Assembly: GCA_020845895.1 (NCBI GenBank) | Contig: JADLEX010000091.1 | Location: 1 to 32,775, forward strand | Direction of reading: 5' to 3' | DNA from: Deltaproteobacteria bacterium | GTDB lineage: Bacteria; Lernaellota; Lernaellaia; JACKCT01 | Length of the DNA stretch: 32,775 bases | Shown here: positions 1-32,775 of the stretch, piece after piece | Layout of the letters: the number at the start of each line of letters is the position of its first letter | Position numbering within the stretch: position 1 is the stretch's first letter | Translations under genes and position numbers: made by a program | The notes under the pieces: model-generated | Database searches by the model: none | Told to the model about the DNA's origin: nothing | What the model saw: the letters and a program-made list of their open reading frames with translations, nothing else

Positions 1-48
1 CCCTTGAGGCGTCGGAAACAACCCCAAGGGATACCTCCGGTTTCCCAA

Positions 49-69
49 ACGACCGGCTTCGCCGGTCGT
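49..69. terminator. Hairpin past the end of the BFN gene, possible terminator
   Basis: A perfect 9-bp stem (49-57 with 61-69) closes a 3-base loop. It lies about 107 bases past the stop of the BFN nuclease gene on the minus strand. In that direction it is followed by only three T residues, so it is a weak intrinsic terminator at best. It could equally belong to whatever element lies left of the window. Confidence 0.35.
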
Positions 70-78
70 CAACACACC

Positions 79-120
79 GGACATCTACGAACGCTTATGA
101 ACAGGACTTCTACTAACGCT
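79..120. repeat. Pair of 17-nt imperfect direct repeats
   Basis: Copies at 79-95 and 104-120 share 15 of 17 positions and are offset by 25 bases. They lie in the gene-free stretch 1-175, next to the hairpin at 49-69. No protein-coding frame with convincing codon use covers them. Function is unknown. Confidence 0.5.
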
Positions 121-175
121 ACGGACAGGCGGCGACACCCCCTACGATATTCGCCGCGAAGACGTCACGCTTTCG

Positions 176-679
176 TCAGATTTTGTACTTCCCGAAATCC
201 TCGGGATCCATGTTCTCGAGGATCTCGAGCCACTTCTCCCGATCCGCCGGATCGATCGACGCGGGGACGGGGCGTTCGTCGTCGTCGCCGGATTTTTCGA
301 GCACCTTCGAGTGCGCGAAGATTTTCGCCCCGGCGCGCAGCGCGATCGCCATCGCATCGCTGGGCCGTGCATCGAGTTCGAATTCACGGTCGGGCGCGAC
401 CACGACGAGCCGGGCGAAGTAGGTGTTGTCGTGCAAATCGTTGATGACGACGCGATCGATCCGCGCGCCGAACGATTCGAGAATTTTCATCATCAGATCG
501 TGCGAGAGAGGTCGGGCGACTTCGACGGACTCGAGTTTCAGGGCGATGGCCGTGGCCTCGAGCACGCCGATCCATATGGGCAGCACCATCTCGCCCGTGG
601 CGACGTCCTTGAGGATCACGACCGGCATGTTCTGCGCCGGATCGATCCCGAGGCTCGCGATTTCCATCTCGATCAACAT
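176..679 (-). CDS. BFN-domain (bifunctional nuclease, DUF151) family protein
   Basis: This 167-residue protein is a full-length member of the BFN/DUF151 family, whose plant members have DNase and RNase activity; bacterial roles are poorly known. The N-terminal beta-strand region with the family pattern of 'PVVILKD' and 'LPIWIG' covers roughly residues 18-40. The 'SHDLMMKIL' helix follows near residue 60, and 'ARPSDAMAIALRAGAKIF' lies near residues 104-122. The acidic tail after about residue 125 is variable in the family. The start is chosen because an AGGGGAG ribosome site lies just upstream; an internal Met at residue 5 is a possible alternative. It follows miaB by 24 bases on the same strand and is likely co-transcribed with it. 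The fold assignment is firm, the cellular role is not. Confidence 0.9.
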   Translation of the reverse strand: MLIEMEIASLGIDPAQNMPVVILKDVATGEMVLPIWIGVLEATAIALKLESVEVARPLSHDLMMKILESFGARIDRVVINDLHDNTYFARLVVVAPDREFELDARPSDAMAIALRAGAKIFAHSKVLEKSGDDDERPVPASIDPADREKWLEILENMDPEDFGKYKI

Positions 680-703
680 CTCTCCCCTACCCGCATCGCG
701 CGT

Positions 704-2074
704 TCAGCCCGCCGACGCGGCGCCCGTTGTCTCGGCGCTGCCGCGCAGCGCGTTCGGCAATCCGATTTCGATGCGAACTTCCATCGTCTCGCCGATCCGG
801 AATCCCTGATCGGGGAAATGAACGATCCGGTTGCATCCCGATCGTCCGAAAACGTCGGTTCCATTTCGCGAAGTTCCTTCGACAATCACGTCGAGAACTC
901 GGCCTTCGAGCGCGCGGTTTCGGCGCAGGATGATCGGCTGCGCGACCTCCTGAAGTCGCGCGAGGCGCTCGGCCTTCTCACCCTCGGGCACGCGATCCTC
1001 CGCCGTCGCCGCCGGTGTATTCGGCCGCGTGGAGTACTTGAACGCGTACATTTGATCGAACTCCACCTCGCGGATGAGATCGAGCGTCGCCTCGAAATCC
1101 TCGCGCGTTTCCTCGGGATAACCCACGATCAGGTCGGTCGTGATCGACATGTCGGGACGCACTCGCCGCAGTTCGCGCACCTTTTCGATGTAGGTGTCGA
1201 TCCTGTGTCCCCGCTTCATGTGCCGGAGCACCGCGTCCGATCCCGACTGCACCGGAAGGTGGACATGCGGGGCGAGTTTCGGTTCCTGGGCGAAACACCG
1301 GATCAGGTCGGGAGTCACGTAAGTCGGGTGGCTCGACGTGAACCGAAGTCTGGCGAGTCCCTCGATGGGCGTGATGGCCCGGATCAGTCGGTGAAAGACA
1401 GGTCGTTGCCCAGCGAAGCCGCGGCCGTAGCGGTTCACGATCTGGCCGAGCAGCGTTATGTCGCGAACGCCGGCGTCCACGAGCGTGCGCACCTCGGCGA
1501 TGATGTCGTCCAACGGACGCGAAATCTCGCGCCCGCGCGTCTGGGGGACAATGCAAAATGCGCAGTGCTTGTCGCACCCGCGCATGATCGCCACGAAACC
1601 CGACGCCCGCGTCCCCTTCCAGGAGATTTCTCCGCTCTCCGCGCGGGGCGCGATGGCGTCGAAATCGACAAGCCCCTCGTAGTCCCATTCGACGTTGATG
1701 ACGCGCCGGGCCGCCGCCTCGCGCACCATGTCGGGGAGTTTGTCGATGGCGTGCGTGCCGATGACGAGATCTAGTTCGGGCATGCGCTTCATGATCCGCG
1801 CGCCCGAAACCTGCGCGGTACAACCCGAGAGCGCGAGCAGCGTGCCCGGCCGGCGTTCCTTATGACGACGCAGCAGTCCGACCTCGCTAACGGCCTTGTG
1901 ATCGGCTTTTTCGCGAACCGAACACGTGTTGATGACGATCAGGTCGGCATCGTCCGCGGCGGACGTGCGTTCCCACCCTTCCCGCTCCATCAGGCGGTAC
2001 ATGCGTTCGGAGTCGTAGTCGTTCATCTGACATCCGAACGTGCGTACGTGGATTTTTTTGGGCTTTCCTTCCAC
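704..2074 (-). CDS. miaB: tRNA-2-methylthio-N6-dimethylallyladenosine synthase MiaB
   Basis: MiaB is a cytosolic radical SAM methylthiotransferase that adds a methylthio group to i6A37 of tRNAs reading UNN codons. The 456-residue protein has the usual family length and order. An N-terminal MTTase domain carries C15 ('FGCQMN'), C51 and C85, which bind the auxiliary 4Fe-4S cluster. A radical SAM core follows with C167-x3-C171-x2-C174 ('CDKHCAFC'), and a C-terminal TRAM domain covers about residues 385-450. The 'FGCQMN' and 'IVPQTRG' signatures favour MiaB over MtaB or RimO. Translation starts at GTG, with a GAGGG ribosome site about 6 bases upstream. The gene lies 79 bases after the Memo-AMMECR1 gene and 24 bases before the BFN gene. 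The tail after about residue 445 is low-complexity and Ala/Gly-rich. Confidence 0.96.
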   Translation of the reverse strand: MEGKPKKIHVRTFGCQMNDYDSERMYRLMEREGWERTSAADDADLIVINTCSVREKADHKAVSEVGLLRRHKERRPGTLLALSGCTAQVSGARIMKRMPELDLVIGTHAIDKLPDMVREAAARRVINVEWDYEGLVDFDAIAPRAESGEISWKGTRASGFVAIMRGCDKHCAFCIVPQTRGREISRPLDDIIAEVRTLVDAGVRDITLLGQIVNRYGRGFAGQRPVFHRLIRAITPIEGLARLRFTSSHPTYVTPDLIRCFAQEPKLAPHVHLPVQSGSDAVLRHMKRGHRIDTYIEKVRELRRVRPDMSITTDLIVGYPEETREDFEATLDLIREVEFDQMYAFKYSTRPNTPAATAEDRVPEGEKAERLARLQEVAQPIILRRNRALEGRVLDVIVEGTSRNGTDVFGRSGCNRIVHFPDQGFRIGETMEVRIEIGLPNALRGSAETTGAASAG

Positions 2075-2153
2075 GAATCCCTCTGGCCGAGCCGAAATTC
2101 GGTTCGAACGGCGGGCGCATCATACGGAAGCCGCCCCCGCCGGAAAAGGGGCT

Positions 2154-3551
2154 TCAGTTCACGTCGTCTTCCGAAAAAACGATCGCCTGGAACGTCTGAA
2201 TGCGGACCCCTCCTCGCCGCCATTCGTTTTTCGACATTCCGGCTTTCAGGCAGGTGGCGTCCAGAAATTCCTCGGCGGTCCAACCGTACCGATCGGCAAC
2301 CTGCGGAAGCAGAAGGCCGCGATAGGTGCCCTTTTCGACGATCAGGCCGTCGCGCCCCGGCACGACATCACCGGGTCCGTACACGTCCCTCGGCGTCGTG
2401 AGCACGGAGATCTCGATGTGCAGATCCGCCAATTCTTCCTCGCGCACCGTGTCAAATCGCGGGTCCTCGGTGGCCGCCGCGATTGCCATCTCCCGCACGC
2501 ACTCCCACAGCGAACCGGTCGGTTGCATTCGGCCGATGCATCCGCGCAGCTCGTCGTTCTTGTAAAACGTCACGAAAGCGGCACCTGGACGGCGGAGACG
2601 TTCGGGAATCGCATCAGGGATTTTCCCGTCGCCCTCGACTCGGGCGATGCGACGATTCAGCGTTTCGCGCGCGAGCACCAGCAGCGCTCCTGCGTCTTCC
2701 GGCATCAGTTCGTCGTGGGATTCGCGGGCGGAAACTTCGGGCGTCCATAGCGCGACCGATCCGTATCCCACCACGCGATCGCGCTCGCCCGAGGTATCGC
2801 CCGAGTTCATGTAGCAGAGCGTAGTCGCGTCCCGTCCGCCGCGACGCCGATATAGATGCAGCAGCGTAAGTACGGGGCCGACTCCGCACATCTCGTGGGC
2901 GCCGGATTCGCACTCCCGCTCGAGCCGCCGAAGATCCATCGCCTCGACCATCGCGAGTGTTTCGCGGTCCATGCGAGTCGCTTCGTCGTAACCGTGAAAA
3001 TGGCTGAGGTCCGAACTGGCGACGAACAGCACCTTCGCATCGGCGAAGATTTCGTCCAGCGCGGCGGCGAGGTTCTCGACAACCTTGCCGGAGGTGGAGC
3101 GCATCGAAATCAGGACGGCGCGAAATGGCGGCAAAACGCGCTGGAGAAAGGGCAACTGGACCTCGATCGAGTGCTCGAACGAAAAGAGCGAAGGGTCGTC
3201 CGAGGCAAATGGCAGCGCGGCGATCAGACGCCGCGAGCGTTCACGGTCGATGGACACCTCGCCCAGCGGCGTGCGGTAGGCATGCACATCCAAAACGCTC
3301 AGCGTTCCGGAAACCCGGTGCGACAGGCCGATGACGACGACGACGTCGTAATGCTTTCCCGCGACCGCCTTGAACCCGTGCGCGGCGCAGGGTCCGGAAT
3401 ACATGTAGCCCGCGTGCGGACTGACGAGTCCGAAGACGTCGCCTTTCGGTCTCGGCACCTTCGCGTCACGAAGGTAGCGGTCGATTTCGGCGCCGAGTAT
3501 TTCCGGTTTTTCGGTGTAGAATTGCCCCGCGACGACCGGCCCGAAGATCAT
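2154..3551 (-). CDS. Memo-AMMECR1 fusion (AmmeMemoRadiSam proteins B+A)
   Basis: Two domains usually encoded separately are fused in this 465-residue protein. Residues about 1-265 are a Memo-family (class III extradiol dioxygenase-like) domain, with 'LVSPHAGYMYSG', 'VIGLSH', 'EHSIEVQLPF' and 'SSDLSHF' supplying the metal-site His/Asp residues of that fold. Residues about 285-460 are AMMECR1, with 'FVTFYKNDELRGCIG' and 'LLPQVA.R.GW...EFL'. In many bacteria and archaea these two occur with a radical SAM enzyme (AmmeMemoRadiSam system). The biochemical role of that system is not settled, though modification of a protein or RNA substrate has been proposed. No radical SAM partner of that kind is in the window; MiaB next door belongs to another family. 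A strong GGAGG ribosome site 6 bases before the ATG fixes the start. Confidence 0.93.
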   Translation of the reverse strand: MIFGPVVAGQFYTEKPEILGAEIDRYLRDAKVPRPKGDVFGLVSPHAGYMYSGPCAAHGFKAVAGKHYDVVVVIGLSHRVSGTLSVLDVHAYRTPLGEVSIDRERSRRLIAALPFASDDPSLFSFEHSIEVQLPFLQRVLPPFRAVLISMRSTSGKVVENLAAALDEIFADAKVLFVASSDLSHFHGYDEATRMDRETLAMVEAMDLRRLERECESGAHEMCGVGPVLTLLHLYRRRGGRDATTLCYMNSGDTSGERDRVVGYGSVALWTPEVSARESHDELMPEDAGALLVLARETLNRRIARVEGDGKIPDAIPERLRRPGAAFVTFYKNDELRGCIGRMQPTGSLWECVREMAIAAATEDPRFDTVREEELADLHIEISVLTTPRDVYGPGDVVPGRDGLIVEKGTYRGLLLPQVADRYGWTAEEFLDATCLKAGMSKNEWRRGGVRIQTFQAIVFSEDDVN

Positions 3552-3571
3552 GGTGCGCCTCCGATTCGGAG

Positions 3572-3580
3572 ATCATACCA
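3572..3580 (-). promoter_or_regulatory. Extended -10 promoter element for the Memo-AMMECR1 gene
   Basis: Reading the minus strand, TGG immediately precedes TATGAT, giving an extended -10 (TGnTATGAT). No good -35 is visible 17-18 bases upstream, which is common for extended -10 promoters. The predicted start of transcription lies about 14-18 bases before the ATG, so the leader would be very short. A 5-bp inverted repeat (CTCCG/CGGAG) directly downstream includes the ribosome site. Confidence 0.4.
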
Positions 3581-3633
3581 CATTCGCCAATGGATCGCCG
3601 ACTTGCAGGGCCGCGGCTACGCGGACGGCGGCA

Positions 3634-4599
3634 TCAGGGAGTCGGGATTTTTTCGAGCGCGGATTTCGCCGCCGCAACGAGCGGCGCGGCTTCGGTCTTC
3701 CCGGCGTACTTCGCCGTTACGGCTTCGAGCGCGGCGCGCACCTCGGCGTCACCGATCGGGATCAGTCCCGCGCAAGCCGCCTGACGCAGTTCCGGTTTCG
3801 CGTACTCGTCCTTAAGAACGAGCAGGAGACGCTTGCGAACCTGCTTTTTCACCATCGGGTCGGTCGACTTTGCGGCGAGTTCCCCCAGCAACGCACACGC
3901 CCGGGCGCGAACGTGGTCCGGCGAGGCGTCAAGCGTCGCCAGCAAGGGATCGATCGCCGGCGGGCCGATCTGAAGAAGTACGCCGGCCGCCTCAGCCGAG
4001 ACTTGGTGATCGAGATCCATCAACCCTCGGTCGATCAGGGGTTTCGCGACCTTGAAATCCGGCATTTGCGAAAGCGCGTGAATCGCCGCAAGTCGAACCG
4101 ACCGGTGCCGGTCTTCCAGAAGCGACACAAGGTCGATCAGGGCCGCCTTGTCCTTGAGCAGGGCGAACGACTGTGCGGCCCGGGCACGGATCTCGGGATC
4201 TTCGTCCTTGGCGAGCCGCGAAACGGCGGCCAGTGCGTTCCCGCCTCCGATGCGTCCCAGAGCGTATCCCGCGTATTTTCGCACGGAGGCCTTCGAACTC
4301 GTCGAGGCATCGACGAGAGCGGGTACCGCCGCGTCGCCGATCTTCGTCAGGGCATGGGCCGCGGCGGTCGCTGCGTACTGGTCGGAACTCTTGAACTGAT
4401 CGATGAGCGGATCGACCGCCTTCGCCGATTTGATCTCGCCGAGCGCCATGATCGCGCGGAGCGCCTCGGGCCCCGGTTTCTTCAATGCATCGATGAGGCA
4501 GTCTTCATCCGTCGCGGCGCACTCGGCAAACGACGGGCGCGCAAACGACAGCAATGCGAGGATCGCGAGGAATGCCGACCGAATCGCGCGGCGAGTCAT
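3634..4599 (-). CDS. Secreted HEAT-repeat protein
   Basis: This 321-residue protein begins with a signal peptide: basic start 'MTRR', a hydrophobic core to about residue 21 and a likely cut after 'PSFA'. The rest is a run of about six to seven HEAT-like helical repeats of some 30 residues. They show the pattern 'A..AL..IGD..AVPAL', 'ALGRIGG..AL', 'AAIHALSQM.D' and 'VSAEAAGVLLQIG'. Such repeats form curved protein-binding solenoids; PBS-lyase-type HEAT repeats are the closest family. No catalytic motif is seen, so a periplasmic scaffold role is inferred. Its ATG overlaps the stop of the HIT gene (ATGA), so the two are translated as a coupled pair, though no functional link between them is evident. 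Confidence 0.82.
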   Translation of the reverse strand: MTRRAIRSAFLAILALLSFARPSFAECAATDEDCLIDALKKPGPEALRAIMALGEIKSAKAVDPLIDQFKSSDQYAATAAAHALTKIGDAAVPALVDASTSSKASVRKYAGYALGRIGGGNALAAVSRLAKDEDPEIRARAAQSFALLKDKAALIDLVSLLEDRHRSVRLAAIHALSQMPDFKVAKPLIDRGLMDLDHQVSAEAAGVLLQIGPPAIDPLLATLDASPDHVRARACALLGELAAKSTDPMVKKQVRKRLLLVLKDEYAKPELRQAACAGLIPIGDAEVRAALEAVTAKYAGKTEAAPLVAAAKSALEKIPTP

Positions 4600-4928
4600 G
4601 CGAATTTTTTCCCGGCGAGGATGTGCCAGTGGATGTGGAAGACTTTCTGACCGCCCCAGTCGTTGACGTTGTGCAGGACGCGAAACCCGGGCTGGGCAAT
4701 GCCCCGGTCCGCGGCGATCTTCTGAATCACCGCGTGGAGCCGCGCGACGATGGGAAGATCGTCCGGCGACATATCCATCAACGTCTCGATGTGTCGATGC
4801 GGAATCACGAGAAGGTGAATCGGCGCCGACGGATTGATGTCATGGATGACCATGAATTCCCCGTCGTCGTACTCTTTCTTCGACGGCAATTCGCCCTTGA
4901 CGATGCGGCAGAAAATGCAATCGGACAT
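4596..4928 (-). CDS. HIT-family (HINT-like) purine nucleotide phosphoramidase
   Basis: This 110-residue histidine-triad protein is of the HINT branch, which hydrolyses AMP-linked amines and other nucleoside phosphoramidates in the cytosol. The triad 'HIHWH' gives H98, H100 and H102. 'CIFCRIVKGE' at the N-terminus supplies C4 and C7, which bind zinc in many HINT proteins. 'NPSAPIHLLVIPHRHI' is the nucleotide-binding strand region. The start at 4928 is preferred to an upstream Met 21 codons earlier, because the family begins at this point and a GGGGG-type ribosome site lies about 7 bases before it. It is the first gene of a two-gene coupled pair with the HEAT-repeat protein. Confidence 0.95.
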   Translation of the reverse strand: MSDCIFCRIVKGELPSKKEYDDGEFMVIHDINPSAPIHLLVIPHRHIETLMDMSPDDLPIVARLHAVIQKIAADRGIAQPGFRVLHNVNDWGGQKVFHIHWHILAGKKFA

Positions 4929-5078
4929 CGAGGTACCCCCGAAGAAGGTTCGCGAAACGGGGCGGTGTGCGCGAACGCCCGCAGAGTCCACTCCTCAAAT
5001 GACGTTCGTCGTCACCACGCGACGTTGCTCGCCACATGCCGTCCACCGGCGGGCGCACCGTAGCAGAGGATTCGAAAA

Positions 5079-5363
5079 TCAGAAATAGACGCGGGGTTCG
5101 GCTCGGAGTTCACCGAGGATGGTGTCCATGGTTTCGCGGTCGAGGTGCTCGAGGCGCTGGACCTCGCGCAATCGTCGGTTCGCCGTCCCTTCGACGTGGT
5201 CGCGGATCAAGGCTTCCTTGACGCGATTGCGCAGACGTTCACCGCCGACGTTTTTGCGCACCTGAATCTGACGCCAATACTGAATATAATGAAGGCGACA
5301 ATATCCACGGGAGATGGCGGTTTCGCCGCATCCCTTGACCTGACAAACGCTGAATGTTTCCAT
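5079..5363 (-). CDS. Small Cys3-His zinc-finger-like protein ('vegetative protein' type)
   Basis: This 94-residue basic protein has an N-terminal C7-x4-C12-x9-C22-x2-H25 pattern. The sequence style is 'C..KGC.....SRGYCRLHY..YWR', which is typical of small deltaproteobacterial proteins often annotated as vegetative proteins. The rest is helical and rich in Arg and Glu, which would suit nucleic-acid binding, but no known enzyme domain is visible. A GAGG ribosome site lies 5 bases before the ATG. It appears to be a single-gene unit, with promoter-like boxes upstream and 150 bases separating it from the HIT gene. The metal-binding call comes from the ligand spacing only. Confidence 0.75.
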   Translation of the reverse strand: METFSVCQVKGCGETAISRGYCRLHYIQYWRQIQVRKNVGGERLRNRVKEALIRDHVEGTANRRLREVQRLEHLDRETMDTILGELRAEPRVYF

Positions 5364-5390
5364 TTCGTCCTCACCGCCCTGACCGCCACC

Positions 5391-5419
5391 AGTCTGCGTG
5401 ACGCGGCGCGCAACGTCAA
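5391..5419 (-). promoter_or_regulatory. Possible sigma70 promoter for the small zinc-finger-like gene
   Basis: On the minus strand TTGACG (5414-5419) is followed after exactly 17 bases by CAGACT (5391-5396). The -35 is good and the -10 is poor (3 of 6). The predicted transcript would start near 5384, about 20 bases before the ATG. Confidence 0.35.
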
Positions 5420-5459
5420 GCCGTTTTTTGGGGCCGTGACCGAGGACGAGACAGCACTC

Positions 5460-5494
5460 GGTCCGGCGAGGTTCCCGGATAACCTCGCCGGACC
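5460..5494. terminator. Strong 14-bp hairpin after the thiolase-DUF35 gene
   Basis: A perfect 14-bp stem (5460-5473 with 5481-5494) closes a 7-base loop, eight bases past the stop of the thiolase-DUF35 gene. On the minus strand no T-tract follows, while on the plus strand TTTT follows at 5498-5501. It most likely ends or stabilises the mutase-thiolase transcript, possibly acting as a 3' RNA barrier rather than a textbook terminator. Confidence 0.6.
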
Positions 5495-5502
5495 CGATTT
5501 TG

Positions 5503-7701
5503 TCAGTCTTTCAGTCGGAAACGAACATCGTCCGGGCCGGTCCACTGATGCGGAACGATGAGTTCCACCTCCTGTCCCATGGCCGGGAATTCGTCTCCGG
5601 AACGCTCCAAATAGCCAAAAATTGACCCCTGAACCCCCGGAAACCCCACCTGAACCACGATTTTCGGCTCTGAAAGTTCGTGGCCGCCCCGATCTTCGAA
5701 TACGACGCTGAAGGACTCGATGTACCCCTCCCCCCCGTCGAGTTCGCAGGTTCGGTCTCCATGTTCGAGAGATTCCATCTCATATTCGTCGAACGTCGTG
5801 GGCGGCAGGAGCAGTTGCTGCTTGGCCTCCGACCAGGTGGCCAGGATTTTTCCCTGCAGGAGCGACTGCACGAACGCGCCACCGGCGATGCCCGTCGTGT
5901 ATTTGTACGTCAGTGGGATCTTGCCTTCCTTCGCTCCGGCCGATTTCGCGTGGAATTCCACGGGCTTGACCGGTTTGGGGAACTGCGCCGCCTCGTCGTC
6001 GGCGCCGGCTGGGCGAAAATAGTCGATGTCGAGGATGTTGCCGATCCGCTGATCCGCCGGTTTCCAGACCGCGCGCACGCGCATCCCGATTTTCACATCC
6101 GCCGGGTCGACGTCACCGAGCCGATGGACGAGTCCCATATGCCGGCCCGCCGTGTCGATGGCGATGACGGCGAAGACGTTGATCTGACCGTCCGGCAGGG
6201 GCGACGAATCCCAATTGACGTGGGAGAGCGTGTAGGTCATGACCGTGCCGGTGTCCGGCAGGTCGAAATACCCTCCAGCGGGCGCGAGGTCGTAGATCTC
6301 GCTGAACGTCCGCGCCGGAATCATCATGCGATTGCCGCGCCGGTCATACGAGCCGCGAATCTTGCCGTTCTTCAGTCCGGCCAGGTAGTTGGTGATGCCC
6401 TCGCCGTTGTCCCACCAGTAGCTCAGGTCGGGAGCGTCGGCGACCGTCGTGACGCCATCGAGCGACTTGAGGCCGTGGCCGCCGAGATCGCCCGGTTCGA
6501 TTCCGGTCCAGAGCGTGCGTTGGTTCGGCGTCGCTCCGTCGGAACCCATGACGACCACCGTGCCGACCTGCATCAGGTCGCCCCACGCCTGCGCCACACC
6601 CCGATGCGCCGCCTTCTTCACCTGACGTTTGCCGGCCTGTCCCGACAGTTGGAAGTACAGTTCGGCGATCTTCATCAGACCGGTGGCCGCGATCGGGTTG
6701 CCGACCCCCAACGCGCCGCCCGACGGGCAAACCGGATGCGAGCCGTCGCGCGTGAATCCGCCCGAGTCGAAGATTTCCCGCATGCGACGCCCGCTCTTGT
6801 CGAGCAGCAGGGCGTTCATGTGGTGGAGGGCCTTATAATCGAAGGGATCGTAAGGTTCGAAGATGTCGATATCGCGATACGGATCGACGATCCCCGCCAT
6901 CTTGTAGGCGTCCATCGCCGCCATCGCGACGTAGTTGGGATACGCCAGATCGCGCGTGCACCAATATGCGGTATCGAGCCGGTAGCCCACGCCCTCGATC
7001 CACACCGGGGCCGCTTTTCGCGCGCGGGCGATGCGTTCCGTTGACATGACAATCGCGACCGCGGCATCCGAGGTCGGGCTGATGTCGAGGCGCTTCACCG
7101 GCCAGGACAGGAGCTTCGAGTTCATGACGTCGTCGACGGTCAGGTCCTCGGCCACCTGCGCGGCCGGGTGATCGAGCGCATTGCGCTTATTGTTGACGGA
7201 GATCGCGGCGATGTCGCGCTCGGTGTATCCGTAAGTGTGCATGAAGCGCGCCATTTCGAGCGCGAAGATATGGATCAGCGTCAGTTCGAGCGGCTGCTCG
7301 GTGACGCGATCGAAGATCGTGAGAAACGCGCCGGCCGGATGCGGATTGCACGGCGACATCTTCTCCTCGCACACCACGAGACAGGTGTCGAACTTGCCCG
7401 ACGCGACGTGCATCCACCCGTGAATGGGGCTCATCACGCCCGTGCCGCCGCCGACGTAGTGGCGCAGATAGGGCTTATTCGTCCCGCCCGATCCGGCGAT
7501 CAGATGCTCGCCCTTCATGTGAACGCCATCGAAGGCGTCCGGCGCGGTGCCGAGGCACACGGCGTCGATGTCGTCGATGGTCATGCCCGCGTCGTCGAGG
7601 GCCATCTGCACGGCCTGCGCGGTCAGTTCGCCCGGCGAGTCCTGCGCGCGACGCACGAAACGGGTCATGCCCGCACCGATCACTCCCACTTTGCGGCTCA
7701 T
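5503..7701 (-). CDS. Thiolase-fold protein fused to two DUF35/OB domains
   Basis: This 732-residue protein starts with an SCP-x/Ltp-type thiolase fold (about residues 3-395; 'VGVIGAGMTRF', 'EPYDPF', 'PSGGALGVGNP..ATG'). Two DUF35-type OB-fold regions follow (about 445-555 and 590-730). Classical thiolases have a nucleophilic Cys in a 'CASG'-like loop and a His in 'GHP'; here the loop at about 83-91 has no Cys and 'GHP' reads 'GNP' (N335). The usual His of 'HD.F' is Tyr284. In the steroid aldolase pair Ltp2-ChsH2, a thiolase relative with a separate DUF35 partner, Tyr residues replace the thiolase catalytic set. An aldolase-type C-C cleavage of a CoA thioester is therefore plausible but is inference. 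Neither DUF35 part keeps the Cys4 zinc ribbon. The start is fixed by an AAAGGAGG site and ATGA overlap with the upstream thiolase-like gene. Confidence 0.85.
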   Translation of the reverse strand: MSRKVGVIGAGMTRFVRRAQDSPGELTAQAVQMALDDAGMTIDDIDAVCLGTAPDAFDGVHMKGEHLIAGSGGTNKPYLRHYVGGGTGVMSPIHGWMHVASGKFDTCLVVCEEKMSPCNPHPAGAFLTIFDRVTEQPLELTLIHIFALEMARFMHTYGYTERDIAAISVNNKRNALDHPAAQVAEDLTVDDVMNSKLLSWPVKRLDISPTSDAAVAIVMSTERIARARKAAPVWIEGVGYRLDTAYWCTRDLAYPNYVAMAAMDAYKMAGIVDPYRDIDIFEPYDPFDYKALHHMNALLLDKSGRRMREIFDSGGFTRDGSHPVCPSGGALGVGNPIAATGLMKIAELYFQLSGQAGKRQVKKAAHRGVAQAWGDLMQVGTVVVMGSDGATPNQRTLWTGIEPGDLGGHGLKSLDGVTTVADAPDLSYWWDNGEGITNYLAGLKNGKIRGSYDRRGNRMMIPARTFSEIYDLAPAGGYFDLPDTGTVMTYTLSHVNWDSSPLPDGQINVFAVIAIDTAGRHMGLVHRLGDVDPADVKIGMRVRAVWKPADQRIGNILDIDYFRPAGADDEAAQFPKPVKPVEFHAKSAGAKEGKIPLTYKYTTGIAGGAFVQSLLQGKILATWSEAKQQLLLPPTTFDEYEMESLEHGDRTCELDGGEGYIESFSVVFEDRGGHELSEPKIVVQVGFPGVQGSIFGYLERSGDEFPAMGQEVELIVPHQWTGPDDVRFRLKD

Positions 7702-8804
7702 GACATCCTCCTTTCGGCTTCGAGGATCGCCACGGCGCACGAATCCGTCGGAATTCCCCGCCATCCGTGGACAAGCGCGCGCTTGATCGGTACCTGACAG
7801 GCGCCGGCCTCGCCGCGTATTTGCGTCACGGCTTCATAGAGACGTGCTCCGCCGGTCGCCTCGAAGAGGTCCCCGCCGCCGAGCGCGCCGCCGTTCGGGT
7901 TGATGATGACGGAGTCGGACTCGGTGAGACCCAGCGCGAGTCCATGCATCAGTTCGCGATGCGCGTAGATGTCGGAGATGAAAAATGCATCGATCTCGCG
8001 GGCGGGATCGGCGATGCCGGCCTCGTTGTACGCGTGTTCCGCGGCGATCCGCGTTCCGATCGACTCCTCGTGATCGCGGCGCTCCAGAATCGAGTTGCCG
8101 GAGCCCCAGCCGGTGCCGGAGATGAATACGGGCTTGCGTGCGTACTCGCGGGCGGCGGCGTCGGTTCCCAGGACAACCACGACCGCGCCGTCGGCGTGAC
8201 GGGCGATCATGCTCTCAGTGATCGGCGTCGCCACGGGCCGCGACTCGAGCACGTCGCGCGCTTCGAGAATCGCACCCCACGGGGCGATGGGATTCGGAAC
8301 GGCGTTGGCGCGGTTCTTCACCACGACCTCGGCCACATCATCGACCTCGTAGCCGGTGGCGGCGAGGAAGCTGCGCATCTCGAGCCCGGCGAGCCAGTGC
8401 GGACTGACGCCGAACCGGTTCCAGATGGGGTCGAAGGCGAATCGCAGCAGTTCGTCCTTGGTAAGCAGGTTCGACGCCTTGCTATAGGACTGCACGACGA
8501 CGATGTTGAACTGGCCGGTCTCGATCTGCATTGCCGCGGATCCAAGGCCGTGCAGGAAATCTCCCGGAATGGTGTAGACGGGCTTGCGCACGACGCCGAG
8601 TTGGTCGGGCACGTACTCGTCGGCGATCGAGTACCCGGAGATCAAGTCCTCTTCGACCGAGACCGCGCCGTCGATCAGGTCGAGCCCGATCCCCGCGTCC
8701 TCGTAGGCCATTCTGGCCGCCTTCGCGATCATCTCGCGGTACGACAACGCGGTCGAGGTCGCGGTAAACCCGCAGATCCCGACTCCCATGACCGCCACTC
8801 CCAT
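7698..8804 (-). CDS. Second thiolase-fold (SCP-x/Ltp-like) protein, non-classical active site
   Basis: This 368-residue protein has the thiolase-superfamily layout. The N-terminal half has 'GVAVMGVGICGF' and the region expected to hold the nucleophilic Cys reads 'TIPGDFLHGLGSAAM' (about 78-92), with no Cys. The C-terminal half has 'INPNGGALGGGDLFEATGG' where thiolases have 'NP.GG....GHP..ATG', so the His is lost (D312 follows the glycines). 'SDIYAHRELM' (Y280) occupies the 'HD.F' site. It is probably a partner of the downstream thiolase-DUF35 protein, much as thiolase-fold/OB-fold subunits associate in BbsAB-type and Ltp2-type enzymes. The start is taken at 8804, where a GGAGAGG ribosome site precedes the ATG; an earlier Met 24 codons upstream lacks support. 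It overlaps the next gene by ATGA. Confidence 0.82.
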   Translation of the reverse strand: MGVAVMGVGICGFTATSTALSYREMIAKAARMAYEDAGIGLDLIDGAVSVEEDLISGYSIADEYVPDQLGVVRKPVYTIPGDFLHGLGSAAMQIETGQFNIVVVQSYSKASNLLTKDELLRFAFDPIWNRFGVSPHWLAGLEMRSFLAATGYEVDDVAEVVVKNRANAVPNPIAPWGAILEARDVLESRPVATPITESMIARHADGAVVVVLGTDAAAREYARKPVFISGTGWGSGNSILERRDHEESIGTRIAAEHAYNEAGIADPAREIDAFFISDIYAHRELMHGLALGLTESDSVIINPNGGALGGGDLFEATGGARLYEAVTQIRGEAGACQVPIKRALVHGWRGIPTDSCAVAILEAERRMS

Positions 8805-8938
8805 GGACCTCTCCTTTCCACCCGCGCGAGAAACGTGCGCGAACGCACACGCACCCCGATGCGCGGGCCGAATCATGACGAAATTTGGAACGATCAGAGG
8901 CGAAAAAGGTTTCGCCGGGCACCCAAGTCGAAAATCAA

Positions 8939-8971
8939 ACCGTCACGATCCCACCGGTATCGTAAAACGGT
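8939..8971. promoter_or_regulatory. Compound inverted repeat upstream of the thiolase pair, possible operator
   Basis: The arms ACCGT (8939-8943) plus ACGAT (8945-8949) are matched by ATCGT (8959-8963) plus ACGGT (8967-8971), so ten base pairs form with small asymmetric gaps. The centre contains the palindrome ACCGGT. It lies 135-167 bases before the thiolase start, in the gap after the mutase small subunit. A repressor site or a structured leader would both fit. Confidence 0.35.
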
Positions 8972-8987
8972 CACACATCCCAATTGC

Positions 8988-9034
8988 GCGGGCGCCGGGC
9001 GCCCGCAAAAAGCCTTCGGGTCGAGCCCGCCGGC
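8988..9034 (-). terminator. Terminator-like hairpins after the mutase small subunit
   Basis: On the minus strand, an imperfect stem (GCC/GGC plus GGG/CCC, 9012-9034) is followed by TTTTT (9007-9011), and then by a GC-rich perfect 8-bp hairpin (8988-9006). The first has terminator layout but a weak stem, and the second a strong stem but no T-tract. Together they may partly end the porin-mutase transcript before the thiolase pair. Confidence 0.35.
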
Positions 9035-9037
9035 GCG

Positions 9038-9445
9038 TCACGCCACCAGCATCGGCCGGATCTGCGTCTCGATGAATTGCACGACTTCGGAAATTCGCGT
9101 GCCGGGCCGAAAGAGCTCTTTGACGCCGATCGACTTGAGCTCCTTCACGTCCTCGTCGGGGATGATCCCTCCCCCGAACAGGACGACGTCCTCGAGACCC
9201 TCTTTCCTCATGAGCTCCAGAATCTGCGGAAACAGGTAGTTGTGCGCGCCCGAGAGAATCGACAACCCGATCGCGTCCACGTCTTCCTGGATCGCGGCGT
9301 TGATAATCATCCGCGGGGTCTGATGCAGGCCGGTGTAGATGACCTCGTAACCCGCGTCGCGCAGCGCGCGCGCGATCACCTTAGCGCCGCGGTCGTGCCC
9401 GTCCAAGCCGGGTTTGCCGATCAAAATTCGAATTTTCCGGTCCAT
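9038..9445 (-). CDS. B12-binding small subunit of acyl-CoA mutase
   Basis: This 135-residue cobalamin-binding domain resembles the C-terminal domain of methylmalonyl-CoA mutase or the small subunit IcmB of isobutyryl-CoA mutase. The B12 signature is complete: D15-x-H17-x2-G20 ('DGHDRG', the His replacing dimethylbenzimidazole as lower cobalt ligand), S62 in 'LSILSGAH', and GGG at 91-93. It would form a complex with the catalytic large subunit encoded 65 bases upstream to make adenosylcobalamin-dependent carbon-skeleton rearrangements. The start at 9445 has a GGGAGA ribosome site and fits the family; an upstream Met 18 codons earlier is less likely. No MeaB-type GTPase chaperone is encoded nearby. 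Confidence 0.94.
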
Positions 9446-9510
9446 CTGGGTCTCCCGTGACGAATCGGTTCGGAACCTCGCGGGCTCGATGGGAGCCATG
9501 TCGGCTCACA

Positions 9511-11151
9511 TCACAGCCACGCGGGGTCCGAGTAGTCTCCGTAGATCTGCTTCATCGCACCGACGATTTCGCCGATCGAGCAGTACGCGCGCACGCATTC
9601 GAGCACGGCGGGAAACGCGTTTGCGCCCGCCGACAGATCACTTCGTAGCGCATCCAGGCTTCGTTCGCAACGCGCGGCGTCGCGCTCGCGGCGGACGCGG
9701 TCGAGCCGATCCACCTGCCGGCGTTCGTCCGCGTCGGTGATTTTGAGCAGGTCCGTCATCGGTGGCTCTTCCACCTCGTACTTGTTGACGCCGACCATTG
9801 CCTTGACCGACTCGTCCACCTGATGCTGGTACAGATACGCGGCGTTCGAAATTTCTTTTTGCGGAAATCCACGCTCGATCGCTCTGAGCATTCCGCCCAT
9901 CTCGTCGATGCGGCGGATGTACTCCATCGCCTCATTTTCCATCCGCGTCGTGAGCGCTTCGACGAAGTAGCTGCCGCCGAGCGGATCGATCACGTTCGCG
10001 ACGCCCGACTCCTCCGCGATGATCTGCTGCGTGCGCAGGGCGACGCGCACCGAGTTTTCGGTCGGCAGCGCGAGCGTTTCATCGAACGAATTGGTGTGCA
10101 GGCTCTGCGTGCCGCCAATGACGGCCCCGAGCGCCTGAATCGTCGTTCGTACGATGTTGTTGAGCGGCTGCTGCCCGGTGAGCGAACACCCGGCGGTCTG
10201 CGTGTGGAATCGCAGCATCAGCGACTCGGGCTTTTTCGCGCCGAAGCGCTCCTTCATGATCCGCGCCCACATGCGCCGGGCCGCGCGGTACTTGGCGATT
10301 TCCTCGAAGAAGTCGTTGTGCGCGTTGAAGAAATACGCGAGCCGGGGCGCGAAGTCGTCCACGTCGAGGCCGCGATCCTTCGCCGCCTGCACGTAGGCGA
10401 TGCCGTCGCCGATCGTGAACGCCAGTTCCTGCACGGCGGTGCTGCCGGCCTCGCGGATGTGGTAGCCGGAGATGGAAATCGTGTTCCATTTCGGCACGTG
10501 CTTCGTGCAGTACTCGATGATGTCGATGACGAGTTTGAGCGACGGCTCGGGCGCGAAGATCCAGGTCTTTTGCGCGATGAATTCCTTGAGCATGTCGTTC
10601 TGGACGGTGCCGCGCAGCCGGTCGGGCGAAACGCCCTGTTTTTCGGCGACCGCGATGTACATCGCGAGCAGGATGATCGCCGGGGGATTGATGGTCATCG
10701 ACGTCGACACGCGGTCGAGGGGGATGCCGTCGAAGAGCGTTTCCATGTCGGCGAGCGTGTCGATCGCGACGCCGCAACGGCCGACCTCGCCACGCGAGCG
10801 CTCGTCATCCGAGTCGCGCCCATAGAGCGTCGGGAAATCGAAGGCGACCGAAAGACCGGTACTTCCCTGGGAGAGCAGATAGTGGAAGCGTTTGTTCGTG
10901 TCCTCGCTCGTGCCGAAGCCCGAGAACATGCGCATGGTCCACGGACGGCCGCGGTACATGGTCGGGTGAACGCCGCGCGTATAGGGGTATTCCCCCGGCA
11001 GGCCCAAGTCGCGGTCGGGATCGAACTGGGCGAGGTCGTCCGGCGTGTAGAGGGGATCGACCTCGAGATCGGAGACGGTCGTGAATCGCTCGTCCCGCTT
11101 TTTCGCGAGATCGTAAACGCTTCGAATCCAATCGCTTTTCGACCGCGTCAT
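9511..11151 (-). CDS. Acyl-CoA mutase large subunit (methylmalonyl/isobutyryl-CoA mutase family)
   Basis: This 546-residue TIM-barrel catalytic subunit of a B12-dependent acyl-CoA mutase has no fused B12 domain; a separate gene downstream supplies it. Family landmarks are '[20 protein letters not shown]', '[10 protein letters not shown]', '[10 protein letters not shown]' and '[12 protein letters not shown]'. In methylmalonyl-CoA mutase a Tyr (Y89 of the Propionibacterium enzyme, in 'RQYAGF') and an Arg (R207) hold the substrate carboxylate. Here these positions read F76 ('RMFSGF') and Q194 ('FIAQKTW'), the pair described for isobutyryl-CoA mutases. Substrate assignment from these residues is inference, and M75 replaces the usual Gln. 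The ATG overlaps the stop of the FadL-like gene (ATGA), so an apparent reading frame extending upstream is not used. Confidence 0.93.
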
Positions 11152-12485
11152 TTGACCGGCCCTCGACCCTTGTAAGTGTAATACATCTTTTCGATGTTGA
11201 ATGTGACCGCCCCGATGAAGCGGTCGTAATTGCCCTTGACGCGCCCGCGTCCGTCGTCGAGCGCGTTGTCGGAGCCCACCACAGCCGGAATCTCGGCGTC
11301 TTCCAGGAAGATGTGCTGGTACGTCCAGTCCACTTCGACGCCGAACCATTTCGCCGAGAATCCGCCGCCGAACGCATTGCGGTCTGTTTCGATGCTGCCC
11401 GCGCCGAGCGTTTCCGGCGGCGCGGCGCCTTCCTCGAACATGTAACCCGCGCGGACGCTCCAATGCTCGTCGAGATTCCACGACGATCCGATGCGGTAGC
11501 TCCACGTGTCGTGCCACAGCAGCGGAAGGAAGAAATCCTCGATCAGCGTCTCTTCCTTGAAATCGACGTCGAATCCCTTCATCAGGCTCCAGGGTGTGTA
11601 GGTCGCGCCGACTTCGACGTCGAAGAGCGTGTCGTGGATGTAACGCGCGCCGAAACGCCACTGCTCCGGGTAATCGATGAAGACCTTGATGTCGTCCTTG
11701 AACGTGCCGAAGCCGAGGATGGCCGCGTAGAACTCGGGCAGGTCGGCCTTGATGTATCCCTCAACGAAGAGGTTGGGGAATCGCGGGATGTAGGAGCCGC
11801 CGAACTCGAACCACGGCGCGGGTTTCACGATCACGCCCGTGTTCCAGGACGGCACGAAATCGCGCGTCACGTAGAACTGCGCCTTGACGTCGTACTTGTG
11901 GACGCGGTCCTTGAGCACGGAGAAGCCGTAGTAGTTTTCGAGCTTGAACGAGGTCGCGCCGATCCCCACGCCGACGGCCAGCCAGTCGTAAGGCTGCCAC
12001 CCCGCCGCGACGATGTGGTTGACCTGGACCGCATTGTTGTCGAGCGAGTTGTAGCGTGCCTCGCTGTCGTCCGGGTAGCGCACGGTGACGCCGTAGGGTC
12101 CGTACGCGCCGTACGCGATCGAGAGCTTTCGATTCATGTGGAAGTCGGACCCGACGAAGAGGCTCGGGATGTAGTCGGCGGGATTCCGGTTGTACGACGA
12201 AGAGAGATAGGGCTCGCGGCGGTAATAGGTGTGCAGGATGTCGAAGTCCACCTGCATCATGGCGTTCGTGCCGCGTAGGCGATAGAGCGCCGCCGGGTTC
12301 ATATAGACCGCGGTCAGCGTGTCTTCGCCGACGAAGTTCGCGCCGCCCTTCCCCGCCGCGCGCGCGCCGATTTCGCCGGTGAAGAATCCGCTGGCGCTCG
12401 ACGGGGTGACGGTTCCAAATAGGATCAGGATCAGCGCGGCCGCGCAAATGCTCACACGAATCGGGTCGGATGATCGCGCTCGCAT
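11148..12485 (-). CDS. FadL/TodX (OMPP1) family outer-membrane channel
   Basis: This 445-residue protein has an N-terminal signal peptide (basic '[10 protein letters not shown]', a hydrophobic stretch, cut near 'SSASG'). The mature start '[35 protein letters not shown]' matches the FadL pattern in which the N-terminus plugs the barrel and is followed by 'NPA.L'. The remainder alternates aromatic and polar residues as in a 14-strand barrel and ends near '[11 protein letters not shown]'. FadL-type channels take up hydrophobic compounds such as long-chain fatty acids or aromatic hydrocarbons. The start at 12485 is chosen because it places the signal peptide correctly. It is translationally coupled (ATGA) to the mutase gene, which supports a role in importing the substrate of that pathway. 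The actual ligand is not visible from the sequence. Confidence 0.9.
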
Positions 12486-12501
12486 GGGTCGGGACGATGC
12501 T

Positions 12502-12592
12502 CCGTCCGTCAGGGCGGGAGAATGGCGGAAAGCGCCCACGGCTCCCGAAAATGTCCAGTTCCCCATCTATCCGAATAACAAACGACGGACGG
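12502..12592. repeat. 9-bp inverted repeat framing the FadL-operon leader
   Basis: CCGTCCGTC at 12502-12510 and GACGGACGG at 12584-12592 are exact inverse copies with 73 bases between them. They enclose nearly all of the leader between the predicted promoter and the FadL-like start. The interior also has GGGCG/CGCCC and GGGAG/CTCCC complementarities that compete with one another. Confidence 0.45.
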
Positions 12593-12621
12593 TTATTACC
12601 GCCTCGTTCGGGGGATGTCAA
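12593..12621 (-). promoter_or_regulatory. Probable promoter of the FadL-mutase operon
   Basis: On the minus strand TTGACA (12616-12621, perfect -35) is followed after 17 bases by TAATAA (12593-12598). The -10 matches the consensus at three positions only. Transcription would start near 12586 and leave a leader of about 100 bases before the ATG. No cobalamin-riboswitch B12 box was seen in this leader. Confidence 0.5.
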
Positions 12622-12698
12622 TTTTGCGCGATCCCGTTTGGGTCATTCGATCGCTCGGGCATTTACCGCACGCGACCTTTCGGGTAGCCTGCGCCGCC

Positions 12699-13928
12699 AT
12701 GAGTTTTCTCGACGACCAAAAACGCGCGCGAAAAGGCGCAAAATGGCTGGTTCGGCTCCTCAACCAGGAGGGCCGCTTCGACGCCAACCTCGACGAGTAC
12801 GCCAAAAACGACGGCATCATCGACGACGATTTCCTGCGCCAACTGGACGATACACGTCCGCTGCTCGCGCGCCTCGACAACCCCGCTCTTCCGGGCGAAC
12901 TCGAGTCGCTTCCGGTCGCGTTTCAGGAAGCACTGCTCGAATATCTCGTGCAGAAGGCGCGGTTCGAGGTGTTGCGCGGCATCGCGGAGAATTCGAAGTC
13001 GAAGTCGCTCGCCAAGTCCGCCAAGCAGCTTCTGCACACGGCCAAGGCCGCGGGCGCGTACATCCCGGCGAAAAAGGCCGGAAGCTGGAAGATCGCCGCG
13101 GGTGAGGACGAATCGCTCGAGCCGACCTGCATGACGAGTCCGCACGACCACAACGGCGACCGGCTGGTCGTCGCCGGCAAGGAACATCCGTCGGGCGTGC
13201 GTTTTCTGCACGTGCTCGAAAACGACCGCGTCGGCATCGTCGAGCAGAATTCGGGCGTCGTGCCCCGATCCGCCTATCGGAAGATGCTGCGCGATCTGCG
13301 CGAAACAGCGCCCGATGCGTATCGCGACATCGCGCTCAGGGATGCTCTGTGGCTGATCGACCGGGCCGTGCGTCGGCACGAGCGTGACCAGAGCGCCCTG
13401 CCGGCGGGCGCGCTCACGGCGCGGTCCCAGTTCGCCGAGCGCGACGGGGCTGCCGCACCGCACCCGTTCCTCGCCAAGGTGCGCCCCGTGGAACTCGAAC
13501 ATCAGGAAAACCGGGCCGGTCGTTCGGCGGACCTGTTCGAGCACCCGATCGCCGCCGCGTGGTCGATCGATTCGCTGAGTTTTCGCCGCTTCCAACACCG
13601 AATTTCGGAACACGCGAAATCGCGCGAGGATCTGTTGATGCCCGGCGTTCGCGAGCAGGTCCGCGCGCTGATCGACGAGACCATCGCGGACTATTTCGAC
13701 GAACGTACACGGCAGGGCTTCGCCGATCGGCTGATGGATCTCGCGTGGTTCGCGGTTGATGAGAACCGCGATCTGTCGCTCCTCGCATACGGCACCGCGA
13801 AGGCGATTTCCGATCCGGCGCGCGCGCCGCTGTCGATTCCGTTCTGCCGGGCGCTGCTGGCAAGATTCGTTCCCGGGCAGAACGACGCACCGCCCCCCGC
13901 CGAAACGCCGCTGATCGTCACGCCGTGA
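12699..13928 (+). CDS. Hypothetical protein, family not recognised
   Basis: This 409-residue soluble protein has no signal peptide or membrane segment, and I do not recognise its family. The N-terminal 180 residues are highly charged and helical, with Lys-rich patches ('SKSKSLAKSAKQLLHTAKAAGAYIPAKKAG'-like composition near 95-130). The middle has strands and 'DHNGDRLVVAGKEHPSGVRFLHVLENDRVG' near 148-177. The C-terminal half is again helical ('REQVRALIDETIADYFDERTRQGFADRLMDLAWFAV' near 325-360). A cluster of His, Arg and Asp in the middle could bind metal, but no catalytic motif can be named. The start at 12699 is preferred over a Met 28 codons upstream because coding-type sequence begins there. 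It is divergent from the FadL operon and stands alone before tRNA-Arg. Codon use is like its neighbours. Confidence 0.75.
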   Translation: MSFLDDQKRARKGAKWLVRLLNQEGRFDANLDEYAKNDGIIDDDFLRQLDDTRPLLARLDNPALPGELESLPVAFQEALLEYLVQKARFEVLRGIAENSKSKSLAKSAKQLLHTAKAAGAYIPAKKAGSWKIAAGEDESLEPTCMTSPHDHNGDRLVVAGKEHPSGVRFLHVLENDRVGIVEQNSGVVPRSAYRKMLRDLRETAPDAYRDIALRDALWLIDRAVRRHERDQSALPAGALTARSQFAERDGAAAPHPFLAKVRPVELEHQENRAGRSADLFEHPIAAAWSIDSLSFRRFQHRISEHAKSREDLLMPGVREQVRALIDETIADYFDERTRQGFADRLMDLAWFAVDENRDLSLLAYGTAKAISDPARAPLSIPFCRALLARFVPGQNDAPPPAETPLIVTP

Positions 13929-13944
13929 CGGCGTTCGAGCTTCG

Positions 13945-13974
13945 TTGACGCTGTCAATTCGCGCGTGATACGAA
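13945..13974 (+). promoter_or_regulatory. Probable tRNA-Arg promoter
   Basis: TTGACG (13945-13950) is followed after 18 bases by TACGAA (13969-13974); GATACG at 13967-13972 is an alternative -10 with 16-base spacing. The predicted start is near 13981, about 8 bases before the mature 5' end of the tRNA. Confidence 0.5.
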
Positions 13975-13988
13975 GCCGCCACTCCCAT

Positions 13989-14062
<74 letters not shown>

Positions 14063-14086
14063 TCGCACCAGATCCGAACGAATACG

Positions 14087-15019
14087 TCAGCCGCGCGGTT
14101 GGCCGATCGCCACGCCGATCCGTTCGCGCCCGAAAAACCAACCATCGCGGGCGTTGAAATAGATGCGCGTTTCGCCTTCGTGTTCGACGAGGCACATTGC
14201 GTAGACGAGGGCGCGCTTCCACCCCCGCGGTTCGGGGGCGAGGATCGGCTCCGGATGGCACTCGGTCCACGCGAGCCCGTCGTTCGATTCGAGCAGGCGG
14301 ATCTCCGATCGGTTCTTCCCCTGCCCGTCGATATAGATTCCGTTGTTGAGCGCGAACCACGGTTCGCCGCGCTTGGTCGGCGCGATCACCTTGATGCTGC
14401 CCGCGCCGTGGTTGCGCCAGGGGACATCGGCCGATGGCACAATCAGCGGCTCCGGTGACTTTTCGTAGGGCCCTTCCAGATTCCCGCTCTCGGCGTACCC
14501 GATGTATCGCGGCTCGATGAATCCGCAGTTTTTCAGCCAGACCCAGGACGCCGAGAAATAGAGACGCCACAGGTGGCGATGACGGACGACGCACGGGTTG
14601 GAGTTGGTGAACATCCCGCGACCTTCCCAGCCCCATGCGGGCGTCAGGACGTTGTACTCCTCTCCCCACGTCACCAGATCGCGGGATCGGCGCAGGCAGA
14701 TGTGGCTGCGCAGCGGGCTCTTGTAGCGCTCGTAGAACATCACGAAGCCGTCCTCGGCCACGATGAAGGGCCGAAGACCGCGAAAAATCACCCCGCCCGT
14801 TTTGCGCCAGTCGATGCCGTCCTCGGACAGGTAGTGATGGATCCCCGCGAGACTGTGCGCGAACAGGTGCCACTTCTTGTCCGGTGCATCGCGCGGCGTG
14901 ACGATGGCCGGGTCGGCGATGATGTGTTGCCAGCCGAACTCGCGCGCGGGCGGCTCGATCAGCGGACTTTTCGGATGATCGACGAAACGCAGGGTACGCA
15001 GGTCCACGTCACACCCCAT
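14087..15019 (-). CDS. Beta-propeller glycoside hydrolase-like protein (GH43/GH32/GH130-type fold)
   Basis: This 310-residue soluble protein is built from repeated blades of the five-bladed propeller kind found in GH43, GH32 and GH130 enzymes. It has 'IIADPAIVTP', 'HLFAHS', 'HHYLSEDGIDWRKTG', 'MFTNSNPCVV', 'WRLYFSASW', 'RLLESNDGLAWTEC' and 'ETRIYFNARDGWFFG'. D in 'ADPAIV' and E in one of the later blades are catalytic candidates, but the exact family cannot be fixed by eye. No signal peptide is seen, so it acts in the cytosol. The start at 15019 gives an 11-base overlap with the upstream membrane-protein gene; a longer frame would overlap that gene by 74 bases. It is the last gene of the murJ-purL-purQ cluster. 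Similar proteins sit in polysaccharide loci, which fits the flippase-like neighbour. Confidence 0.75.
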   Translation of the reverse strand: MGCDVDLRTLRFVDHPKSPLIEPPAREFGWQHIIADPAIVTPRDAPDKKWHLFAHSLAGIHHYLSEDGIDWRKTGGVIFRGLRPFIVAEDGFVMFYERYKSPLRSHICLRRSRDLVTWGEEYNVLTPAWGWEGRGMFTNSNPCVVRHRHLWRLYFSASWVWLKNCGFIEPRYIGYAESGNLEGPYEKSPEPLIVPSADVPWRNHGAGSIKVIAPTKRGEPWFALNNGIYIDGQGKNRSEIRLLESNDGLAWTECHPEPILAPEPRGWKRALVYAMCLVEHEGETRIYFNARDGWFFGRERIGVAIGQPRG

Positions 15020-16094
15020 CCAACGATTCGACCAGAGGTCGGTTCTCGGCCTTTGCGTACCGCTTCTTCTCCCGCCGCTCATGATCGCCGGTCCCGCCGC
15101 GACCCGCCAGCGAGATGACCCAACCGGCGACGAAGTGCGCGAACATCATCAGGACAATCGCGACGTGCGTGGCAAATGAAACGGTCACGGCCCGCGCGGT
15201 CGGCACACCGAGCGCGACGAAACCAAGCGTCCACGCGGCCTCCATGGTGCCGAATCCCGCAAGTCCCTGAATCGGAATCGACGACAGGAGCGACATCATC
15301 GCCGTCACCGCGCAGACCTCGATGAACCCCAGGCGAATGTCCCATGCCGGCAGAATGAGGGCGATGATCGCGAACCGGATGACCCACGTCACCCCCGACA
15401 GCACGAGAAAAACCGTGAGCTCGGCGGTCGTGTAGCGAACCAGTGCGCTCCCGAAGCGTTCGAACGCATCGAGCGCCCGACGGGCGGCGGTGCCGTCGCC
15501 GCGATTCGCGATGCGTGGTGCAAGTGCACGCATCGTCCACGTCAGAACCGGGGCAGCGAAGTAGTAGAGGACGACGCCCGCTGCGAGCATAGCGCCCGTG
15601 GCGATCGAGAGGCGCGCCGCCAGCAGCGAAGGTGAACGCACATGGAGACCGACGAGACTGGCCAGCCCGAGAAACAGAAGCGAAACCATGTCGGAAGCGA
15701 GACCGACATAGAGTACCGCCGTCGATTGCGCGGCGGGGATGTCGAACCGGCGCTTGAAAAGATAGATAAGCGACAGTTCGCCCACGCGAAACGGCACCAT
15801 GTTTTTCAGGAACGAATACACCGCGAGGACGGAATACATCGCCGCCCACGGACGCCGATCATCGCCGAGCGCGAGATTGTACTTCCACACCCGCGCCGCG
15901 AACATCGCCGACAGCGCGGCCGCGCCGAGCGCCAGCCGTCCCCACGGCATTTCCAGCAACGCCTGATGGAAGTCGCCCGGCGAAGCCATTTGAAAGAGCA
16001 GCGCGCAGAGCCCGACCGTGACGATCAGCGCGAACGCCCCTTGCCACAGCCGCGCTCGATTCGTGGTTGGGCGGGTGTGACTCAAATCTCTCAC
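15009..16094 (-). CDS. UPF0104 / LPG-synthase-TM family membrane protein
   Basis: This 361-residue inner-membrane protein has about eight hydrophobic segments spread along its length. They run from 'LWQGAFALIVTVGLCALLF' near residue 16 to 'VAIVLMMFAHFVAGWVISLAG' near 310-330. Family marks are 'YSFLKNMVPFRVGELSLIYLFKRRF' and the late 'SSIPIQGLAGFGTMEAAW', both typical of the lysylphosphatidylglycerol-synthase transmembrane (flippase-like, AglD/DUF2029-neighbour) family. The soluble aminoacyl-transfer domain of MprF is absent, so a role in lipid or lipid-linked sugar movement is inferred. The C-terminal tail is strongly basic and cytosolic. It begins within the purQ stop (ATGA) and overlaps the propeller gene by 11 bases. 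Confidence 0.88.
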   Translation of the reverse strand: MRDLSHTRPTTNRARLWQGAFALIVTVGLCALLFQMASPGDFHQALLEMPWGRLALGAAALSAMFAARVWKYNLALGDDRRPWAAMYSVLAVYSFLKNMVPFRVGELSLIYLFKRRFDIPAAQSTAVLYVGLASDMVSLLFLGLASLVGLHVRSPSLLAARLSIATGAMLAAGVVLYYFAAPVLTWTMRALAPRIANRGDGTAARRALDAFERFGSALVRYTTAELTVFLVLSGVTWVIRFAIIALILPAWDIRLGFIEVCAVTAMMSLLSSIPIQGLAGFGTMEAAWTLGFVALGVPTARAVTVSFATHVAIVLMMFAHFVAGWVISLAGRGGTGDHERREKKRYAKAENRPLVESLDGV

Positions 16095-16906
16095 GCACCG
16101 CGCAGGTATTCGACCGCGTTACGGAAGATCGCGACGCCCTGCCCTTCCTCGGGCATCGGCTCGCGTGTCCAACGCGGGTGGTTGGTGCGGTGCAGGAATG
16201 CCTCGGGATGCGGCATCATGCCGAAGACGCGGCCGGTTTCGTCGCACAACGCGGCGATGGCGTCGGGGCTGCCGTTCGGATTCGCGGGATAGGACTGCGT
16301 CGCGCGGCCGTCCGCATCGGCATAACGTAGCGGCGCGAGCCGCCGCGACCGGATCTGGGACTCCACCTCCGCGCTCGCCGCGACGAACCGGCCCTCGCCG
16401 TGACGCACCGGCACTTCGAGCGAGGCGATGCCTCGCGTGAACACGCACGGCGAATCGGAATCCGCGACGAGCCGAACCCAGCGATCCTCGAATCGGCCGC
16501 TTTCGTTGTTCGTCAGCGTCGAGGTCTGTACGAAATAATCGCCGCCGAGCGCGGGGACGAGGCCGAGCTTGATGAGAAGCTGAAACCCGTTGCACACGCC
16601 GATCACGCACTTGCCCGCGTCGATGAACGTGCGCAGTTGATCGGAGAGAAACTCATCCGTCCCGGCGACGCGGGCGTAACGCCAACGCACCGCGCCGGCC
16701 TTCGCGCTGCCCAGATCGTCGCCGTCCATAAACCCGCCGGGCAGGTTGAGGAGTTGAAATCCGTCGAGGCGGAGCTCCCCCGCGAGCAGCGCGTAAATCG
16801 TCGTGACGACGACCTCGTCCGCCCCGGCGAGGCGATTCGCGTGCGCCATTTCCATTTCGCAATTCACGCCGTTTCCGGTGACGACGAGTGAGCGGACTTT
16901 CGTCAT
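16091..16906 (-). CDS. purQ: Phosphoribosylformylglycinamidine synthase, glutaminase subunit PurQ
   Basis: PurQ hydrolyses glutamine and passes ammonia to PurL in step four of purine synthesis. The 271-residue protein has a class I glutamine amidotransferase fold. The nucleophile is C105 in 'GVCNGFQ', and 'PHPE' supplies H233 and E235. 'LPGGFMDGDDLGSAKAGA' is the oxyanion-region motif. It is longer than the approximately 225-residue Bacillus form and resembles the longer glutaminase domain of large single-chain PurL. That suits its partner here, which has the large-PurL layout without this domain. A GGGG ribosome site lies 6 bases upstream. It starts 9 bases after purL and its stop overlaps the next start. 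Confidence 0.96.
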   Translation of the reverse strand: MTKVRSLVVTGNGVNCEMEMAHANRLAGADEVVVTTIYALLAGELRLDGFQLLNLPGGFMDGDDLGSAKAGAVRWRYARVAGTDEFLSDQLRTFIDAGKCVIGVCNGFQLLIKLGLVPALGGDYFVQTSTLTNNESGRFEDRWVRLVADSDSPCVFTRGIASLEVPVRHGEGRFVAASAEVESQIRSRRLAPLRYADADGRATQSYPANPNGSPDAIAALCDETGRVFGMMPHPEAFLHRTNHPRWTREPMPEEGQGVAIFRNAVEYLRGA

Positions 16907-16915
16907 CGTTTACCC

Positions 16916-19897
16916 CTAGAACCGAAGCGTGGCTTGCCACGCCGTACGCAGGTCGTCCGTGGCCGCATCGCAAAGCGCGCGTCCATTCCATACCATGCGA
17001 AGCCGCCTGGCTGCGGTCACCTCGCCCACATGCGCATACACATGCCCCACGAGCGCGTTCTCGAATTTCCCGGAGTCCTCGGGACGTATCGTGACGACAA
17101 ATCGACCCGCGCTTTCCGAAAACAACTGCGCGTCGAGCGGCATCGCCGCCTCGATCGGAATCGCGTCGAGATTCAGTTCGAGCCCCAGGTCGCCGGCAAG
17201 CGCGACCTCGGCCAGCGTCACCGCGAGCCCGCCGTCGGAACAGTCGTGCGCGCTGCGCACGAGCCCGGCTCGAATCGCCGCGTGCAGCGAACGATAAAGA
17301 GCGATGTTCTCCGCGAGACACACGCGCGGTGCGCGGTTGCCGACAAAGCCCCGCTGCGCGAGATATTCCGACGCGCCCGTTTCGTCGCGCGTCGTTCCAA
17401 GCACGTAGACGAGATCGCCCGCGGCCTTGGCGTCCATGGTCACGGCCTGACGCGCGTCGTGCACCTTCGCGAGCACCGTGAACAGCAGCGTCGGCGGGAT
17501 CGAGATCTTCCGGTCCCCGTCCTTGTAATCGTTTTTCATCGAGTCTTTGCCGCTGACGCACGGCAGGCCATACGTCACGGTCGCCTCGTACAGGGCTTCG
17601 TTCGCGCGGACGAGCTGAGCGAGCTTGTATTCGCCATCGGGCGTCACGGCGCTCTTCACCGGATCGCACCAGCAGAAGTTGTCGAGGCCGGCCATTTCGT
17701 CGGGATCGCCGCCGACCGCGACGGCGTTGCGCACCGCCTCGTCGATCGCGTTTTGCGCCATGTGCCAGGTGTCGATGTCCGAGTAACGCGGACAGATGCC
17801 GTGCGAAACGGCGACAGCCTCGTGGCGATCGAGCAGCGGACGCCAGACGGCGGCGTCGGACGGCCCGTCGTGGCGCGCGCCGACGAGCGGTTTGACCACG
17901 GAGCCCGCCTGCACCTCGTGGTCGTATTGGCGAACGACGTATTCCTTGGAGCAGATATTGAGCCGCGCGAGCAGTGCCTTGAGTGTCTCGGCGACATTCA
18001 GGTCATCCAGCGGCGCGGGCTCCTCATGGCGCGGCGACGTCCAGACGGCGTCGAGCTGCATGCGCGGAACGCCGTCATGCAGGAATTCCATGGCGAGCGA
18101 CGCGACGGTCGCGTCCTCGTAACGCACGTCGAACCGACCCGTATCCGTGAACCGTCCCACGACGGTCGCTTCCACTTCCATCGTCTCTGCGAGCGCTCGG
18201 AACGCCGGCCAATCCGAGGGCGGGATAGCGAGCGACATGCGCTCCTGCGATTCGGACAGCAGAATCATCCACGGCGCGAGACCGGCGTATTTCAAAGGAG
18301 CCTTTTCAAGATCGATCTCGCAACCGCCGCACGTGCGCGCCATTTCGCCAAGGCTGCTGGCGAGGCCGCCCGCGCCGTTGTCCGTGATGAATCGGTAGTA
18401 GCCCCGGTCGCGGGCTACCAGTAGAAAATCCGTCATGCGCTTTTGCGTGATCGGGTCGCCGATCTGCACCGCCGTCGCCGGGCTGCCCTCGTGCAACTCC
18501 TCGCTCGAAAACGTCGCCCCGTGGATGCCGTCCGCGCCGATGCGCCCACCGACCATCACGGCCAGGTCGCCCGGCTCGATCGACTTCTCGTGCGCGGGCT
18601 TGCCATGCAGCATCGCGGGAAGGACGCCGCCCGTCCCGCAAAAGACGAGCGGTTTCCCGACGAACCGGTCGTCGAACACGATGGAGCCGTTGATCGTCGG
18701 GATGCCGCTTTTGTTTCCGCCGTGCTCGACACCCTCGCGCACGCCCTCGAGCACGCGTTTGGGATGCAACAGGCGCGGCGGCAGGGGGCCATCCCAGAAC
18801 GGCGTGGCGAAGCAAAAGACGTCCGTGTTGAACGAAAGCTTCGCGCCCATGCCGGTGCCGAAGGGATCGCGGTTGACGCCCACAATTCCGGTCAGCGCCC
18901 CGCCGTAAGGATCGAGCGCCGAGGGAGAGTTGTGCGTCTCGACTTTGATGACGAGCGACCAGTCGTCGGTGAAACCAATGACGCCCGCGTTGTCGGTGAA
19001 GACCGAGCGGCAGATGTCGCGATCACCCTTTTCGGCCCGGATGCGCGCGGTCGACGCCTGGATGAACGTCTTGAACAGGCTGGAAATCCGACGCGAGCCG
19101 CTCTCGTCACGGTAGTCGATATCCGCCGCGAAGATCTTGTGTTTGCAGTGCTCGGACCACGTCTGCGCGAGCAATTCCAGTTCGACGTCGGTCGGCCGGT
19201 CGGGCGGAAGACCCATCGCCCGCCGCGCGTCGCGTACGGACGCGTCGCGATAGTGGTCGCGAATCACACGCATCTCGTCGAGGCCGAGCGCGAGGGTCCG
19301 TTCGCGGCTCATGCGCACGAGATCGTCGTCGGAGATCTCCAGATCGATCGTCTCGACCGGAGGAACTACGTGGTCGGCCACCTTCGGCACGAATGGCGCG
19401 CGACCGCGCGCGAGGTCGAACTTCGCGCGCGGAACGACGACGGCGCGTTGGATCAGGTTGTTGGCCAGCACATCACCCGCGATGCGTTCCGCGTCCGCGG
19501 GAGTCAGCGATCCTCGCAGCAGAAACTGCGTCGACGTATAGACTCCCTCCCCCTTGGCGAAGGGCTTACCGAGGCGCACCTGCGCTGCCTCGCGAGCAGT
19601 GCGACCAATGTTGTCGGTCACGCCGGGGCGAAACCCGACCTCGATCAGCCAGTCGAATTCCCAGCGTGACGCGGCCGGCGAATTGACGAAACCCGCCTGG
19701 ACGATGGGATCGCAATAGGTGTCGGCGGCGAGCATGGCAAGTTCGGACGCGTCGAGATCGGCGTCGATCGTGAAGACGAAAACAGTGGTCGCCGCGCGAA
19801 CGTCGAGCCCCAGGTCTTCGCGGATGCGCCTCGCGGTCTTGGCGCCGACGGGATCGCGATCGGGATCGAGGGGAATGATTTCGATGCGATGAGCCAT
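16916..19897 (-). CDS. purL: Phosphoribosylformylglycinamidine synthase, synthase subunit PurL
   Basis: This is the ATP-dependent FGAM synthase catalytic subunit of purine synthesis. At 993 residues it is longer than small PurL (about 740) and shorter than single-chain PurL (about 1,300). Residues about 1-190 hold PurS-like sequence ('RIEIIPLDPDRDPVGAKTARRIREDLGL', 'FRPGVTDNIGRTA'). Residues about 235-990 are the two AIRS-type halves with 'WSEHCKHK', 'VETHNSPSALDPYGGA', 'GRIGADGIHGATFSS' and 'PCVSGKDSMKNDY'. The glutaminase domain is missing and supplied by purQ downstream. This is a split version of the large form that does not need a separate purS. GGAG lies 6 bases before the ATG. It follows murJ by 71 bases. 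Confidence 0.95.
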   Translation of the reverse strand: MAHRIEIIPLDPDRDPVGAKTARRIREDLGLDVRAATTVFVFTIDADLDASELAMLAADTYCDPIVQAGFVNSPAASRWEFDWLIEVGFRPGVTDNIGRTAREAAQVRLGKPFAKGEGVYTSTQFLLRGSLTPADAERIAGDVLANNLIQRAVVVPRAKFDLARGRAPFVPKVADHVVPPVETIDLEISDDDLVRMSRERTLALGLDEMRVIRDHYRDASVRDARRAMGLPPDRPTDVELELLAQTWSEHCKHKIFAADIDYRDESGSRRISSLFKTFIQASTARIRAEKGDRDICRSVFTDNAGVIGFTDDWSLVIKVETHNSPSALDPYGGALTGIVGVNRDPFGTGMGAKLSFNTDVFCFATPFWDGPLPPRLLHPKRVLEGVREGVEHGGNKSGIPTINGSIVFDDRFVGKPLVFCGTGGVLPAMLHGKPAHEKSIEPGDLAVMVGGRIGADGIHGATFSSEELHEGSPATAVQIGDPITQKRMTDFLLVARDRGYYRFITDNGAGGLASSLGEMARTCGGCEIDLEKAPLKYAGLAPWMILLSESQERMSLAIPPSDWPAFRALAETMEVEATVVGRFTDTGRFDVRYEDATVASLAMEFLHDGVPRMQLDAVWTSPRHEEPAPLDDLNVAETLKALLARLNICSKEYVVRQYDHEVQAGSVVKPLVGARHDGPSDAAVWRPLLDRHEAVAVSHGICPRYSDIDTWHMAQNAIDEAVRNAVAVGGDPDEMAGLDNFCWCDPVKSAVTPDGEYKLAQLVRANEALYEATVTYGLPCVSGKDSMKNDYKDGDRKISIPPTLLFTVLAKVHDARQAVTMDAKAAGDLVYVLGTTRDETGASEYLAQRGFVGNRAPRVCLAENIALYRSLHAAIRAGLVRSAHDCSDGGLAVTLAEVALAGDLGLELNLDAIPIEAAMPLDAQLFSESAGRFVVTIRPEDSGKFENALVGHVYAHVGEVTAARRLRMVWNGRALCDAATDDLRTAWQATLRF

Positions 19898-19924
19898 GCG
19901 CAGCTCCGTTCGGAATTCGTGCGG

Positions 19925-19941
19925 CGCCGACCGGGTCGGCG
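19925..19941. other. Short GC-rich hairpin between murJ and purL
   Basis: A 7-bp stem (19925-19931/19935-19941) with a 3-base loop is flanked by outer GGCGCC copies that can lengthen or rearrange the structure. There is no T-tract, so simple termination is unlikely. It may tune read-through from murJ into the purine genes. No purine-riboswitch core was seen. Confidence 0.35.
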
Positions 19942-19968
19942 GGGCGCCGAAATTAGCAAATTCGATGG

Positions 19969-21648
19969 TCAGTCGCCAGACGTGGAAACGGGCGGCAAAT
20001 CGCGGGATTTCGCGTCAATCGCGGATTTCCGGCGCCGTCGGATGCGCGCCCAGACTTCGGCGGCCTGCTTCCGGTCGATCGCGGCCACGGTCACGGCGTA
20101 AGCCGCCATGCCGCCGCCAATCGCCAGAGCGAGGCCGACGCCCTTGGCCGCCGTGAAACCGGACGTCGTGAAGTCGAACAGCCCGGCGATCCGGCTGACG
20201 CAAAATCCCATCACCGCCGAACCGAGGCCCGCCGTGAACAGGGCTTTGGCGAGCTTTCGCCCGCCGATGAGGCCGAGTCGCCGGCGCAGGATGACCGTCA
20301 GCACGATGGCGTTGAAACACGCGGCGAGGGTGCCCGCGAGCGCGAGCCCCCCGTGACGCAGCGGCCCCGTGGGATTGACGTGGTGCGTGTACCAGGAAAT
20401 CCAACCCACGGCATCGGAATTCGTGGGTCCCATCATGGTCAGCCCGGCGACGAGGTTGACGGTGAGCGCGCCGGTGGCGACGAGCGCGGGTGTGAGCGAA
20501 TCCTTGAGGGCGTAGAACGTGGGCACCAGAACGCGGAGCATGCCGAATCCCAGCAGCCCGAATGCGTAGAAACGAAGTGCGTGGGCGGTCTGGAGCATGG
20601 AATTCAGGTCGTAGTGCCCGCGCTGATAAAGCACGTTGCAGATCGGTTCGGCGAGCACGTAGAGCCCGACCGACGCCGGGAGGTTGACGAAAATGATCAT
20701 GCGCATCGCGTAGTTGGTGGTGTCCACGAGCTGCGCGCGTTCGTTGCGCGCCGCGAGCGCCGCGAGACTCGGTAGGAGCGCCGTGCCCACGGAGATGGCG
20801 AAGACCCCTTGCGGGAGTTCCATGAGGCGGTCGGCGTAATAGAGGTAGCTGACCGCGCCGGGGTCGAGCAACGATGCGAAAATCTGATTGACGAAGACGT
20901 CGAGCGTCGAAACGGACAGGCCGATCATGCCCGGCAGCATCATCAGGCCGATGCGCGCGAGTTCGGGGTCGCGAAAGTGAAAATTCACGCGCGGGATGTG
21001 CGAAATCCGCCGCAGCGATGGCAGTTGCAGGACGAGTTGCGCCACGCCACCGACGATGACGCCGACGGCGACCGACGTGACCGGCCACTCGAAGTACGCG
21101 GCGAGTGCGATGGTGCACCCGATCATGCCCAGATTCAGGAACACCGGCGCGAACGCGGGCGAGAAAAAGTGTTTGTGCGCGTTGAGCACGCCCATGAAGA
21201 GCGCAACGAGGCAAATCAAGAGCGCGTAGGGCAGCATCACCCGCGTCAGGTGGATCGTGATCGCGTCCTTGGCCGGGATCTCGCCGAAACCCGGCGCGAT
21301 GAACGAGACGATGGCGGGTGCGAAGAGGATGCCGAGCGTGACGAGGCCGATCAGGATGATGGTCAGGAGGGTGCACGCCTCGTCGAAGAGCCGCCGGGCG
21401 CGCTCGGGCCCCTGCTCCTCGCGGACCTTGGCGTAGATGGGGATGAAGCTGATGGTGAGCGAGCCCTCGCCGAACAGGCGGCGTAGGACGTTGGGGATGC
21501 GGAACGCGGCGAAGAAGGCGTCGGCGTAAATACCCGTGCCGAAATAGGCGGCAATGATCGCCTCGCGCACGAAACCGAGCACGCGGCTGACCATCGTCGC
21601 GCCCGCGACCACCGCGGTGGCCCGCAGAACGGTTCGCTTCTCGCTCAT
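19969..21648 (-). CDS. murJ: Lipid II flippase MurJ (MviN family)
   Basis: MurJ moves lipid II across the inner membrane for peptidoglycan synthesis. The 559-residue protein has about 14 hydrophobic segments and clear family motifs. These are 'SRVLGFVREAIIAAYFGTG.YADAFFAAFRIPNVLRRLFGEGSL' at the N-terminus, 'AFVPIY'-like 'SFIPIYAKV', 'APGF', and 'LYQRGHYDLNSM' with 'PTFYALKDSLTP' in the C-terminal half. The Arg residues of the central cavity in the first helices are present. The start at 21648 is preferred to one 16 codons earlier, because the earlier one would overlap the rpsT promoter and lacks the family start. It is the first gene of the murJ-purL-purQ cluster and is divergent from rpsT. 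The tail after about residue 535 is basic and cytosolic. Confidence 0.95.
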   Translation of the reverse strand: MSEKRTVLRATAVVAGATMVSRVLGFVREAIIAAYFGTGIYADAFFAAFRIPNVLRRLFGEGSLTISFIPIYAKVREEQGPERARRLFDEACTLLTIILIGLVTLGILFAPAIVSFIAPGFGEIPAKDAITIHLTRVMLPYALLICLVALFMGVLNAHKHFFSPAFAPVFLNLGMIGCTIALAAYFEWPVTSVAVGVIVGGVAQLVLQLPSLRRISHIPRVNFHFRDPELARIGLMMLPGMIGLSVSTLDVFVNQIFASLLDPGAVSYLYYADRLMELPQGVFAISVGTALLPSLAALAARNERAQLVDTTNYAMRMIIFVNLPASVGLYVLAEPICNVLYQRGHYDLNSMLQTAHALRFYAFGLLGFGMLRVLVPTFYALKDSLTPALVATGALTVNLVAGLTMMGPTNSDAVGWISWYTHHVNPTGPLRHGGLALAGTLAACFNAIVLTVILRRRLGLIGGRKLAKALFTAGLGSAVMGFCVSRIAGLFDFTTSGFTAAKGVGLALAIGGGMAAYAVTVAAIDRKQAAEVWARIRRRRKSAIDAKSRDLPPVSTSGD

Positions 21649-21676
21649 GCGCTCCGCCCGGTCCCGACGTGCGGAC

Positions 21677-21705
21677 TTGACACGCCAAACGGCCAAATGT
21701 ATAGA
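21677..21705 (+). promoter_or_regulatory. Sigma70 promoter of rpsT
   Basis: TTGACA (21677-21682, perfect) is followed after exactly 17 bases by TATAGA (21700-21705). Transcription would start near 21712 and give a leader of about 52 bases. On the opposite strand the same -10 reads TCTATA, so a murJ promoter may overlap it. Confidence 0.75.
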
Positions 21706-21764
21706 GAGCGCCCCGCAAACACGCGGGAAATCGTTGTTTTTCGACCTGAGCCCGGAGGAACATC

Positions 21765-22034
21765 GTGGCGAATCACGATTCGGCCGTCAAACGGAACCGT
21801 CAGAACAAAAAACGCAATGAGCGCAACCGCTTCGTGCGCGCCACGGTGCGCAGCGCGGCCAAGAAAGTCATGGTCGCGACCGATGCCGGCGAAAAAGAGG
21901 GAATTACGGACCTGCTCAAGGACGCCGCGTCGAAGCTCTCCAAGGCGGCCAGCAAGGGCGTTGTGAAGAAGCAGACGGCCTCGCGCAAGATCAGCCGTCT
22001 CGCCCGCCGCGTTCACTCCCTCGCCTCCGCGTGA
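21765..22034 (+). CDS. rpsT: 30S ribosomal protein S20
   Basis: S20 binds 16S rRNA early in 30S assembly. The 89-residue basic protein shows the family pattern 'ANHDSAVKRNRQNKKRNERNR' at the start, a long helical middle and 'KKQTASRKISRLARRVHSLA' at the end. It starts at GTG with GGAGG 7 bases upstream; a rare start codon on S20 is well known in enterobacteria (UUG) and is tied to autoregulation there. Its last 22 bases overlap the end of holA on the other strand. It is a single-gene unit behind a good sigma70 promoter. Confidence 0.97.
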   Translation: MANHDSAVKRNRQNKKRNERNRFVRATVRSAAKKVMVATDAGEKEGITDLLKDAASKLSKAASKGVVKKQTASRKISRLARRVHSLASA

Positions 22035-23020
22035 TTTCCGCATAGGTCCAGGATCATCCGTTCGAGGATGATCCGGTCGTTCGCGCGGCTGTTCTTCAGC
22101 TCAAAATCCGTCTTCGAGAGATTGACAAGGGCGCGCAGAAGGTCGTCGCGCCGGTAGTGGCGCGCCTGCGCCTGCATCTTCTGTACGACGTACGGGTGTG
22201 CGCCGATTTCGCGCGCGATGTCGTCCGCGCTCATCTTCTTTTCGTGCAGTTCCTTCACCAGCAGCAACTTGCGCACATGACCCGCGATCGCCGAATGCAC
22301 CCGGATCGGGTGTTGGCCGGTTTCGAGCATTCCATCGAGAAAAAAGAACGCCTTGGCCCGGTTCTTCTCGCCGATCGCATCGGTCATGTCGAAAACGCTC
22401 TCGGTCTTGAGCGCCACCATGACGGCCTGAACGTCCGTCAGTTCGATCGTTGCCTTGTCCTCGGCAAACAGCGCGCTCTTTTCCACTTCCGACTCGATCC
22501 GGTGAAGATCGTCGCCGAGTTGCGCGGCCAAAAACGCCGCCGCGTCTTCCGCCAGCTTCTTGCCCCGCTCGCGCGCCATGCGCGACGCCCACCCGGCAAC
22601 CTGATTCGCCTTCAATTTCTCGAATTCCACCAGCGTCCCGTCGGTCTTGGCCACCTTGGCGAGCGCCGAGCGTTTGTCGAGTTTTTCGCCCTCGACGACG
22701 ATCGTGCAGGTGTCGAGTCGTTCCTGCGCGAGCGTGCCCAGCAGTTGCAGATCCTCGGGTTTCAGGTTGTGGGCGCCGCGGATAAGTACCACGCGCCGCG
22801 CGGCCATCATCGGGTACGTGCGCGCGATGCGAGAAAGGTTCGCCAGAGAGTCCTGCCCGCCCTGCAGGCGGTCCATGTTGAAGTCGGCGTTCCCGCCGCC
22901 CAGCGCCGCCGTGACGATGAGGTGATTGGCGCGCACGCGGATGTAGGCCGACGGACCGATCACCACGTAGATCGGCGCGACCGACTTCGCGACCTGTTTT
23001 TCCAGTTCCTCGAGCGTCAT
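22013..23020 (-). CDS. holA: DNA polymerase III delta subunit
   Basis: HolA is the delta subunit of the clamp loader and opens the sliding clamp. The 335-residue protein has the family layout. An N-terminal AAA+-like domain carries 'PIYVVIGPSAYIRVRANHLI', 'NMDRLQGG..' and 'MMAARRVVLIRGAHNL', with no Walker ATP site, as expected for delta. A lid domain ('EKLKANQVAGWASRMARERGKKLAEDAAAFLAAQLGDDL') and the C-terminal collar helices ('GQHPIRVHSAIAGHVRKLL', 'AHPYVVQKMQAQARHY') follow. Its ATG overlaps the lptE stop (ATGA). lptE-holA order is common in proteobacteria, which supports both calls. Its 3' end overlaps rpsT by 22 bases tail to tail. Confidence 0.95.
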   Translation of the reverse strand: MTLEELEKQVAKSVAPIYVVIGPSAYIRVRANHLIVTAALGGGNADFNMDRLQGGQDSLANLSRIARTYPMMAARRVVLIRGAHNLKPEDLQLLGTLAQERLDTCTIVVEGEKLDKRSALAKVAKTDGTLVEFEKLKANQVAGWASRMARERGKKLAEDAAAFLAAQLGDDLHRIESEVEKSALFAEDKATIELTDVQAVMVALKTESVFDMTDAIGEKNRAKAFFFLDGMLETGQHPIRVHSAIAGHVRKLLLVKELHEKKMSADDIAREIGAHPYVVQKMQAQARHYRRDDLLRALVNLSKTDFELKNSRANDRIILERMILDLCGNHAEARE

Positions 23021-23589
23021 TCGGCAAATCCGTCGAAGATGCGCGCGTGCAAGTCGTCCGCCATGCGCTCGGCGATGCTGCGAATCGCGCCTTTCTTGTT
23101 CGCCTCGCTCTCGAAAATGTCCGGCGGCGCCTGATAGTCGGCGATCTGCGCAATGGTGCGATCGTTCCAGATCACGCGGCCATCGGGGAGGACGATTTTG
23201 ACATGCACCTGCATCGAGGCGCGATACTCCACCGCAAAGTCCGAACGCGAAAAGCTGATTGGTTTGGAGTTGAACTTGCGGATAACGCCGACCAGCACCG
23301 CGTCGGCGTCTTCGACGTTCGCGAGTTCCACGAACCGATGCAGCAGGAACTCACCGCGAATCGCGTCGGTCACGACCGATTCGAGGCCCGCCTCGTATGT
23401 GTCGTTTCGAAAAACCGGAATGGCGACCCGATGAATCGACGAATCCAGATTGACGCCCCGCGCCTCGCGTGCGTAACCGCAGGATGTCGCCGCCACGAGC
23501 ACTATCATCCCCGCGAAAGACCGAAGAATTCTCTCACGCGCGACGAAAAACGGCACACCCGTCGGGCGTGCCGCTTCGCTTGCCGCCAT
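23017..23589 (-). CDS. lptE: LPS-assembly lipoprotein LptE
   Basis: LptE is an outer-membrane lipoprotein that plugs and supports the LptD barrel in LPS export. The 190-residue product begins with a signal peptide whose lipobox is 'AATSC', so Cys at about residue 37 would be lipidated. Mature-protein features match the family: 'HRVAIPVFRNDTYEAGLESVVTDAIRGEFL', 'DADAVLVGVIRKFNSKPISF', and 'EYRASMQVHVKI' with 'VIWNDRTI'. The start is uncertain: the ATG at 23589 gives a signal peptide with a long basic n-region, while a Met 27 codons later gives a very short one. It sits between the secreted-protein gene (11 bases) and holA (ATGA overlap). Its presence supports an LPS-bearing outer membrane. Confidence 0.88.
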   Translation of the reverse strand: MAASEAARPTGVPFFVARERILRSFAGMIVLVAATSCGYAREARGVNLDSSIHRVAIPVFRNDTYEAGLESVVTDAIRGEFLLHRFVELANVEDADAVLVGVIRKFNSKPISFSRSDFAVEYRASMQVHVKIVLPDGRVIWNDRTIAQIADYQAPPDIFESEANKKGAIRSIAERMADDLHARIFDGFAE

Positions 23590-23600
23590 GAGCGGACCGC

Positions 23601-24083
23601 TCAGTCTTTGATGACGTTGACCACGAAGGAGTTGTCGGCCGCGGCCCACGTGACCACGTAGCGCTCGTTGCCGGCGGTGAAGTAAAACTTCACCACGCCC
23701 GTGGCCTTGTCGAAGTTCTGAAGCGGCGGCGAGAAAAACATGCGCTGCTCGTAGTGCTTCACCGCGCTCTCGAAGAAGTGCAGGTTGAAATTCATCTTGG
23801 TCTGGTCAGAGTGCCGGTAGATGATTTGCCCGCCGGACTCGATGACCACGTCGTTCACCACCACGCCGCCGCGCAGGGGCGTGAGCCGAAAATACAGCCG
23901 ATTGACCTGGCCCTTGTCGAAATCGAGCAGCAGGTTGCTGACGCGCACGCCGTTCTTGTGGTCCCAATAGGTGCCGTCGAAGGTCAGCCACTGATCGGGG
24001 GGCTGCAAGGTGTCGGCCGCGGCGGCCAGCGGGACGGCGGAAACGAGCAGTGCCGTCAAAACGACCAGAAGAGCCTTTTTCAT
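23601..24083 (-). CDS. Secreted protein of unknown function
   Basis: This 160-residue protein has a textbook signal peptide ('MKKALLVVLTALLVSAVPLAAAA', cut before 'DTLQPP'). The mature part is beta-rich with many aromatics ('WLTFDGTYWDHKNGVRVSNLLLDF', 'VNRLYFRLTPLRGGVVVNDVVI', 'VVKFYFTAGNERYVVTW'), suggesting a small periplasmic or surface beta-sandwich. No Cys is present. I do not recognise the family. It is the first gene of an operon with lptE and holA behind a near-perfect promoter, so a cell-envelope role is a reasonable guess from context. The ATG at 24083 is preferred to one 24 codons upstream because the promoter lies in between. Confidence 0.85.
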   Translation of the reverse strand: MKKALLVVLTALLVSAVPLAAAADTLQPPDQWLTFDGTYWDHKNGVRVSNLLLDFDKGQVNRLYFRLTPLRGGVVVNDVVIESGGQIIYRHSDQTKMNFNLHFFESAVKHYEQRMFFSPPLQNFDKATGVVKFYFTAGNERYVVTWAAADNSFVVNVIKD

Positions 24084-24116
24084 CGCGGATGCCCCCGGGT
24101 GGCGAAATCTGCTCGG

Positions 24117-24145
24117 TTTATACGGGCACCGGCGCGGACTGTCAA
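24117..24145 (-). promoter_or_regulatory. Near-consensus sigma70 promoter of the secreted-protein-lptE-holA operon
   Basis: On the minus strand TTGACA (24140-24145) is followed after 17 bases by TATAAA (24117-24122), matching the consensus at 11 of 12 positions. Transcription would start near 24110, giving a leader of about 27 bases. Confidence 0.85.
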
Positions 24146-24194
24146 TAACGTCCACTCCATTCGGCGCGTCGTATGTGCCGATTTTCGCCCGATT

Positions 24195-24383
24195 TCACGT
24201 CGGAATTCCGTGACGCCGTTTCCACTTGTCGAGCCGCTCGAACTGCGTGAGATCGACACCGCAGATCGGGCATCGAAATCCCTCGGGCAGGTCGCGAAAA
24301 TCCGTCCCCGGCGGGACGTTCATCTGGGGACAACCCAGCGCCGGGTCGTAGATGTAGCTGCATTTCAGGCACTTGAACTTCAC
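24195..24383 (-). CDS. Rubredoxin-like electron-transfer protein
   Basis: This 62-residue protein has two CxxC pairs, C5-x2-C8 ('CLKCSYIYD') and C38-x2-C41 ('CPICGVD'), that bind a single iron in rubredoxins. The between-pair text 'VPPGTDFRDLPEGFRCPIC' is diagnostic. Differences from classical rubredoxin are an extra Cys (C18) in 'DPALGCPQMN' and a basic C-terminal tail, 'DKWKRRHGIPT'. Translation starts at GTG, which overlaps the stop of the DHH gene (GTGA), with GGAG about 9 bases upstream. Rubredoxins pass electrons to oxygen or peroxide reductases in anaerobes and microaerophiles. The peroxiredoxin and flavoprotein genes 1.2 kb away fit such a setting but are not co-transcribed with it. 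Confidence 0.92.
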   Translation of the reverse strand: MKFKCLKCSYIYDPALGCPQMNVPPGTDFRDLPEGFRCPICGVDLTQFERLDKWKRRHGIPT

Positions 24384-25474
24384 GAGCGGTCTCCGTTGCG
24401 CGCGCGGGGTTCCTCGGGTTCGTGTCCGACGGGACCGATATCCGCGAGCGCGGGTTCGGGCACCAGACGATGAGCGTCGGCGAAATCCCGGCCCACGATA
24501 CGACAAAATTCCGTGACCAGCCGATGGCGCTCCTCACCGATTTTTTCGGCATTCGCGTCTTCGAGCGGCAGCGTCCCACCCGCCGACCGGTCGTGACCTC
24601 CCGCAGACCCGCGCCGACCGACGAGCTGCGCGGCAATCGCCCCCGCGCTTCGGCCCTTGCGGACTGTCCGCAGCGAAAACTGAAGCCGGTGGTCGATGAC
24701 GCCGAGACACAGCGTCCAGCTCACGCCTTCGGTCTTGAGGAAAAAATCCGCGAGTTCGGCGACGGTTTCCGGGTTCGTGATGCGACCCATGTCGCTGACG
24801 ATCACGTCCTCGACGATCCTCGCATTGGCGAGCGCGACGGCGTAGTGCCGATAGTACCGCCGGGGCACCCGGGCGCGCTCGATGCGCGTCAACCAGCGCA
24901 AACTGATCTTCGAGTAGAGATCCTGAAGCATACGGAAGTCGGCATCCGAGGCATCGCGCCCCAGGTCCGCGATGTCGGACTTGATCCCGTAATACAGCGC
25001 GGTCGCCACGCGCGCGTCCAGGGGGATGTCGTTGTCGCGGATGTATTCGGCGAGGATCGAACAGGTCGCGCCGTAGGATACGCGCAGGTCCGCGAACGAG
25101 GCCGGGCACTCGCGACGCGAGATGTGGTGATCGATCACCACCGAATAACGCAGTCCCTTCTTGATGAGCACGTTCTTAGCCTTCGGGTGCCCATCGACGA
25201 GCGCGATGAACTTGAACCGCGCCGCTTGCCCGGTGCTCATCTCATGGATGGGGATACGCAGCAGACGCACCATGGCGCGGTTTTCCGCGCGGCCCAGGTT
25301 GCCGCCGTAGCCGATCTTCACCTTGGCGGAGTGCGTGTGCGCGAGGATATGACGCAGCGCGAATGCCGAGGCGATGGCGTCGGGATCGGGATGGTTGTGC
25401 GTGAGAATGAGCACGCGCCCCGCGCCTTCCAGGGCGGCCAGCAGATCCGCGAGTTTTCCCTTGGCTTGAATCAT
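24380..25474 (-). CDS. DHH-family phosphoesterase (NrnA-like)
   Basis: This 364-residue protein is of the DHH/DHHA1 superfamily, metal-dependent hydrolases that include oligoribonuclease/pAp phosphatase NrnA. Motif I is 'THNHPDPDAIASA' (H28, D30, D32), motif III is 'VIDHH' (115-117), and 'ALYYGIKSDIADLG' carries the later Asp. The DHHA1 RNA-binding end has 'GGHDRSAGG' (291-299). Roles in clearing short RNAs or pAp are family knowledge; the actual substrate cannot be read here. The start at 25474 fits the family start, although no strong ribosome site is visible. The C-terminal 40 residues are variable and charged. It is coupled to rubredoxin by a GTGA overlap and divergent from the flavoprotein. 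Confidence 0.9.
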   Translation of the reverse strand: MIQAKGKLADLLAALEGAGRVLILTHNHPDPDAIASAFALRHILAHTHSAKVKIGYGGNLGRAENRAMVRLLRIPIHEMSTGQAARFKFIALVDGHPKAKNVLIKKGLRYSVVIDHHISRRECPASFADLRVSYGATCSILAEYIRDNDIPLDARVATALYYGIKSDIADLGRDASDADFRMLQDLYSKISLRWLTRIERARVPRRYYRHYAVALANARIVEDVIVSDMGRITNPETVAELADFFLKTEGVSWTLCLGVIDHRLQFSLRTVRKGRSAGAIAAQLVGRRGSAGGHDRSAGGTLPLEDANAEKIGEERHRLVTEFCRIVGRDFADAHRLVPEPALADIGPVGHEPEEPRARNGDRS

Positions 25475-25578
25475 CGCGTCGAACGTCGATAAATGCCATT
25501 GAACGAAAGTTGAGGCATCATAGACCGGAGAACGAAGTGCGGGCAAGAAACGCACTCGCGGATTCGGAGCGGCATTTG

Positions 25579-26181
25579 GTGATTCGTGACGACGAAATCC
25601 GCGTGATCGCGCTGGCGGGAAGCCCACGGCGGGGCGGAAGCTCCGACCGATTGCTCGACGCGTTCGTGGCGGGTGCGCGCGAGGCCGGCGCGTCGGTCGC
25701 GCGTCTCGCGATCACCGAGCTTTCCATCGCGCCCTGCGACGGGTGCGCCGAATGCGAGGCGCACGGGCGGTGCGTGATTCTGGACGACCACGGTCCGCTC
25801 GCCGATCGCGTTCAAGATTCCGACATCTTTGTGGTCTCCACCCCGGTCTATTTTTCGGGATTTCCCGGCATGACCAAGAACTTCGTCGACCGGTTTCAGG
25901 CGCACTGGGCGCGCAGATACCGCCTCGGCCACACGGAACGTCGCGGCCCCGTCGGTTATCTGCTCGCGACGGGCGGCGCGCCGAGCATGAAGAACTTCGA
26001 CGGCGTGAACGCCACGTTCAAATATCTGATGCAGGCCATCTGGGGACGGGTCGGCGATTCGGTGACGATTCCCAATCTCGACGTCCGGGGCCCGATCGGC
26101 GAAGATCACGAGGCCGTGCGCGTCGCGCGAGAAATGGGTTATCAGTCGGTGCGGCAGCGCCGCGAGGGGGGAATACCATGA
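25579..26181 (+). CDS. Iron-sulfur flavoprotein / NAD(P)H-dependent FMN reductase family
   Basis: This 200-residue protein has a flavodoxin-like fold. The FMN phosphate loop is 'GSPRRGGSSDRLL' (about 14-26), and 'STPVYFSGFPGMTKNFVDRF' is the second FMN-site signature. A compact C53-x2-C56-x2-C59-x5-C65 cluster ('CDGCAECEAHGRC') matches that of iron-sulfur flavoproteins, which in anaerobes reduce oxygen or peroxide. The start is uncertain: GTG at 25579 (CGGAG site 9 bases upstream) gives the usual family length, while GTG at 25537 would add 14 residues. Its stop overlaps the peroxiredoxin start (ATGA), so a joint role in redox or oxidative-stress chemistry is likely. Confidence 0.88.
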   Translation: MIRDDEIRVIALAGSPRRGGSSDRLLDAFVAGAREAGASVARLAITELSIAPCDGCAECEAHGRCVILDDHGPLADRVQDSDIFVVSTPVYFSGFPGMTKNFVDRFQAHWARRYRLGHTERRGPVGYLLATGGAPSMKNFDGVNATFKYLMQAIWGRVGDSVTIPNLDVRGPIGEDHEAVRVAREMGYQSVRQRREGGIP

Positions 26182-26648
26182 GTGACGATCTGAAGGGGAA
26201 AAAGGCACCCGCGTTCTCGATGCCCGACGCCGAGGGCAAGGTTCACAAGCTCGGCGATTACGCCGGGCGCAAGGTTGTGCTGTACTTCTACCCCAAGGAC
26301 GACACCCCGGGCTGCACCCGCGAAGCTTGTGGGTTTCGCGATCTGAAGGCGGACTTCGACGAACTGAGAACGGTGATTCTCGGCGTGTCGTCGGATGCGG
26401 CGGCGTCGCACCAGAAGTTCACGACAAAATACGGCCTGAACTTTCCCCTGCTCACGGACAAGGACCACGCCGTGGCATCGAAGTACGGCGCCTACGGCGA
26501 AAAGTCGATGTACGGCAAGAAGGTCACGGGCGTCATCCGTTCGACCTTCGTCATCGATGCGGCGGGGAAGGTCGCGGGCCAGTGGCGGGGCGTGAAGGTG
26601 GACGGGCACATGGACAAGGTGCTCGAATTCGTGAAGGGCATGCCCTGA
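26178..26648 (+). CDS. bcp: Thiol peroxidase, BCP/PrxQ-type peroxiredoxin
   Basis: This 156-residue atypical 2-Cys peroxiredoxin reduces peroxides using thioredoxin. The peroxidatic Cys is C46 and the resolving Cys is C51 in 'DDTPGCTREACGF', the alpha2-type spacing of five. 'FYPKDDTPGCT' and 'VIRSTFVIDAAGKV' are family hallmarks, and the length is standard. The ATG has a GGGGG site 7-8 bases upstream and overlaps the flavoprotein stop. PolX begins only 5 bases downstream. Confidence 0.96.
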   Translation: MSDDLKGKKAPAFSMPDAEGKVHKLGDYAGRKVVLYFYPKDDTPGCTREACGFRDLKADFDELRTVILGVSSDAAASHQKFTTKYGLNFPLLTDKDHAVASKYGAYGEKSMYGKKVTGVIRSTFVIDAAGKVAGQWRGVKVDGHMDKVLEFVKGMP

Positions 26649-26653
26649 CCTCC

Positions 26654-28381
26654 ATGGGCGCGGAACTCGACAAAAAGGTCGTGGCGAAGACGCTGCGCAA
26701 GGTCGGCGTCCTGCTCGAACTCGCGGGTGAAAACCCGTTCAAGGCGCGCGCCTTCGATCGCGCGGCCCGGGCGGTGGAAACCTGGGACGGCTCGTTCGCC
26801 GAACTCGCGACCGCTTCGGCGGGCGGTCAAGTCGAGGGAATCGGAAAGGGCATCGCCGCGGATCTGGCCGAACTCGCGGCCTCGGGTCGTCTGGGCGTTC
26901 TCGACGATCTCGAAGCGTCATTTCCGGCCGGGCTCACCGATCTGCTCGACATCTCCGGTCTCGGCCCCAAGACCGTGCGAAAACTTTACGAGGAACTCGG
27001 CGTCACGAACATCGACGCACTCGAATCCGCCTGCCTCGACGGAAGGATCGCGAAGCTCCCGCGCATGGGCGAGAAAAGCGTCGCGAACATCCTTGCGGGC
27101 ATCACGCACCTTCGCAGCTATTCCGGTCGGTTCCATCTTCACACCGCACTCGATGTCGCGACGGGCGTCGCGGCGGCGCTGGCTCCCTTCGCAGAACGGA
27201 TCGAGATTGCCGGATCGCTGCGTCGCCGCCGGGAGACGGTAAAGGACATCGACCTCCTCGCCGCCACGAGCGACGTCACCCGGCTCGCGGATGCGTTCAC
27301 GTCGCTGCCCGGGGTGACTCGCGTGACGGGCAAGGGCGAGACGAAGTGCTCCGTGATTCTTGGCAGCGGAATGGCGTGCGACCTGCGCATGGTCGACGCA
27401 TCGGTCTTCGGCGCGGCGCTCGCGCACTTCACGGGCAGCGCCGATCACAACGTCGCCATGCGCCGCCGCGCGAAATCGATGGGAATGAAGCTCAGCGAGT
27501 ATGGCCTCGAACGCGAGGACGGCACTCGCATCCCCTGCCCCGACGAACGCGACGCGTTCGAGGCGTTGGGCCTCGCGGTCATCCCGCCGGAACTGCGCGA
27601 GGATCTGGGCGAGATCGACGCCGCCCAGTCCGGGGCGTTGCCGGCGCTGGTCGAGTCGGGCGAGCTGCGCGGTGTTCTGCACGCGCACACGCAGTATTCC
27701 GACGGCACCGCGTCGATCGCCGATATGGCTGCCGCCGCGCGCGACTTGGGCTTCGCGTATCTGGGACTCGCCGACCACAGCCAAAGTTCCACGGTGGCCG
27801 GCGGCCTGAAACCCGACGCGGTGCGCCGCCAGCACGCCGAGATCGACGAATTCAACGCGGCGCACGAGTTCCGCGTGCTCAAAGGCATCGAGTCGGATAT
27901 CCGCAAAGACGGTTCACTCGACTACGACGACGACGTGCTCGCGTCGTTCGATTTCGTCATCGCCAGCGTGCACTCGCACTTTCAAATGAGCCGCAACGAC
28001 ATGACCGCGCGCGTGATCCGCGCCGCGCGCAACCCCTTCACGACGATGTTGGGACATCCCACGGGCCGTTTATTGCTACGCCGCGAACCCTACGAGATCG
28101 ACATGGACGCTGTGGTAGAAGCCTGCGCCGAATCGGGCTGTGCGATCGAGATCAACGCGAATCCGTATCGCCTCGATCTCGACTGGCGGCTCGTGAAAAA
28201 GGCGATCGGGCTCGGCGTGTGCATCGCGATCTGCCCCGACGCTCACAGCACGCAGCAACTCGCGTACTCGGGCTTCGGCGTGGATATTGCGCGCAAGGGC
28301 TGGGCGCGCAGCTCGGACGTTTTGAACACGCTCGACGCGGAGGAATTTCTGACTTTCGCAGGCGCCCGGCGGAATAGTTAG
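26654..28381 (+). CDS. polX: DNA polymerase X with PHP 3'-5' exonuclease domain
   Basis: PolX is a gap-filling repair polymerase. The 575-residue protein has the bacterial layout. An N-terminal 8-kDa lyase-like domain ('LLELAGENPFKARAFDRAAR') and helix-hairpin-helix motifs ('DISGLGPKTVRKLYEELGV', 'LPRMGEKSVANILAGI') come first. The nucleotidyltransferase palm has 'GSLRRRRETVKDIDLL' near 187-203, with the catalytic Asp pair in 'DID' and a further Asp in 'MACDLRMVD'. A C-terminal PHP domain from about residue 340 carries the metal-binding 'HAHTQYSDG', 'GLADHS' and 'ASVHSHF', then 'GHPTG' and 'CPDAHS'. All expected metal ligands are visible, so exonuclease activity is likely intact. It starts 5 bases after bcp, so it may be induced with the peroxide-defence genes. 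Confidence 0.96.
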   Translation: MGAELDKKVVAKTLRKVGVLLELAGENPFKARAFDRAARAVETWDGSFAELATASAGGQVEGIGKGIAADLAELAASGRLGVLDDLEASFPAGLTDLLDISGLGPKTVRKLYEELGVTNIDALESACLDGRIAKLPRMGEKSVANILAGITHLRSYSGRFHLHTALDVATGVAAALAPFAERIEIAGSLRRRRETVKDIDLLAATSDVTRLADAFTSLPGVTRVTGKGETKCSVILGSGMACDLRMVDASVFGAALAHFTGSADHNVAMRRRAKSMGMKLSEYGLEREDGTRIPCPDERDAFEALGLAVIPPELREDLGEIDAAQSGALPALVESGELRGVLHAHTQYSDGTASIADMAAAARDLGFAYLGLADHSQSSTVAGGLKPDAVRRQHAEIDEFNAAHEFRVLKGIESDIRKDGSLDYDDDVLASFDFVIASVHSHFQMSRNDMTARVIRAARNPFTTMLGHPTGRLLLRREPYEIDMDAVVEACAESGCAIEINANPYRLDLDWRLVKKAIGLGVCIAICPDAHSTQQLAYSGFGVDIARKGWARSSDVLNTLDAEEFLTFAGARRNS

Positions 28382-28435
28382 TCGGATATCACCCTCGTTT
28401 TTTCATGACGGCGACACGATCGATGATCTCTGACA

Positions 28436-28464
28436 TTGACCGGTGGCCATCGCCGACCCAGTAT
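28436..28464 (+). promoter_or_regulatory. Weak promoter candidate for the Mrp gene
   Basis: TTGACC (28436-28441) is followed after 17 bases by CAGTAT (28459-28464), which matches the -10 consensus at only three positions. It lies in the 170-base gap between polX and the Mrp gene; nothing better is visible there. Confidence 0.25.
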
Positions 28465-28551
28465 CCGCGCGGGCCATCGCCTTGCCGTTGACGGCGGGGC
28501 GAGAGGGACGTAAACGACACCGCCGAAGCGAAATTCACGGAGAAGTCTTCG

Positions 28552-29463
28552 ATGTCCGACCACGATCACCACGACCATCAACACGATCATCATCAGCACG
28601 GCCACGGCGATCCGAAGCAGGAGCAGGATCAGCGCATCGCCGAAACGCTCGCCAACGTCCGTTACAAGTTTCTCGTCATGAGCGGCAAGGGCGGCGTCGG
28701 CAAGAGCACCGTGTCCGTCAATCTTGCCGTCGCGCTCGCGAAGGCGGGTTGGAAGGTCGGCCTCATGGATGTGGATCTCACGGGACCGAGCGTGCCCGGG
28801 CTTCTCGGTCTCGACGGCGCGCAGGCCGAGTTCGACGGCACGCGCGTGCACCCGATCGTTCATTCCGAAAACCTGAAGGTGCTTTCGATCGCTCACCTGA
28901 TCGATTTGTCCGACAAGGCGGTCATCTGGCGCGGCCCGATGAAGATCGGCGCGATCCGTCAGTTCCTCGCGGATATCGAGTGGGGCGATCTCGACTTCAT
29001 GATCATCGATTGCCCCCCGGGCACGAGCGACGAACCGCTGACCGTGGCGCAGACCTTCACCGGTGTGCAGGCGATCGTTGTGACGACGCCTCAGGAAATC
29101 GCCCTCACCGACGTCCGCAAATCGGTGCACTTCTGCCAAAAGGTCAACATGCCGATCCTGGGCGTGATCGAAAACCTGTCGGGTTACACGTGCCCCCAAT
29201 GCGGCCACTTCGAGGAGCTGTTCAAGACCGGCGGCGGCGAAAAGCTCGCGGCGCAGTTCAACGTGCGGTTCCTCGGCCGACTGCCGATCGACCCCGCCGT
29301 CGTGCGCGCGGGTGACCTCGGCGAACCGTATCTGGCCCTGAACGCCGACAGCGCAACGGCCAAGGCATTTGCGCAGATTGCCGACACGATCTTCGAGATC
29401 GCGAAGACGCTGCCCGTCGAGCGGCCGGGCTATACACCGATCCAATTCGTCAAATCTCGCTGA
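28552..29463 (+). CDS. mrp: Mrp/NBP35 (ApbC) Fe-S cluster carrier ATPase with His-rich N-terminus
   Basis: This 303-residue P-loop ATPase helps assemble or deliver 4Fe-4S clusters. The deviant Walker A 'SGKGGVGKST' lies at about 44-53. 'DVDLTGPSVPGLLG' carries the Walker A-prime Asp, 'IIDCPPGTSDEPLT' is Walker B, and the bridging CxxC lies at about residues 214-217 ('CPQCG'). All match Mrp/ApbC. Unusual is the N-terminus: nine His residues among residues 4-18, alternating with Asp and Gln, like the metal-storage stretches of HypB or SlyD. That suggests Ni, Co or Zn binding, but this is inference. The usual N-terminal MIP18/DUF59 domain is absent. GGAG lies 9 bases upstream. It appears to be a single-gene unit, convergent with the lipoprotein gene. 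Confidence 0.94.
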   Translation: MSDHDHHDHQHDHHQHGHGDPKQEQDQRIAETLANVRYKFLVMSGKGGVGKSTVSVNLAVALAKAGWKVGLMDVDLTGPSVPGLLGLDGAQAEFDGTRVHPIVHSENLKVLSIAHLIDLSDKAVIWRGPMKIGAIRQFLADIEWGDLDFMIIDCPPGTSDEPLTVAQTFTGVQAIVVTTPQEIALTDVRKSVHFCQKVNMPILGVIENLSGYTCPQCGHFEELFKTGGGEKLAAQFNVRFLGRLPIDPAVVRAGDLGEPYLALNADSATAKAFAQIADTIFEIAKTLPVERPGYTPIQFVKSR

Positions 29464-29481
29464 TCGGGACCGGAAGGAAAA

Positions 29482-29504
29482 CGGACGGGCGACACGCCCG
29501 TTCG
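29482..29504. terminator. Bidirectional terminator-like hairpin between convergent genes
   Basis: A 9-bp stem containing one G-T pair (29482-29490 with 29496-29504) closes a 5-base loop. It sits 19 bases past the Mrp stop and 25 bases past the lipoprotein stop on the other strand. T-tracts are poor in both directions. Confidence 0.5.
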
Positions 29505-29529
29505 CTCGTCGTTCTCGCGTAAATCGAAA

Positions 29530-31152
29530 TCAGCTTTCGCCGAGTTCCTTCAGGTCGCCGCAGCCGAGCCACTCGGGGAACGTGTCCGAACTGCGCCTGA
29601 GCCACTTCATCATATCGACGAGCTGCTCGCCCGCCGGCCGCAAGCCCTCGGGCTGCGCATTGGCGAAATAGTAGCCCGGATTGATGTAGCTATTGCCCGA
29701 CCAGTCCTGATACAGGTCGAGCACGAATCCGAAGAGCCCGAGCCCGAAGACATCCAGGGTCTGTTTGAACTCGTCGATGGCGATGAGCGTGCCGTTCAGG
29801 AAGTTGTCGGAGAGAAGCAGGAAGAGACGACGCAGTTCCATCGTCTCGGCCTTGGTGAATTCCTCGCCCGTGTCCCACACCACCCACGTCTCGTCCTCGT
29901 CCCAGCGCATGTTTTCGTTCTTGTCGTCGTAACGCAGCGAGCGGCCGTCCTGGATGTCGATCTCGCCCATCATGGCGTCGAACATCGTCGCGAACGACTC
30001 GAACATGTTTCCGAGCGCTATTCCGGCTTCCTTCATGTTCTGAACGGACTCGTCGTGCGGTTCCTTGAGCAGCAGCGCGTTCGGGAAGATCGGATCGTAG
30101 AGCGTGTTGCGGATCGAGATGTAGAAGTCGTTGAGGATCGTCTCGCACATCGTCCCGTTCCACTTGAACTGGTCGAAGGTCACGGTGTTGATGTCGAGGT
30201 TTTGCGCGACGACGAAGCGCACGAAGAACTGCCAAAAATACCCAAGCCCCTTGCTCAGGTACAGCTCGGCGCGAGAGAAACGGCCGGGCAGGTTGATCTC
30301 GACCTCCGGCTGACGCAGACCCCACACGTAGTATCGCAGGTAGTACTGATATGGGTCGGCGTACTCGAGGAGCCGATCGGCGAAGGCGATCGTCTCGGGC
30401 ACGCGGCTGTCGCCGAGCTTGTCCACGAGAATCTGAATGCCGAGCACCGTGTGCTCGAAGCAGGTCCGGTCGAAGCGGTTGCAGGTGTCCAGATGGTCCT
30501 GCGTGTAGCAACTGCTGTGACGCACGACGTACATGCGGGGGCAGTTGTCGATGCACTCCGCCATGTTGTAGGTCATCGGCGGATTGATGAGCCCGCAGTT
30601 CTTGAGGCTCGTGCAGAGCTTTTCGCATTCCTCGGGCGGAGTGTGGATGATCCACTCGGCCGCGCCGAGATAGATGTCCTCGCAGGTCGGCGCAGCCAGG
30701 ACCTCCTCGAACATATAAGGCTGGAGCTTCCACGGGCAATCGGCGACGCAGCGCTCCTTGGTGGTATTGAAGTCGTCGTAGAAGTCGCAGACGCCGAGCC
30801 GATCGCACGCCTCGACACACGAGTCCAGATCCTGGTCTTTTACGTAGACGCCGGAGAGCAGGTCGATGATGCCCGTGAGGTTTCGCCAGACGAGCAGATC
30901 GTTGGCGAGCACGGTGCCCCACTGCGCCTGCGGGTGATCGGGCGCGATGCGCCTCGCCCGCAGGAAGAGATTGTACGCCTCGCCCGCGTCGCCGGCCTCC
31001 AGCGAGCGTCGCCCTTCGCGCAGCAAGTCGTGCAGTTCCATGTCCTTGGGGTCTTCACCCATGCAGGACACGACGCCGACCGACGCCCCGGCAAACAACG
31101 CGATCAAAACAACAACGATCCCCGTGCGTTTCATGGTGCGTCTCGTCGTCAT
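29530..31152 (-). CDS. Cys-rich lipoprotein with tandem six-Cys repeats and an EF-hand-like loop
   Basis: This 540-residue protein has a lipoprotein signal ending 'GVVSC' (C30). Residues about 40-105 look TPR-like ('GDAGEAYNLFLRARRIAPDHPQA'). A repeated Cys unit follows: C112-x3-C116-x5-C122-x12-C135-x3-C139 and, 64 residues on, C176-x3-C180-x5-C186-x13-C200-x3-C204. Each is accompanied by further Cys (157; 215, 224, 231). Residues 410-421 read D-x-N-x-N-x-R-x-D-x-x-E, a good EF-hand-type calcium loop, followed by a second acidic stretch ('WDTGEEF'). No family was recognised. The cysteines probably form disulfides outside the inner membrane. It overlaps the barrel gene by ATGA and so is made with it; a functional pairing at the outer membrane is inferred. 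A Met at residue 7 is an alternative start. Confidence 0.85.
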   Translation of the reverse strand: MTTRRTMKRTGIVVVLIALFAGASVGVVSCMGEDPKDMELHDLLREGRRSLEAGDAGEAYNLFLRARRIAPDHPQAQWGTVLANDLLVWRNLTGIIDLLSGVYVKDQDLDSCVEACDRLGVCDFYDDFNTTKERCVADCPWKLQPYMFEEVLAAPTCEDIYLGAAEWIIHTPPEECEKLCTSLKNCGLINPPMTYNMAECIDNCPRMYVVRHSSCYTQDHLDTCNRFDRTCFEHTVLGIQILVDKLGDSRVPETIAFADRLLEYADPYQYYLRYYVWGLRQPEVEINLPGRFSRAELYLSKGLGYFWQFFVRFVVAQNLDINTVTFDQFKWNGTMCETILNDFYISIRNTLYDPIFPNALLLKEPHDESVQNMKEAGIALGNMFESFATMFDAMMGEIDIQDGRSLRYDDKNENMRWDEDETWVVWDTGEEFTKAETMELRRLFLLLSDNFLNGTLIAIDEFKQTLDVFGLGLFGFVLDLYQDWSGNSYINPGYYFANAQPEGLRPAGEQLVDMMKWLRRSSDTFPEWLGCGDLKELGES

Positions 31153-32483
31153 GATTTCGGCCCCATCTTATAGCGATCCGGCACGGCGAGCGGGAAGCCG
31201 AGGCCGACGCCGATCGTGTACACGTCGCGGAAAATCAGGGCGTTGCGCCCGTCCGTCGCGTATTCGAAGTTGAAACTCAGAAGGCCGGGGATGAAGAGCG
31301 GCGTCAGCGGCGCGATCATGTTCACGACGACCTTGCCGTCGTCGCCGTAGCCCACGAGGCCGATCTCGTCGATCAGCGTCTTGAGCCCCTCGCTATTGGT
31401 GCGATACGTTGCCGCACCCGCGAACCCGTGACGGTACGCGATGGACAGCGGGCCCATGCCGATGCCCGCCTGCGCCGCGAACCACGGCCCCGGCGTATAG
31501 CCGTAGGTGCCCGCGATATCCGAGAGATCCGGGAAGATGTTGACGTCCACGCCCTGACTGGCGAGGTAGTCTTTTACGTCCTGATTCTGCTTCGGGAATT
31601 CCGGCGTATCCCGGATGGTCTCCAGAAACGCCGCGCCTTCGGCCGAGAAGCTGAAGGTCACCCACTTGACGGGATCGGGCAGGCGCACGTCGAAGATTCC
31701 CCCGAGCTTGCCGCCCCAGGTCGTCGCGCCGACGTCGAGATCGGGTCCGAGGCCGAAGATGATCGCCTGATTCGGATCGGCACGGTGTGCGGTGGGCGTG
31801 ATGATGCCGCCGGTGACGCCGGTCGACACGTACTTTCCGCGCCACGGATTCCACTTCGCGTCGATCGTCGTGTCGCCGAGGTCCGCGGGCGAGGAGTCGT
31901 ACTCCGTCACCGGGATCGGACGGCCCATTTCGACGAGCACCTTGTAGAAGTCCTCGCGGGTGACGACGCCGATCTCATCCGAGCTGCCCGGCGTGAAGAT
32001 CGGGTCGATATCGATGTGGATGACGGCCCAGAAGGTGTTGATGCCCACCGTCAAATTGTCCCTGAGCCCGTATTGAAACCCCGCGCCGTAGCCCTGCAGA
32101 CGACCGCTCACGCCGAAATCGAACTCGAAGAACTTTCCCTTTTTCTCGAAGGGATCGGGGGCGACGATGACGGGCACGACATCGTCGATCTTGCGATCCT
32201 GATCGAAGCGCTTCCACGCCCGACGGTGCTGCCATCCGAAAAAGAAGATGCCGTAGCCCTCGGGAATCGTCGAGGAGGCGCCCCAGAGCGTTTCCATCGA
32301 GCCGAGCAGCTTCTCCTGATGTTTGATCCAGCGCCCGTACTCGCCGAACGGCGGATCTTTCTTCGGCGCGATGACCTGCGATGCGCTGCCGCTCGCCGGT
32401 TCCTCCTGCGCCCATGCCCAGGATGCGCCCATCGTCATCGAAACGACGATTGCCGCAAAGAAAACACGACAAATGGATTTCAT
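31149..32483 (-). CDS. Probable outer-membrane beta-barrel protein
   Basis: This 444-residue protein has a signal peptide ('MKSICRVFFAAIVVSMTMGASWAWA', cut before 'QEEP'). A soluble charged stretch follows (about 30-85, 'PPFGEYGRWIKHQEKLLGSMETLWGAS'). After that come alternating aromatic/glycine strands typical of barrels ('FFEFDFGVSGRLQGYGAGFQYGLRDNLTVGINTFW', 'GKYVSTGVTGGIITPTAHR', 'LSFNFEYATDGRNALIFRDVYTIGVGLGFPL'). It lacks the C-terminal aromatic residue of many porins and ends 'DRYKMGPKS'. No specific family is recognised. The frame stays open 59 codons upstream, but the signal peptide fixes the start at 32483. It is the first gene of the pair with the Cys-rich lipoprotein. Confidence 0.82.
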   Translation of the reverse strand: MKSICRVFFAAIVVSMTMGASWAWAQEEPASGSASQVIAPKKDPPFGEYGRWIKHQEKLLGSMETLWGASSTIPEGYGIFFFGWQHRRAWKRFDQDRKIDDVVPVIVAPDPFEKKGKFFEFDFGVSGRLQGYGAGFQYGLRDNLTVGINTFWAVIHIDIDPIFTPGSSDEIGVVTREDFYKVLVEMGRPIPVTEYDSSPADLGDTTIDAKWNPWRGKYVSTGVTGGIITPTAHRADPNQAIIFGLGPDLDVGATTWGGKLGGIFDVRLPDPVKWVTFSFSAEGAAFLETIRDTPEFPKQNQDVKDYLASQGVDVNIFPDLSDIAGTYGYTPGPWFAAQAGIGMGPLSIAYRHGFAGAATYRTNSEGLKTLIDEIGLVGYGDDGKVVVNMIAPLTPLFIPGLLSFNFEYATDGRNALIFRDVYTIGVGLGFPLAVPDRYKMGPKS

Positions 32484-32540
32484 GTGGTCTCGACGCCCTT
32501 CCTCACGCGCGGCGCGCAAATCCGGCGAGCGCATGTCACG

Positions 32541-32569
32541 ACGCCGATTCGCCCAGCTCGAATCGGCGT
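32541..32569. promoter_or_regulatory. 11-bp perfect stem-loop in the barrel-lipoprotein leader
   Basis: The arms ACGCCGATTCG (32541-32551) and CGAATCGGCGT (32559-32569) pair perfectly around a 7-base loop, 58 bases upstream of the barrel start. No T-tract follows on the minus strand, so attenuation by a simple terminator is not indicated. A regulator binding site or an RNA-stabilising leader is possible. Confidence 0.5.
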
Positions 32570-32597
32570 ACGCATCGCAAATTCCCCACTCGATCGT

Positions 32598-32613
32598 CCG
32601 TTCATTTGAACGG
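32598..32613. promoter_or_regulatory. 16-bp palindrome, possible operator for the barrel-lipoprotein pair
   Basis: CCGTTCA-TT-TGAACGG is a 7+7 perfect dyad, about 115 bases upstream of the barrel ATG. On the minus strand it sits between TTGAAT and GACGAT, a possible weak -35/-10 pair with 17-base spacing. It would therefore be well placed for a repressor. Confidence 0.4.
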
Positions 32614-32663
32614 GAATTCAAAGCCCACGCTTTTGTAACCGAAACGTAACGGATTTCCAAGGG

Positions 32664-32775
32664 TTATTTCGCGTTCGTTACCGCGCCGGACCCGAGATCC
32701 GAAATCGCCTCGCGCAGCTTCGCGCCGACCGCCGCGGCCGCATCGGGACCGTAAAAGCACGAGTCGCTCTCGTAC
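32664..32775 (-). CDS. Partial gene, C-terminal end of an unrecognised protein
   Basis: The last 37 codons of a minus-strand frame enter from the right edge and end in TAA at 32664-32666. The visible tail reads like real coding sequence, with almost all third positions G or C and an amphipathic stretch ending 'AISDLGSGAVTNAK'. Too little is present to name a family. It ends 180 bases before the barrel gene on the same strand. Confidence 0.5.
   Translation of the reverse strand, partial: YESDSCFYGPDAAAAVGAKLREAISDLGSGAVTNAK

Follow-up and report, generated by a model that had tools for sequence, protein, structure and literature searches.

We have found that the two cysteine units of a lipoprotein encoded in the window (the whole 32,775-nt stretch of DNA that was analysed) are homologous, that they belong to an eight-cysteine module recurring in envelope proteins of all seven genomes of its class, that the cysteines of this module are lost in pairs, and that the lipoprotein gene has the same kind of upstream neighbour throughout the class. 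The module itself is uncatalogued; its kind, the small disulfide-rich envelope domain, is familiar. An alignment scan of genome contigs placed close relatives in MAGs labelled FEN-1099 (two named MAGs), and a genome-contig scan with the single protein gave no match. FEN-1099 is a GTDB phylum also named Ca. Lernaellota (PMC11382960).

Two cysteine units in a TPR-type lipoprotein

The layout of the lipoprotein and of the gene upstream of it is given in Table 1. The lipobox cysteine is followed by TPR-like helices, as expected of a TPR lipoprotein. The TPR-like segment gives weak TPR matches in paralogues, and the family profile matches designed TPR proteins; a structure model of the whole lipoprotein from its single sequence was poor, with the helices of the arm reaching a pLDDT of 87. 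Antisense to the gene runs an open frame of 372 codons (window 30055-31173, plus strand), which is likely a by-product of the high G+C content. The product of the adjoining gene (window 28552-29463) looks by eye, from its sequence only, like an Mrp-type P-loop ATPase.

Table 1. Features of the lipoprotein gene and its upstream neighbour (window positions).
Feature	Position	Strand	Evidence
Lipoprotein ORF, TPR-type, with two modules of the eight-Cys type; 540 aa	29530..31152	-	ORF; orthologues in six other class genomes
Signal peptide and lipobox, residues 1-30 (VVS-C30)	31063..31152	-	Sequence; C30 conserved in all 19 family members
TPR-like helical arm, residues about 34-100	30853..31053	-	Paralogue TPR hits; TPR-structure profile match; helices with pLDDT up to 87
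Cys module unit 1, without C6 and C8	30649..30825	-	Module profile searches; Cys pattern
Cys module unit 2, all eight Cys present	30448..30636	-	Module profile searches; Cys pattern; two-helix model
C-terminal core, residues about 260-530, common to Cys-less paralogues	29563..30375	-	Family alignment; profile search
EF-hand-type loop DKNENMRWDEDE, residues 410-421	29890..29925	-	Orthologue alignment; pattern test
Predicted outer-membrane barrel protein, gene upstream of the lipoprotein	31149..32483	-	Homologue immediately upstream in every class genome

Unit 1 has six cysteines, at positions 112, 116, 122, 135, 139 and 157, and unit 2 has eight, at 176, 180, 186, 200, 204, 215, 224 and 231, with offsets from one unit to the next of 64, 64, 64, 65 and 65 residues. 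The spacing C-x3-C-x5-C-x12/13-C-x3-C occurs twice within residues 100-240; in 200,000 composition-preserving shuffles of this stretch it appeared at least once in 233 cases and twice in none. A non-circular profile, built from the modules of other proteins alone with the window lipoprotein left out, recovered both units at E=7e-8 and gave no further significant match anywhere in the window's six-frame translation. The full module reads C1-x3-C2-x5-C3-x12/13-C4-x3-C5-x10-C6-x6..8-C7-x6-C8, and unit 1 is a reduced copy of it that has lost one cysteine pair. The ORF, lipobox, offsets and shuffles thus agree with the preliminary description of a lipoprotein with two same-spaced cysteine units at a 64-65-residue period; the profile searches bear out the homology of the units and lend support to the TPR-like segment before them. 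Its repeat of six cysteines fits unit 1, but unit 2 has eight, and the repeat is an eight-Cys module.

That no named family covers the protein, as was also proposed there, agrees with our database searches. The window protein has no Pfam match at E<=5, and Pfam, NCBIfam and the PDB hold no family for either protein or module, the carrier proteins matching only through their other domains. In the literature on twin CX3C motifs in bacteria and on the NCBIfam entry TIGR04453 (Lepto_8Cys) we found nothing on the eight-Cys module. TIGR04453 describes small, Cys-rich Leptospira proteins with, by name, eight cysteines, and in this it is like the module. It is conceivable, although unlikely, that the module is a distant member or near variant of this family: unit 2 matches it weakly (9.9 bits, E=0.95), as do two other class proteins with extra cysteines (E=0.015 and 0.067, one of them being L085). 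However, every score falls far under the curated cut-off of 34 bits, above which there is no protein in the seven class genomes.

A model of unit 2 built from six sequences predicts helices at residues 2-13 and 25-34, each with one CX3C motif; its mean pLDDT is 64, and block pLDDT is 74-79 over the first 30 residues. The model speaks for a twin-CX3C helical hairpin without proving it. Foldseek found no solved structure similar to it.

Recurrence of the module in envelope proteins

Proceeding from the unit alignment to a search of the class, and from the modules found there in other proteins to a broader profile, we obtained 8-13 matches per genome in seven out of seven class genomes (Ca. Lernaellota, GTDB FEN-1099), and the same search gave one spurious match in 379 other genomes. 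The earlier description has to be widened here: the module is not peculiar to the window lipoprotein, and many envelope proteins in the class carry it.

Six tandem copies lie in a single protein in L073, L074, L107, L116 and L118, with L117 as a relative. This protein consists of little besides eight-Cys modules, with six of them in five genomes and five detected in L117, and it is probably membrane-anchored at its N-terminus. Among the other carriers are thioredoxin-like lipoproteins (L079, L119, L120, L127), secreted proteases of the matrixin, trypsin and MXAN_6640 types (L112, L122, L124, L080), an FG-GAP protein (L072), a beta-helix protein (L123), small lipoproteins (L081, L126) and a PNGase F-like lipoprotein (L121:1427-3364; PF09113 at E=1.6e-25), in which the module is N-terminal. 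Variants with additional cysteines occur in L085 (G004:C39) and L128 (G005:C25). In the thioredoxin-like lipoproteins and the proteases the module is found right after the lipobox/acidic linker or near the C-terminal end. A poly-Asp linker after the lipobox is common in lipoproteins of the class (L072, L079, L119, L120, L121, L123, L127). At the C-termini of the proteases (L112:1441-2877, L122:1523-3115, L124:610-1905, L080:1-1731) the module is followed by a Ser-/Asp-rich stretch and Cys-Gly; the terminal sequences are SSSCGI, SSECCGL, EDACCG and GGGGGCGA, with no transmembrane helix. Such a tail might signal anchoring at the C-terminus.

Fusion to a TlpA/ResA-like thioredoxin domain is found for several modules. 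This would fit a redox element, a clamp that can be reduced and that either reacts to the fused thioredoxin-like lipoproteins or is serviced by them. We regard this as distinctly improbable, since most modules sit on proteins without a redox domain (the proteases, the TPR lipoprotein, the six-copy protein), and the thioredoxin-fused copies often lack C1+C5 while being otherwise unchanged.

Beyond the class, a second phylum (that of genome G034, with large genomes; perhaps Myxococcota) gave module hits at E<=0.01 in 12 of 195 genomes, and clear eight-Cys modules are present in at least seven of the 195. Five genomes from the phylum of G133 gave no module, and no relatives were found among viral contigs and plasmids. 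Every one of the seven class genomes has the module in multiple copies, and elsewhere it is sparse, the empty answers there having come without a positive control. The suggestion of a lineage-specific module does not strictly hold, given the copies in the second phylum.

Paired cysteine losses and a predicted disulfide map

Among 73 distinct class modules, 54 are complete, ten lack C1+C5, eight lack C6+C8 and one lacks C2+C4, counts that refer to sequences and not to independent events; none of the 73 has lost a lone cysteine. Counted by gene, the separate losses come to at least four for C1+C5, two for C6+C8 and one for C2+C4. C1+C5 are missing from several proteins unrelated to one another (unit 1 of paralogue B, thioredoxin-like lipoproteins, the FG-GAP protein and small lipoproteins). 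Eight cysteines can be paired in 105 ways, and only C1-C5, C2-C4, C3-C7, C6-C8 is free of conflict with the 73 class modules. From the second phylum we compared 19 modules with unit 2: 17 have all their cysteines, one lacks C2+C4 and one lacks C3 alone; the last, the third copy in the out-of-class L152, has kept C7 and is the exception to paired loss. Since within the class the losses occur only in fixed matching pairs, we infer disulfides C1-C5, C2-C4 and C6-C8, the case for C2-C4 being one class module and one outside the class; C3-C7 would then pair by elimination only. DsbA-type proteins are present in all seven class genomes and VKOR in three of the seven, VKOR not being detected in the window's own genome.

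Tandem Cys-rich units can bind metals, and the cysteines might accordingly be read as ligands of a metal or cofactor rather than as disulfide partners, a reading that could draw on the tandem copy of the second phylum that has lost a single cysteine. We rejected it as very improbable on account of the paired losses: fixed pairs with three separate pairings fit two-by-two bonds, not a shared site. Moreover, the module cysteines have no conserved His or Asp alongside them, and the proteins are exported, with DsbA present. We likewise rejected, as having a negligible probability, that the spacing arose by chance or convergence with no common module behind it. A Cys-rich profile can pick up unrelated proteins that are rich in cysteine, and the weak hits among PDB sequences are an example, but the shuffles, the independent profile and the consistent register of the 73 modules speak against it.

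Host family, proposed role and known look-alikes

Orthologues of the lipoprotein are present in all seven class genomes (34-57% identity), and each genome has several members of a wider paralogous family that share the lipobox, one TPR-like segment and the C-terminal core. The Cys block is an insertion at the same site in two paralogue groups; the remaining paralogues are without it. The second of these groups is found in four genomes (L010-L013) and is about 20-23% identical. Distant family members without the block occur in other lineages, e.g. G020, G049, G075 and G194. In the loop from D410 to E421, the D, N, N, D and E positions do not vary among the seven orthologues, and the EF-hand-type pattern D-x-[DNS]-x-[DNSG]-x3-[DNSTEG]-x2-[DE] is found in the window loop and in 14 of the 19 family members (11/11 Cys-bearing, 3/8 Cys-less). 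The calcium-type DxNxNxRxDxxE loop pointed out earlier is therefore real as a conserved sequence feature. Because it sits in the core, which the Cys-less paralogues have too, we rejected the idea that Cys repeat and loop form one functional unit. What remains of the calcium-binding, disulfide-rich protein for surface binding or structure, as first suggested, is a Cys-rich envelope lipoprotein with a conserved calcium-type loop separate from the repeat, and its function is a prediction.

The stop codon of the upstream gene overlaps the start of the lipoprotein gene (ATGA at 31149-31152). This gene pair is conserved in all class genomes, with the 4-nt overlap in nearly all, and a relative of the upstream gene also adjoins one second-group paralogue (L012). 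Its product has no match in Pfam or the PDB; sequence character and gene order suggest an outer-membrane barrel.

We propose that the lipoprotein would be anchored in the outer membrane, made together with the co-translated barrel and probably working beside it, with a general envelope module inserted twice between the TPR-like arm and the C-terminal core. Each module would be a short helical hairpin with up to four disulfides, C1-C5 and C2-C4 linking the two CX3C helices while C6-C8 and C3-C7 pin the tail. It may serve as a rigid, oxidation-folded unit for attachment or protein contact, often near the membrane anchor and reused on envelope enzymes and scaffolds; we suggest this role because of the placement of the module near lipid anchors or C-terminal ends and its wide reuse. 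Taken as a whole, this reading of a barrel-partnered lipoprotein, with two disulfide-held hairpins as a general envelope contact module, has in our estimate an even chance of being right. The module is common among the envelope proteins of an uncultured phylum; its putative disulfide map, drawn from sequences alone, is directly testable. With it, annotators could label the module in dozens of hypothetical envelope proteins, in Lernaellota and the second phylum alike.

Two known systems invite comparison. In the AlgK/AlgE-like arrangement, a TPR lipoprotein is paired with an outer-membrane barrel, and the window TPR lipoprotein gene likewise overlaps a predicted barrel gene. However, neither window protein has a family match, and the lipoprotein has one TPR-like segment only. 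In the mitochondrial small Tims, disulfides pair the CX3C motifs as an outer and an inner bond; the putative C1-C5 and C2-C4 bonds of the module would likewise be outer and inner, between two CX3C motifs predicted to lie on two helices. The twin CX3C motif is characteristic of these proteins (PMC5203823). Unlike them, the module has four more cysteines, another spacing and a bacterial envelope location, and there is no sequence or fold match; the small Tims are absent from the PDB-sequence matches of the module profile, which gives no sign of sequence homology. The resemblance is likely one of form and not of kinship. With more doubt than conviction, we put forward the idea that the uncatalogued eight-cysteine twin-CX3C hairpin may be this phylum's general envelope adaptor, joined to lipid anchors, to enzymes and to a barrel-associated lipoprotein, and a bacterial look-alike of the twin-CX3C design of mitochondria. 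A hairpin-like design of this kind may exist in the bacterial envelope independently of mitochondria.
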